Of a DNA stretch of 49,922 nt, positions 1-49,922 are shown piece by piece. A program made the position numbers and the translations under genes. Under the pieces are notes generated by a model. That model was not told where the DNA came from. It saw only the letters and a program-made list of their open reading frames with translations, and did no database searches. Source of the DNA: Nostoc sp. T09 (GTDB taxonomy: Bacteria; Cyanobacteriota; Cyanobacteriia; Cyanobacteriales; Nostocaceae). Positions within the stretch are counted from its first letter, which is position 1; each line of letters opens with the position of its first letter. The stretch spans positions 1 to 49,922 of the forward strand of contig NZ_MTAV01000096.1 of assembly GCF_002154695.1 (NCBI RefSeq), read 5' to 3'.

Positions 1-101
1 AAAGCATCTAAACTAAACATAGGGCAGGTTGCTGGATTTGTTGTTATTTTCAGCTTACTACCTGTCCTTTTCCTTATCCCGAACTCAGGTTAATTTTGTG
101 T

Positions 102-416
102 TTAAACGGCTGTTTGGGCTAAGAGAGAGTCGAGTTGACCTTGTGTATCCAATTGATAAAGATCATCACAGCCACCAACATGCTGATTATTGATGAAAAT
201 CTGGGGTACTGTGCGGCGTCCATTAGCTCGTTCTGCCATTTTAGCTCTGGCTGCTTCGTCGCCGTCGATTTTGTATTCTTGGAATTCAACGCCTTTCCAC
301 CACAGCAGCATCTTAGCGCGGATACAGTAAGGGCAAGTTTGCCAGGTGTAGATTTCGACGTTAGCTTTAACTCGCTCTGGATGGCGATTTAACAAGGGAT
401 TGAGAAAATCCAGCAT
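102..416 (-). CDS. grxC: Glutaredoxin 3 (GrxC)
   Basis: Small dithiol glutaredoxin of 104 residues. These proteins reduce protein disulfides and glutathione mixed disulfides in the cytoplasm with electrons from glutathione. The thioredoxin-fold start YTWQTCPYCIRAKMLL carries the CPYC active site near residues 28-31. The cis-proline segment RTVPQIFINNQHVGG and the C-terminal GG-DDLYQLD glutathione-binding region follow in the usual order. The first 20 residues (MLDFLNPLLNRHPERVKANV) are longer than in the shortest family members, but the ATG is the only clear start. The gene stands alone; the next gene on its strand is a truncated DUF981 copy. Confidence 0.93.
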   Translation of the reverse strand: MLDFLNPLLNRHPERVKANVEIYTWQTCPYCIRAKMLLWWKGVEFQEYKIDGDEAARAKMAERANGRRTVPQIFINNQHVGGCDDLYQLDTQGQLDSLLAQTAV

Positions 417-474
417 ATTTGCATCTTATCGATTTGTGTGAATTGTCTCTAGCCTAGATCATTGCTGGCATTGT

Positions 475-625
475 TCATCGCATTGGGGCTGGAACCCATT
501 TTTGGAAACTGTCTAAATGATTCCAGTAAGCCAAATAACTAGCTAATGCCCAAATCAGCGCCGCTACGATTAACACTGCTGCACCAATTAACCGCCAGGT
601 TCGGTTTGGTTTCCAATAGAAAGTT
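475..625 (-). repeat. Direct repeat, copy 1 (3' end of the DUF981 gene)
   Basis: This is 151 bp matching 2404-2554 in the same orientation with about 14 mismatches by hand count (about 91%). The first 60-odd bases, covering the stop codon and gene end, are identical. Confidence 0.88.
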
Positions 626-666
626 TTTAATTTTACCCTTCCCCAGAAGCGATCACGCCATTGCAT
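475..666 (-). pseudogene. Truncated duplicate of the DUF981 membrane protein (C-terminal 50 residues)
   Basis: A 63-codon frame. From YWKPNRTWRLIGAAVLI to the terminal QKWVPAPMR it is almost identical to the last 50 residues of the intact DUF981 protein encoded at 2404-2976. The first 13 residues (MQWRDRFWGRVKL) do not match that protein, so the similarity starts abruptly near 625. It keeps one membrane segment (around residues 26-46) out of the several in the full protein. I call it a duplicated gene remnant. It could still be translated as a one-helix membrane peptide, because the frame is open and has an ATG. Confidence 0.7.
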
Positions 667-695
667 CCCTTCTTCCTCTGGTTCTGAGACTAGTT

Positions 696-920
696 TTATC
701 CTTGTTTGCGCTGCTGTTCTAGATGTTGGCGGTGAATTTCAGGGAAATTCTCTAAATCTTCTAATGACTTGGGTGCTGGGTAAACTTTGGCGTTGGGGTT
801 TTGGAACCTGTCAATGTAGATTTGAAGCGCTTCTTCATCTTCCCTATGCTCAAGGATATATTGACGAAATTCGGGACGGGTCATTGTTGTGAAATCAGGC
901 TTGCTCACAAATACCTCCAA
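696..920 (-). CDS. Small cyanobacterial protein, DUF6887-like
   Basis: A 74-residue soluble, charged protein. The pattern KPDFTTMTRPEFRQYILEHREDEEALQIYIDR is what I recall from a family of small cyanobacterial proteins (DUF6887) that is regularly followed by a DUF6888-type partner. The partner is present here: the upstream gene (905-1105) overlaps this one by 16 bp in another frame, so the two are probably translated together. The arrangement resembles small two-gene modules such as toxin-antitoxin pairs, but I know of no demonstrated function. The family assignment is from memory. Confidence 0.68.
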   Translation of the reverse strand: MEVFVSKPDFTTMTRPEFRQYILEHREDEEALQIYIDRFQNPNAKVYPAPKSLEDLENFPEIHRQHLEQQRKQG

Positions 921-1105
921 TATCCATTGGTGTTAATGATGATTTCTGTTTCGTCCCCAGCCAAGATAAATACGTCTTTTGTACGACTATCTACAGTTAC
1001 TAAATATATTGGTACATACATTTTAGTTAATCTGTAGCTGAGAATGAAACAGGTTTCGATTTGTTCTTGCGTTGGCATATTCTGAAGCGCACCTTCCAAT
1101 TGCAA
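905..1105 (-). CDS. Small cyanobacterial protein, DUF6888-like partner
   Basis: A 66-residue protein. The segment MPTQEQIETCFILSYRLTKMYVPIYLVTVDSRTKD is typical of the DUF6888 family as I recall it, always found beside DUF6887-like genes. The first eight residues (MQLEGALQN) lie before a second ATG (MPTQEQ, about 1078), which fits the family start better. The reading frame overlaps the downstream DUF6887-like gene by 16 bp. The pair sits inside the block bounded by the duplicated DUF981 3' ends. Function unknown. Confidence 0.65.
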   Translation of the reverse strand: MQLEGALQNMPTQEQIETCFILSYRLTKMYVPIYLVTVDSRTKDVFILAGDETEIIINTNGYWRYL

Positions 1106-1174
1106 ACCAAACCATCTTTGAAAGTAAAACTCTATAGATAAATAAATTTGAGTTTTACCTGATAAAGCTTTTAA

Positions 1175-2296
1175 CTAGCTAAGTTTGATAAGCTGTTGCT
1201 TAAGTAGAGTTATTAACAGTTTTTGAACTATACCAAATAAAGTACCAATAAGAGGAGTAGGCACAGTTAAGAGATATCGGCGGAAAGTTTTGACATCGAA
1301 GGTCCAAACGGGTAGCTCATCATTCATCGTGTATAAAGTGCGTAGCTGCTGAATTTTTTCAGATTTTTTCTTAAAAGTTTCTGTGTCTTCAGCCAGACTA
1401 GTATAAATTCCTGAATACTCTGCTCGGAATTGTCGAGCAATTTTATGTAAAGACTCTTCTTTAGCTTTTTTCATACCGCTATGTGCTGCCAGCAATGGCC
1501 CAAAAAAACATACCACTGATAGAAAAATATACAATGGAATTACGAGATGAACAAACGAGAATCCTTTTCCGACATCTTGTGTAATCACCTGATACTCAAT
1601 CACGCCAATCCAGATACCCAAAACACTAACTAGATAGGCGGTTTTAAGCGAGTAATCACTCAGACATTGAAGACCGCCACAGCGATCAGGATGAAGAGGA
1701 TTAATATCGAGATTCTTCTTCCCTAAAATTTTATAGAAAATCCAAATATTTGTAATTAGATTGAGGACAAGTATACTACCCATATATACGACTGCAAATG
1801 TGGCAATCGTAATGGTCAATCCTGGCAGAAGACTAGAGCTAGTCCAACTGTCTTCTAATCTAGGTCTGACTATAAAAACAATAATGCTGAAAAAGATAGC
1901 ACTGGCAAGTGCAGAAAGTTTGCGCCATTTTTGAGAATAAAGGTTAATAACGAGTTGATCAATCTCTAATTTGTCAATTTCTAATACGTCAGATGTTTCA
2001 AGGTCTTGAATTACTTTATTGATTGCTTTAAAACTCCACAAGTAATATCCCAATGTAACTGGACTGATAAAGATTCCTACAAACCAGGGAATCCAGTCTT
2101 GAAGCAACCCCATCTGCCCTGGCTTAGACCATAGTGTATTACTTACCCATCCAATAAACAAATAAACTCCAATAGCAGTAACTGCTGCCAAAAGTGCAAA
2201 AGTTAGAGGGAAAAGACGAAGTTTTTCAATTACTAAATATGCAACAGGATCAAAACGGTATAGATTTCGTTGTTGAGAGAGCTTATGGTTCGTCAT
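1175..2296 (-). CDS. Hypothetical multi-pass membrane protein
   Basis: A 373-residue protein I do not recognise. Six or so hydrophobic segments are visible: LTFALLAAVTAIGVYLFIGW (near 31-50), WIPWFVGIFISPVTLGYYLW (near 68-88), a short one near 130-145, a long pair near 153-190 (ending LVLNLITNIWIFY), LVSVLGIWIGVI (near 222-234) and LVIPLYIFLSVVCFFGPLL (near 250-270). A charged, probably helical cytoplasmic stretch follows (residues 275-320). The motif NPLHPDRCGGLQCL between membrane segments may be a metal or ligand site, which is speculative. It is part of the accessory block between the two DUF981 3' ends. Confidence 0.75.
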   Translation of the reverse strand: MTNHKLSQQRNLYRFDPVAYLVIEKLRLFPLTFALLAAVTAIGVYLFIGWVSNTLWSKPGQMGLLQDWIPWFVGIFISPVTLGYYLWSFKAINKVIQDLETSDVLEIDKLEIDQLVINLYSQKWRKLSALASAIFFSIIVFIVRPRLEDSWTSSSLLPGLTITIATFAVVYMGSILVLNLITNIWIFYKILGKKNLDINPLHPDRCGGLQCLSDYSLKTAYLVSVLGIWIGVIEYQVITQDVGKGFSFVHLVIPLYIFLSVVCFFGPLLAAHSGMKKAKEESLHKIARQFRAEYSGIYTSLAEDTETFKKKSEKIQQLRTLYTMNDELPVWTFDVKTFRRYLLTVPTPLIGTLFGIVQKLLITLLKQQLIKLS

Positions 2297-2403
2297 TTTT
2301 TATTTGATAATGAGTCAGGTAAATAACACCATACATATTTAGGAGTGACTGTGCCAATTTTGGCAAAATCCGGATTTCTCACAATTGACAAATCCAGAAT
2401 TAG

Positions 2404-2554
2404 TCATCGCATTGGGGCTGGAACCCATTTTTGGAAACTGTCTAAATGATTCCAGTAAGCCAAATAACCAGTCAACGCCCAAATTAGCGCTGCTATGATC
2501 AACACAGCTGCACCAATTAACCGCCAAGTTCTGTTTGTTTTCCAGTAGAGAGTT
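2404..2554 (-). repeat. Direct repeat, copy 2 (3' end of the intact DUF981 gene)
   Basis: This 151-bp partner of 475-625 lies in the complete gene and is probably the parent copy. The intervening 1.78 kb carries three unrelated genes. Confidence 0.88.
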
Positions 2555-2976
2555 GGTGCAGCACAAACGCCACTCAATCTGGTGAGAATAAAGCCTATTC
2601 CTGACATTAATGGTTGTTGTGTAATACCCAAGTTGATGATGCGGAAACCGATAACAATTGCAACCAAACCTGCGAAGAAAGCGTAAATTGCCAGCGTTAG
2701 TAAATCCCATCCCAAAGAAAGGGCGATCGCAGCTGCAATAAACAAGATGCCAAATAAAAGTGTCGTTTCACCGAAAGCGATGTTAAAACTACCCCTAATT
2801 GGCCAAGTAAAGCTCATGTGTAATCCAGTTGTGAATGCGATCGCACCTGTAACTCCAAAGCCAGGAATCCACCGTTTCTGATTATCGCTATCTATGCCGC
2901 GATATACGTAATCTGCCAGTAAAAATAACCCGGCGACCATATTGATCAACATGAGTGTGATGTAGTCAATAAACAC
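2404..2976 (-). CDS. DUF981 family membrane protein
   Basis: A 190-residue integral membrane protein. The N-terminal half matches the DUF981 pattern (YITLMLINMVAGLFLLADYVYRG, then GFGVTGAIAFTTGLHMSFTWP). There are about five hydrophobic helices, the last being RLIGAAVLIIAALIWALTGYLAYW. No catalytic motif is visible and the function is unknown. Its last 50 codons are duplicated at 475-625. It is the last gene before a divergent promoter region shared with glpX. Confidence 0.8.
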   Translation of the reverse strand: MFIDYITLMLINMVAGLFLLADYVYRGIDSDNQKRWIPGFGVTGAIAFTTGLHMSFTWPIRGSFNIAFGETTLLFGILFIAAAIALSLGWDLLTLAIYAFFAGLVAIVIGFRIINLGITQQPLMSGIGFILTRLSGVCAAPTLYWKTNRTWRLIGAAVLIIAALIWALTGYLAYWNHLDSFQKWVPAPMR

Positions 2977-3225
2977 GATTTACCTCTAGATGGCTTTCTG
3001 TTGTTACTATAATTTTCTAATTAATTGAGATTAATTACTATTTATTGGGACAGTTGAAAACACAGAAAGATGTCACAACTAGCACTTGACAAAATTTATA
3101 GCAGCAAAACTTAACATACAGGAGTAGCAAGACTATTTTCCACGTGTATCCGCCCTTTGGTAGACTTGAAGACTGGAATAGCTAGATAAAACGACGCTAA
3201 GTCAAGCAGTTGAGAGGGCGACTCT

Positions 3226-4263
3226 GTGGAAAATACACTTGGATTAGAGATTATTGAGGTAGTTGAGCAAGCCGCGATCGCATCCGCCAAGTGGATGGGT
3301 AAAGGCGAAAAAAACACTGCTGACCAAGTGGCAGTGGAAGCAATGCGGGAACGGATGAACAAAATTTATATGCGTGGTCGCATTGTGATTGGCGAAGGCG
3401 AACGCGATGATGCCCCCATGTTATATATAGGGGAAGAGGTAGGTATCTGCTCCCGTCCAGATGCTAAAGACTTCTGTAACCCAGATGAATTAATCGAAAT
3501 TGACATTGCCGTTGACCCTTGTGAAGGTACGAACTTGGTAGCATACGGACAACCAGGCTCGATGGCTGTATTGGCAATTTCGGAAAAAGGTGGATTATTC
3601 GCGGCTCCTGACTTCTACATGAAGAAGTTAGCAGCACCCCCAGCAGCTAAGGGCAAGGTGGACATCAACAAGTCAGCAACAGAAAACCTCAAAATTCTCT
3701 CCGAGTGTCTAGATCGCTCTATTGAAGAACTTGTGGTAGTCGTGATGAAGCGCGAACGCCACAACGATTTGATTAAAGAAATCCGCGACGCTGGGGCGAG
3801 AGTGCAACTGATTTCCGATGGTGATGTGGGTGCAGCCATATCTTGTGGTTTTGCTGGTACTAATATCCATGCGCTGATGGGTATCGGTGCTGCCCCTGAA
3901 GGCGTTATTTCCGCAGCCGCTATGCGTGCTTTAGGTGGACATTTCCAAGGTCAGCTAATCTACGATCCAGCAGTCGTCAAAACAGGTTTAATTGGCGAAA
4001 GCAAAGAAGCCAACCTAGAGCGTCTGCGGTCTATGAATATCAATGACCCGGATAAGGTCTACGATGCTCATGAACTCGCATCTGGTGAAACTATCCTGTT
4101 TGCTGGTAGTGGTATCACCTCTGGAAATCTGATGGAAGGTGTACGCTTTTTCAAAGGCGGGGCTAGAACTCAAAGCCTAGTTATTTCCAACCAGTCAAAA
4201 ACGGCTCGGTTTGTGGATACCATCCACCTGTTTGATGAGCCTAAGACCGTACAATTGCGTTAA
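3226..4263 (+). CDS. glpX: Class II fructose-1,6-bisphosphatase / sedoheptulose-1,7-bisphosphatase
   Basis: Dual-function phosphatase of the Calvin cycle. It hydrolyses the 1-phosphate of fructose-1,6- and sedoheptulose-1,7-bisphosphate in the cytosol. At 345 residues it has the normal cyanobacterial GlpX length. Visible metal and substrate motifs are [12 protein letters not shown] (around 55-66) and [10 protein letters not shown] (around 95-104, with D97 and E100). C75 (GICSRPD) and C99 (DPCEG) match a cysteine pair that I recall as redox-linked in the Synechocystis enzyme, so light/thioredoxin-type regulation is plausible. The start is GTG at 3226, preceded by GAGAGGG. It is followed by a hairpin terminator and hemA. 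Confidence 0.96.
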
Positions 4264-4269
4264 AGAGTG

Positions 4270-4307
4270 AGGAGTTAGGAGTTATGAATTCGCTTCCTAA
4301 CTCCTTT
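4270..4307 (+). terminator. Hairpin after glpX
   Basis: Perfect 11-bp inverted repeat: AGGAGTTAGGA at 4270-4280 and TCCTAACTCCT at 4295-4305, with a 14-base loop and a short T run. It lies directly after the glpX stop. It is the only terminator-like structure before hemA. Confidence 0.55.
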
Positions 4308-4311
4308 ACTG

Positions 4312-4353
4312 ACCATTCACCACTTACCATTTACCATTTAGCAATTACCAATT
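4312..4353. repeat. STRR-like tract of six 7-base units abutting hemA
   Basis: Six consecutive heptamers read ACCATTC, ACCACTT, ACCATTT, ACCATTT, AGCAATT, ACCAATT. The tract stops five bases before the hemA ATG, so the hemA leader has repeat sequence where a Shine-Dalgarno would be expected. Short tandemly repeated repetitive sequences of 7 bp are established for heterocystous cyanobacteria. Confidence 0.8.
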
Positions 4354-4358
4354 AGCAG

Positions 4359-5645
4359 ATGAATATAGCAGTGGTGGGGTTAAGCCATAAAACAGCCCCA
4401 GTAGAAATCCGGGAAAAGCTGAGCATTCCAGAACCTCAAACAGAAAGCGCGATCGCTCAACTTACCAGCTATCCCCATATTGACGAAGTTGCCATACTCA
4501 GTACTTGTAACCGCCTGGAAATTTATATCGTGACGAGTGAAACAGAACACGGTATCCGGGAGGTAACTCAGTTTCTTGGCGAATACAGTAAATTGCCTGT
4601 AATATCTTTACGACAACATCTGTTTATGTTGCTGCATGATGACGCTGTGATGCATGTCATGCGCGTTGCAGCTGGTTTAGATAGTTTAGTCCTTGGCGAA
4701 GGACAAATTCTGGCTCAGGTTAAGAATACCCACAAACTGGGGCAGCAATATAACGGTATAAAAACAATTTTGAATCGGTTATTTAAACAAGCTTTAACAG
4801 CAGGTAAGCGAGTTCGTACAGAAACTAGCATTGGTACTGGGGCAGTCTCCATCAGTTCGGCAGCGGTGGAGTTAGCGCACATGAAGGTGGAAAATTTAGC
4901 TGCTTGCCGAGTGGCAATTCTCGGTGCTGGTAAAATGTCGCGCTTGTTGGTACAGCATTTAATTTCTAAAGGTGCTGGGCAAATTAGTATTTTAAATCGC
5001 TCTCGCGATCGCGCCTTAGAATTGGCTAAGCTGTTCCCCGATCAGCCTCTGGAAATTTATTCTCTATCAGAAATGATGACAGTAATTTCTCAGAGCCATT
5101 TGGTATTTACCAGTACTTCTTCAACAGACCCAATACTGGATCGGGCTAAATTAGAAATGGTTTTAGAGCCTAAGCAGCCTCTAATGCTATTTGATATTTC
5201 CGTACCACGCAACGTCCATGCAGACGTCAATGAGCTAGCCAATGTGCAAGCTTTTAATGTGGACGATTTGAAGGCTGTAGTCGCGCAAAACTACGAAAGC
5301 CGTCGGAAAATGGCTCAAGAGGCTGAGAAAATATTAGATGAAGAAGTAGAAGCTTTTGATGTTTGGTGGCGTAGTCTAGAAACTGTCTCCACCATTAGCT
5401 GTCTGCGCAATAAAGTCGAAACTATCCGCGAACAAGAATTAGAAAAAGCATTGTCGCGCTTGGGTTCGGAATTTGCAGAAAAACATCAAGAAGTAATCGA
5501 AGCTTTAACAAGAGGAATAGTTAACAAAATTTTACACGATCCGATGGTGCAATTGCGAGCGCAGCAGGATGTGGAAGCCAGACGCCGATGTATGCAGACT
5601 CTGCAAATGTTATTTAACTTAGATGCAGAGGAACAGTTTAGCTAA
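4359..5645 (+). CDS. hemA: Glutamyl-tRNA reductase
   Basis: First committed step of tetrapyrrole (chlorophyll, haem, bilin) synthesis: NADPH-dependent reduction of glutamyl-tRNA to glutamate-1-semialdehyde, the substrate of HemL. The 428 residues are full length. The N-terminal catalytic domain has [14 protein letters not shown] and the nucleophile C50 in STCNRLEIY. The substrate loop [19 protein letters not shown] follows, then the NADPH-binding fold ([13 protein letters not shown], about 182-194) and a C-terminal dimerisation helix region. The ATG at 4359 gives the canonical [16 protein letters not shown] start. No Shine-Dalgarno is visible because a heptamer repeat tract runs up to the start. 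Confidence 0.97.
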
Positions 5646-5665
5646 ATTAGCTAAATCTGGACTTA

Positions 5666-5709
5666 GCATTATTGGTGCGTTGGGCTGAATTCTAACGCAC
5701 TAATAATGC
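5666..5709. terminator. Long bidirectional hairpin between hemA and the ArsR gene
   Basis: Arms of 16 bp (GCATTATTGGTGCGTT at 5666-5681, AACGCACTAATAATGC at 5694-5709) pair fully except for one G-T position, around a 12-base loop. It lies between two converging genes, so it probably ends transcription from both sides. Confidence 0.75.
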
Positions 5710-5715
5710 ACCGTG

Positions 5716-5988
5716 TCATAGCTTTTTGCTCGTCGCCAAAGATTTCAAGTTGCCTAATTGTTGGCTTTGTTCTTGTAGTCTTACAGTTAAGCGATCGCAT
5801 ACTAATTCGCATAAGCGCAAACATATCGGATCGGCGATTTCATAAATTACGCTGACACCTATTGGTGTTCTTTTAACAATACCAGCCTGAGTCAAAACTT
5901 TGAGATGCTTAGATACATTTGCCTGTCCTAGTCCAGTTGCAGCGATAATTTCTGTGGCATTTTTTACACTAGGTTTTAAACAACACAA
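5716..5988 (-). CDS. ArsR/SmtB-type winged-helix regulator, start codon unclear
   Basis: This is the C-terminal part of an ArsR-type repressor. The DNA-binding helices are NATEIIAATGLGQANVSKHLKV and the wing is KRTPIGVSVIYEI; a CC pair precedes the helix-turn-helix (MCCLKP). Family members start about 28 residues earlier. The same frame runs upstream as SPVADYFKVLSEVSWL back to a stop at 6076-6078, but it contains no ATG, GTG or TTG before the TTG at 5988. Either a rare ATA start (6058-6060 or 6067-6069) is used, the shorter TTG form is made, or the gene has lost its start. The frame is otherwise intact. An AT-rich dyad lies upstream. Confidence 0.72.
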   Translation of the reverse strand: MCCLKPSVKNATEIIAATGLGQANVSKHLKVLTQAGIVKRTPIGVSVIYEIADPICLRLCELVCDRLTVRLQEQSQQLGNLKSLATSKKL

Positions 5989-6095
5989 AACTTGTAACCA
6001 ACTGACTTCAGATAGTACTTTGAAATAGTCGGCAACTGGGCTTAAGGCACCAGGAACTATCTCTGATATGAAAAATTAAAAATAAATTTATGGGC

Positions 6096-6130
6096 TTATA
6101 TTTACTATCATATTATATAGTAATATAAGG
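6096..6130 (-). promoter_or_regulatory. Possible operator/promoter of the ArsR gene
   Basis: Extremely AT-rich stretch containing the interrupted dyad TACTAT-N8-ATAGTA, just upstream of the coding frame of the ArsR gene. Its position and symmetry suit an autoregulatory site, but nothing here fixes its sequence specificity. Confidence 0.3.
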
Positions 6131-6524
6131 TTTTCCTCGGCAATTCGTATTAATAGCCGTTTTCAGGTTGTTTGTACATGGCTAAAGCTAGAAAATTCAG
6201 AGTTGTTTGCGATCGCGAAAAATGCTCCAAGCTTCTGGACTCAGCAATATTTTGATTATTTATTAATAGACATTGTAAATAGGACAACAATTATTATTAA
6301 TCAAAGACATAGCAAAACCTATGTTAGTATATTTAAGCTTTTTAGGTAATAGAACTTTGCTAAGTATATTTCTAGTTACTCGCAAACATTAAAATTAATG
6401 GTGTAAGCTAAAAGGAATTCTTATACAAACTTTTCCTCTTAGAGTATCACCATTAAAGAACAATTTAGAGATTGAGCAGATTAGATTTTTAACAGAATTG
6501 TTAACACTTGCATGAGCGAATTGC
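6131..6524. other. Gene-free AT-rich spacer
   Basis: No supported gene. It holds one HIP1-type GCGATCGC and a pair of distant 9-base complementary arms (TTAATGGTG at 6395-6403, CACCATTAA at 6448-6456) with a 44-base loop. I see no RNA gene. Confidence 0.5.
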
Positions 6525-6743
6525 TTAGAGAACAGGCCGAGTTCTAACTTTATAGTCCATTAAAGCGCCTTGGCTGATGACATTTTTCCCATTTCTTCTG
6601 CTGGTGGGAATTTGTCCTTTTTGCAGAGCCATATACAGAGTACTTTGGTCTACGCCTAAGAATCTAGCTGCTTCTACCAAGGAAGTACCTTGCTTGGATA
6701 TACTTGCTTTCCATCTATTCCGACTTGTGAATGGTCTCAACAT
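6525..6743 (-). CDS. Excisionase-like helix-turn-helix protein
   Basis: A 72-residue protein with a MerR/excisionase-type (HTH_17-like) DNA-binding core: SLVEAARFLGVDQSTLYMALQ (about residues 22-42), then KGQIPTSRRNGKNVISQGALMDY, the typical wing and 'G..w.i....l..y' ending. The N-terminal 15-20 residues are basic and unrelated, so the true start may be internal. It is divergent from the tandem ArsR-DUF2087 genes. Alone it could be a regulator or the remnant of a mobile element. No integrase is nearby. Confidence 0.7.
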   Translation of the reverse strand: MLRPFTSRNRWKASISKQGTSLVEAARFLGVDQSTLYMALQKGQIPTSRRNGKNVISQGALMDYKVRTRPVL

Positions 6744-6865
6744 AGCGAAATGTAAAGAACAACTTAAGAAATCTCAACTTTTGACAGAACAAATCGCAAA
6801 ATTAACAATAGTTCACAATAAAGCAAAACACCCCCTCTGCCTGTTTAGAGGAGAACAACATAGCT

Positions 6866-6901
6866 AATTCGATTTCTTTCTAATTAGATCGAAGTCGAAT
6901 T
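6866..6901 (+). promoter_or_regulatory. Operator-like dyad upstream of the first ArsR-DUF2087 gene
   Basis: AATTCGATTTC (6866-6876) and GAAGTCGAATT (6891-6901) are complementary at 10 of 11 positions. Between them lies CTAATTAGAT (6880-6889), the same 10-mer that forms a perfect palindrome before the second paralogue. It is 15 bases before the start codon, a good place for autorepression. Confidence 0.5.
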
Positions 6902-6916
6902 TGATTATAACAAACT

Positions 6917-7534
6917 ATGAGGAAAGAACAGTTTCAGACTTTACTGCAATTTTTTAAAGCTTTAGCGGATGAAAGCCGATTAAAAATTGTAGGTATTCTA
7001 GCTAACCAAGAGTGTAGTGTTGAAGAATTAGCAGTGCTATTACAACTCAAGGAACCGACAGTATCCCATCATTTGTCAAAACTCAAGGAACTGAATTTGG
7101 TGACTATGCGCCCTGAGGGTAATAGCCGCTTCTACCAATTAGATAGCGAAGCTTTGCAAAATATTAGCAAGGAAATTTTTACCCCAGAGAAAATAGCATC
7201 CTTAATTGGAGATGTAGATACTGAAGCTTGGGAAAGCAAAGTCTTAAGCAACTACTTAGAGCACGATCACAACTATACAGAGGAAGTACAACGCCTCAAG
7301 GAAATTCCTGCTAGCCGCAAAAAGCGCTTAGTCATTCTCAAGTGGTTGGCGAGTAAATTTGAGCAAGGGGTTCAATATCCAGAACGAGCAGTGAATGAAA
7401 CCCTAAAGCGCTATCATCCTGACTACGCTACCTTGCGGCGGGAGTTAATTGGTTACCAGTTAATGCAGCGAGAAAATGGGGTTTATTGGCGGTATAACAC
7501 AGATGTCAAACCAGTCTCTAATACTGTCTTATAA
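6917..7534 (+). CDS. ArsR-family regulator with C-terminal DUF2087 domain (paralogue 1)
   Basis: A 205-residue two-domain regulator. Residues 1-95 form an ArsR winged helix (FFKALADESRLKIVGILA, then LQLKEPTVSHHLSKLKEL and the wing MRPEGNSRFYQL). No cysteine cluster of the metal-sensing type is evident. Residues 125-195 match the DUF2087 domain (RKKRLVILKWLASKF, then YATLRRELIGYQLMQRENGVYWR), which accompanies HTH domains in several bacterial regulators and has no known ligand. The next gene is a close tandem paralogue. The 16-residue tail after YWR is missing in that paralogue. Confidence 0.9.
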   Translation: MRKEQFQTLLQFFKALADESRLKIVGILANQECSVEELAVLLQLKEPTVSHHLSKLKELNLVTMRPEGNSRFYQLDSEALQNISKEIFTPEKIASLIGDVDTEAWESKVLSNYLEHDHNYTEEVQRLKEIPASRKKRLVILKWLASKFEQGVQYPERAVNETLKRYHPDYATLRRELIGYQLMQRENGVYWRYNTDVKPVSNTVL

Positions 7535-7579
7535 GATGGTGCTGCCAGAGCAGATGTATACATTAATTTAAATATACTA

Positions 7580-7603
7580 CTAATTAGATGTCTATCTAAT
7601 TAG
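7580..7603 (+). promoter_or_regulatory. Perfect palindromic operator candidate before paralogue 2
   Basis: CTAATTAGAT at 7580-7589, four bases, then ATCTAATTAG at 7594-7603: a perfect 10-bp inverted repeat ending five bases before the ATG at 7609. It covers the ribosome-binding position, so bound protein could block both transcription and translation. The left arm is repeated exactly at 6880-6889. Confidence 0.62.
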
Positions 7604-7608
7604 TGGTT

Positions 7609-8178
7609 ATGCATAAAGAGCAGTTTCAATTCTTGCTGCATTTTTTCAAGGCTTTGGCAGACGAGAGTCGATTGAAAATTGTAGGTATTTTAGCTAATCA
7701 GGATTGCAGCGTTGAGGAATTGGCGGTGCTACTACAACTTAAAGAGCCGACTGTATCACATCATCTAATGAAACTCAAAGAATTAGAATTGGTGAGTATG
7801 CACCCTGAAGGTAACACCCACTTCTATCGATTAGAAAGTGAGATATTGCAAAACTTAAGTAAGAAAGTTTTCACAACCGAGAAAATAGCATCTTTAGTTG
7901 AGAGCTTTGATAGTGATGTGTGGGCTAACAGAGTATTGCAAAACTATACAGAAGGTGAGGAACCTGCCCAAAGCCTCAAGGAAATTCCTGCTAGCCGCAA
8001 AAAGCGCCTAGTGATTCTTCAGTGGCTGGTAAGCAAATTTGAGCAGGAGGTTCAGTACCCTGAAAGTATAGTGAATGAAGTTATCAAGCGTTATCATTCT
8101 GATTGCGCTACTCTGCGGCGCGAGTTGATTGCTTCTCAATTAATGCAGCGAGAAAATGGCGTTTATTGGAGGAAATGA
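7609..8178 (+). CDS. ArsR-family regulator with C-terminal DUF2087 domain (paralogue 2)
   Basis: Tandem copy of the preceding gene, with roughly three quarters of residues identical by eye. It has the same order of ArsR winged helix (FFKALADESRLKIVGILA, EPTVSHHLMKLKEL) and DUF2087 domain (ASRKKRLVILQWL to ENGVYWRK). I chose the ATG at 7609 (MHKEQFQ) because it aligns with MRKEQFQ of paralogue 1; an in-frame GTG lies two codons upstream inside the palindrome. The linker between the domains is shorter than in paralogue 1, and the C-terminal tail is absent. It is followed at once by a HIT-family gene, probably in the same transcript. Confidence 0.88.
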   Translation: MHKEQFQFLLHFFKALADESRLKIVGILANQDCSVEELAVLLQLKEPTVSHHLMKLKELELVSMHPEGNTHFYRLESEILQNLSKKVFTTEKIASLVESFDSDVWANRVLQNYTEGEEPAQSLKEIPASRKKRLVILQWLVSKFEQEVQYPESIVNEVIKRYHSDCATLRRELIASQLMQRENGVYWRK

Positions 8179-8182
8179 GAGC

Positions 8183-8647
8183 GTGTTAGTAAGTGGGTGT
8201 CTTGCTTGTAATGTCCTAGCTGGAAAAGTTAAAGCTCCTGGGGGAACGATTTACGAAGACGATTATTGGATTGTCGAACATTCTTTAGTTCCTGTTCTGT
8301 TGTCGGGATATTTAATTATCAAACTTAAAAGACATTGCGAAAATTTAGCAGATTTGACACCACAAGAAGCTATTGCTTTAGGCCCCATTATCCGAAAAAC
8401 CTGTTTGGCATTATCGCGGGTAATGAAACCAGCCAAGATTCATGTTTGTTCTTGGGGTGAACAAGTTCAGCACATCCACTTTCACGTTATTCCCCGCGCC
8501 TGGGATATGCCAGTAGGTAATCTTCAATTGTTAATTTACTTGCGTTTCAAAAAGTTAGCCAATCAACTAAGTTTTGGCAAGTGGATAAGCGCTGAAGCAG
8601 CCGCAGCAGTAGCAGCAAAAGTGCGCCATGAAATCGAACATTTATGA
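8183..8647 (+). CDS. HIT-family hydrolase
   Basis: Histidine-triad protein of about 154 residues. HIT proteins hydrolyse nucleotide phosphoramidates, dinucleoside polyphosphates or AMP-lysine. The triad QHIHFHVIPRAW carries the H-x-H-x-H active site. The start CLACNVLAGK followed by IYEDDYWIVEHS is the usual HIT N-terminus. I prefer the GTG at 8183 because GGAGG at 8168-8172 is 10 bases upstream and it places the gene just after the ArsR stop (8178). An ATG at 8156 would overlap the ArsR gene by 23 bases. Co-transcription with the two ArsR-DUF2087 genes is likely, so this may be their target. Confidence 0.88.
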   Translation: MLVSGCLACNVLAGKVKAPGGTIYEDDYWIVEHSLVPVLLSGYLIIKLKRHCENLADLTPQEAIALGPIIRKTCLALSRVMKPAKIHVCSWGEQVQHIHFHVIPRAWDMPVGNLQLLIYLRFKKLANQLSFGKWISAEAAAAVAAKVRHEIEHL

Positions 8648-8705
8648 TTGAGTGGGAATTATAGTTAACAACTGTAATATCCCATCTCCAATGCCGCCTT
8701 ATCTG

Positions 8706-9488
8706 TTATTTTCCTAGATAGGCTTCCAAAACTTTTGGATTAGTTTGAATTTCTGCGGGTGTACCCTCAGCTAGATTTTTTCCTTCAGCCAGCACCCAAA
8801 CACGATCGCACAAGGACATGATCACATCCATATTGTGTTCGATAATCAGAAACGTCATGCCATCTTGGCGGTTCCAGTTGAGAATGCGATCGCAAATATC
8901 ATCAATCAATCTGGGATTCACCCCAGCGGCTGGTTCATCTAACAAAATTAACTTGGGATTAGTCATCAGCGCCCGTCCCATTTCTAGTAGCTTGCGTTGT
9001 CCTCCAGACAAACCACCAGCATAGTCATGGGCTTTTTTTGCCAATCCCACTGACTCTAACAAGAACATCGCTTGTTCTTTTAATTGCTTTTCTTCCTTCG
9101 CCACAACCTGCGGTTGTAACTGCACCTGCCAAAAATTCTCACCAGTTTGTTTTTGCGCCGCCAGTAGCATATTTTCTAACACCGACAACCGTGAGAGAGT
9201 CCGGGCTACCTGAAAGGTACGAATTATTCCTTGTTGGGCGATCTGGTATGGTTGCAGGTGATGAATTGGTTCGCCATCAAAAACTACTCGCCCTTTATCT
9301 GGACGGATGAAATTAGACAGTAAGTTAAAAAAGGTAGTTTTGCCAGCACCATTAGGACCAATTAATCCTGTGATGCTGCCTTTAGCTACTTCTATATTGG
9401 CGTCATTGACTGCTTTGATACCACCAAAGCTTTTAGAAAGTCCAGTGGCCGCCAGCAGGGGAAGTTGGGGTGACTGGTTATTTACCAA
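8706..9488 (-). CDS. livG: Branched-chain amino-acid-type ABC transporter ATPase (LivG/NatA-like)
   Basis: Cytoplasmic ATPase subunit that powers uptake of neutral or branched amino acids with LivM. The 260 residues contain Walker A GPNGAGKT (about 44-51), the Q-loop region, the ABC signature LSGGQRKLLEMGRAL, Walker B LILLDEP and the switch histidine in LIIEHNMDVIMSL. The long insert after Walker A and the C-terminal EIQTNPKVLEAYLG are typical of LivG. Its start overlaps the end of livM by 11 bases, so translation is coupled. Genes for the second permease, second ATPase and binding protein are not in the window. In Anabaena the corresponding proteins are called Nat. Confidence 0.92.
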   Translation of the reverse strand: MVNNQSPQLPLLAATGLSKSFGGIKAVNDANIEVAKGSITGLIGPNGAGKTTFFNLLSNFIRPDKGRVVFDGEPIHHLQPYQIAQQGIIRTFQVARTLSRLSVLENMLLAAQKQTGENFWQVQLQPQVVAKEEKQLKEQAMFLLESVGLAKKAHDYAGGLSGGQRKLLEMGRALMTNPKLILLDEPAAGVNPRLIDDICDRILNWNRQDGMTFLIIEHNMDVIMSLCDRVWVLAEGKNLAEGTPAEIQTNPKVLEAYLGK

Positions 9489-10611
9489 GGGTAAGTTCCT
9501 CCTTTTTCCCTAAGATACCTTGTGGACGCCAAATCATCAGTACCATCAAAATTAAACCGATAACCATGATGCGAAATGCACCCAGACGTGCTTCGTCAAG
9601 GGGAATGATTTTAGGTAAGACTTCGCGAGTAATAGCATCATAAGCAAAGTAAACCACCGCACCCAAAATTGTGCCGATATTATTACCAGAACCGCCTAAA
9701 ATCACCATGATCCAAGCGTCAAAAGTTAGCTGTGGTTGGAAATTATCTGGGTAAACAGCACTGAGTTGCCAAGCGAAGAAACCACCAGCAATGCCGGCGA
9801 TCGCACCGCCTAACATCAGCGATTGTAATTTATACCAAAAAACATTTTTCCCTAGGGCTTTGGGAATTTCCTCATCTTCGCGGATAGCTTTGAGGACTCG
9901 ACCCCAAGGCGATCGCACCAACATTTCCAAGCGCCAGAATACAAATGCTAATACCAACAGCGATACCAGCATTAAACCCGCTTTAGGAATGTAGTTATAC
10001 AGGGTGATGATCCCAGATATATAAATAATTACTGCCAACAACCCCAAGATTATCCCCACTCCCAAACGGGATGCAAATTCTTGTTTGCTAGTTTTTCTTG
10101 TCAATGTTTCGGTAACACCAGAGACTCTGGTAGTGCGAATCCACCGCCACAATGAAAAGACAGTTACAGCCAAAAGCAGCGTCAGCAGTGTTATCATCAG
10201 TAATCTAAAAAATAAATTGGGTGTTGTTGATAGAGGTATAGGGTAACTTTGGATACCAAACGCTCCAGATATCCAAGTGTCACCCACGGGTAAATCCTGG
10301 TTATTCACCACCAAACGAATTAGTTCTCCCACGCCGATGGTGACAATTCCCAGATAATCTTCTCGCAAGCGCAGAGTAGCGAAACCAATTACCAAGCCCA
10401 ACAAGGCGGCGACAATTGCCCCGACAACTGCGGACAATAGTATAGGAACACCCTTTAAGCTCAACAATACCGTTGTATATGCTCCCAAGGTCATAAAAGC
10501 AATATGACCAAAATTAATTAACCCTGTAAAACCCCACTGCAAGTTCAGTCCCAAACCGAACAGCGCAAAAGTGGCTGTAGAAATTGCTAAAAAGATTAAA
10601 TATTCAAACAT
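9478..10611 (-). CDS. livM: Branched-chain amino-acid-type ABC transporter permease (LivM-like)
   Basis: Inner-membrane permease of 377 residues with eight or more hydrophobic helices. The segment GLNLQWGFTGLINFGHIAFMTLGAY is the family hallmark near the N-terminus. The coupling region is RSPWGRVLKAIREDEEIPKALGKN, contacting the ATPase. The stretch FFAWQLSAVYPDNFQPQLTF and GGSGNNIGTILGAVV follow. It is somewhat longer than enteric-type LivM cores, with an extra loop around residues 155-190 (RTTRVSGVTETLTRKTSKQEFASR region). It forms an operon with livG. Upstream lies a heptamer repeat tract and a divergent toxin-antitoxin pair. Confidence 0.92.
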   Translation of the reverse strand: MFEYLIFLAISTATFALFGLGLNLQWGFTGLINFGHIAFMTLGAYTTVLLSLKGVPILLSAVVGAIVAALLGLVIGFATLRLREDYLGIVTIGVGELIRLVVNNQDLPVGDTWISGAFGIQSYPIPLSTTPNLFFRLLMITLLTLLLAVTVFSLWRWIRTTRVSGVTETLTRKTSKQEFASRLGVGIILGLLAVIIYISGIITLYNYIPKAGLMLVSLLVLAFVFWRLEMLVRSPWGRVLKAIREDEEIPKALGKNVFWYKLQSLMLGGAIAGIAGGFFAWQLSAVYPDNFQPQLTFDAWIMVILGGSGNNIGTILGAVVYFAYDAITREVLPKIIPLDEARLGAFRIMVIGLILMVLMIWRPQGILGKKEELTLGK

Positions 10612-10627
10612 ACGAATTTATTTAATA

Positions 10628-10683
10628 GTCATTTGTCATTGGGCATTGGGCATTGGGCAAGAGTCAATAATCAATGGTCATTT
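10628..10683. repeat. STRR-like tract, eight 7-base units
   Basis: Consecutive heptamers GTCATTT, GTCATTG, GGCATTG, GGCATTG, GGCAAGA, GTCAATA, ATCAATG, GTCATTT. It lies between livM and the divergent toxin-antitoxin pair. The period and consensus match the tract at 49601-49642. Confidence 0.82.
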
Positions 10684-10794
10684 GTCTCCCCTGCCCCTCT
10701 GCCCCCAGATTGTAGAGGATCGTGCCGACTTGCGGTTAACCATTGCCAATTTTGTGGGCATACTATGGTTGGGTTAGGGGTAATAACTAAATAT

Positions 10795-10992
10795 ATGAAT
10801 TTGCTGCGAACGAGAATCCATCACTTAATCGAGCAGTTAGAGGATGAAGATCTGCAAAGCACTTGGGACGTTGTCCACAACCTGCATTGTGACTTTTATA
10901 TGCTCAAAGCCATAGAACAAGTCAAGCGATCGCAGCAACCGTGGGACATCTTAACCCAAGAAGAAGCGATTCGACTGTTAATGTTTTTCTGA
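10795..10992 (+). CDS. Putative antitoxin of a RelE/ParE-type pair
   Basis: A 65-residue protein starting at ATG 10795 (MNLLRTRIHHLIEQL). The pattern 'TWDVVHNLHCDFYMLKAIEQ' followed by LTQEEAIRLLMFF is found in small cyanobacterial proteins encoded just before RelE/ParE-like toxins. It is largely helical and acidic-basic mixed, and has no recognisable ribbon-helix-helix or Xre motif. It ends 10 bases before the toxin start, the usual antitoxin-toxin order. The open frame extends upstream to 10633, but that part crosses low-complexity repeats and is unlikely to be translated. Confidence 0.7.
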   Translation: MNLLRTRIHHLIEQLEDEDLQSTWDVVHNLHCDFYMLKAIEQVKRSQQPWDILTQEEAIRLLMFF

Positions 10993-11002
10993 GTGACGCC
11001 TT

Positions 11003-11260
11003 GTGATTGTAGAAGTGCGCTATGCCAGATCTTTTTTATTAGATCTGAAGAATTTAGAACCATCTGCCTACGAGCAGGTGTATGAATTTGTCTTTGCCGA
11101 GTTCCCCCACCATTGGCAGATGCGTTCTGTCCCAGAACTACGGCAACTGGATAGTGAGGGTATATTTCATCGCTTTACGATAGATAATTATTTAATTGGA
11201 ATCGAAGTCAGGGGAGAAATTGTTAAATTTTTGCGTGTCATACCTATGCCGGATGTCTAA
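11003..11260 (+). CDS. RelE/ParE-family toxin
   Basis: An 85-residue protein with the RelE/ParE order of elements: an N-terminal strand and helix (VEVRYARSFLLDLKNLEPSAYEQVYEFVF), then PELRQLDSEGIFHRFTIDNYLIGIEVRGEIVKFLRVIPMPDV, the strand-rich core ending in the conserved 'vl.i..R.diY'-like position. Such toxins cleave mRNA on the ribosome or poison gyrase; which applies here cannot be read from the sequence. The start is GTG at 11003, close behind the antitoxin gene. Confidence 0.82.
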   Translation: MIVEVRYARSFLLDLKNLEPSAYEQVYEFVFAEFPHHWQMRSVPELRQLDSEGIFHRFTIDNYLIGIEVRGEIVKFLRVIPMPDV

Positions 11261-11365
11261 AGACATAAGTTAAGTCAACACTTAAAACTGTATAAGGCAA
11301 AGCAGGGATCGCTATAACCTTACATTAAACTGGTTTTTGAAAAACACTTTACTTGAGATTTCCCT

Positions 11366-12952
11366 ATGGATGCTAGGGCACTTTGGCAACGATACCAGAA
11401 TTGGTTATATTTCCACGAGGGATTAGGACTGTACTTAGATGTGAGCCGGATGCGGTTTGATGATACCTTTGTGGAATCGTTGCGGCCGAAGTTTGATAAG
11501 GCGTTTACGGATATGGCAGCACTGGAGAAGGGTGCGATCGCCAATCCGGACGAAAATCGCATGGTTGGACATTACTGGCTGCGAAATCCTGATTTAGCAC
11601 CTACTCCAGAACTTACGCAAGAAATTGTCCAAACCCTAGAACAAATTGAAGCCTTTGCAGAAAAAATTCAAACAGGTGCTATTCATCCTCCCAGAGCTCA
11701 ACGCTTCACTGATATTATCTCCATTGGCATCGGTGGTTCTGCCCTCGGCCCTGAATTTGTCGCTGAAGCCCTCTCCCCTGATTTTCCACCTCTGAAAATT
11801 CACTTTATCGACAATAGCGATCCGGCGGGGATCGATCGCATTCTCACTCACTTGCGAAATAGCCTCGCCAGCACTTTAGTCTTGGTAATTTCTAAATCTG
11901 GAGGAACACCTGAACCACGCAACGGCATGATTGAAGTCAAAAAAGCCTATGCTGGGCAAAATTTGGAATTTGCTCAATATGCCGTAGCTATTACCAGCGT
12001 GGATAGCAACTTAGATAAAGTAGCTAAAGCTGAAGGCTGGCTGGCTAGGTTTCCCATGTATGACTGGGTAGGAGGACGCACCTCAGAAATGTCTACTGTT
12101 GGGCTAGTACCAGCTGCATTGCAAGGCATTGATATTCGCGCCATGCTAGAGGGTGCCAAAGAAATGGATGACGCTACCCGACAAGCTGACATCAAAAATA
12201 ACCCAGCAGCCCTACTTGCCTTATCTTGGTACTTTTCTGGCAATGGCAAAGGTGAAAAAGACATGGTTGTGCTTCCTTACAAGGACAGCTTGCTTTTGTT
12301 CAGTCGCTATTTGCAACAGCTGGTAATGGAATCCTTGGGTAAGGAAAAAGACTTAGATGGTAACACCGTCTATCAAGGGATTGCCGTTTACGGCAACAAA
12401 GGCTCAACGGATCAACATGCTTATGTTCAGCAGTTGCGCGAAGGTGTACCAAATTTCTTTGTTACCTTCATCGAAGTTTTAGAAGATCGTAAAAGTCCAT
12501 CTCCAGAAATCGATCCTGGTGTCACCTCAGGCGATTATCTTTCTGGTTTTCTGCAAGGAACTCGACAAGCGCTTTACGAAAATCAGCGCGATTCAATTAC
12601 AGTCACTATTCCCCAAGTTAATGCTCGTACTGTCGGAGCGTTAATTGCTTTGTATGAGCGTGCTGTTGGTTTGTATGCTAGCTTGGTCAACATCAACGCT
12701 TACCATCAACCAGGGGTAGAAGCTGGTAAAAAAGCCGCCGCGACTATTCTTGACTTACAAAAACGCGTTTTAGAAGTGCTGCAAAACGAAAAATCTGCCT
12801 TTTCTTTAGAAGAAATTGCCGAGAAAGCAGGTGCAGCCGAACAAACTGAGGCAATTTACAAAATTCTGCGTCACTTGCACGCCAATCAACGAGGTGTGGT
12901 GTTGCATGGAAATCTTGGACAACCCAGTAGTTTAAAAGTTTCTGCCGACTGA
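11366..12952 (+). CDS. pgi: Glucose-6-phosphate isomerase
   Basis: Interconverts glucose-6-phosphate and fructose-6-phosphate, linking the Calvin cycle, glycogen turnover and the oxidative pentose phosphate route. The 528 residues are typical of the cyanobacterial form. Visible motifs are the sugar-phosphate-binding SIS segment [51 protein letters not shown], and the catalytic-histidine region [14 protein letters not shown]. It stands alone on its strand with a strong terminator 40 bases downstream. Confidence 0.96.
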
Positions 12953-12990
12953 CGGACACATCTAGAACATCAATCTGACTCCCTGCCGCT

Positions 12991-13015
12991 ATTGTTGCCA
13001 ATGCAACAATTTTTT
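12991..13015 (+). terminator. Rho-independent terminator of pgi
   Basis: ATTGTTGC (12991-12998), loop CAAT, GCAACAAT (13003-13010), directly followed by a run of T. Perfect 8-bp stem. Confidence 0.85.
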
Positions 13016-13018
13016 ATG

Positions 13019-13074
13019 GTTAAGCATCCTAAGAGTTGAAGCTCAAACTTCTATTTTTCGGATGCTTAACTCTT
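13019..13074. repeat. Inverted repeat with two alternative pairings
   Basis: GTTAAGCATCC (13019-13029) pairs perfectly with GGATGCTTAAC (13060-13070). AAGAGTT (13031-13037) can pair with AACTCTT (13068-13074), which overlaps the second arm, so the two pairings exclude each other. It lies just behind the pgi terminator. Confidence 0.55.
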
Positions 13075-13116
13075 GTACAGCAGTTTCCATATTTTTAGAC
13101 ACACTCTTGGATTCTC

Positions 13117-13140
13117 CTCTGCGACTCTGCGGCTCTGCGT
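13117..13140. repeat. Three tandem 8-base units
   Basis: CTCTGCGA, CTCTGCGG, CTCTGCGT in direct succession. Low-copy tandem repeat in the pgi/hydrolase spacer. Confidence 0.7.
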
Positions 13141-13173
13141 GATAAAAAAGTTGAATCCCAGCAACGGAATTGA

Positions 13174-13989
13174 CTATACATTGAAACTCTTAATTATTTG
13201 AGACAAATGCTCGATAAAATCTTCATCAGCCCAGTAACCATCATGGCTTTGGGGATTCCACGATTGCCAAAGATTACCTGAATCAATTTCTATATCCTTT
13301 TCTACTACTAAATCATAAGAAGGAGATAAAGGTTTCAATGGCCATCCTAAAACATCATCTTTGTCGTAATAGTTAAACCATTTAAAATTAGCACTGGGCT
13401 TAGAGATTGCTACAATCTCTGCAAATCCAGCTACAAATAAGGGAATATTGCAGCCAGTAGTAAATAGATATCGGAGAGATTTCAACTTCAAAAAATCTTC
13501 TTGTTCTGGTTGAAATTGTGGATAATCAGAGCTACCTAACTGCCAAATACCTTTATTTCTCTGAATATCCCAAAGATAGTTAGAGATAACTTGGCAACCT
13601 AAAGAATGAGCTAAAATGATGATAGGCACATCATTATTAGAAAATTGTTCTTTGGCAATTTTTAAAGAATAAATAATAGATTTTTGAATTTTTTTGTAAA
13701 CACTGCCATCATCTGTTGCACGATGCTCTATTGCAGATGCATCGCTAAATCCAAACAGCATAAATTTTCGCAAATCTTGCCAAGATAGAGGTGCGCTTTG
13801 CCGCATTTTTTCCCAGACACTATATTGGTAATCTTGCAGATCGGACTGATAGTGAATTGGCTCAAAGTGAACTTTAGCCCAAATATCTTTACCTAAAGGT
13901 TTTTCTAGAGACTGTTTGAGAATTTGATAATAGTTTTTATCAGTTTCTCCCATACCATGTATAGTGAGAAATGCTAATTTTTTAGCCAT
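13174..13989 (-). CDS. Alpha/beta-hydrolase fold protein, substrate unknown
   Basis: A 271-residue probable serine hydrolase. The nucleophile elbow is IIILAHSLGCQV with S129, and an oxyanion-hole motif HGMG is at residues 11-14. A likely acid is D211 or D212 (YDKDDVLGWP) and the likely histidine is H249 (PQSHDGYW), so the Ser-Asp-His order is right. There is no signal peptide. The lid region (residues 50-100) is rich in aromatic and basic residues. The gene is at the left edge of the accessory block. It could be a lipase or esterase; no substrate can be inferred. Confidence 0.8.
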   Translation of the reverse strand: MAKKLAFLTIHGMGETDKNYYQILKQSLEKPLGKDIWAKVHFEPIHYQSDLQDYQYSVWEKMRQSAPLSWQDLRKFMLFGFSDASAIEHRATDDGSVYKKIQKSIIYSLKIAKEQFSNNDVPIIILAHSLGCQVISNYLWDIQRNKGIWQLGSSDYPQFQPEQEDFLKLKSLRYLFTTGCNIPLFVAGFAEIVAISKPSANFKWFNYYDKDDVLGWPLKPLSPSYDLVVEKDIEIDSGNLWQSWNPQSHDGYWADEDFIEHLSQIIKSFNV

Positions 13990-14096
13990 AAATGAATTAC
14001 TGAAGCGTGTGAGTCTGGTTAGTTTATCAGGAGTTTATGCGATAGAGGATGGGGGGTATTGGGTCCATCGCATTTATGTTTTTGTTAAATTAATTT

Positions 14097-14165
14097 AAGC
14101 TTGAGCGATGTCTACGATGGTCACTGAGCTTGCCGAAGTGCGGGCTACGCCTACGCACCCATTGG
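14097..14165. repeat. Dispersed-repeat-like spacer sequence
   Basis: Contains GGTCACTGAGCTTGCCGAAG and a GTGCG...CGCAC inverted pair around GGCTACGCCTA. This GC-rich style is typical of small dispersed repeats in Nostoc-type genomes and contrasts with the AT-rich flanks. Confidence 0.45.
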
Positions 14166-14269
14166 CATGAAAAATTGTGTTCATATCTATATGTCTGGAA
14201 ATATCTTTAAGAATTTGATAGATGTAAAATGAATTCAAAGCAGTAACCAGAATTGAGGTTAAAAGTGTG

Positions 14270-14584
14270 ATGCAATCAACACCAAAACAACCTGCACGTA
14301 GAGGACGAATTTTTCCAGAAAGAACTTTATCACCAGAGGAATTGGCTAGGTGTAAAGCTGAAGATGAAGCATTTGATCGGCGTTGTTGGGCAATTTTTGA
14401 GCGTGTACGTCCCGATTTAATTGAAGAACACTATGGCTGGTATGTTGGTGTGGAGCCTGATAGTGGTGATTACTTCATTGATGCAGATAGAATGCAAGCT
14501 CACAAAAAAGTTCTAGAAAAGTACCCAAATAAGAGACATTTTGTATATTGTCTGAATGAGACGGGAACTACTGGCAGAATATGA
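14270..14584 (+). CDS. Hypothetical protein, first gene of a two-gene unit
   Basis: A 104-residue soluble protein. The N-terminus is basic (QSTPKQPARRGRIFPERTLSPEELA), followed by an alpha/beta part 'DEAFDRRCWAIFERVRPDLI' and YGWYVGVEPDSGDYFIDAD. Proteins of this type are widespread in cyanobacteria beside small aspartyl-protease-like genes, but I know no function. The ATG at 14270 is preceded by GAGG 11 bases upstream; a GTG one codon earlier is possible. Its last codons overlap the next start (ATGA at 14581), so the two are translationally coupled. Confidence 0.75.
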   Translation: MQSTPKQPARRGRIFPERTLSPEELARCKAEDEAFDRRCWAIFERVRPDLIEEHYGWYVGVEPDSGDYFIDADRMQAHKKVLEKYPNKRHFVYCLNETGTTGRI

Positions 14585-14943
14585 TTCAGGGTATTTTTGG
14601 TAGTGAGGGGCAGCTATTTTTTGAAATAGATTTGATTACTAATGATGGGCTAAATCTGCCTGTAGATGCTATGTTAGATACTGGTTTTACAGGCTTTTTA
14701 GCTATTAATAGACAAGATGTAAATGATCTTGATTGGGTTTACAGCGGTGAGGAACTTTTGCGAACTGCGCAGGGAGAAACAAGATTTTTGATTTATTCGG
14801 GTACGCTACTCTTGGATGAACAAGAGTATGAAATTCCTGTTTATGCAGGGAATGAAATTACAGAGGTATTGTTAGGTTCAGAGTGGCTGAAGATTTTGCC
14901 GTTAGTGGTGAATTATCAGGTTGGGATATTGACGCTGGGATAA
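14581..14943 (+). CDS. Single-domain retropepsin-like (clan AA) aspartic protease
   Basis: A 120-residue protein with one pepsin-type half. The motif DAMLDTGFTGFLAI places the catalytic Asp at D33, and the C-terminal VLLGSEWLKILPLVVNY is the second conserved segment (the 'hydrophobic-hydrophobic-G' psi loop). One half-site implies activity as a homodimer. Such genes are common in cyanobacteria and usually follow a small partner, as here. No membrane segment or signal is visible. The target is unknown; the coupled upstream protein is the obvious candidate. Confidence 0.82.
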   Translation: MIQGIFGSEGQLFFEIDLITNDGLNLPVDAMLDTGFTGFLAINRQDVNDLDWVYSGEELLRTAQGETRFLIYSGTLLLDEQEYEIPVYAGNEITEVLLGSEWLKILPLVVNYQVGILTLG

Positions 14944-14968
14944 AACAGATCGCACTTTTGAAACGAAC

Positions 14969-14994
14969 CACGAAGGGCACGAAGGGCGCGAAGG
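14969..14994. repeat. 9-base tandem repeat
   Basis: CACGAAGGG repeated (then CGCGAAGG) in the short spacer between two convergent genes. Confidence 0.65.
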
Positions 14995-15002
14995 TAAGAT
15001 AA

Positions 15003-16454
15003 CTAAAGGGGTAAGTCGCGTAGATAGTAAAAGCGATCGCTTTTCCAATCACTTCCTTTTTCTCGCCCTAGATAGCCTGTTAATGGTGAGGAAAGTTCAA
15101 TCAAAATTTCGTGCATTTCTTGTTTTTGTAGTTTCTGTGGTGTATTTGAGCCAAAATACGCACCATGTAAAGTATCCACACCAGCAGAGTCTACACCTGA
15201 GTTTTGCAGATAATTTTTGACAAGCTGGATGATGTGCGATCGCAGACTAATTTCTTTGTAAACTTGGCCAATATATTTATCAACTTCGTCATCAGATTGA
15301 CCAGATTTAAGGTAGTTTTTTAGCTTAAATAAATCTATTGAATTTCGATAGATACTTTGTAACTTGACTAATTTCTCAAGTGTTTCTGGGTTAATAATAG
15401 CCATATCTTGTACTTTTGCTGCATCTTGAAGTTGAGTTGTCGGTTCACCAGGGCCAATAATTAATTTAGTTGCTTGCTTAAATAATTCTTGACTTTTCAG
15501 GCGTAGCGTTCCCAAATTTAGTAGTTGTACAGCAGTATCGTTAGGAATTTTTTTACCAGCTTTACATTCTCCAACTAGTGGATATGGTTGTGAACAGAAT
15601 AAATCTACGCCACCAGCACCACCTCTATGGAAATAATCAACGGTAAAGCCTAAAAACTCAAGGCTCTTGCGAACTATAATTTCAAAATCTGTCCCAGCTT
15701 GATAATTACTTTTTCCCTCATCTTCTTGCTGACTGCGATTACCCAATGCTGCAATTTTATTGATCCAATCTAAATTTGGATCGGGTTGCTTAATAAGTTT
15801 GTTACTACTCCAACCTAAAAATACTTTTATTTCGTCATCTAATTCTTTAGCAGCTGGGTTAGTAATACTAAAGGAGGCTAATGAACTCTGTAATTCTTCC
15901 ACTTCAGGGTGCAGTGGTGGTTCTAATTTTTCTAACTGGCGTTTGCGTTGGGCGAAGATGCGATCGCTTAATACTAATTTTGTATCAAGAATATTCAAAG
16001 AAGGACGTAAAGGCACAAATTGACGATTTTGAGGTTGCACCGAAATCTCAATCGGTTGTAGTAGAGAGACGTGCAGGTAAGCTAAAAAAATATGAGATCG
16101 TTGTCCAAGCTCATACTGTAATGTTTTTTTTGTCCAGACTGTTAACTTCGATAAAGCATCAAAGGAATCAGTGGTGAACATTTTGCATCCTTCACACTTA
16201 GCCCAAGCGCTAATCAAAATTTTTTTAGAGTCTACTTTTGCTAAAGCTGTTTGGGCAGTAGGCAAAAAACTTGGGTGGTAGTATTGCTCTAGGGATTCTA
16301 AATTAATCAATACATTAGTTGGACAGAGAGCAAATTGCCGCCCTGGATTAATAAATCTTCCAGTAATTGCGGCAATGATTCGTCCTTCAGTTAATGCTTC
16401 AATATCGCAAGCTGGTAGGCAAAATGCTGTGTCCAGCACAAGTTTTTCGCTCAT
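15003..16454 (-). CDS. PD-(D/E)XK nuclease-domain protein, third gene of a putative defence operon
   Basis: A 483-residue protein. The central domain looks like a restriction-endonuclease fold: GTDFEIIVRKSLEFLGF (E258), then GGAGGVDLFC (D284), then LVGECKAGKK (E296-x-K298). That is the Asp/Glu-x-Lys metal site of Mrr-type and archaeal Holliday-junction-type nucleases. The N-terminal 150 residues form a separate region with cysteines (FCLPAC, CEGC at 87-90) that I do not recognise. The C-terminal 130 residues are helical. Its ATG lies two bases after the stop of the ATPase gene, so coupling is near certain. It probably cuts DNA when recruited by the ATPase; this is inference. Confidence 0.8.
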   Translation of the reverse strand: MSEKLVLDTAFCLPACDIEALTEGRIIAAITGRFINPGRQFALCPTNVLINLESLEQYYHPSFLPTAQTALAKVDSKKILISAWAKCEGCKMFTTDSFDALSKLTVWTKKTLQYELGQRSHIFLAYLHVSLLQPIEISVQPQNRQFVPLRPSLNILDTKLVLSDRIFAQRKRQLEKLEPPLHPEVEELQSSLASFSITNPAAKELDDEIKVFLGWSSNKLIKQPDPNLDWINKIAALGNRSQQEDEGKSNYQAGTDFEIIVRKSLEFLGFTVDYFHRGGAGGVDLFCSQPYPLVGECKAGKKIPNDTAVQLLNLGTLRLKSQELFKQATKLIIGPGEPTTQLQDAAKVQDMAIINPETLEKLVKLQSIYRNSIDLFKLKNYLKSGQSDDEVDKYIGQVYKEISLRSHIIQLVKNYLQNSGVDSAGVDTLHGAYFGSNTPQKLQKQEMHEILIELSSPLTGYLGREKGSDWKSDRFYYLRDLPL

Positions 16455-16456
16455 GT

Positions 16457-18439
16457 TTAACTCAACAATTCACTCAGATCTTCTGAGTCATCTGTAGTTT
16501 CAACGCTAGAAGGATTGAGGAAGCAGTTTAATAGTTCTTCCCCCTCAATAATCTCTTCATTAATATGACTTGAAGGACTACTCAAAATTTCAAGGAGCAA
16601 AGGATTTTTACGAGTAAACATCCGGGAAAAATCTATAACTTGCTCTTTAGTTAGCTGGTAGTCTTCACATCTATGATAAACAGAATAAAAGTAAACTAGT
16701 TCTGTGACTTCCTCTGATTTTAAATCTACCCACTCACCACCCAAATTATATTTTAGATGTTCTAATAACTTGTATGCTTCTCCTCTTTTATCTATTTTTT
16801 TGTCGTAAGAGCGTACTATACAGCCACGAGTTATATCAAACTTATTGTAGTCAATTAATCGATTGAGTCCCGAAAGTATAGATTTCTTAGGAGGCTGGAG
16901 TACAGCCACTCCAATCTTGATCAAGTTGTCTTTTTCATATGCAATAATTTTAAAATTTATATAGCCATTATTAGGCGGCTTCTCCGAAAATTCTATAACA
17001 TCTTCTATTTTTAATTGTTCTAATTTTTCTCCTGAGGAAGTTTCTCCCTCCAAAATTTCTCCTTTCAATGTTTGGAAACTAAACAATAAAGCACAAGTAA
17101 TTAGGTGATTATCCTCTAGAGAATTTAGAGGGTTTGATTGGCTTTCTTTCTCTAAAGCCAAATAGAATCGCTGCAATGGATCTTCTGGTAGTGAATTTTT
17201 CCCAACAACTTTAAAGTTTTCAGTAAACCATTTCAAAGCTTCCCTTACAGTCAATCCATTTTTACCATATTTTCTTAATTCGCTCTCTTCAAATGGGTAA
17301 AGTAGATTATGAGGTTTTAAATTCCTGAATTCATAAAATTCTTTCAACCAAATAGTAGCTAATTCAACCATAGAATCAGCATTAAGAGTTTTTAAATCTA
17401 TAGGTTTGCGTTGTGTATATTTAGAAACTCTATCTGGCGTACCGCCTGGCATTAAATTTACTTTATCTGTCCATGTATCAGGCAGCATGACTGTAAGAAT
17501 AACAACACCTCGTCCGAGTTCAGACTGTTCCAGAGTATCATGTAGGCGTTTTACTAAATCCGCAATTACTTGTGGAGTTGTTAACCCCTCAGAACTACAG
17601 TTATTTTCTACATCTATTTCATCAAAACAAATTACTATAGGGTTGTAGTAACTCACCAAATTAACAATTTGCTGAACATTTTTAAGTGCTTCAGCTTCTC
17701 TATCCTGATTAGTTTTAGTAGGATTTGGTAATCCTAAAGCCTCAGCATTAGAATTTGCTAACTCATCGCCAGACAACCATTTAATTGCAAAAGATGCTTG
17801 AGTTTCTGAAAGCGTCCATAAAATAGCTCGGATAATGTAGGGATCTGCATTTGGTTTTGTTTTGAGAACTTCTTTGGTTAGCCTATTCATCAAATTCTTG
17901 TTTTTAGCCAACCAAGTTGTGTATACTTTGTCAAATCGTTCAACCAATATTTCAGGAGAAAGGCTAGGAAAGTTAGAATCAATGGCTTTAAATCCTTCGT
18001 TCGCCATTGCTGATGCCACTTCCTGCCATTGCATTACTCCTTGGCTACCAGTATTGCCGAGGCTATCAGTCAAAGTTTGTTGGAATTGGTATTTGACTAG
18101 ATTTAAATCTGTATAATTATTAACGCCTGCATAAACAAACAGAGCACTTCCATTTGCTTTTAGCTGATGGCGAATACGACTGAGTATGTGAGTTTTACCT
18201 ACTCCCTGTTGAGCGGTTATGGCAATTGATGTCACCTTCTCTTGAGTAGATTGGCTATTACGCACAAGCTCAATTGCCTGAAAAACCGCATCGGAAGCGT
18301 GGGAATTCAAAGTTGGCACATCTAGGAATCCTTTTGCCCAGACATCCTGTTCTTTGACTATCCCAGCGTTGATAAATGGATTGTAACTTCTGATGGCGGT
18401 GTCGAGGGACTCTATTGGAGAAACTGGTGAATTGTTCAT
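16457..18439 (-). CDS. P-loop ATPase, second gene of a putative defence operon
   Basis: A 660-residue AAA/STAND-like ATPase. Walker A is AQQGVGKTH (about 76-84) and Walker B is IVICFDEID (about 268-276). A sensor-like strand GVVILTVMLPDTW is near 311-323, followed by an arginine-containing PGGTPDRVSKYTQR segment. The region after it (ADSMVELATIWLKEF) resembles the lid helices of Orc/Cdc6- and BREX-type ATPases. The C-terminal 250 residues contain an alpha/beta section (VIEFSEKPPNNGYINFKIIAYE) and an acidic tail. It may act as a loader, sensor or motor for the nuclease encoded next. I do not recognise it as a named family, so function is inferred from neighbours. Confidence 0.8.
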   Translation of the reverse strand: MNNSPVSPIESLDTAIRSYNPFINAGIVKEQDVWAKGFLDVPTLNSHASDAVFQAIELVRNSQSTQEKVTSIAITAQQGVGKTHILSRIRHQLKANGSALFVYAGVNNYTDLNLVKYQFQQTLTDSLGNTGSQGVMQWQEVASAMANEGFKAIDSNFPSLSPEILVERFDKVYTTWLAKNKNLMNRLTKEVLKTKPNADPYIIRAILWTLSETQASFAIKWLSGDELANSNAEALGLPNPTKTNQDREAEALKNVQQIVNLVSYYNPIVICFDEIDVENNCSSEGLTTPQVIADLVKRLHDTLEQSELGRGVVILTVMLPDTWTDKVNLMPGGTPDRVSKYTQRKPIDLKTLNADSMVELATIWLKEFYEFRNLKPHNLLYPFEESELRKYGKNGLTVREALKWFTENFKVVGKNSLPEDPLQRFYLALEKESQSNPLNSLEDNHLITCALLFSFQTLKGEILEGETSSGEKLEQLKIEDVIEFSEKPPNNGYINFKIIAYEKDNLIKIGVAVLQPPKKSILSGLNRLIDYNKFDITRGCIVRSYDKKIDKRGEAYKLLEHLKYNLGGEWVDLKSEEVTELVYFYSVYHRCEDYQLTKEQVIDFSRMFTRKNPLLLEILSSPSSHINEEIIEGEELLNCFLNPSSVETTDDSEDLSELLS

Positions 18440-18485
18440 AGTGATTTTTTCTAAAATAAAGAACTACACAAAGATTTAGAGAATT

Positions 18486-19151
18486 TTAGGAATCTAAACG
18501 CTTAACGTAGTAACGCAATCCACCGCCAGGAATAGTGATCGAGTCATCACGTTTATCTGGGGTAATATCTCGCATTTCTCCTGCCATCAACTGAAAAATT
18601 TCGCTAGCCTGCATTTCTAGAAGCCATTCGTCGAAATGCTCACGACTAATACAACCCTCTACTTCTCTTCTCATCCTATAAATTGGCACTAAATCGTTGA
18701 GGTTGTAGTTGTGATTCAGCTTGTCGTAGACTTCCAACACCACTGGCTTGAACTCTTCGTAAGATGCGATCGCATCTCTCTGGCTCTTCCCATTAACTAA
18801 TGCAGATGTACTAGCTACCGCAACATCTATCTGCCTAATCCACCGCACCAAGGCATTAGCCGCCCAAGTACCAACAATCGTCCCTTCAAACTTAAAATCT
18901 CTATCTTTCAAACCCTCACCCAGTACCTCTAAACCCTTGGGAGATGCCAAAGAGTACCCCTTTTTGGAGATTGCGATCACTTCCTGTTTCTGCAATTCCT
19001 CAAATACGCTTTGATAATCTGCTACCTTCTTGCCCTTAGATACAATTCTCTTGGTGAGTAGTCCTTTTGTTACTTCTTGCTGCGTTCCTCCCAAATCCCA
19101 CAAAGCCAGAAGCAGACGAGTTTTAGTTAAATTATTCTTTTTTACGTCCAT
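18486..19151 (-). CDS. Winged-helix protein, first gene of a putative defence operon
   Basis: A 221-residue protein. The N-terminal 80 residues look like a winged helix: KTRLLLALWDLGGTQQEVTK, then ADYQSVFEELQKQEVIAISK, and the wing KGYSLASPKGLEVL. The C-terminal part (from GTIVGTWAANALVRWIRQ) is helical, with MRREVEGCISREHFDEWLLEMQASEIFQL at 160-190, and ends in a strand pair (DSITIPGGGLRYYVKRLDS). It may recognise DNA for the complex or regulate the operon. A perfect 10-bp palindrome lies 27 bases before its start. The gap to the ATPase gene is 46 bases. Confidence 0.75.
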   Translation of the reverse strand: MDVKKNNLTKTRLLLALWDLGGTQQEVTKGLLTKRIVSKGKKVADYQSVFEELQKQEVIAISKKGYSLASPKGLEVLGEGLKDRDFKFEGTIVGTWAANALVRWIRQIDVAVASTSALVNGKSQRDAIASYEEFKPVVLEVYDKLNHNYNLNDLVPIYRMRREVEGCISREHFDEWLLEMQASEIFQLMAGEMRDITPDKRDDSITIPGGGLRYYVKRLDS

Positions 19152-19177
19152 TCTATGTAGCCTATTTAACTTACTTT

Positions 19178-19187
19178 TATCATGATA
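19178..19187 (-). promoter_or_regulatory. Palindrome upstream of the three-gene operon
   Basis: TATCATGATA, a perfect 10-bp palindrome, ends 27 bases before the first start codon of the operon. A similar ATGATAATTAT string occurs near 19242. It could be an operator for the winged-helix protein. Short palindromes like this also arise by chance in AT-rich DNA. Confidence 0.3.
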
Positions 19188-19650
19188 GTTTTATTTTTTT
19201 TACCTTGGCTACTTAGGAACCATCATAAATTTGCCTAAAAAATGATAATTATGTCTGCATCTCTAATTGCAAATAAGCACTAGAACACGATTACAGGAAA
19301 ATGCTTAGTTATTTATGAAACATAAATTTATATTTGTAATCTTCTAATCCTTAATAGGCAGTAACTGCTAGAAACTCTGTGCGATGAAGAATAGCGATCG
19401 CTACCCCCTGCCAAAAATATGCACAAAATACTTGATTGATTCACAACATATTTCCTTCGGATGAATACAGTTCTTTCAAAGGCAGGATGGAATACTTGCA
19501 AAACTGCATCACTATTAAAGTGAAACGCTTTACTTGTGCTGTTGTGAATGAGCGCCCAAGATTTTTTCAATGTCAGGAAAAATACTCGCAATTCCAATTC
19601 TGTTTTTGCAACAGCACGGCTTTAGCAAATGCAGTTAACCACGAAAAACG
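19188..19650. other. Divergent intergenic region, no supported gene
   Basis: AT-rich left part, and a mixed right part with one HIP1 octamer near 19394. Frames of 70-90 codons exist on both strands but have atypical composition and no similarity I recognise. It should hold divergent promoters for the three-gene operon and for the lipoprotein gene. Confidence 0.5.
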
Positions 19651-20142
19651 ATGAACACAACATACGGAGAGCGTAAAATAGTTTCGCGTCTGCTGGCAAT
19701 TTGTCTGTCAGCATTGCTAATAGTACCCGTGCTGACTAGCTGCGGAGGTTCCCGCACTGCTAATGTACCACCACCAGTTGATGATAGTTCTGGTAGAACA
19801 GTGAGCGATCGCAACACCACAAACCAACCCCAAGCTAAGAAAGGATTGGGTACTGGGCAGAAAGTAGCAATTTTGGCAGGAGCCGCAGCACTTTACTATC
19901 TCTACAACCAGCATAAGAATGCTTCACAAGAAGGGGCCCAAGGCAAGTACTACCTTTCTAAAAACGGGCGTGTATACTACCGCGATGCTCAACACCGCGC
20001 TCATTGGGTAACTCCACCATCAGAAGGAATTCGAGTACCTGAATCCGAAGCGCAAAGATACCGCGACTACCAAGGCTTTAACGGGCGCGCTACAGGTCGA
20101 GATTTAAGTGGCATAACTGCAACTGAAGCTCCAGCACTTTAA
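19651..20142 (+). CDS. Putative lipoprotein, cyanobacterial hypothetical
   Basis: A 163-residue protein with a lipoprotein signal: basic start, hydrophobic RLLAICLSALLIVPV and lipobox LTSC (Cys at about 31). A proline/serine-rich linker follows, then a short hydrophobic glycine/alanine segment (GTGQKVAILAGAAALYYLYNQ, about 68-88), which could be a second membrane-associated helix. The C-terminal part KYYLSKNGRVYYRDAQHRAHWVTPPSEGIRVPESEAQRYRDY is probably periplasmic and aromatic-rich. I recognise the type from cyanobacterial genomes but know no function. The repeat-protein gene follows 93 bases downstream on the same strand. Confidence 0.78.
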   Translation: MNTTYGERKIVSRLLAICLSALLIVPVLTSCGGSRTANVPPPVDDSSGRTVSDRNTTNQPQAKKGLGTGQKVAILAGAAALYYLYNQHKNASQEGAQGKYYLSKNGRVYYRDAQHRAHWVTPPSEGIRVPESEAQRYRDYQGFNGRATGRDLSGITATEAPAL

Positions 20143-20235
20143 ATTGAGTGAAACGTGTGTGTAAATCAAAGCGACTTCCCGAAGATAACGCCTGTCGCGC
20201 ACGTGGAACCACGATATTCACAAAGGACATAGATC

Positions 20236-20610
20236 ATGGTAGATGATTTTTTCCGCAAGGCGAAGGATTTGTTCTTAGGAAGGAACGACAATCAAGCTGA
20301 AGAAGAGGATTACCGCGATCGCCAGGTACGTCCAGCCAGCGAAGATCCATACGGTGACCCAGCCGACCAGAACTTTTATGGTAACGTTACCCCCGCTAGC
20401 CAAGACCCTTATGGCGACCCAGCAGACTTTTACGGGAACGCCATCCCCGCCAGTCAAGACCCCTACGGTGACCCAGCCGACTTTTACGGTAACGCCATCC
20501 CCGCCAGCCAAGATCCCTACGGCGACCCAGCCGACCAAGGATATGGCGATGTTCGCCCAGCTAGCGAAGATCCCTACGGCGATCCAGCCGATGAGGAATA
20601 CCGCCGCTAA
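20236..20610 (+). CDS. Acidic tandem-repeat protein (PASxDPYGDPAD repeats)
   Basis: A 124-residue protein. Residues 1-28 (MVDDFFRKAKDLFLGRND and an acidic stretch) form a probable amphipathic helix. Residues 30-120 are five near-identical units of 18-20 residues built on PASxDPYGDPAD followed by an aromatic-glycine link (FYGN or GYGD). The repeats are also near-identical at DNA level, so copy number could change by slippage. There is no signal or membrane segment. The composition (Asp, Pro, Gly, Tyr) suggests an unstructured or calcium-binding chain; that is a guess. It lies just behind the lipoprotein gene. Confidence 0.75.
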   Translation: MVDDFFRKAKDLFLGRNDNQAEEEDYRDRQVRPASEDPYGDPADQNFYGNVTPASQDPYGDPADFYGNAIPASQDPYGDPADFYGNAIPASQDPYGDPADQGYGDVRPASEDPYGDPADEEYRR

Positions 20611-20676
20611 AGCAAACTAAGATTTTGATACGTCCGTAATTTTTGATCAAAGAATAACTTGGCAGAATAGTAAACA

Positions 20677-20712
20677 AGGCAGTAGTTTTAAATGCTACTG
20701 CCTCTTACTTTT
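20677..20712 (+). terminator. Terminator of the lipoprotein/repeat-protein unit
   Basis: AGGCAGTAG (20677-20685), 9-base loop, CTACTGCCT (20695-20703), then a T-rich tail. Perfect 9-bp stem. Confidence 0.8.
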
Positions 20713-20752
20713 GTTAACGTTCGACGTATTTAAAGAGACCCCTCTCCAAACG

Positions 20753-20771
20753 TCTCCCCGCAACGGGGAGA
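20753..20771. repeat. Short GC-rich hairpin repeat
   Basis: TCTCCCCG, CAA, CGGGGAGA: a perfect 8-bp hairpin. 'CTCCCCGCAACGGGGAG'-type hairpins are frequent dispersed repeats in Nostoc-type genomes. That is from general knowledge; copy number cannot be tested here. Confidence 0.6.
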
Positions 20772-20837
20772 GGCTGAAAAAGCTTAGCTTTTTATGGTAA
20801 TGAATTTTATTTTCTGCCCAAAATTAGAATTTGTCTG

Positions 20838-21182
20838 CCCCTCTCTGATGCGGCTACGGTGTACACACAAGTAAGAAAAATCCTCAGTTTGTCTGTTAAA
20901 CCCCCTCAGGCTGCAAGCCTGGGGCTATAGAAACGAAGCCCCTTCGGGTGACGCTCCTTCGTCGCTCTAAGCGAAGCTATGCCGAAGGCTTTACGCTACG
21001 ATAACGCCAGTCGCCTGCGGAGGGAAACCCTAGAGCAGCGCTGGTCTCACCACCTGCGTGGGCTAAATGCGAAAAAGGACTGCTATAGCCTGCGGAGGCA
21101 GGCTTTGTATCTTTAGCCCCAAGCTTATAGCCTGCGGACGATAGGGCTTGTATGTACATCGTAGCTCCGCATCGGAGAGGGG
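20838..21182. mobile_element. MITE-like element with about 28-30 bp terminal inverted repeats
   Basis: The left end 20838-20865 begins CCCCTCTCTGATGCGG and ends TGTACA. The right end 21153-21182 is its inverse (TGTACATCGTAG... CGGAGAGGGG). They match apart from two substitutions and a 2-base gap. The 345-bp interior has no coding capacity and is a patchwork of GC-rich small repeats (CCTGCGGAGG-type strings occur three times). It sits between convergent genes. I see no clear target-site duplication (TCTG on the left, TTGG on the right). A non-autonomous transposable element is the simplest reading. Confidence 0.65.
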
Positions 21183-21277
21183 TTGGGACGAGGTCAGTAA
21201 AACGTACTATAAATTACGGAAAACTAAGATAAAATACGCCTAATTATTTAGAAGCAAGATTTTCCAGCGTCAATCTA

Positions 21278-22258
21278 TTAAACATTGACAGCAGATAACA
21301 TTTCCTGTGCTCGGTCAATATTTTGACGTACCGATTTAGCAGAACTATGTAAAGCAGCTCTTTCTTCATCGGCGATATTTAATTCCAATACACTCTCAAT
21401 TCCACCGCAACTCAACCGACACGGAACGCCGATTACGATATCCTTTAAACCGTATTCACCTTCAAGATAAGCTGCAACAGGCAACAAGCGCGATTGATTG
21501 AGCAAAATTGATTCTACCATCACACTCACAGCAGAAGCGGGAGCAAAAAAAGCACTACCTGTATGCATCAATTCCACAATTTCTGCGCCACCATTCCGGG
21601 TTCTCTCTACTAAACGCTCAATAGTGGCTGCATCTAACAATTCTGTAATCGGAATGCCGTTGACATGAGCATAACGAGGCAAGGGAACCATCAAATCGCC
21701 GTGACTACCCAGTACCATAGCTTTAACATCGGCGGGCAAAACCCCTAATTCTAAAGCAATGAAGGTTTCAAAGCGGGCTGAGTCTAAGACGCCAGCCATA
21801 CCCATAACGCGATCGCGCGGTAACCCGGTTGCTTGCCAAGCTAAATAAGTCATCACATCCAAGGGATTGGTGACGACGATAAAAATAGCATTAGGAGAGT
21901 AGGCGATCGCATTTTTGGCTGCTTCCACCACAATCTTGGCATTGGTTTTGAGTAAATCGTCTCGAGTCATACCTGGTTTGCGGGGAATCCCTGCGGTAAT
22001 CACCACGATTTCTGAACCAGATGTATCAACATAGTCGTTAGTGCCAATAATCTGACGATTATGTGCTTCAATTCCCCTAGCCTCCATCAAATCTAGTGCT
22101 AATCCTTGAGGCATTCCTTGAACGATATCTAATAACACTACATCTGCTAGGTTTTTCTCAGCAATTCGTTGAGCTAGGGTACTACCAACTCTACCTGCAC
22201 CAATAACAGTGACACGGGGTAAATGACACAAAGCCGGAGATTGAGGATAAGAAGACAT
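21278..22258 (-). CDS. mdh: Malate dehydrogenase
   Basis: NAD-dependent malate/oxaloacetate interconversion in the cytosol. The 326 residues follow the LDH-like MalDH pattern. The Rossmann motif is VTVIGAGRVGSTLA (about 16-29). The substrate-specificity loop GIPRKPGMTRDDLL has the arginine typical of malate rather than lactate enzymes. The catalytic aspartate region is about 173-176, and the catalytic histidine is in VLGSHGDLMVPL. The 13-residue N-terminal tail before the Rossmann strand is slightly long. It stands alone, convergent to the MITE-like element. Confidence 0.93.
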   Translation of the reverse strand: MSSYPQSPALCHLPRVTVIGAGRVGSTLAQRIAEKNLADVVLLDIVQGMPQGLALDLMEARGIEAHNRQIIGTNDYVDTSGSEIVVITAGIPRKPGMTRDDLLKTNAKIVVEAAKNAIAYSPNAIFIVVTNPLDVMTYLAWQATGLPRDRVMGMAGVLDSARFETFIALELGVLPADVKAMVLGSHGDLMVPLPRYAHVNGIPITELLDAATIERLVERTRNGGAEIVELMHTGSAFFAPASAVSVMVESILLNQSRLLPVAAYLEGEYGLKDIVIGVPCRLSCGGIESVLELNIADEERAALHSSAKSVRQNIDRAQEMLSAVNV

Positions 22259-22364
22259 ATATAGGGGTACGGCTAATAAGCCGGAGATAATATTTTATAC
22301 CTACCTTACTCGGTAGGCTAAGTTGCTTGAACCCCAGACTACATTTGAGTCTGAGGGTGTTGAA

Positions 22365-22580
22365 TTATTTAAATTCTTCTAGTTGATCTAGACGTAGCCA
22401 AAAGTTAGGTGTTGGTACTTTTCCAAACTTCACTAAGGCATAATCACCTTTGATATCAACAATTTCGCCTTTGCTGTCAAACAAGTAGCCAGGAAAGCGA
22501 GTATCACTAGCTTTTGCTTCTACACTGTTTTCCAACTTCTCGCGGACAGCGCGAACAATATCACCTCTTTTAATTGGCAT
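22365..22580 (-). CDS. ndhO: NAD(P)H-quinone oxidoreductase subunit O
   Basis: A 71-residue subunit of the photosynthetic NDH-1 complex, which takes electrons from ferredoxin and drives cyclic flow and respiration at the thylakoid. The sequence [50 protein letters not shown] is characteristic of NdhO. It has no transmembrane helix and belongs to the membrane-proximal hydrophilic arm. Single gene between mdh and mutM. A weak bulged hairpin lies after its stop (22335-22360). Confidence 0.95.
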
Positions 22581-22691
22581 GAGTTTCCCTCTCTAGTTTG
22601 CAGATCCTTTTATACAGGATCTTAGCTCGCGCCAATACATAAAGGGACTAAAGCTAACATTGGTATATTTTTGATTTAAAACTTAACTCAA

Positions 22692-23534
22692 CTAATCTTG
22701 GCATTCAGGGCAAAAGTGACTGGAACGCCCAGCTAACCTAGTGCGTTGTATCAAATTACCACAAACTCGACAAGGTTCACCAGCACGATTGTATACTAGT
22801 GCTACACCGCCATAGTTACCATTGATGCCCTTGACATTGAGAAAATTACTAAAAGTTGTACCACCAACCTCAATACTGGCTTCTAATACTTGAATAATGG
22901 CAGACCGTAAAAGCTTGATTTGCTCTCGCTGCAAATTTGTACAAAGAGTTTCTGGTAAAACGCCACTCTTAAAAAGTGCTTCATCAGCATAGATGTTACC
23001 CAATCCTGCCACGACTGACTGATCTAGTAAGGCAGTCTTGATTGGACGGCGTCGATTTTGCAGCTTTTGCGCCAAATACTCAACTGTAAATTCTGGTGAA
23101 AACGGATCTACTGCGAGTTTTGCTAAACCAGTGATGACACTTTCGACAGCAACATTTGGGGGAACCCACCACATTTGACCGAAGGTACGCTGGTCAACAA
23201 AGCGCAATTCTTGTTGATCTCCAAAGAATAATCTGACTCGCGTGTGCTTATGTAATGGTTCATCTCGATGCAGCCACAGGAGTTGACCTGTCATGCGCAG
23301 ATGCGCTCCCAGGTAGCCAGCGGTAGAGGAGGGAGATAATTCAGCGAGGAGATACTTACCACGACGATACCAAGTGGCGATCGCACTCCCTTTGATTCCA
23401 TGAATAAACTCACCAACAGAAAACGGGTAGGCAATGGTGCGATCAAGCAACACATCTCCACCCGTTATTTCTTGATTGAGGGTCAACTGATTTAGACCCC
23501 TCCGGACTGTTTCGACTTCAGGCAGTTCAGGCAT
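22692..23534 (-). CDS. mutM: Formamidopyrimidine-DNA glycosylase
   Basis: Base-excision repair enzyme that removes 8-oxoguanine and ring-opened purines and nicks the strand. The mature N-terminus PELPEVETVRRGL carries the catalytic Pro2 and Glu3. HLRMTGQLLW supplies the DNA-intercalating region, and the helix-two-turn-helix segment LAVDPFSPEFTVEYLAQKL and SVVAGLGNIYADEALF are intact. The C-terminal zinc finger CRVCGN...SHFCPEC is complete. At 280 residues it is slightly longer than the E. coli enzyme. Followed by ndhO, preceded by psaE, all on one strand with their own gaps. Confidence 0.96.
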   Translation of the reverse strand: MPELPEVETVRRGLNQLTLNQEITGGDVLLDRTIAYPFSVGEFIHGIKGSAIATWYRRGKYLLAELSPSSTAGYLGAHLRMTGQLLWLHRDEPLHKHTRVRLFFGDQQELRFVDQRTFGQMWWVPPNVAVESVITGLAKLAVDPFSPEFTVEYLAQKLQNRRRPIKTALLDQSVVAGLGNIYADEALFKSGVLPETLCTNLQREQIKLLRSAIIQVLEASIEVGGTTFSNFLNVKGINGNYGGVALVYNRAGEPCRVCGNLIQRTRLAGRSSHFCPECQD

Positions 23535-23685
23535 TGAAGCTGATTAAGCAAGCAATTTGCTGTTGAGGATAGAGGATTTAGAGAGCCGAAGGTAATTAAT
23601 CACCTCCAAAGTTCCGATGGTTGGCTTGTGACCTTGGAACTCCTCTCTATCATCCCATTAAAAAATCCTCTTATAGCTCAATTGC

Positions 23686-23898
23686 TTACTTTTTCGCTTT
23701 CGCTGCTGGAGCTGCAACCTCTAATAATTCGTCTGGGGCATAGTTATTCGTGTTAATGCCTGAGTAATTTACCTTATCAAACCGGACAATTACAGAATAC
23801 TTGATACCGCTTTGGTCAATAGACGCCACGGTTCCTACATCTTGATACCAGTAGGATTCCGGGCGGAGAATACGTACTTTAGAACCACGTTGAACCAT
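23686..23898 (-). CDS. psaE: Photosystem I reaction centre subunit IV
   Basis: A 70-residue stromal-side subunit of photosystem I that helps dock ferredoxin and supports cyclic electron flow. The SH3-like barrel sequence [25 protein letters not shown], followed by [28 protein letters not shown], is diagnostic. The C-terminal APAAKAKK tail is typical for cyanobacteria. It has its own promoter region upstream (23899-24195). Confidence 0.97.
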
Positions 23899-24101
23899 GA
23901 GTTTTTTCCCTTTTAGTTATCAATTGCCAATATATACGGCTAATTGATTTCACTCTACAACCAGAAGGACGCAGCCAGAGGCTTTGTTAAGTTATTTTTC
24001 TAGTTGAGGAACTTGTCAGTTATAAGTTGTGAGTTATCGGCTCTGTACCTATATCTTTTCCATTTCTGTGATCCCCATCTACCGCACTTCCCGAGCTTCC
24101 A

Positions 24102-24122
24102 GCTTTTCACCTAAAAAAGGTG
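24102..24122. other. Small hairpin in the psaE upstream region
   Basis: CACCT and AGGTG pair around an A-rich loop. It is the only structured segment I see in the 297-base spacer between the fibrillin gene and psaE, and may be the end of the fibrillin-side transcript or chance. Confidence 0.25.
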
Positions 24123-24195
24123 TGTAACCCTGCTTGACAAAAATCTGACGATGATTTAATTTCATGTCGTTCGCAGATAACACTTCAGGAAACCC

Positions 24196-24780
24196 TCATA
24201 CTTTATTAAGTACAAACACACTACCCTCGTTACCTCTACCGATCCGTAGATCGGTATCTAAATAAGTGATATCCAACCATCCTTGTTGTCTATCACTGTT
24301 AATCGCAGTATCAATTGCCGTTAATTTGTCACCAGCTTCAATTTGTTGGATCAAATTTTCTGGAGAATTGTAACCTAATAACCGTTGCCAACCGATGATA
24401 CTTCGATTAAATTTGACTTGGACACGACGACCTGAGACTGGCTCAAATTTGGCAGCAACACTGACCAATCCTTCTAAATAAGGTAAGCCATATATCTCGG
24501 CTATATTGTAAACGCTGGAATTTTCTACGCGAATATACTGATAAATTTGTCCGAGCTTGCAAAAAGGTAATCGATCCAGATTTAATAGTGCTTTGCTTGT
24601 TGTATATATTAATCGCCAATTACCATTAAGCAAATCAGGAGCCTCTACAGGGCGTGGTGTGGGATTGAGGTCCTCTAAAGTGGCGATCGCTGCTAATATA
24701 GCCTGTTTCTGTTGCTCACTAGCCAGTAAACCGCGATTAGTACCTGCGATCGCATCTAAGACAGCTGTTTTTCCAATCAT
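24196..24780 (-). CDS. PAP/fibrillin (plastid-lipid-associated) family protein
   Basis: A 194-residue lipocalin-like protein of the family associated with plastoglobules in plants and with thylakoids in cyanobacteria. Conserved features are the N-terminal helix (KTAVLDAIAGTNRGLLASEQQ), LLNGNWRLIYTTSKALLNLDRLPF, the middle strands VYNIAEIYGLPYLEGLVSVAAKFEP, and the terminal LDITYLDTDLRIGRGNEGSVFVLNK. Cyanobacterial members have been linked to photoprotection of photosystem II; the role here is by homology only. Confidence 0.9.
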   Translation of the reverse strand: MIGKTAVLDAIAGTNRGLLASEQQKQAILAAIATLEDLNPTPRPVEAPDLLNGNWRLIYTTSKALLNLDRLPFCKLGQIYQYIRVENSSVYNIAEIYGLPYLEGLVSVAAKFEPVSGRRVQVKFNRSIIGWQRLLGYNSPENLIQQIEAGDKLTAIDTAINSDRQQGWLDITYLDTDLRIGRGNEGSVFVLNKV

Positions 24781-25022
24781 CGCCTATCACCTCAAAAATC
24801 ATCAGGATGAAATCAGCATCAAACATATATAAATATCAAATGTATAGAGTCTAACTAGATCGTTAATAATGTCCTGTCATCTGTCATAAGGTAATTAAAT
24901 AAATGTCTTTTGTCAGATGGCGGATTGTGCAACTTTTGAGTTGAATTAATAACTAAATTAACTCATATCCAGTGATAGACTCTTATTGTCTAGTTACTTG
25001 GAAGTTCTCGTTTCTTGGCGAT

Positions 25023-25262
25023 ATGTTGATTTCACCATTACGTGAAGAACCCCGCAACCAGCGAGCTGCTGTTATTCCTTTAAAACAAGAGACTTCTCTT
25101 TTAGACTGGTTACAAACCAGCGGTAGGATTATAGCGCGTAACGTTCACGAACCTGATTTTCTGGAAGATGAAGAAGAAATATCAGAGTTTCTGGGTGGAG
25201 ACGATGGTATCGGTGATTATGATCTTGATGACGACGACGATGTAGCTATTGCCGAAGATTAG
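25023..25262 (+). CDS. DUF3134 family cyanobacterial protein
   Basis: A 79-residue protein from ATG 25023: MLISPLREEPRNQRAAVIPL, then KQETSLLDWLQTSGRIIARN, and a very acidic tail (DDDDDVAIAED). The N-terminal part matches the conserved cyanobacterial DUF3134 pattern. An upstream in-frame ATG at 24972 would add 17 hydrophobic residues not seen in the family, so I reject it. No function is known. It is followed after 79 bases by mraY on the same strand. Confidence 0.8.
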   Translation: MLISPLREEPRNQRAAVIPLKQETSLLDWLQTSGRIIARNVHEPDFLEDEEEISEFLGGDDGIGDYDLDDDDDVAIAED

Positions 25263-25341
25263 CCTGTTATGGCTGGGAACTTTGTGGCATATATCGTCAC
25301 TATTGTTCAGTTTTGTAAGTGTGGAGTGAAGGGAAATTTCC

Positions 25342-26439
25342 GTGGACGCTAAATTATCTCCTGACCAAGAGTTAAACTTTTCTGGAATCGGTATCGCTTC
25401 GTGTTTGGCTATAGGGCTAGGCGGGGCAGCATTGATTTTGGATTCGATGAGTAATAGGTTGCCTTGGCAGGGTATGTCTCTGACCCTGCCACTATTGTTA
25501 TCTGCGCTGAGTTCAGCGGCCCTAGGCTTCTGGGTGATCCCGCTGCTACAGGCACTCAAAACTGGACAAATAATCCGTGAAGATGGCCCCCAAGCCCATC
25601 TGAAAAAAGCAGGTACACCGACAATGGGCGGGATATTTTTTGTTCCCGTAGCCGTGATACTTGCCTGCGTATTGTCTAATTTTGCAAAAGAAGTGGTTGC
25701 GGTTTCCGCATTGACACTCAGTTATGGGTTTATTGGCTGGTTAGACGATTGGCAAATTCTTCGTCGTAAGTCAAATAAGGGTATATCCCCCCGCACGAAA
25801 CTAACTTTGCAGGTCGGTTTTGCAGCAGTATTTTGTCTGTGGCTGATGTTTAATCAACCTACAGGAATTACAAATATTGCTTTACCCTTAATAGGCGCTT
25901 CAATTCCCCTAGGGTTTGTTTTCTGGCCTTTGGCTGGCTTTGCCCTAGTTGCAGAGAGTAACGCAACCAATTTGACTGATGGCATTGACGGTTTGGCAGG
26001 TGGAACCGTAGCGATCGCTCTTTTGGCTCTTGGTGCTGTAGTTGCACCCACCTCACCTGGATTGATGATTTTCTGTGCTGCTTTGAGTGGCGGTTGTTTA
26101 GGTTTCTTAGCCCACAATCGGAACCCAGCTCGTGTTTTCATGGGAGACACTGGTTCCTTGGCTCTGGGTGGCGCTTTAGCTGCTGTAGCACTGCTAACCA
26201 ACAGTTTAGTCATACTGTTCATTCTCAGCGGCATCTTCTTCGTAGAAACCCTTTCTGTGATGGCGCAAGTAAGTTATTACAAAGCCACTAAAGGTCCCGA
26301 TGGTAAAGGTAAGCGCCTGTTGAAAATGGCACCCCTACACCATCATTTGGAACTTACTGGTTGGTCAGAATTACAAGTGGTCGCTGTATTTTATATAATC
26401 GCCGCAATTTTGGCCACAATCTGTATGGCAATCCGTTAA
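25342..26439 (+). CDS. mraY: Phospho-N-acetylmuramoyl-pentapeptide transferase
   Basis: Membrane enzyme that transfers phospho-MurNAc-pentapeptide to undecaprenyl phosphate, giving lipid I of peptidoglycan synthesis. The 365 residues span about ten helices. Active-site motifs are GWLDDWQILRRKSNKGISPR (Asp pair), NATNLTDGIDGLAGG, VFMGDTGSLALGGAL and the histidine motif KMAPLHHHLELTGW. The start is GTG at 25342, with AAGGGAA about eight bases upstream. A terminator follows. It is not in a division-and-cell-wall cluster, as is usual for cyanobacteria. Confidence 0.96.
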   Translation: MDAKLSPDQELNFSGIGIASCLAIGLGGAALILDSMSNRLPWQGMSLTLPLLLSALSSAALGFWVIPLLQALKTGQIIREDGPQAHLKKAGTPTMGGIFFVPVAVILACVLSNFAKEVVAVSALTLSYGFIGWLDDWQILRRKSNKGISPRTKLTLQVGFAAVFCLWLMFNQPTGITNIALPLIGASIPLGFVFWPLAGFALVAESNATNLTDGIDGLAGGTVAIALLALGAVVAPTSPGLMIFCAALSGGCLGFLAHNRNPARVFMGDTGSLALGGALAAVALLTNSLVILFILSGIFFVETLSVMAQVSYYKATKGPDGKGKRLLKMAPLHHHLELTGWSELQVVAVFYIIAAILATICMAIR

Positions 26440-26492
26440 TTTTCTCCGATTTGAAAAAAGCATTTTGAATAAATAGTAAATTTTTAATCACC

Positions 26493-26522
26493 AACCCTCA
26501 CATTAGTGGGGGTTATTTTTTA
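26493..26522 (+). terminator. Rho-independent terminator of mraY
   Basis: AACCCTCAC (26493-26501), loop ATTA, GTGGGGGTT (26506-26514) with one G-T pair, followed by ATTTTTT. Confidence 0.85.
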
Positions 26523-26563
26523 TGGTTATAAAACAATACGGTGATAAAGATAAAATTGTCAGA

Positions 26564-27067
26564 TCATTTACGCATTTGGCTGACCAAATGAACCATCTCC
26601 GGCAAAATTAGTTTTTCTATTCCCAGTCGCACAGCATTACTAGAACCAGGAAGAGAGAAGATTAATTTATTTTGATAAACACCAGCAATGGCGCGGGAGG
26701 CGATCGCCCGCGAACCAATTTCTTGATAACTTAAAAAACGAAACAATTCTCCAAATCCTGGCAAGGTTTTCTCTAGCAATTTTTCAATTGCATCGTAGGT
26801 AGTATCTCTGGGTGCAATCCCTGTGCCACCATTGAAAATCACAACATCCACATTTGTAGTCTCACCCAGCAGTTTTATCTGTTCTTGAATCTGTGCTGGC
26901 TCGTCCTTAATAATTTTGTGGGCTAATACAGCATGATTGGCACTTAGAAGTAATTCCTTAATTAGCTGACCACTTTTGTCGGTTTCTAGAGAACGTGTAT
27001 CGCTAACGGTGACAACAGCACAATTTACCGTTATTCCCGGCGAGTCTGGGTGAGGTTGTTGTGTCAT
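26564..27067 (-). CDS. Molybdopterin-binding protein, MoaB/Mog family
   Basis: A 167-residue MoCF-fold protein that adenylylates molybdopterin or assists molybdenum insertion during cofactor synthesis. Visible motifs are NCAVVTVSDTRSLETDKSGQ, DVVIFNGGTGIAPRDTTYDA (pterin and ATP site) and LIFSLPGSSNAVRLGIEKL. I place the start at ATG 27067 (MTQQPHPDSPG). The frame is open upstream to 27226, but that part is translated heptamer repeat and not family sequence. Cyanobacteria need the cofactor for nitrate reductase. It lies behind psb28 on the same strand. Confidence 0.9.
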   Translation of the reverse strand: MTQQPHPDSPGITVNCAVVTVSDTRSLETDKSGQLIKELLLSANHAVLAHKIIKDEPAQIQEQIKLLGETTNVDVVIFNGGTGIAPRDTTYDAIEKLLEKTLPGFGELFRFLSYQEIGSRAIASRAIAGVYQNKLIFSLPGSSNAVRLGIEKLILPEMVHLVSQMRK

Positions 27068-27159
27068 ACCAATTTCTGAAACTGTTACGCAAAGTTCAAA
27101 ATTCAGAGTCCAAAGTCTAGGAACAACGAGGGGAACATACCCCACAGCACTGGCTCCTC

Positions 27160-27187
27160 TTGACTTTTGACTCTTGACTCTTGACTC
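27160..27187. repeat. STRR-like tract, four 7-base units, directly behind psb28
   Basis: TTGACTT, TTGACTC, TTGACTC, TTGACTC, ending one base before the psb28 stop codon (27189-27191). Further degenerate copies continue towards the moaB-like start. Confidence 0.85.
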
Positions 27188-27188
27188 C

Positions 27189-27524
27189 TTACGATTTGCT
27201 AAATTCCAACCCGTTTTCTTCAGCATACCGCTGCATAAAGCGAATAAAGCGCTCCCATTCTTGGGCAGATTTGATCAGGTAAATTGCTTCTAATGCTTCT
27301 GGCCTGCCATTGACAAATCTAGCCTTCACTTCGCGGGTAATGATTTCCCCTTCTTGGTCAATCATGTACATCCCGGTGATATCTTCGGTAGTAGTTTGAG
27401 CTAAAGCTTTAGGATTGACAAAAATAAATGTTGCAGTACCACTTTCACCAGTACGCGATCGCGTTAGGCGCACATCAGGTACTGCATCTTCGTCTATACC
27501 TCTAGAAAATTGGATTTTCGCCAT
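27189..27524 (-). CDS. psb28: Photosystem II assembly factor Psb28
   Basis: A 111-residue soluble protein that binds the cytoplasmic side of photosystem II assembly intermediates carrying CP47. It protects them during repair and biogenesis. The sequence [22 protein letters not shown] is diagnostic, as are the later segments [40 protein letters not shown] and the C-terminal [18 protein letters not shown]. The family length is 110-115. Its gene end is abutted by a heptamer repeat. Confidence 0.95.
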
Positions 27525-27630
27525 GATGAGTGAACTTAAAGTTTTGTAATGATTAATTTATTATTCTCTCATCATTTTAGAACCAAGCAATCTTTGCTAT
27601 TACTGATATTCCTGATTTACGGATAAATGC

Positions 27631-28110
27631 TTAAGTAGCTTCTCGTTCCAGAAACAAAGTCACAGGTCCGTCATTTTCAATTGCAACTTGCATCATTGCA
27701 CCAAACTCACCAGTTTCCACTTTTAAACCACTGGTACGCAATTTGGTAACAAATCCGTCATACAAATCTTGGGCTAATGAGAGAGCAGCCGAACGGTCAA
27801 AGGAGGGGCGACGACCTTTGCGACAATCACCATAAAGGGTGAACTGACTGACTACCAGCAACTCACCACCAATTTCTTGCACAGATTTTTGCCAGCGATG
27901 TCTATCGACAAGCCGCTGCGCGTCTACGTCCTCTTGTTCATTAGGAAATAACCTCAATTCCAAACACTTTCGCGCCATCCAGTCGAGTTCAGCATCGGTA
28001 TCAGTATTGGCAATTCCTACAAGTAAATTTAGCCCGCGACCAATTTTGCCGACAATTTCACCATTAACGCTAACTTGAGATGATTTAACTCGCTGAATGA
28101 TAACGCGCAT
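27631..28110 (-). CDS. dtd: D-aminoacyl-tRNA deacylase, with an 8-residue insertion
   Basis: Frees tRNA from mischarged D-amino acids and from glycine on tRNA-Ala. The catalytic motif [21 protein letters not shown] and the Gly-cis-Pro loop [10 protein letters not shown] are both intact, so the enzyme should be active. At 159 residues it exceeds the usual 145-150. The excess is DVDAQRLV at residues 61-68, in the loop between LRLFPNEQE and [11 protein letters not shown]. It is encoded by exactly 24 bases of GC-rich sequence (27907-27930) that look like a small dispersed repeat. Confidence 0.94.
27907..27930. repeat. 24-bp small-dispersed-repeat-like insertion inside dtd
   Basis: A 24-base segment bounded by GAC and GTC with core CCGCTGCGCGTCTACG. 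It is absent from the normal family sequence at this loop and keeps the frame. Its length and style fit the SDR5-type small mobile repeats described in Nostoc genomes. I assign it from memory of that class and cannot count copies here. Confidence 0.6.
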
Positions 28111-28283
28111 GAAAAAAAGTGTACTGCTATTAACAATTTACTCAAACTCAAATAAAGAAGATATTAGTGAGTATGAAATTCGCAGTATGATAGCTAATTT
28201 TATAGTCAAAGTTAGGAATTTACAGCTAATAACCAAGACTTCTGCTATTGGCTGAAACTTTTACAATAATTAGGTTTTTTAAA

Positions 28284-28357
28284 TGGCTCAGGTCGGATTT
28301 GAACCAACGACCCCAGGCTTATGAGTCCCGTGCTCTAACCAACTGAGCTACTGAGCC
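28284..28357 (-). tRNA. trnM: tRNA-Met (CAU)
   Basis: 74 bases on the minus strand. The acceptor stem GGCTCAG pairs with CTGAGCC and the discriminator is A. The D-arm contains GCTCAGTTGGTTAGAGC, and the anticodon loop is CTCATAA with CAU. The T-arm has GGTTCAAATCC. It looks like the elongator tRNA-Met, because the first acceptor pair is normal, unlike initiators. CCA is not encoded in full (only A and then TTT follow). Confidence 0.95.
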
Positions 28358-28543
28358 ATGTTTTTTCACATGATTTCTAAATATAGCAGAAAAATTTGCT
28401 CATTTCTAGTCTTTCTGGCAATTAATTTTTGGTTGGACCCTAGAAGGACTAATACCTTTTCTCGCGAAGGTAGCTACAGATGACAAACAGGGGGAGAAGG
28501 GAAAATCATTTGTAGCTCGAATTTAAAGAATCGCAATGCCAAG

Positions 28544-28568
28544 CAAAAGAGGGAGTTTAGCTCCCTCT
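28544..28568 (-). terminator. Rho-independent terminator of the LysM/M23 gene
   Basis: On the minus strand AGAGGGAG, 5-base loop, CTCCCTCT, then TTTTGC. Perfect 8-bp stem, about 40 bases behind the stop. Confidence 0.85.
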
Positions 28569-28606
28569 ATGAAAAAGGTAATGATTGAATTCTAGACAGC
28601 CAGAAA

Positions 28607-30904
28607 CTAGATGCGGTTTGCCAAGTAGGTAATTGGGTTAACTGCTCCCTTACCTGATGGATGAATTTCAAAGTGGCTGTGTGGACCAGTACTAAAACCA
28701 GTGCTACCCATTGCAGCGATTGTTTCTCCTTGACGCACTTGCTGACCTACCTGCACAAAAATCTTGCTGTTATGACCATAACGAGTAATACTGCCATCAG
28801 GATGGCGAATATCTACAAGATTGCCGTAGCCACCGTTATTCCACCCTGCCTTTACTATCACACCATCAGCTGATGCGTAAATCGGCGTACCAGTGGAGTT
28901 GGCAACATCAATTCCCTTGTGCATTTTGCCCCAGCGCCAGCCATAACCAGAGGTAAGGACACCTTTTGCGGGCCAAATGTAAGCAACGGATGAGGAGGAT
29001 GGGGGAGGAATGGCCTCATCAATAGGTTTGGGCAGATATTGATCTACTGCTGACAAAGGCGGTAAACCTGGAGAAACTGTAGTGCCCCGCATCTTTCCTA
29101 GTGAGTCAGAAGCATTGGTTCCCCGAGAAGGAGTTGCGATTCTAGCAGCAGGTGTCTTACGTCCAGGAGCTTGGTTAGATAAAAACTCTGGATTTACTGG
29201 CTCGTTAGTCGGTTGTGTTGCACGGTATAGGGGCTTAATTGGTTGGACACTATAGTTAGTCGTCCCAATCGGGGAAGGCACAGGAATCTGTACCGAATTC
29301 CGCGGCAAAGTGGGGCTGGATACCGCGAAATTATTCGGATTACCAACCGGAACCGAGACCGCAGCGTTGTTATTTTCGCTAACTGCTGGGGTGACTACAC
29401 CAGCTTGCTGGGCGCGATATTTCTCACGCAATCTTTGAATTTCTGCTTGTAAGCTCTGGAGACGCTCATTACTTTTGGTGCTTGCTAACTTCTGCGGTTT
29501 TTGATTCAACTGCATTTCGGCAAAAACTTTTGGCACCGGAGCATCACCACCCATACCGTAAGCGTTAGCAGGGCTAGGGACTGTTTGCGAAGCGATCGCA
29601 GTATTACTATTTGCTGGAATCTGGTTGCTCGCAGTTATCGGTGTCGGTACGGTAACACTGCTGTTGTTAGCAACGATCGGTAACTGTGGTGTAACAGCTA
29701 AAGTTGGGTTAGCAATAGCTGTATTTACAGGGGATGGAGCTACTTTGAGCGTAGCATCAGACTGCTCTACAGTGGGGTTAATTGCTAACTTGGATGGGTT
29801 AACAGTGTTGCGCTCAACCCCAGCAGCAGGAATAACCAGTTTTTGACTGATTTGCAGTTGATTTGGATCGCTCAGATGATTTGCTTTGGCTAACTCTGAG
29901 ATGGAAGTACCGTAATTGCTAGCGATCGCCGCTAGGGTATCTCCGGGCTTAACTTCGTAGGCAACAGCAGCCGATGGTGTAGCAGCTTTAAGTGTAGCTG
30001 GTACAGGGGTTGCTAATGGCGCAGAGCCAGCTTTAGACTGTTTTAGTCTAGATATTAGGCTTGCTTTATTGGCATCAGTGCTAATTGGCAACTGCTCAGT
30101 TGTAATGTTGCTTGCGTTGAGTTGTGGCGCTTTCTCAACTACAGCTGTTGGCTGAGACAACCCCACATTAGCTTGTGATAAATTCTTACTCTCCCCAGAC
30201 CGAAACTCCGCCAGACTTTGTTTTAAACGGTTCGATTTTTCTTGTAACCGATTCAGCGCAAACTCCTGCTGCGCCTTCAGTTGAGCAGTAACTTCATTGT
30301 TAGCAGTTTGATTTTCTGTAGCTACCGCGCTCAGGGATGTAGTTGGCGAGCTAACTACACTATTAGCAATAGAAAGTTTTTGTACTTCTTTTAGCTTGTT
30401 AGCTACTTGCAAACCCTGTACTACTTGGGGTTGCTGATAAAAAGAACTCTTATAGGTTGCTGTAACTTTGCCAGTTGCTGCTGAAACCGGAACTGGCACA
30501 GACATTCCACTTGCCGCAACTTGCAATTTAGCTTCAAGCCCAGGCACCTGTGAAATTGCTGTTGGTTCCACTATGACAGGATTTTCCGGCACGCTCACTA
30601 ATGAGACGGTTTGGTTTTCCAGCTTTGTGGGAGCAAATTTCATCTCGGTGTCAGGAGCAGCAGGAATCGTTGAGGCTGCCTTTTGGCTGCCCACAGGAGC
30701 CGCTGCTTGAGCTTGATCGCTTTGTCGAGTTACCAAGAGGCTGGTTGCTCCCATTGAGATCGCCAAGCCAATCATGGCGGCTTTTGTCCGCGCTCGGTGG
30801 TTGCTCACAGAATTGTTCATATTTGACTGTTCCACCGGGACACCATCACTGCTGGGGGTATTTTTCAGCACAGCCTTTACTCTCTTTTTCAATGCTCGTT
30901 TCAA
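28607..30904 (-). CDS. LysM and M23 metallopeptidase-domain murein hydrolase
   Basis: A 765-residue envelope protein. It is anchored by one N-terminal helix (AAMIGLAISMGATSLLV, about 38-54). A long low-complexity region follows, then one LysM peptidoglycan-binding domain (YEVKPGDTLAAIASNYGTSI to QKLVIPA, about 320-366). A Ser/Thr/Pro-rich stretch with a short coiled coil (ERLQSLQAEIQRLREKYRAQ) leads to a C-terminal lysostaphin-type M23 domain: WRWGKMHKGIDVAN (HxxxD zinc site) and STGPHSHFEIHPSG (HxH). It may cleave peptide bridges during growth or septum remodelling, or activate amidases if the zinc site is not used. The promoter region carries a repeated AGATCACA box. Confidence 0.93.
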   Translation of the reverse strand: MKRALKKRVKAVLKNTPSSDGVPVEQSNMNNSVSNHRARTKAAMIGLAISMGATSLLVTRQSDQAQAAAPVGSQKAASTIPAAPDTEMKFAPTKLENQTVSLVSVPENPVIVEPTAISQVPGLEAKLQVAASGMSVPVPVSAATGKVTATYKSSFYQQPQVVQGLQVANKLKEVQKLSIANSVVSSPTTSLSAVATENQTANNEVTAQLKAQQEFALNRLQEKSNRLKQSLAEFRSGESKNLSQANVGLSQPTAVVEKAPQLNASNITTEQLPISTDANKASLISRLKQSKAGSAPLATPVPATLKAATPSAAVAYEVKPGDTLAAIASNYGTSISELAKANHLSDPNQLQISQKLVIPAAGVERNTVNPSKLAINPTVEQSDATLKVAPSPVNTAIANPTLAVTPQLPIVANNSSVTVPTPITASNQIPANSNTAIASQTVPSPANAYGMGGDAPVPKVFAEMQLNQKPQKLASTKSNERLQSLQAEIQRLREKYRAQQAGVVTPAVSENNNAAVSVPVGNPNNFAVSSPTLPRNSVQIPVPSPIGTTNYSVQPIKPLYRATQPTNEPVNPEFLSNQAPGRKTPAARIATPSRGTNASDSLGKMRGTTVSPGLPPLSAVDQYLPKPIDEAIPPPSSSSVAYIWPAKGVLTSGYGWRWGKMHKGIDVANSTGTPIYASADGVIVKAGWNNGGYGNLVDIRHPDGSITRYGHNSKIFVQVGQQVRQGETIAAMGSTGFSTGPHSHFEIHPSGKGAVNPITYLANRI

Positions 30905-30975
30905 AGACGACCTCCTATGATCACTAGCGCTTAACTGACCTTGATTTTTTTCAGTCTGATACTAGTCAATGATTT

Positions 30976-31006
30976 AGATCACATCAAATGATTGATCAAG
31001 ATCACA
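30976..31006 (-). promoter_or_regulatory. Paired AGATCACA boxes upstream of the murein hydrolase
   Basis: AGATCACA at 30976-30983 and again at 30999-31006, 23 bases start to start (about two helical turns), with palindromic TTGATCAA between. On the minus strand the boxes read TGTGATCT, the half-site style of CRP-family activators. They are about 70-100 bases before the start codon, a usual activator position. Confidence 0.45.
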
Positions 31007-31712
31007 CCCACCAGAGATACTTACGCAAGATTAACCTGCTTCTCTGATTTAGACAAGTTCACACCTTTTAGCAAAACTTAAAATTGCTGTGCTGACTTGT
31101 CCGTTCTGTTCCTCACACCTTAGGATGTTTTGCTTTTTGGAGTTGTCTGCGCCTATTTTGCTGAAGTCGCTGGGAATGGACAAAAATATACACTTTGCCA
31201 AATCCACTGTTGCTCTTTGCAATTGATTAGCTAAGACTTCTCGAAAAGCAAATCTCCCTGCTGTAGATATCTTCAAGAGATTTCTATCCAATCCGTCTAC
31301 TCAACACGAGACTTTACGTTGATTATTCCCTAAAAAACAACCGTATTATCTCGCAGCTACTTTTGCGCTTCTTCCAAATACCGCTTGAGCCAAAAATGAC
31401 TAAATGCCCTATAAGACTAGGTTTTACCCGTTTTGTTCCCAAGTTTTAAGATAATTGAAATTCATCAAAATCTATCATTCAAATTCCGAATCGACGCAAA
31501 TTTTAGATACAAATTTCTTATATAAGCTCACCTAAGTTTGGAAGTAATTTTTACTCAACTTTAGAAGAGCTTACAGAATCAAGTATAACCATTCACATCG
31601 TTTTGGCTGTAACAATGGATATATTTGCTGAAATCAACTACTTGGGTAAATGATATCCTCAGATATCATAGAATTATTTAAGTAATATTACTTATAAATA
31701 TTTAGAAAGTTT
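31007..31712. other. Gene-free spacer
   Basis: About 700 bases. An 80-codon minus-strand frame (31049-31291) has no Shine-Dalgarno or recognisable similarity, and I treat it as noise. AT content rises steadily towards trmL. No RNA gene seen. Confidence 0.45.
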
Positions 31713-32174
31713 CTATTGTAAATAACCCAGTTGACGACGTGCTTCAAACAAACCCACTGCGACACTCACAGAAAGATTCAAGCTGCGAACCTGAGGTTGA
31801 GCCATAGGTATGTATAGGGTTGCATCGCAAGCTGATAGAACTGTGGGCGCTAAGCCAGTGGTTTCGCTGCCAAACAGTAGCCAGTCATCTGCTTGAAAAT
31901 TAAATTGGGCATAATTAAAACTGCCTCTAACGCTGAAACCTAACCATCTCCCTCCACGTTCCTGACGGATATTTTTAAAGGCGTCTAGGGATTCATGATA
32001 GTTGAGCTTGACATAAGGCCAGTAATCTAAACCAGCTCTTTTAAGGTAGCGATCGCTAATTTCAAACCCTAAAGGCCCGACCAAATGTAATTCTGTGCTC
32101 GTAGCGGCACAAGTACGAGCAATATTGCCTGTATTCGGGGGAATTTGCGGGTTAACTAAAACTACCTGAGGCAT
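31713..32174 (-). CDS. trmL: tRNA (cytidine/uridine-34-2'-O)-methyltransferase TrmL
   Basis: SPOUT methyltransferase of 153 residues, a single minimal domain. It methylates the wobble ribose of tRNA-Leu isoacceptors with S-adenosylmethionine. The start PQVVLVNPQIPPNTGNIARTCAAT, the knot segment DWLLFGSETTGLAP and the C-terminal IPMAQPQVRSLNLSVSVAVGLFEARRQ are the three SpoU motifs in order. The length matches E. coli TrmL. The gene stands alone. Confidence 0.94.
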   Translation of the reverse strand: MPQVVLVNPQIPPNTGNIARTCAATSTELHLVGPLGFEISDRYLKRAGLDYWPYVKLNYHESLDAFKNIRQERGGRWLGFSVRGSFNYAQFNFQADDWLLFGSETTGLAPTVLSACDATLYIPMAQPQVRSLNLSVSVAVGLFEARRQLGYLQ

Positions 32175-32557
32175 TGTTCAGTGGCAAGAATGTAGTGTAA
32201 AAAACAATATATTAACTCGGCATATTCTACCAAGGGTTAGGCACTATCTATAGGTTTTGTTAATAATTAATCAAGCTCTTCCTATCGATTAGATTTTTAA
32301 AACATAGCAAATCAACTCTCAGAAGAGTATCTGAGAGTATTTCTGGCTAAGTGCGCGAATTCTTAGATTTTTGTAGTTGAACAGCAAAAGCAAAAAGGCA
32401 GGTAGCAGCGTGCGGAAGTAAAGAAAGATTTTACAGTCAGATCTTTTTGAAACTGAACAGTTATTTCCACTACGCTGCGCTAATTAGTAGTTGCACCTGA
32501 AGTTTCGTCTGCCTCCCAAAAAATCTACCATTTGTCAGAAGACAAGGGGGTGTAGTG
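32175..32557. other. Spacer with one strong hairpin
   Basis: Contains CTCTCAGA (32316-32323), loop AGAGTA, TCTGAGAG (32330-32337), a perfect 8-bp stem without a clear T run on either side. It lies 220 bases behind gshA and may end its transcript. Nothing else supported. Confidence 0.45.
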
Positions 32558-33697
32558 TTATGCCAATGAGGGGGAACACAATTTATCCTCTAATTCGATT
32601 TCCCGTTCTTGGGTAGCGACAATTGCTTGGGAGATAACTCGCCCAGAATCAAACCCAACCGCGTGCAGTTGCAACCACTGTTTGGCTTCATTACCTTCGC
32701 GAAGAATTTTGTGCAAGGGAGAAAGGAAACAACCAAACCCTTGTTGTTTAGCGATCGCCCAAACTTCCTGGTACATTTGATCTATCCAATCTCTGGCTAA
32801 AATAGTTTTGCCATCTTGCCAATGCTGAAGCGGAGCATCCAGACTTGCAGTCGCAGCAGCAGCTTCGTTGCTAGCAGTTAAGCTGATGAGTTCTTCAGCA
32901 GAGAAGCTACTTTGAGTTAACGGATCGATATCAGGATTTTCTATAACCTGCAACAATCGGGCTTCTAGTAAAGCAGTAATTGCTAGTAAGGCGATTGGAT
33001 CTGTAACTAAATCGCAAATTCGCAGTTCTAAGCGATTTAAGTCATAGGGACGCCGATCGCCATTTGGACGGACTGATGCCCACAAATGCCGGACATTTTG
33101 CATTGTGCCAGCAGCTAACTGTTGTTCTACCCATTGAATGTGGTGAGCGTGGCTTTCAAATAAAGGTACACGGGCAGGCGTATGGGGAAATAGTCCCCAT
33201 CGGGTAGAGTGATAACCAGTTGTTTTGCCATCTAAAAAAGGAGATGAAGCGCTGAGGGCGAGGAATAAAGGTGCTTCTACTCGAATTACGCGACACGCCC
33301 GCATCAATAGTTCTGGATCGCTAATACCTATATTGATATGTACGCTAGCTGTGACTACTTTTGTGCCATAGGTTTGCTCAATGTAGTCGTGATAAAGGTT
33401 AGTGGGATCGGAACGGAAAAAGCGATCGCTGCCACCCAAAGACAAGGTACTACCTGGAATTAAGGTATAGTCGCCCAATTGTTCAAGATATTTTCGCAAT
33501 TCATGGCGAGGACGCAGCAGGGCGCACAATAACTGTTCATAACTATGTAATGGCTTAGTTATATATTCCACGTTGCGGCTATCTGGCTCCCGCACAAATC
33601 CATCTAAAGCCCCAACAATTTTGTCAGAGAGACCGACGATTTCACCTTGAGGTGTGCCCGTATACATCTCAATCTCAAAGCCTTTTGATAAGCTCAC
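32558..33697 (-). CDS. gshA: Glutamate-cysteine ligase, cyanobacterial type
   Basis: First step of glutathione synthesis: ATP-dependent joining of glutamate and cysteine. The 379 residues match the cyanobacterial GshA group. Visible features are FEIEMYTGTPQGEIVGLSDK near the start, the metal/glutamate region SVHINIGISDPELLMRACRVIR, and PNGDRRPYDLNRLELRICDLV, which carries the arginine-rich nucleotide contact. The product feeds glutathione, which also serves the glutaredoxin encoded at the left end of the window. No neighbour is functionally linked. Confidence 0.92.
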   Translation of the reverse strand: MSLSKGFEIEMYTGTPQGEIVGLSDKIVGALDGFVREPDSRNVEYITKPLHSYEQLLCALLRPRHELRKYLEQLGDYTLIPGSTLSLGGSDRFFRSDPTNLYHDYIEQTYGTKVVTASVHINIGISDPELLMRACRVIRVEAPLFLALSASSPFLDGKTTGYHSTRWGLFPHTPARVPLFESHAHHIQWVEQQLAAGTMQNVRHLWASVRPNGDRRPYDLNRLELRICDLVTDPIALLAITALLEARLLQVIENPDIDPLTQSSFSAEELISLTASNEAAAATASLDAPLQHWQDGKTILARDWIDQMYQEVWAIAKQQGFGCFLSPLHKILREGNEAKQWLQLHAVGFDSGRVISQAIVATQEREIELEDKLCSPSLA

Positions 33698-34472
33698 TTT
33701 GTTCTCCTCGGCTCTCTTAGCCTATAAATTGTATCGAACGAGACGATTTTTTGCATCGACGTTGAAGCCAAGTCCAATTTAGAATTTTTTAAACGTAAAC
33801 TAATAAACACAAGCATTCTGCCTGTTTTTTGCATAACTCAGGAATACTAAAGACATAAACAATTTATGCCCTTAGTATTAGTGATTTATAATTACTGATT
33901 TTTACTTGATTCCTAAGGAAGATGAACCTTATTAGCAGCCTTGTGCAATCGGGATTGCTGCTATTTCCTGGCAGAAAATGCCAGGATTCGGTTAAGCCTA
34001 TTATTCCCAGGCGATCGCCTACATAGGATCAGCACTAATTTTGTCTAGAGGCAAATATATAGTCCTCCTATTTTGTATATTCCCATAAACTTAGTACTAC
34101 TTTGTTTAAGAACCTGGCGTTTTTAAATGCAGAGGAATCAGCGGAAAATCTGAGCCTTTTTGATATTAAAAGTGCAACTTTACAGTAATATAAATGTACT
34201 ATATATAATCACTGAGAACAGGGAGAGTCATCTATATCAAAATTACAAACAGAGGCTAATAGCGGCCTGTTAGTGGGTGCTTTGTGATTTGTCATTTCTC
34301 CTTTGTTTACCTGTTACCCTTGTCCGTAAATGCCAAAATTCATCAAGCATCAGTATGTGAAAACTGCTAAGCTGTGACGTATTTAAACTGTATATTGACT
34401 CATCAAGGTATTCCCTAAAGTTTTGAGCGGAGCCTTCTTCCTCTCAGGCTTCTATCTGTGTTATTGGTCATG
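33698..34472. other. Gene-free spacer with a hairpin
   Basis: AT-rich. The only clear structure is TCCTGGCA (33966-33973), loop GAAAA, TGCCAGGA (33979-33986), a perfect 8-bp hairpin with no T run, plus one HIP1 octamer near 34012. A small RNA is possible, but nothing else supports it. Confidence 0.45.
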
Positions 34473-34476
34473 ATCA

Positions 34477-34745
34477 TTTGTGTTTACACAAACGCAAAGC
34501 GGTGAACCAGCGTGGTTTTGGAGAGCAACTGCGTTGGAAAGGCAGTGCGTTGCAGAGGGAACCTCCGTTGAAGCAACTGCTGTCGGTGCCAACAGTCACG
34601 AAAGTGGCATGGTTTACTGCATGAGCGACTAGTGTAAGCGTTAGTGACTCTTCTGCCCAGGAGAGACGCCTACCTAACGCGTTAGGGGTTCCCAAAGGGT
34701 GACAAATGACTAATGACACTCTTCTCCTGTTAAAGACGCTGCGCG
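34477..34745. repeat. Composite dispersed-repeat block
   Basis: Starts with the hairpin TTTGTGT-TT-ACACAAA (34477-34492). It continues with GC-rich segments, including repeated GCAACTGC/GCAGT strings and CCTCCG/CGGAGG-like pairs. It contains the perfect 14-bp palindrome CCTAACGCGTTAGG (34673-34686) and ends in AGACGCTGCGCGAAC. It has no protein-like frame that I trust. The style is that of the multicopy intergenic repeats of Nostoc-type genomes. Confidence 0.6.
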
Positions 34746-34796
34746 AACCTGGAAAAATATTCAATTTAAAAGCGCATTAGCTTATCAAAGGTCACC

Positions 34797-35117
34797 CTAC
34801 TTGACAGCAACAATTTGATTCAACATCAGCACTAATGTCACCATACCCAAAATAGCCATTAATCCTGAAGGCATAAACTTACGTGTTTTTGCTAACCGCA
34901 AGCAAAAGACAACCACTAAAACAGCAGTAACCAAAGCTGCTACCAACAAACCCCAGGATTGTCCTTGTAATTGCAATAAAACGCCAAAAATTAGTAATAA
35001 ACCGCTAATAATACCACTTAGCAGCGAAACTTTACTATTAGCTTGAATGTAGCCCATAATGCCACCAATCATCGCCAAAATGCCGTAGACAAGCGCGGCA
35101 ATTATACCTATGTTCAT
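34797..35117 (-). CDS. TMEM14 family small membrane protein
   Basis: A 106-residue protein with four hydrophobic helices: IGIIAALVYGILAMIGGIMGYI, SLLSGIISGLLLIFGVLLQL, WGLLVAALVTAVLVVVFCL and GLMAILGMVTLVLMLNQIV. The pattern 'GYIQANSKVSLLSGIISG' and 'RLAKTRKFMPSGLMAILG' is that of TMEM14/FAX1-like proteins, some of which export fatty acids from plastids. The cyanobacterial role is untested. It is divergent from the DUF815 gene. Confidence 0.88.
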   Translation of the reverse strand: MNIGIIAALVYGILAMIGGIMGYIQANSKVSLLSGIISGLLLIFGVLLQLQGQSWGLLVAALVTAVLVVVFCLRLAKTRKFMPSGLMAILGMVTLVLMLNQIVAVK

Positions 35118-35204
35118 TGTTAAAACCTATCTAGATTTTGACTTTGCAGCAAGGGTCGGCAGACAATTTACCATAGCTTTTGAAGCTCATCACCCAATTG
35201 ATTG

Positions 35205-36584
35205 ATGGATAATCAAGCGATGTCTACGGTAAGCACTTCATCCTATGCAAAAATCCAGTTCCTCCAGCGCCAAGCAGCATCACTCTTACTTTACCAATCC
35301 GTTCTCCAGAATGAAGTGGGGATGGCATTTCTTGAACTGTTGCAAGCTATACGCTACAGTGATGCTGATGCACGAGGTTCCCTCCAAGCCTACGGCAGTT
35401 ACTTTCATGCCTTAGCCGCTAAAAATCAAAATTGGGAAGACTACTTAATTAATCAAATTCTCGTTTCTGAGAATCCATTTACAAGGCTGGCTCAACAGGA
35501 AGAATTTGAGAATATACCCCTTGCTTTAGTAGCAGCAGCTCAGCATGATTTACAGGTGTTGCATAGTTTATGTGAATGTAGCAGCGCTTCTTTGAGTGAG
35601 TGGGTACAAACTGTAGCCCATCTACCTGTTTCACCTATTGTGTGGTACACAGAGCAAGATCAGGTAGAAGCAAAGACAATAGGGATGAAGCCGCGCCTTG
35701 AAGCTAAGGCGGTTGCCTCTCTACAACATTCGGATAATTGGGCTGATACTGTAGAAGATTTAGCCACTTATTATCGGCAATTTGGCACAGGGTTATTTGC
35801 AGAATATCGCGCTTTGCGCTGGCAAGCTGGGAAGTTTGTTGGCATTTGGCATCCCGATCCTGTCAAACTTGATGTACTAGCAGGTTATGAGTCTCAGCGG
35901 GACGCTTTGTTAAAAAATACAGAATTTTTATTGTCAGGCGAGCCTGCACTGCACGTATTACTTTATGGTAGTCGTGGTTCTGGAAAATCGTCCTTAGTGA
36001 AAGCTTTGTTGAATGAGTATAGTCAACGCAACCTCCGCTTAGTAGAAGTTACAAAATCCGAATTACAAGACTTGCCAATAATTGTCGAACAATTGCGAGG
36101 AGTGCCACAGAAATTTATTATCTTTGTTGATGACCTTTCCTTTGAAGAAGATGACGATGCCTTTAAAGCATTGAAAGTAGTTTTAGAAGGTAATTTAACT
36201 GCACGACCTGAAAACGTAGTTGTGTATGCAACTTCCAATCGCCGCCACTTGATTCGAGAGTTTTATACAGACAGGCCTGCTCCCAAAGATAAAGAAGAAA
36301 TCCATGTATGGGATACGATGCAGGAGAAGCTTTCTTTTAGCGATCGCTTTGGTCTAACCTTGACCTTTGAGGGGGCAGATCAGAAAACTTATTTAAAAAT
36401 TGTCCGGCATTTAGCAGCAAAAGCAGGAATTAATATTAGCCTAGAAGATTTGGAGTATCAAGCATTACAGTGGGCTACTCGCCATAATGGCCGTTCTGGA
36501 CGCACAGCACGTCAGTTTGTTGATTTCTTGAAAGCTGATTTAGCACTTTCTACTGTAAAAAATAATACATTTACTCAGGAATAG
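35205..36584 (+). CDS. DUF815 family P-loop ATPase
   Basis: A 459-residue AAA-type ATPase of the DUF815 group. The Walker A motif is LLYGSRGSGKSSLVKAL (about 255-271), Walker B is FIIFVDDLSFEEDD, and the sensor-1 stretch VVVYATSNRRHLI is followed by an arginine-rich RPAPKDKEE...MQEKLSFSDRFGLTL region. The N-terminal 200 residues are helical and family-specific. DUF815 proteins are broadly conserved in cyanobacteria, and their substrate is unknown. The ATG at 35205 is preceded by an in-frame TTG; a further ATG at 35220 is possible. It is followed, 102 bases on, by the membrane coiled-coil protein. Confidence 0.88.
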   Translation: MDNQAMSTVSTSSYAKIQFLQRQAASLLLYQSVLQNEVGMAFLELLQAIRYSDADARGSLQAYGSYFHALAAKNQNWEDYLINQILVSENPFTRLAQQEEFENIPLALVAAAQHDLQVLHSLCECSSASLSEWVQTVAHLPVSPIVWYTEQDQVEAKTIGMKPRLEAKAVASLQHSDNWADTVEDLATYYRQFGTGLFAEYRALRWQAGKFVGIWHPDPVKLDVLAGYESQRDALLKNTEFLLSGEPALHVLLYGSRGSGKSSLVKALLNEYSQRNLRLVEVTKSELQDLPIIVEQLRGVPQKFIIFVDDLSFEEDDDAFKALKVVLEGNLTARPENVVVYATSNRRHLIREFYTDRPAPKDKEEIHVWDTMQEKLSFSDRFGLTLTFEGADQKTYLKIVRHLAAKAGINISLEDLEYQALQWATRHNGRSGRTARQFVDFLKADLALSTVKNNTFTQE

Positions 36585-36686
36585 TACAATTCATTGGTTG
36601 ATAATTTCAATTTTTAGTAATTGATCGGAAAATTTTATGTACAAATATTTACAACCGCAGACTTCCATGAGAGAAAGTAAGGGGTA

Positions 36687-38009
36687 ATGGCCTTAAGAAC
36701 TACTGATTTTGATAACTTGACTAGGCTAAAAATAAGCAATATGCACTCAGCAACAGTAAATAATAGATTGTTTTTAGGAATAGTTGCCTTTAGTGTGAGT
36801 TTTGGTCTTAGTCTTGTCCCTAACTGGGATTATACTAAAGCCTTTGTCACAGGAATCATTACTTTGATTGCTACCTATGCAGCAGCATTTTGTGTAGATA
36901 AACGGCGTAAAAATTATGAAATGCTTATCTTAAATTCTTTGCACAAACGAATTAAAGAATTTGAGGAATTGAAGTCTCGCATTGCTAGAGAAATTAACCA
37001 AATCGAAGAACATCGTAGTTTGTTATATGCTGAGTCCAAACAACTACAAAATAAAGTAGCAGAATGCCGTAATCAAAGAGATAGCCTGCACAGAGAACTT
37101 AGCACTTTTACTGGGCAAAAAAAACAGTTAGAAAATGAAATTAGTCTTCTGAAGACAGAAATTCATAGTCTAGATAAAAATAAAGCTGAACTCAATACTT
37201 CCTTTTCTGTTCTCACAGCAGAAAAACGTCGCCTCGAATTAAAATTTAATGTCTCTCGTTCCGAAATTAATCAATTACAGAATCAAATCTGCGAACTCCA
37301 GCAAGAAAAACAAGACATTGAAAGTAATATAACCCTGCTAGGTAGGCTTAAACCCCAAATAGAAGAAAAACTCTATGAATTGCGAAATCAATTGCAAGAG
37401 CTAGAACTTGAAGTAAATCAGAAAAATCAATTATTAATAAATACGACAACTAATAGAGAAAATATAGAATCTAGCCTGAATGACTTACAAAGCAAAATAG
37501 TAGAACAGCAAGCCGAATTGCAGCACCTACAAGGGCAAGTTTTATTATTGCAAGAAGAACGAGACCTATTACAAAGCCAAGTCTGGGAATTACTTCAACA
37601 AATAGAAACACTCAATCCAGAAATTTTACCTGAGAAATTGCAGGAAGAAATTCAAGATCTTTTTCCTTTTGAAGAATTAATTGAACCAATAGTAACAATA
37701 AATATACAAGCTGATGCCTCTGAGACTTTTCCCGAAGAATGGAGCGATTTTCTCAAGCAGCTACCAGACTATGAAATTCAGGTCTTAAAAGCCATAGTAG
37801 AGCAAGAAAATACCCAAGCTGTGATTAAACAAATTGCAGAAGCAAATATTACTATGCCCAATCTATTAATTGATTCAATCAATGGTAAGGCTAATGATAC
37901 TTTGGGAGAATTAATTATTAATACAGAAGTTTCCATTCCAGAAATCTATCAAGAGTATATAAGTAACGTCAACAAAATGATGGACAAGTATGAACGCTCT
38001 ATATATTAG
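36687..38009 (+). CDS. Membrane-anchored coiled-coil protein with a TerB-C-like C-terminus
   Basis: A 440-residue protein. Two membrane helices come first (LFLGIVAFSVSFGLSLVP, about 28-45; AFVTGIITLIATYAAAF, about 52-68). A long coiled coil rich in Leu, Glu, Gln and Lys follows (about 75-320). The C-terminal 90 residues (FLKQLPDYEIQVLKAIVEQE, then MPNLLIDSINGKANDTLGEL) fit the TerB-C domain pattern of tellurite/stress systems. Next on the strand, 194 bases away, is a BrxD/DUF2791-like ATPase, the partner seen in TerB-ATPase-helicase modules. It probably tethers that ATPase to the membrane. The assignment of TerB-C is by eye. Confidence 0.78.
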   Translation: MALRTTDFDNLTRLKISNMHSATVNNRLFLGIVAFSVSFGLSLVPNWDYTKAFVTGIITLIATYAAAFCVDKRRKNYEMLILNSLHKRIKEFEELKSRIAREINQIEEHRSLLYAESKQLQNKVAECRNQRDSLHRELSTFTGQKKQLENEISLLKTEIHSLDKNKAELNTSFSVLTAEKRRLELKFNVSRSEINQLQNQICELQQEKQDIESNITLLGRLKPQIEEKLYELRNQLQELELEVNQKNQLLINTTTNRENIESSLNDLQSKIVEQQAELQHLQGQVLLLQEERDLLQSQVWELLQQIETLNPEILPEKLQEEIQDLFPFEELIEPIVTINIQADASETFPEEWSDFLKQLPDYEIQVLKAIVEQENTQAVIKQIAEANITMPNLLIDSINGKANDTLGELIINTEVSIPEIYQEYISNVNKMMDKYERSIY

Positions 38010-38203
38010 TGCTAAATAATTTAGATAATTTTCTCTCTTTTGTTGGTATTATTGGCGGTTTGTTAGAACGTTAATTTTCATAACTCAGTTCGGAGCACTA
38101 TAATTAGCTCGGTTTCATCCAATTAATTAATTTATTCATGCCGTTGTAAAATTACTTTGCAGGCTGTAAGCCTCTGCGTTCAAAATCAGGTGAGATCAAC
38201 TAC

Positions 38204-39532
38204 ATGGCAAAGCTCAAAATCTCGAAAAAAATATCCACTGCTTTAATTAATTCCCTTGGAGCAGGAGTAGTACCAAGGTTGGGAGTGGAACACATAGCAG
38301 TTGGTCGAGAACAAGAACTAAAAAGCCTGTTACAGAATCTCGATGACATTGCAGAAGGTGTATCGGCATTTCGTTTTATAATTGGCAACTACGGTTCGGG
38401 TAAAAGCTTCATGCTGCAACTGATTCGCAGCCGTGCTATGGAACAAGGTTTTGTAGTAGCTGATGCTGATTTATCCTCGGAACGCCGACTAGCAGGAAGC
38501 AATAATGAAGGTTTAGCAACTTATCGAGAATTGATGAGTCGCTTGGCTACAAAAACTCGTCCTGATGGTGGTGCTTTAGTTTCAATTTTAGAAGGATGGA
38601 TTAATAAAATTCAACAAGAAGTAGCAAAAGAAGCTGGAATACGTCCTAATGACGAAGGTTTTGATGACCAAGTTGAAGCGAAAATAAGAGAAGTTGTTCA
38701 GTATATTGAAGATTTAGTTCATGGATTTGATTTTGGTAGTGTAATTATCGCTTATTGGCGTGGTTACCGATTAGATGATGATGGCTTAAAAAATGCTTCT
38801 ATGCGTTGGTTGCGAGGAGAATTTACTACAAAAATTGAAGCAAAAGCTGCTTTAGGAGTGCGTGTAATTATTGATGATGATAGTTGGTATGACTATATCA
38901 AATTATTGGCGAAATTTGTAGCAGAAATTGGCTACAAAGGACTGTTAATTCTAGTTGATGAATCTGTGCATTTATACCAGATATCCACTACAGTTACACG
39001 AGAAAAAAATTATAATAGACTGCTAGCAATTTTTAACGATACCATGCAGTGTAAAGCTGAACATTTAGGTATTTTGATTGGTGGTACAACAAAGTTTTTA
39101 GAAGACCCAAATCGAGGATTATTTGCAGATCAAGCTTGGCGTAGACGTACTAAAGAAAGCCGCTTTGTTACCCAAGCTGGTGTTCAAGAATATTCAGGTC
39201 CAGTAATCAGACTCAACCCTTTAAGCCAAGAAGAGATTCTCACACTTTTACAACGCATAACTGAAATTCATGCCTTAAATTTTGGGTATGAAAAAGCTTT
39301 GACAAACCGAGATTTGAATGAGCTTGTGCAAGAAATTGTTAATCGCTTAGGTGCAGAGGCTTTACTAACACCAGGGGAGATTGTACGGGATTTTATCAGT
39401 GTCTTGAATATTCTCCACCAAAACCCAAAAATAGCATTTAGGGAATTAATTCATGGCTCTAAATTTAAACTCACTGCTGCGGGGAAAGATGCAAATTTAG
39501 TTGAAGATAATGCAGCAGAATTTAGTTTGTGA
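38204..39532 (+). CDS. BrxD/DUF2791-like P-loop ATPase
   Basis: A 442-residue ATPase. The N-terminus IISTALI...VVPRLGVEHIAVGREQELKSLL leads into Walker A GNYGSGKSF (about 61-69). Walker B is GLLILVDESVHLYQ (about 246-259), and a late RRRTKESRF arginine patch and winged-helix-like end follow. The block LSQEEILTLLQRITEIHALNFGYE matches the DUF2791 family, which includes BREX protein BrxD and the ATPase of TerB-ATPase-helicase clusters. No helicase gene follows in this window, so the system appears incomplete or partly located elsewhere. Confidence 0.85.
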   Translation: MAKLKISKKISTALINSLGAGVVPRLGVEHIAVGREQELKSLLQNLDDIAEGVSAFRFIIGNYGSGKSFMLQLIRSRAMEQGFVVADADLSSERRLAGSNNEGLATYRELMSRLATKTRPDGGALVSILEGWINKIQQEVAKEAGIRPNDEGFDDQVEAKIREVVQYIEDLVHGFDFGSVIIAYWRGYRLDDDGLKNASMRWLRGEFTTKIEAKAALGVRVIIDDDSWYDYIKLLAKFVAEIGYKGLLILVDESVHLYQISTTVTREKNYNRLLAIFNDTMQCKAEHLGILIGGTTKFLEDPNRGLFADQAWRRRTKESRFVTQAGVQEYSGPVIRLNPLSQEEILTLLQRITEIHALNFGYEKALTNRDLNELVQEIVNRLGAEALLTPGEIVRDFISVLNILHQNPKIAFRELIHGSKFKLTAAGKDANLVEDNAAEFSL

Positions 39533-39608
39533 TTAGCTCAAGGTTCTTCAATCAGTACCAGAACCAACCCAGCGAAATTTATCACTGTACAGCAGGGTGT
39601 CTGTAGAA

Positions 39609-39839
39609 TTAGAGGTTTAGCCAGCTAAAGACTTGCTCGATGTTTAAGCTTAGGTCGATGTTGTTAAGAATGTGAAGTGAGCCTATATCTGTGAGGATTT
39701 TGACTCCTTGATTTGGGAAGATGATTAAAATGCTGGCTTCATCTAAAAAAATTAACCACTCTAGTTTTGTGCCATTTTGAGAGTGTTGCGATCGCCTGAC
39801 CAAATCATGATAAAACACCCATTCATTAATAAAATACAA
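39609..39839 (-). CDS. Small hypothetical protein
   Basis: A 76-residue frame (MYFINEWVFYHDLVRRSQ, later FLDEASILIIFPNQGVKIL). The alternation of hydrophobic strands and the sensible composition make it look like a real protein, but I do not recognise it and see no good ribosome-binding site. It is opposite in strand to the ATPase gene before it and lies in an AT-rich spacer. Confidence 0.35.
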   Translation of the reverse strand: MYFINEWVFYHDLVRRSQHSQNGTKLEWLIFLDEASILIIFPNQGVKILTDIGSLHILNNIDLSLNIEQVFSWLNL

Positions 39840-40042
39840 GACTTATAAACCTTGTTTTAATGTCTTTTATAACCAAACAATGCTTGTCGCAACCCAACGA
39901 AACTTAGTTTTTTCGTTATGATTCCGAATAGTGAATCAGTGTTTTAGTAATAGTGCGATCACATTCTTTAAGTACTCTTGTTCGCTACAGGTACTTTAAA
40001 TGTAAAATTAGAACATACTTACTAGTGAACAAGTAACTTGAA

Positions 40043-40082
40043 AAATTAAAAACCCCTGTAATCTTAGCTTTGCAGAGGTTTT
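40043..40082 (-). terminator. Hairpin behind tRNA-Gly
   Basis: On the minus strand AAAACCTCTG (40082-40073) pairs with CAGGGGTTTT (40058-40049), one mismatch, followed by T-rich TAATTTTT. It is well placed to end the tRNA-Gly transcript. Confidence 0.65.
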
Positions 40083-40090
40083 GACATCAA

Positions 40091-40161
40091 AGCGGGCGGC
40101 GGGAATCGAACCCGCATTAATAGCTTGGAAGGCTATAGTTTTACCACTAAACTACGCCCGC
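40091..40161 (-). tRNA. trnG: tRNA-Gly (UCC)
   Basis: 71 bases on the minus strand. The acceptor GCGGGCG pairs with CGCCCGC and the discriminator is T. The D-arm TAGTTTAGTGGTAAAACTA, the anticodon loop CTTCCAA with UCC, and the T-arm GGTTCGATTCC are all normal. CCA is not encoded. It sits between the TerB/BrxD-like pair and the TonB-like gene; tRNA genes are common integration sites, but no attachment duplication is visible. Confidence 0.95.
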
Positions 40162-40218
40162 GAATTTCCAACTTCAAAAGTCTAACACAGTTGTAGCTGA
40201 AATTCAAGCACTTAGTGA

Positions 40219-41325
40219 TTAAGGGAGAGGCTGTATCCGGATACGTACTAGTAAATTACTGGCCTTTGGATCGTTTGGATTTTTGTCATATGCAGGTTCA
40301 AACTCCCAGCCATTGAAAACTTGATTGGTTACAAAGTCTTCATAATAGCTTCTTTCTTTTTCTGAGATGGCTTCATCTGTAATAGCAATGTGCTCAAGTT
40401 TGCCTTTTTCAGAAATTGTTAAGATTACAGTGAATTCTACAGGCTGACCAGAATCCTTTTCTATGTACTTTACATACTCAAGACCCTTGCTAAAGGGCTG
40501 GTTGCTTGGTTTGATTGTAGCTGGATGAGTATGTCTATCTCTATCTCCCTGTTGAGGTTGTCCAACTAAACTTGCTATGAGGCTTCCACCTGCCGCATTA
40601 GAGGCTTGAGAGGTGGATTCTTGGTTATTAGTATTACTATTACCTGCGTTCTCGCGTTGCTGTTGTTCAGCTAGTTCGCGTTGCTGTTGTTCAGCTAGTT
40701 GACGTTGGCGTTGCTCAGCTAGTTCGCGTTGCTGCTGCTCAGCCAGTTGGCGTTGTTCGACTAGTTCACGTTGCTGCTGCTCAGCCAGTTGGCGTTGACG
40801 TTGTTCGACTAGTTCGCGTTGCTGCTGCTCAGCCAGTTGGCGTTGACGTTGTTCGACTAGTTCACGTTGCTGCTGCTCAGCTAGTTGACGTTGGCGTTGC
40901 TCAGCCAGTTGACGTTGCTCGGCAAAAGCTACAGCATTTTTATCTTGAGTAGTAGGGTTTGGTTTTGTTATTAATTTATCTGGTGGAACTACAGGTTTAG
41001 ATAAAATTTTTGGTTGTAATTTTTGATTTGTAGATAAAGGCTTTGATAATACTGAATTTGGTTTAGAAGCCAGGGGTTTTACTTGTGCTCTGGGTTTGGC
41101 TTTTGATTTCGTTTGAGAAGAAATTTCTACAACCTCAATCGGAATAGTAGTTTTGCTTTGCTGCCGCCACAATAAACTTGACTGATATGAGCGTAACAGC
41201 CAAAACACTAATAAGTGCAGGGTCACTGAACCCATGACTACGGCAATCCATAAACTAGGTGGGTCCGTATGTCGTCTCCAGGCTGTGGCTGGAATTGAAG
41301 TTTTATCTGCAACCGATTGTGTCAT
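40219..41325 (-). CDS. TonB/TolA-like periplasm-spanning protein
   Basis: A 368-residue protein. A short cytoplasmic start is followed by one membrane helix (LWIAVVMGSVTLHLLVFWLL, about 25-44). A Lys/Pro-rich stretch follows (65-130). Residues about 135-225 form a Gln/Glu/Arg-rich helix of repeats (EQRQRQLAEQQQRELV). The C-terminal domain (PVEFTVILTISEKGKLEHIAI to LLVRIRIQPLP) resembles TonB-C. The layout is that of TonB or TolA, which transmit energy from the inner to the outer membrane. No ExbB/ExbD genes are adjacent. The coding repeats are nearly identical at DNA level. Confidence 0.82.
   Translation of the reverse strand: MTQSVADKTSIPATAWRRHTDPPSLWIAVVMGSVTLHLLVFWLLRSYQSSLLWRQQSKTTIPIEVVEISSQTKSKAKPRAQVKPLASKPNSVLSKPLSTNQKLQPKILSKPVVPPDKLITKPNPTTQDKNAVAFAEQRQLAEQRQRQLAEQQQRELVEQRQRQLAEQQQRELVEQRQRQLAEQQQRELVEQRQLAEQQQRELAEQRQRQLAEQQQRELAEQQQRENAGNSNTNNQESTSQASNAAGGSLIASLVGQPQQGDRDRHTHPATIKPSNQPFSKGLEYVKYIEKDSGQPVEFTVILTISEKGKLEHIAITDEAISEKERSYYEDFVTNQVFNGWEFEPAYDKNPNDPKASNLLVRIRIQPLP
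40660..40920 (-). repeat. 48-bp coding tandem repeat in the TonB-like gene
   Basis: About five units of 48 bp (16 codons), one shortened to 14 codons, encode the Gln-rich helix. The near-identity of units makes slippage-driven length change likely. It is not a CRISPR: there are no unique spacers and the frame is open. Confidence 0.85.
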
Positions 41326-41399
41326 ATTAAATTTCTAACTGGATCTGATTTTGCGCTATTACTCTTTACTAAACTAACGCTTTAAAATCCAGTCTACTC

Positions 41400-42014
41400 T
41401 CAGCGATTAGCCATTAGCTCTGGTGTAACAGCGAAGGTCAGAACTGTTTCATCTACTCCTTTAAGTTCTAAGGGACTGACTTTAGTAATTTCTCCATCCT
41501 GTAAATAATCTGCCACGGCAGCAGAAACCAAGATAGTACCGGGAATAGCGGCAGCTTGCAACCTGGCTGCAATATTGACGCTTGGACCTATAGCCGTGTA
41601 GTCGGCGCGTTCGGCGCTACCAAACATTCCCACAACCGCTGTACCTTGGTGGATACCACAACGAAACTTGACGCCAGCATGTCCGTGAGAGTCAAATATA
41701 CCTTGGTTTTGCCAGCGCTGATTTAATTGATCTAGTGAACGATGCATGGCCCTTGCCGTATTAATGGCACGACGCACTTGCTCGTTCGGTGTTAATTCTT
41801 CTGGCGCTCCGTATAAGGCTAAGATTGCATCTCCCATAAATTTATCTACAGTTCCGCCATTGTCAAACACAGTCTTTGTCATAGCTTCTAGATACTCATT
41901 AAGTAACTCTGCCACTCGTCGAGATCTAAGAGTATTTGCTAATTGGGTAAAACCTACTATGTCACTGAACAAAACTGTAATCAAGCGCGGTTCTGGTCGT
42001 AAATCTAAAGTCAA
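41400..42014 (-). CDS. Class III nucleotide cyclase domain, split off from the hybrid kinase by a frameshift
   Basis: A 204-residue adenylate/guanylate cyclase domain that makes cAMP or cGMP. The metal-binding aspartates are visible in VLFSDIVGFTQLA and VDKFMGDAILALYG. The transition-state and substrate part GMFGSAERADYTAIGPSVNIAARLQ is intact. It has only a TTG start, with no proper Shine-Dalgarno. Its frame is closed by TGA at 42033-42035, exactly where the kinase frame stops resembling a continuous protein. A +1-type shift near 42030 would join the kinase end LPPVLVN to this domain. I think it was one protein of about 1,200 residues. Confidence 0.85.
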   Translation of the reverse strand: MTLDLRPEPRLITVLFSDIVGFTQLANTLRSRRVAELLNEYLEAMTKTVFDNGGTVDKFMGDAILALYGAPEELTPNEQVRRAINTARAMHRSLDQLNQRWQNQGIFDSHGHAGVKFRCGIHQGTAVVGMFGSAERADYTAIGPSVNIAARLQAAAIPGTILVSAAVADYLQDGEITKVSPLELKGVDETVLTFAVTPELMANR

Positions 42015-44931
42015 ATCTCCGGCTGCGGCTATTCACCAATACAGGTGGCAAAAAGCGCTTTAGTACCGATTCTGTAAGGTAGGTATTTAACTCGACGACC
42101 CGTCGTTCATTTTCTTTCAAGGCTAAGAGATTCCTGACTTCTGCCAGAAGTTCCCGATCATTAAAAGGTTTGGCTAAATAGGCATCTGCACCATGTTCGG
42201 TGCTTTCAATACGGGTTTCCTCATCAACTTTTGCTGTAAGCAAAATGACTGGTGTTCCTTTCAATTTATCTTCGTTGCGGATCATCCGAATCATTTCCAG
42301 CCCCGTCACCAAGGGCATCATTAAGTCAGTGATAATCAAACTGGGTGACATTTTTTGAGCTATTTGCAATCCTTCTGCACCGTTACGAGCCGTATAGACT
42401 TGATAGCCATTGCCGCGAATTATCTCAGATACATAGGTTCGCAGATCTGGGTTATCATCTACAACTAAAATTGAATGTCTAGCCTTTAAGCTGCTGCCAT
42501 TATTGTACTCTTGAGATTCCTGAGTATCAGAATTGGGTGATAGGTCTTTTGGAAGGTTATCGATATTTTCTATGGTCGGCTCTACTAGTTCTAAATCAGC
42601 CAATTCCACACTGGCCCGGCTAGTATTTAGTTCACAAGGAGTTTCCTGTACTTGATGTATAGGTAAGTGAGTATTGCCAGTCAAAAGGCATAGTGTAAAG
42701 CTAGTACCCTCACCGTAAACTGATTCTACAGTTATTTTACCGCCGTGCATTTCTACCAATTCTTTGACTAAAGCCAAACCCAAACCACTACCTTCATAAG
42801 AACGGTTTTCTGAACCTTCGGCTTGGCGGAATCGCTCAAATAGGTGAGGAATTTGTTCTTGAACAATGCCAATTCCTGTGTCTTGTACTTGTAATATGCA
42901 ATTATTCCCTTCAGATATGAGCCTGACGCCGATTGTGCCACCTTCAGGGGTAAACTTCATTGCATTCGACAGGAGGTTATACAGTACCTTGTCAAATTTT
43001 TCCATATCCAAGTAAACTTGAGGGCATTCACCTAAATCGGTGACTAGATGTAACCCTTTTTTCTCACAGTAGGGGCGAAAAGATTCCACAATTTGACTGA
43101 CAAATTCATCTAAATCGCAAGGACGGAAACTAGGCTGCATTCTCCCAGCATCCAAGCGTTGCAGATCTAATAGTTGATTTACCAGCCTGAGCAATCGGCG
43201 GGAGTTACGCAAAGCGATCGCACTTTGAGCATAGGATAATCCTTCACCAATACTTACGGCTGATTCTAAAGGTCCTTGAATTAAGGTAATAGGAGTGCGG
43301 AACTCATGGGAAATATTTTGGAAAAATTCGGTTTTTTGTTTATCTAATTGCAACAAGCGCTCAGCTTGGTCGCGAGTCTTTTGATATAGACGTGATTGTT
43401 GTACAGCGATCGCCGCTTGAACTGCCACAGCCTTAGCTAACTCTATCTCAGAAGCTAACCACCGACGTGATTTGTTACCTTCACGTAAAGTGATACTACC
43501 GATGCATTTACCATCAGCCAATAAGGGAACAACCATGAGCGATCGTGCTGGCATTTTCAAAGGCAAATCAAATCCCCTGATTTCTGCTGGACAATTGCTC
43601 ATATCAGCAATTACTACTGGCTCCTGTGTCCGCAAAATTTCTTGCAGAATCAGATTCTCCTTAATTGGGGCCTGAGAGTGGGGTAAATCTTGTGTTAGGT
43701 AATGATGATTGCTACTTAATACTTTTTCCTGGGCTGACTTAATCCTATTTTCTAAATTTTGAGAACTATCATATAGTCCCACACACTCCACAAACTCATC
43801 TTCTTCTGTCCATAAAGACAGAACGCAGCCATTGACTTGTAAGGCTTGTCCGAGTTGTTCGGTAATAGCTGCAAAGATATCTTGAGGATCAAGGCTAGAG
43901 CGAATCGCTGTAGTAATTGTATTGATCAGAGCTTCTCTCTTGGCAAGAGCGCGCACTTGCTCGTAAGTATAGGCTTGGGACAAAGCAAGAGCTGCCTGAT
44001 CCGCTACCATCAACACTAGCTGCACTTCCTCTTCCCTCCAAATGCGGGACTGGGAGCATTGGTGCAGTGCTAGGACTGCCATCAGTTCTTGTTGGCAAAT
44101 TAGCGGTACAACTAGGCTAGAACAGATGTTAGCTGCAATAAAAGCTGCGCCACGTTGTCGCAGTTCTGGAGTCTCGCCCTGAACGCGTTCATCATCTGCG
44201 ATATTATGAATCACTTGTACTTCGCGGGTTTCCCACACTGTCTCAGCCAATAGAGGTTGAGAGACAAAGGAACTGAAGGGAGAAGCAAAAGAATTATCTG
44301 CTTGCTCTCCTGCTCCCTCTTGAGAGGCCTTCTGGTAAATGAATCCTTCATCGACCAATTGCCCATCTTGGAAGGGACGTAAAAGACAGACGTCCACTTC
44401 CAACATATGACCCACTGTATCGACAATTGCTTGTAAAATTTGTCGATAGTCTAAAGCACTACGAATCGTATTAGTGACAGTATTCAGCAGTGATTCCTGA
44501 CGTAGTGTGCGCGTTAATTCCCGAGTACGGGCTTTGAGGACATTGTGAGTATCAAGGGCCTGGCGTACTACTGCTTTGAGTTCCTCAGCTTCCCACGGTT
44601 TGGTGACATATTTGAAAACCTTCCCAGCATTGATGGCTTCCACTAAGTCTTCGACATCCGTGTAGCCAGTTAAGATAATCCGGATAATATCTGGATATTG
44701 AGTTGCTGTCAGGCTCAAAAATTCTGTACCGCTCATTATTGGCATCCGCTGATCGGAGATGATCACTGAAACCTCTCCCTCTTGTGCCAGTAGATCCAGT
44801 GCCGCCGGACCAGAAGTTGCCCTTAGCACCTTATAATCGCGATAAAAGGTGCGGTAAAGCAAGTCAAGGTTGTCTGGCTCATCATCGACAACCAAAATTT
44901 TAGGCTTACTGTTTGCTTGTTGGGATTTCAT
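41962..44931 (-). CDS. Hybrid sensor histidine kinase (REC-GAF-GAF-HisKA-HATPase-REC)
   Basis: A 989-residue soluble signalling protein. The domains run in this order. First is a REC domain with acceptor D60 (VIISDQRMP), then two GAF sensor domains (about 150-330 and 345-525). HisKA has H542 in NISHEFRTPITL. HATPase shows NLLSNAMKFTP and EGSGLGLALVKELVEMHGG, and the second REC has acceptor D869 (LIITDLMMP). The last 20 residues (SRSRRFDFRFTTRTALDYS) are out-of-frame reading of what should be a cyclase domain. The two GAF domains have no obvious bilin cysteine motif. It probably senses a small ligand or redox state and controlled cyclic-nucleotide production. Confidence 0.93.
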   Translation of the reverse strand: MKSQQANSKPKILVVDDEPDNLDLLYRTFYRDYKVLRATSGPAALDLLAQEGEVSVIISDQRMPIMSGTEFLSLTATQYPDIIRIILTGYTDVEDLVEAINAGKVFKYVTKPWEAEELKAVVRQALDTHNVLKARTRELTRTLRQESLLNTVTNTIRSALDYRQILQAIVDTVGHMLEVDVCLLRPFQDGQLVDEGFIYQKASQEGAGEQADNSFASPFSSFVSQPLLAETVWETREVQVIHNIADDERVQGETPELRQRGAAFIAANICSSLVVPLICQQELMAVLALHQCSQSRIWREEEVQLVLMVADQAALALSQAYTYEQVRALAKREALINTITTAIRSSLDPQDIFAAITEQLGQALQVNGCVLSLWTEEDEFVECVGLYDSSQNLENRIKSAQEKVLSSNHHYLTQDLPHSQAPIKENLILQEILRTQEPVVIADMSNCPAEIRGFDLPLKMPARSLMVVPLLADGKCIGSITLREGNKSRRWLASEIELAKAVAVQAAIAVQQSRLYQKTRDQAERLLQLDKQKTEFFQNISHEFRTPITLIQGPLESAVSIGEGLSYAQSAIALRNSRRLLRLVNQLLDLQRLDAGRMQPSFRPCDLDEFVSQIVESFRPYCEKKGLHLVTDLGECPQVYLDMEKFDKVLYNLLSNAMKFTPEGGTIGVRLISEGNNCILQVQDTGIGIVQEQIPHLFERFRQAEGSENRSYEGSGLGLALVKELVEMHGGKITVESVYGEGTSFTLCLLTGNTHLPIHQVQETPCELNTSRASVELADLELVEPTIENIDNLPKDLSPNSDTQESQEYNNGSSLKARHSILVVDDNPDLRTYVSEIIRGNGYQVYTARNGAEGLQIAQKMSPSLIITDLMMPLVTGLEMIRMIRNEDKLKGTPVILLTAKVDEETRIESTEHGADAYLAKPFNDRELLAEVRNLLALKENERRVVELNTYLTESVLKRFLPPVLVNSRSRRFDFRFTTRTALDYSFVQ

Positions 44932-45066
44932 GCACCGCTTTCCTGCTGCAACGGCAGTTGGATAAAGAATAATCTGATCAGATAGGGATATTTCTGAGTC
45001 AGGTAAGAGCAGAGCATTTTGACGAATAAAGCTGTATGGCTACATAAGTGCTGAGTGTAAAAGCAT

Positions 45067-45261
45067 TTACTCACAGTAATTCGCCTCAATGGCTTGTAAT
45101 GATTGCCATTCGCTCTGAAGTAGGGCAGTTGCTTTGATATTCAGTTTTAGTCTTACAGAGTTGATGCTTGCCAAATCTTCCCTCACCTCCGGCGAGAACT
45201 GTCCAAATACTATACACGTACAGCACTCAAAGCTGGCTGAAAAATCCATCTGTAGCTGCAT
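45067..45261 (-). CDS. Small hypothetical protein
   Basis: A 64-residue frame (MQLQMDFSASFECCTCIVFG, then EVREDLASINSVRLKLNI). The Cys-rich start (CCTC) and an AGGGAAAA element about nine bases before the ATG give slight support. It precedes the hybrid kinase on the same strand and could be co-transcribed with it. I do not recognise it. Confidence 0.35.
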   Translation of the reverse strand: MQLQMDFSASFECCTCIVFGQFSPEVREDLASINSVRLKLNIKATALLQSEWQSLQAIEANYCE

Positions 45262-46332
45262 ATTAAGTTTTCCCTGTGCAGGAGTTGCACTAACACTTAT
45301 CGGTAAATTTTATTTATGATACTCATGTTAGAGTCAGCAATATTACAAGGATAAGATGTAATCTCATAGTATACAATTAGACAAATACCTGTTTCTAATA
45401 AGGAATAAAGCAAGACTGTTGGGGAATGAATCTGGAGTTGTACCCTTTAATGCCTCATTGCCAAAAGCAACTAATACAGCGATAGCCATAGGCGGCAAGC
45501 TCCAGCCTAGAAACTAGAAAATGGGAAATAATCAACAGTCTTATAAAATTCATGCCTGTATAAAGTAAGGCAGCACAGGTAGATTTGGTTTGGATCACCT
45601 TCACCTCTAATCTGAAAGTAAATTATGAATTTAGGATGCTGCCTAAATAAGTACAAAGGTAACAAAACACCTAAATATATTTTTGGTTGAGATCAAACGT
45701 TGATGTCCATGCAGATCTCAATAGTTGCCTAATCTATAACTTATCTAGGCAATTTTCCAAAAATATCAATAACAGGTTCAAATTCTCGTGCTGGTTCAGA
45801 AAATAGATTCAAAACAACTATTTGTAAACTTTTTTAGCTCAATACTAGGTATTTATAAGATCTCGTCATCTTACAAAGTCTAACGTCATGAATTATACAT
45901 AGTTATTTTTAATACTATAGCAATCTTTTAAGTTCAAAGCCTATACCTTAGCTGTGATATTAAGCTGGGATATATTGTATTTAGGCAAGACTCATTTTTT
46001 TCCATATTGCTTAACCTCCTATAGTTAGTAACCTAACGCCGTGTGCGGCTTTTTCAAAACTCTATATTTCACAGGGATTCTAAAAAAGTGTGATTTGAAT
46101 GAATAAAGACAAAACTCGTATCTACAGAATACCGATTATGGCTAGGTTTTGAGATTTTGCGAAATATTAAGTTCCACACCGCTTAATCTATAAATAGATT
46201 ACCCAAAAGGGCACAGAGTATGTTATTACCTTGAAAAATAACCGAGATCATCGATATCATCTATATCAAGGTGTATAACAATATTATTAAAGCTGCGAAA
46301 TGCACTGTCTGTTTTTTACAAAAAGGCTTCGC
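45262..46332. other. Long gene-free spacer
   Basis: Over 1 kb, AT-rich, with no frame that I trust on either strand. A short GCCG-TGTG-CGGC hairpin followed by T residues (about 46039-46055) looks like a weak terminator and could mark the end of a small RNA. I cannot name one. Confidence 0.45.
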
Positions 46333-46333
46333 G

Positions 46334-46383
46334 CTTTGCTGACTCAGTGAGCAAAAGAGAATTTGCATTATTATTGCAAATTC
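46334..46383 (+). promoter_or_regulatory. Two adjacent hairpins in the leader of the acetyltransferase gene
   Basis: CTTTGCT (46334-46340) with AGCAAAAG (46350-46357), then GAATTTGCA (46359-46367) with TGCAAATTC (46375-46383). They end 54 bases before the TTG start and may form a structured 5' leader. Confidence 0.35.
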
Positions 46384-46437
46384 AAAGCTCTCCTCCGCTA
46401 AGGGTTTTCATTAAGTTTGTATGGTGTTTGAGGATAT

Positions 46438-47097
46438 TTGAGAAAATTTTCGTTAAATTTAATTAATACTAAACTAGCCTTGACATCCTGGTTTTTTCAC
46501 CCATACCACCAAGAGCCAGTCACAGTTGCCGCCGATTTGTCTGAGCGCCAATTCCAAATCCGTGCTGCAACGCCTGCCGATCTGAGTGGGGTTGCCCAGA
46601 TTATTACTGAAAGTTTTCACTCCCAACAAGGGATATGGGGATGGGCTTTTCCATTACTACGTTTGGGAATTTATGAAGACTTGAAGCACCGTCTGGCATT
46701 ACCTGCACCCCATCACATTTGTTTAGTTGCTGCCGACACTACTAGAGGTGCGGCTGATAACTTAGTAGGAACTGTAGAATTAGGTGTACGTTTTAGTAAT
46801 TCATGGACACAAGCCGGCAGAAGTTTTCCCTATCTGTCTAATTTAGCTGTTCGCCCAGAATACCGTAGGCATGGCGTGGCTTCAGGGTTATTGCAAAACT
46901 GTGAGAAAGTTTCTCAGGAATGGGGATTCCAGGACTTATACCTGCATGTTTTAGAAAATAACTACCAGGCACGGCAACTATATTTCAAGTTGGGATACCG
47001 AGTAGATAAAGTCGAATCTAATTGGAATATATTTTTCCCAAAACACTCAAGTCAGATATTACTACATAAACATCTAAACAATAATTCAATTATTTGA
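46438..47097 (+). CDS. GNAT-family N-acetyltransferase
   Basis: A 219-residue protein. After a 38-residue lead (INTKLALTSWFFHPYHQEPV), the GNAT fold begins at FQIRAATPADLSGVAQIITESF. The acetyl-CoA-binding motif A is LSNLAVRPEYRRHGVASGLLQ (R/Q-x-x-G-x-A version). DLYLHVLENNYQARQLYFKLGYRV is motif B. The substrate is unknown (protein, RimI-like, or small amine). The only available start is TTG at 46438, with GAGG only four bases before it. A strongly structured leader lies upstream. Confidence 0.88.
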   Translation: MRKFSLNLINTKLALTSWFFHPYHQEPVTVAADLSERQFQIRAATPADLSGVAQIITESFHSQQGIWGWAFPLLRLGIYEDLKHRLALPAPHHICLVAADTTRGAADNLVGTVELGVRFSNSWTQAGRSFPYLSNLAVRPEYRRHGVASGLLQNCEKVSQEWGFQDLYLHVLENNYQARQLYFKLGYRVDKVESNWNIFFPKHSSQILLHKHLNNNSII

Positions 47098-47876
47098 AAT
47101 TTACTTTAGGCATTGTTCAGGCAGATCTGACAGCATGTAATTGATTGTCCAAGAAGAGTTTAATATTTGGGTTTTGTATTTAAAGATTTTACTAGATTAA
47201 GCCACTATTTGGGTTAAGTATTTTTTTGATGCTGTAGCATATAGTACAATATATTTATGTTTAGCAAAAAATGATATTATCTGCTATTTTTAGTAACTAT
47301 TTTAATTACATAATATTTATTTTTGTTATTTGGCTGCAATCTATTATTGATACAATATTTATTGAGATGCTTTTGATTTATAGGATGTAGGCTCAATTTA
47401 AAATTAATATTTTTCAATTTATGAAATTTTTATTAATGATATGTTTCAAAACTAAGTAGATGCAATTAAAAAAATATTTCTTCATAGGTTAGGCTTATTT
47501 AGTAAGTTATGATAAATAGCTGTAACTAAAAATTTTAAACCCAACATTTTGAAATATATAAAAATCAATTACAGTGAATATATAAACATAAATTAACATC
47601 TAGTAGATAATCAAATCCTCATCATAACTTTGTATTTAAGATATTGATCTTTATAAAAACTTTAAAAAAACTTGACTTGAATAGAAGACAAACCCAATTA
47701 TTTTTCATAAAATATGATTACTCAATTGTTCAGTCAAAGCTATTTATTCATATTTTAGTCAAATTGACCATAAAAGTTCCTAATAATAAGAAAAATCAAA
47801 AGTCTCATTTGATTTAACAGCAAATTACAGATTTTAGTGCATACTACTACTCAATTATTCGTAAATCTAAGAAAAC
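47098..47876. other. Very AT-rich gene-free spacer
   Basis: About 780 bases with almost no GC-rich stretch and no frame of note. It may hold the promoter of the following gene. No repeats of the window's other families are seen. Confidence 0.5.
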
Positions 47877-48431
47877 ATGGATAGCGAACAACGCCGACGC
47901 TATCAGATTGCTATGGTATCAACTTATTATCCTGAAACCAGTTTCTTTGACAATGTTGTCATGCCAGACGGAACTGAGCAATCGCAAGGCTCGGATATCC
48001 TCACACTACTACATACTGGAAAGGTGTTCATCGTCAATAGTCGTAAACGGAATGGTTTAATTCTCTATAAACGCTACCATGCGGAGTTTGCCGGACCTGG
48101 GGCGGCTGTAGGCGGAGACTATGATTGTGATTGCCAAAGAGCATTACCTATAGGTAATTTGTCTTTATTAACTCCCGAATCTTATGAAGAGCGTCAGAAA
48201 GCTTATTTAATTAGGCGACAATGGATTCGCTTGATCAAACAAATCACAGAAAACCCAGTGCCTCAGCAACGAGTCCAGAAGATTCTCGATCAATTTGAAC
48301 AATACTTTCCATTGGAAACGGTAGCTAATTTACCAGATGTTGCTTTTGCCCTGTTAGTAGGTGTATTGCCACAAACGGTGAAAATGGTACGCCGTATGGG
48401 CAGTGGAGTAGAAGGTAGGTTTAATTACTAA
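47877..48431 (+). CDS. Conserved-looking cyanobacterial hypothetical protein
   Basis: A 184-residue soluble protein that I do not recognise. It has an N-terminal mixed region (MDSEQRRRYQIAMVSTYYPE), a glycine-rich turn with a Cys pair (GPGAAVGGDYDCDCQRALPI) and a helical C-terminal half (EERQKAYLIRRQWIRLIKQI to VANLPDVAFALLVGVLPQTV). Its AT use is like its neighbours'. It converges on hisC with only 12 bases between the two stops. Confidence 0.75.
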   Translation: MDSEQRRRYQIAMVSTYYPETSFFDNVVMPDGTEQSQGSDILTLLHTGKVFIVNSRKRNGLILYKRYHAEFAGPGAAVGGDYDCDCQRALPIGNLSLLTPESYEERQKAYLIRRQWIRLIKQITENPVPQQRVQKILDQFEQYFPLETVANLPDVAFALLVGVLPQTVKMVRRMGSGVEGRFNY

Positions 48432-48443
48432 GCAAGTTGATGG

Positions 48444-49592
48444 TTAAAATGGAAGATTTGCTACAGCAGCCTGTAACCGATTTAGGGTGCGGGTATTTTC
48501 TTCATGCGTCCCTATAGTAATTCGTAATGCTCCGCTCAGAAGACGTACAAGCGTACCAGATTTTCTAAGTTGTTGATGAAGACTGTTTAGAGCTGCGTCT
48601 TGAAGGATACAGCTATTTGGTGTGACACGTAAGTAAATAAAGTTAGCTGCGCTGGCTGTGACTTGCAAGGCTGGGTATGGTGACAACGCGTCGATTAGGT
48701 TGTCGCGTTCAGTCAGTGTTTGAGAAATCGATGCGAGTAAGAGCTTGCGGTTTTGCAACGCTACTAATGCTGCGGCTATTGAGAAACTGGGGAGATTGTA
48801 AGGTAAGCGAACTTTTTCTAAGATGGCGATCGCTTCTGGATGAGCGATGCAATAGCCTATGCGCATAGCTGCCAAACGGAAAGCTTTGGAAAAAGTACGT
48901 AATATTACCCAGTTCGTCCGCTGTAATAATTCTCCCACTAAGGTAGTTTGGCTAAATTCAAAGTAAGCTTCATCAATTACTACCAAAATTTCTTCGCTTA
49001 GACTTCTTAACCATGCTAACTCTGCCCCAGTTAAGCAATTGGCAGTAGGAGAATTCGGATGTACTACGAAAACCACCCGAATCGGGGGATTTTGCGTTTG
49101 TTCAATAGCAGATTGTGCAGCTTGTAAATCTATTTCAAAATTGGCTTCATTTCTACCCACTTCCACTACGGTAATACCCAAAGTTTTTGCCAAAATCCCA
49201 TACATAGAGAAAGTGGGATTGGCAACTAAAATTGACCCCTCTCCTGCCAGACAGGTGGCGATTAATAAAGAACGGATCAGTTCATCTGAACCATTACCCA
49301 CAGAAATGTTAGCAGTAGTAACGCTAGTAGATGATAGGGCTGCTGACTCATTAACGTACAGAGCGATCGCTTCTTTGAGCTGCTCATGCCCTCCATCAGG
49401 GTAACGATTTGTTTCAATTATTTGCTGATATGTCCAAGCCAGCTTTTCTTTTAATTCTGGTGGCAAATCATAAGGGCTTTCATTCGTATCCAGCCGATCA
49501 AACTGCGTCGCCACTGCTTCGGCTGTATCGCTGCTAGGATGGGGTTTGTAAGCCGTGAATTGAGCTAAATCCGACCGGATGAAAGGAAGCAT
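48444..49592 (-). CDS. hisC: Histidinol-phosphate aminotransferase
   Basis: PLP-dependent transamination of imidazole-acetol phosphate to histidinol phosphate in histidine synthesis; it may also act on aromatic substrates. The 382 residues follow the class-II aminotransferase pattern: [17 protein letters not shown] near the start, the cofactor-phosphate region [37 protein letters not shown], and the PLP lysine in [17 protein letters not shown]. No other his genes are nearby, as is usual in cyanobacteria. Confidence 0.93.
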
Positions 49593-49600
49593 AATTTTTA

Positions 49601-49658
49601 GTCAAGAGTCATTGGTCATTAGTCAATAGTCATTAGTAATGGACAAAAGACCAATGAC
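49601..49658. repeat. STRR-like tract plus inverted copy before hisC
   Basis: Six heptamers GTCAAGA, GTCATTG, GTCATTA, GTCAATA, GTCATTA, GTAATGG (49601-49642). GTCATTGGTC (49608-49617) is also the exact complement of GACCAATGAC (49649-49658), so the tract can fold on itself. It occupies the hisC upstream region. Confidence 0.82.
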
Positions 49659-49683
49659 TAAGGACATTTGTGCTGTGAGAAGT

Positions 49684-49922
49684 TCATATTTTACAGCTTC
49701 CGGGTAACTGGCAGAACAAGTGAATGGCTTCCCATATTTCTTCCATGACATTTCCCAAGCTGTGATCGCTGTCGAGTTCTACTAAATCCACCCAAGGACG
49801 CGATCGCGCAAATTCGCGACTCGCAGTAATAGGAATGACTTCATCCTTAGTTCCATGCAAAATTAACGTGAGTTCGACGGATAGGAAAGCGCAAAAAGCT
49901 GACTATAGATGAATTTGCTTAA
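49684..49922 (-). pseudogene. C-terminal part of an alpha/beta hydrolase, frameshifted and cut by the window edge
   Basis: From about 49875 down to the TGA at 49684 the frame reads LTLILHGTKDEVIPITASRE, then WVDLVELDSDHSLGNVMEEI and ends QLPGSCKI. It has the catalytic Asp (KDEV) and His (DHSL) regions of YqiA-type alpha/beta hydrolases. Upstream, the frame that makes sense (LSKFIYSQLFALSYP) is one base out of phase; this frame meets TAG a few codons earlier. Restoring one G at 49876-49880 would join them. The N-terminal part lies beyond the window. Confidence 0.65.

What the first reader, a model, noticed from the sequence alone, without database searches (positions are those of the whole stretch)
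15003..19187. Candidate undescribed three-gene defence operon: winged helix, P-loop ATPase, PD-(D/E)XK nuclease
Seen: three minus-strand genes with gaps of 46 and 2 bases. Gene 1 (221 residues) has a winged-helix N-terminus. Gene 2 (660) has Walker A AQQGVGKTH and Walker B IVICFDEID. Gene 3 (483) has E258, D284 and E296-x-K298 in the order of a restriction-like nuclease core. Known: an NTPase plus a nuclease is the core of many anti-phage modules (McrBC, Septu, Lamassu, BREX-like), but I cannot match this protein set to any of them. Inference: the ATPase senses or loads on DNA, the nuclease acts, and the winged-helix protein targets or regulates. The block is AT-rich and sits among accessory genes.
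Basis: partly seen in the sequence, partly recalled or inferred. Interest (0 to 1): 0.78.

Follow-up and report, generated by a model that had tools for sequence, protein, structure and literature searches.

The report
Cyanobacterial restriction operon, mimicked by phages
Three neighbouring cyanobacterial genes look like a DNA-cutting anti-virus system that specialists have already predicted in one clause; what seems new is that its parts are swapped between strains at one chromosome site, and that cyanobacterial viruses carry doubled copies of the piece that appears to plug into its motor protein.

Summary
In detail: three minus-strand genes (15003-16454, 16457-18439, 18486-19151) with the stated motifs. 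Gene 3 is an ASCH-like (DUF1802) domain plus Mrr-type PD-(D/E)XK nuclease; gene 2 an Orc/Cdc6-like AAA+ ATPase; gene 1 probably winged-helix. In 58 genomes (own plus 57 relatives) 34 carry all three side by side.

It is not undescribed: Rakesh et al. 2024 (PMC10853773) predict this gene set in one clause, untested. Nor is it in an accessory island: in many Nostocales it sits in a fixed slot between mdh and pgi. In four relatives lacking it the slot holds an OLD-like, an SNF2/PLD-like or a Schlafen-TPR plus reverse-transcriptase cassette, or is empty; this supports defence.

New here: (1) ATPase alleles about 40% identical replace each other at this slot, and of gene 1 only residues about 187-214 switch with them. 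(2) Cyanophage PaV-LD and seven viral contigs each encode a protein with two tandem copies of the gene-1 C-terminal domain, without ATPase or nuclease hits; in PaV-LD and one contig (with a near-identical second) a neighbouring ADP-ribosyltransferase-like protein shares the N-terminus. I propose virion-delivered decoys of the ATPase's adaptor; untested.

The parts
18486..19151 (-). Gene 1, 221 aa, probable winged-helix DNA-binding/adaptor protein
   Evidence: weak wH matches among relatives; family alignment A2
18510..18587 (-). Gene 1 residues 189-214: segment whose residues follow the ATPase lineage (probable wing of a C-terminal wH; not modelled)
   Evidence: per-residue association 1.0 at 192, 196, 197, 201, 214; 1 label change on the tree of residues 183-221 against 13 and 15 for 1-125 and 1-180; DNA alignment ends at codon ~187 in L044 v L066 and L064
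16457..18439 (-). Gene 2, 660 aa, Orc/Cdc6-like AAA+ ATPase
   Evidence: Pfam KAP_NTPase 1.7e-6; AF2 model pLDDT 83.1, pTM 0.61; Foldseek best hits ORC-Cdc6 7jgr_G 9.2e-5 and archaeal Cdc6 1fnn_A 1.4e-4, BrxC 9zdx_C 1.7e-3
18188..18214 (-). Walker A AQQGVGKTH (residues 76-84)
17612..17638 (-). Walker B IVICFDEID (residues 268-276)
16724..17056 (-). Gene 2 C-terminal alpha/beta region, residues 462-572 (candidate inactive REase-like domain; invariant K508)
   Evidence: strand/helix order in the model, K508 in 33 of 33; fold not separately tested
15003..16454 (-). Gene 3, 483 aa, ASCH-like domain + Mrr-type PD-(D/E)XK nuclease + C-terminal wH-like region
15936..16427 (-). DUF1802 (residues 10-173), ASCH-like fold
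   Evidence: Pfam 1.9e-25, 36 of 36 relatives; Foldseek ZmASCH 5y6b_A E 8.8e-4, prob 1.00, TM 0.60 by target
15456..15707 (-). Nuclease core (residues 250-333) with E258, D284, E296-C-K298
   Evidence: Mrr_cat (E up to 0.1) in 25 of 36 relatives, not in the window protein itself; conservation; helix-strand-strand-helix-strand order in the model
15006..15293 (-). Gene 3 C-terminal region (residues 388-483), perhaps wH-like
   Evidence: model elements; Foldseek matches to Cdt1 C-terminal and ORC domains at E 0.1-0.3 only
21278..22258 (-). mdh, one flank of the fixed slot
19651..20142 (+). lipoprotein-like gene (cluster c13), slot flank
14267..14943 (+). small gene c8 and retropepsin-like gene c12 (name by eye), other flank
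11366..12952 (+). pgi, outer flank of the slot

Best explanation
The operon encodes a three-subunit DNA restriction complex of the predicted Orc/Cdc6-ASCH-REase kind. An Orc/Cdc6-like AAA+ ATPase probably forms a ring on DNA; gene 1 is its DNA-binding adaptor, joined to the ATPase through its last ~30-40 residues (probable wing); gene 3 reads DNA state with its ASCH-like domain and cuts with its Mrr-type PD-(D/E)XK domain. It defends cyanobacteria against phage and other invading DNA. Different ATPase, adaptor-wing and nuclease-core alleles are exchanged at a fixed chromosomal slot. Cyanophages answer with proteins carrying two tandem copies of the adaptor's C-terminal domain, at least some of which look virion-delivered, and these probably occupy the adaptor site on the ATPase. 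Shown: gene set, domains by family or fold match, co-occurrence, slot, mosaic exchange, wing-ATPase linkage, phage copies. Inferred: ring formation, DNA loading, modification sensing, cutting, defence, injection, inhibition.
For: Domains. Conserved order: 42 of 47 scanned loci match all three proteins; 60 complete gene 1-ATPase-nuclease sets collected, 57 with distinct ATPases. Co-occurrence: 34 of 58 genomes carry all three side by side (compared by eye); of 292 phylum genomes 41 carry all three and 47 carry any at the thresholds used (by eye). Slot replacement: four relatives. Mosaic: the ATPase lineage label needs 1 change on the gene 1 183-221 tree, 13 on 1-125, 17 and 18 on the nuclease core and C-terminus (shuffled means about 17). 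DNA: L044 v L066 is 93% identical up to gene 1 codon ~187, has no alignment across the ATPase, and is 94-97% identical beyond the operon. Phage copies; all 16 scored rows (14 distinct copies) score higher with operon gene-1 profiles than with the paralogue profile. No ATPase or nuclease hit beside any copy or in 50,697 phage records. Shared N-terminus with an ADP-ribosyltransferase-like neighbour: 95% over 195 aa in L104, 58% over 142 aa in PaV-LD.
Against: No activity, binding or phage-challenge data exist. Matches of the ATPase to Cdc6/ORC are by fold only, with low TM-score (0.28 by query). Co-occurrence is not perfect: of 292 genomes G113 has an ATPase without the other two, G173 gene 1 without the other two, G176 an ATPase with part of gene 1 and no nuclease; L072 has the ATPase alone. 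The wing-ATPase linkage could be physical hitchhiking, since the wing lies within ~160 bases of the ATPase start; the weaker linkage over the nuclease's first ~260 residues shows that proximity does act. A stable slot with vertical signal (gene 1 1-125 identity correlates 0.85 with flanking proteins) is less typical of a mobile defence island. Plasmids gave one distant ATPase and nothing for genes 1 and 3. Two of the 14 distinct phage copies are very divergent (best 33 and 51 bits). ADP-ribosyltransferase matches are weak: three are below Pfam's cut-off, one (PaV-LD ORF079, 24.2 against 22.3 bits) above it. Three of the eight viral proteins (L103, L105, L106) show no such link to head genes in the stretch read. 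Whether hosts of these phages carry the operon was not tested.
Confidence: 0.6

Rival explanations
1. The operon is a chromosomal DNA-repair or replication-control module (Orc/Cdc6-like loader with a structure-specific nuclease), not a defence system.
For: Fixed location between housekeeping genes in many Nostocales; gene 1 residues 1-125 and nuclease residues 1-240 follow the flanking genes' divergence (correlations 0.85 and 0.75); no plasmid copies of genes 1 and 3.
Against: Patchy: 34 of 58 and 41 of 292 genomes have all three; broken remnants at the slot in G002 and G004 and replacement by other defence-like cassettes; allele replacement at ~40% identity; viral copies of its adaptor domain.
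Confidence: 0.15
2. The phage tandem domains are plain DNA-binding winged helices recruited for virion or DNA-organising roles (three are fused to a Dps/ferritin-like domain) and have nothing to do with the host ATPase.
For: Dps/ferritin-like fusion in L098/L105 (Pfam 7.2e-12), with 93-97% identical N-termini over ~290-323 residues in L103 and L106; PHROG 'minor head protein' match of the N-terminal part of PaV-LD ORF078 (6.1e-32); wH domains often bind DNA (general knowledge).
Against: Most copies keep the wing segment that in hosts tracks the ATPase lineage, L102 copy 1 resembling lineage B and the others A by whole-domain profile; all copies resemble this operon's gene 1 more than the paralogue's (the paralogue profile has only 7 sequences).
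Confidence: 0.4
3. The gene-1 wing follows the ATPase lineage only because the two stretches lie next to each other and are exchanged together by homologous recombination with breakpoints in the conserved part of gene 1.
For: The segment is within ~160 bases of the ATPase start; nuclease windows show partial linkage near the ATPase (6-14 changes over residues 1-280) and none further on (16-19 from residue 261); the break lies in strongly conserved sequence.
Against: Linkage is perfect in both gene-1 end windows (1 change) while the nuclease start, nearer to the ATPase end, already shows 6; the lineages differ at fixed or nearly fixed positions there.
Confidence: 0.4

Closest known systems
Orc/Cdc6 + (ASCH-REase) + DndG-like triple-wHTH operon predicted by Rakesh, Aravind and Krishnan 2024 (PMC10853773; section 22 read whole)
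   Same: Same three-component set: Orc/Cdc6-like ATPase, REase fused to ASCH, wHTH protein, in an operon
   Different: The paper gives one clause in section 22 and calls the neighbourhoods mobile; here the operon has a fixed slot in many Nostocales, mosaic alleles and viral copies of the adaptor domain, none of which section 22 mentions (its supplement was not seen)
HerA/FtsK-Orc/Cdc6 capture systems with 3'-5' exonuclease (same section)
   Same: A second family found here has a gene-1-like protein, a related ATPase and, in L140, an exonuclease/PDDEXK/FtsK protein
   Different: Different effector; no ASCH-REase; ATPases 22-30% identical to the window's
McrBC and other modification-dependent (Type IV) systems
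   Same: AAA+ NTPase with a PD-(D/E)XK nuclease and a modified-base reader (recalled for McrBC)
BREX BrxC (with BrxB and PglZ)
   Same: BrxC is among the next best fold matches of the ATPase (1.7e-3)
   Different: No PglZ-, PglX- or BrxL-type match among the three proteins
T4 Alt and MuF-type virion-delivered effectors (passages of PMC5512222)
   Same: In PaV-LD and L104 the phage protein shares an N-terminus with a neighbouring ADP-ribosyltransferase-like protein
   Different: Payload is two copies of a host adaptor domain, not an enzyme; packaging not shown

Membership tests
Orc/Cdc6-ASCH-REase-wHTH operon (PMC10853773) | Orc/Cdc6-clade AAA+ ATPase | tested here: met
   Foldseek top hits 7jgr_G 9.2e-5 and 1fnn_A 1.4e-4, modest TM-scores; Walker motifs conserved; no tree of the clade was made
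Orc/Cdc6-ASCH-REase-wHTH operon (PMC10853773) | REase fused to ASCH | tested here: met
   Mrr_cat in 25 of 36 relatives; ASCH fold match prob 1.00, E 8.8e-4
Orc/Cdc6-ASCH-REase-wHTH operon (PMC10853773) | DndG-like triple wHTH protein | tested here: inconclusive
Orc/Cdc6-ASCH-REase-wHTH operon (PMC10853773) | inactive REase between AAA+ and C-terminal wHTH of the ATPase (stated there for the HerA/FtsK-linked versions) | tested here: inconclusive
   alpha/beta region at 462-572 in the model; no separate fold search
Orc/Cdc6-ASCH-REase-wHTH operon (PMC10853773) | mobile gene neighbourhood | tested here: inconclusive
   fixed slot in many Nostocales, but cassette replacement and other locations elsewhere
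Named PADLOC defence systems (2023) | system models match | tested here: not met
   genes 1 and 3 no match; ATPase only PDC-S20, best 8.2e-4 over 46 residues; 6 of 33 aligned ATPases match that model at E up to 0.01, none better than 8.2e-4
McrBC | McrB/McrC family matches | tested here: not met
   none in Pfam, NCBIfam or PADLOC scans
BREX | BrxC with PglZ and PglX partners | tested here: not met
   no such family among the three proteins; other neighbours were not scanned for it
DndFGH / Ssp | Dpt/Ssp protein models | tested here: not met
   no Dpt or Ssp match for the window's three proteins; the paralogue's third protein (L140) matches SspH over its FtsK part
Virion-delivered phage effectors (Alt/MuF-like), for the viral two-domain proteins | packaged in the head and injected | not testable with these tools
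   only gene position and shared N-termini

The most novel reading that the evidence does not exclude
Cyanophages carry, as payload of proteins that in at least two cases look virion-delivered, two tandem copies of the adaptor domain of a cyanobacterial restriction complex, resembling alternative allelic types of the host adaptor. They block the AAA+ ATPase by occupying its adaptor site, and host alleles at one chromosomal slot are exchanged in response: an adaptor-mimic counter-defence with allele-specific matching.
Probability: 0.4. Interest if true: 0.83.

Novelty: new member of a known kind. Interest (0 to 1): 0.62.

Why it matters
It turns a one-clause prediction into a system with a defined locus, allelic modules and a concrete interface to test. 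If the viral two-domain proteins are inhibitors, they give an independent, virus-side argument that the operon is antiviral, a ready tool to switch it off, and an example of phages mimicking a defence subunit rather than DNA. It also identifies a chromosomal slot of Nostocales where defence-like cassettes replace each other.

Tried and rejected
'Undescribed system': rejected after PMC10853773. 'Accessory island': rejected, near neighbours are largely housekeeping genes. Named PADLOC systems, McrBC, BREX, Dnd/Ssp: no model match for the three proteins. Plasmid origin: only one distant ATPase hit on a plasmid. Phage-encoded copies of the whole system: none found for the nuclease or ATPase; the IMG/VR scans use short peptide patterns and would miss divergent copies. 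Sequence search in the PDB gave nothing for the ATPase and only a chance-level hit (E 0.92) for the nuclease; gene 1 was not searched there. A first automatic split of ATPase lineages by average linkage put 56 of 57 rows in one group and was discarded; the split used (36/21) comes from the ATPase tree itself (quick tree without bootstrap), so the label test is exploratory. Four ATPases at the edge of lineage A (L059, L012, L024, L018) have wing sequences partly like B. In the C-domain tree the phage copies do not group with a host lineage except L102 copy 1, on a long branch, so their origin is unresolved. Papers: PMC10853773 outline with abstract, passages and section 22 whole; PMC12839542, PMC5512222 and PMC10343443 passages only; others seen only in search listings. 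I found no mention of the phage proteins or the wing linkage in searches and in those passages; they cover open-licence PMC papers only, and I read no hit beyond those four papers. McrBC make-up and the meaning of wH wings are recalled.
Full report
OBSERVATION. E258, D284, E296 and K298 are each kept in 35 of 36 aligned nucleases, the exception being one degenerate tandem copy; Walker G79, G81 and K82 are kept in 33 of 33 ATPases. The winged helix of gene 1 rests on weak family matches in some relatives.

WHAT THE PROTEINS ARE. Gene 3 starts with DUF1802 (1.9e-25), present in 36 of 36 aligned proteins; 25 of 36 also match Mrr_cat at E up to 0.1 (best 5.5e-5), the window protein not among them. 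Its AlphaFold2 model (pLDDT 85.5) matches ASCH domains best (ZmASCH 5y6b_A, E 8.8e-4, prob 1.00; TRIP4 ASCH bound to DNA lower down). ASCH is of the PUA superfamily, some members of which read modified bases (established knowledge; listings). Gene 2's model (pLDDT 83.1) matches Cdc6/ORC best, then a mitoribosomal protein, BrxC of BREX and, further down, RdrA; only two hits pass E 0.001 and TM-scores are low (0.28 by query), so this is a clade-level hint. Its 462-572 region is an alpha/beta domain that may be the inactive REase domain described for such ATPases; not tested separately.

CONSERVATION. A scan of GTDB contigs with the ATPase returned 47 loci, all titled as cyanobacteria; 42 match all three proteins, though the search patterns came from the window's ATPase and favour its relatives. 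From 77 loci 60 complete sets were collected; spacing, counted with the stop codon (window 50 and 6), is 38-87 in 57 of 60 and -12 to 33 in 59 of 60. In 58 genomes (own plus 57 relatives) I compared three searches by eye: gene 1 near full length in 36, ATPase (E<1e-60) in 35, nuclease near full length in 34, all three side by side in 34; a few of these matches contain one stop. Exceptions: G018 has gene 1 with a truncated ATPase; G049 has gene 1 with a nuclease in pieces elsewhere; G002 and G004 have remnants. In 292 phylum genomes: gene 1 45 (E<=1e-30), nuclease 43 (E<=1e-30), ATPase 43 (E<=1e-40), all three 41, any 47 (by eye; adjacency not checked one by one). G113 has an ATPase alone, G173 gene 1 alone, G176 an ATPase with part of gene 1, G196 and G198 gene 1 and nuclease on separate contigs without the ATPase, G323 a truncated gene 1. 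Separate ~200-residue DUF1802 proteins occur in 21 of the 58 genomes (by eye). Plasmids: none for genes 1 and 3, one distant ATPase.

THE SLOT. Between psaE-fpg-mdh and c12/c8-pgi-livM the operon has the same place in many Nostocales: fpg and pgi clusters each appear in 19 of 48 records (47 loci plus window; several are cut by contig ends). Of 27 genomes with both a strong ATPase and an mdh match, 14 have them within ~10 kb, by eye; the others lie on different contigs or elsewhere. In four relatives lacking the operon I could identify the slot: G002 holds a 1082-aa SNF2/PLD-like protein plus a nuclease remnant; G004 a 617-aa OLD/GajA-like protein plus a gene 1 remnant (c13 on one side, c12/c8 missing on the other); G016 a Schlafen AlbA_2-TPR protein plus a reverse transcriptase (c13 missing); G008 is empty between c13 and c12 (about 300 bases) but has a NACHT protein between c13 and mdh. 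For eight others (G013, G014, G015, G023, G026, G037, G047, G050) only the stretch beyond mdh was fetched and it is unrelated (in G050 fpg and psaE lie there); G020, G039, G040, G041 and G046 were not fetched. Replacement by defence-like cassettes supports a defence role, on few cases.

MOSAIC ALLELES. The ATPase tree splits 36/21 (SH-aLRT 100, quick tree). This label needs 1 change on the tree of gene 1 residues 183-221, 13 on 1-125, 15 on 1-180, 5 on nuclease 1-240, 17 on 241-375 and 18 on 376-483. In 40-residue windows gene 1 gives 12-16 up to residue 180 and 1 in the two windows beyond (161-200, 181-220); the ATPase 1-4; the nuclease 6-14 up to residue 280 and 16-19 beyond; shuffled means are about 17. 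Residues 192, 196, 197, 201 and 214 separate the lineages completely. In Nostoc loci L044 and L066 the flanks are 93-97% identical in DNA, alignment stops at gene 1 codon ~187, is absent over the ATPase, returns at 74-80% in the nuclease and is 94-97% beyond. Among 17 syntenic loci (136 pairs) identity of gene 1 1-125 correlates 0.85 with flanking proteins, nuclease 1-240 0.75, ATPase 0.14, nuclease core 0.13. So ATPase and nuclease-core alleles are exchanged in place, and the end of gene 1 travels with the ATPase. A functional interface is my reading; hitchhiking is a serious rival.

VIRAL COPIES. Gene 1 profiles found relatives in IMG/VR: seven distinct contigs, two of them (L099/L104 and L100) nearly identical and three (L103, L105, L106) closely related. 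The cultured cyanophage PaV-LD, the only genome hit among 50,697 phage records (as two records), has one in ORF078. All eight proteins carry two copies each at the threshold used. Partner domains differ: Dps/ferritin-like (Pfam match shown for L098 = L105; L103 and L106 have near-identical N-termini), a Cys-motif N-terminus (L100/L104, L102, PaV-LD), and an unassigned one in L107. Head genes lie near the L102 and L104 copies, capsid and virion genes near the PaV-LD copy, a tape-measure gene before the L107 copy; around L103 and L106 two of the three neighbours scanned were helicase- or primase-like and one had no match. In L104 a 195-residue N-terminal stretch is 95% identical to that of the next protein, which has a weak ADP-ribosyltransferase match and a PHROG 'minor head' match; in PaV-LD 142 residues are 58% identical to ORF079, which has ART-type matches. 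L102 shares 162 residues at 30% with a neighbour of unknown function; L103 and L105 share only 33-45 residues with another protein of their contig; L106 and L107 none. Of 16 scored rows (14 distinct) all score higher with operon profiles than with the paralogue profile; lineage A scores higher than B in 13 of 14 distinct (one nearly tied: 50.8 v 50.1) and L102 copy 1 scores higher with B. These are whole-domain profiles built after seeing the groups, from 36, 21 and 7 sequences. ATPase and nuclease gave no hit beside the copies, in IMG/VR or in the phage records.

HOW IT PROBABLY WORKS. Inference from family knowledge: an ATPase ring with gene 1 scans or loads on DNA; the ASCH part of gene 3 senses DNA state; the nuclease cuts. 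Viral proteins with two adaptor domains would occupy ATPase sites early in infection. They might instead be DNA-binding virion parts.

KNOWN OR NEW. The gene set is predicted in PMC10853773 (section 22), untested there. The second family found here (gene-1-like protein, related ATPase and a large third protein in L140-L144; L140 scanned; L139 and L145 lack the third gene beside them) fits the FtsK/exonuclease systems of the same section. I found no report of the slot, the wing linkage or the viral copies in the searches listed under Tried and rejected, which cover open-licence papers only.

Noticed in passing
L140:5218-10655 (also L139, L141-L145): Paralogous family: gene-1-like protein (~280 aa) and related ATPase, with a large third protein in L140-L144; in L140 it combines 3'-5' exonuclease, PDDEXK_1 and FtsK domains.
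   Followed up: partly
L138:10409-12181 (PaV-LD ORF079), L138:15783-16862 (ORF085): Phage proteins sharing a Cys-rich N-terminal motif with ORF078; ORF079 has ADP-ribosyltransferase-type matches, and ORF085 is annotated minor virion protein.
   Followed up: partly
L068:11437-12879: Tandem second nuclease copy that differs at all four catalytic positions (A, E, K, Q for E258, D284, E296, K298) while keeping the rest of the protein.
   Followed up: no
L046:3753-16085, L054:220-11374, L011, L015: Arrays with two or more operon copies or spare ATPases next to the operon, perhaps allele reserves.
   Followed up: no
L154:1272-3583: Schlafen AlbA_2-TPR protein followed by a reverse transcriptase in the slot; possible defence pair.
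   Followed up: no
window 20236-20610: Small protein made of tandem PASQDPYGDPAD-type repeats, found at the slot's edge in several loci (cluster c17).
   Followed up: no
window 14267-14943: Small gene c8 and retropepsin-like gene c12 beside the operon in many loci, sometimes in two or three tandem copies (L040, L052), also present where the operon is absent (L147, L150, L154).
   Followed up: no
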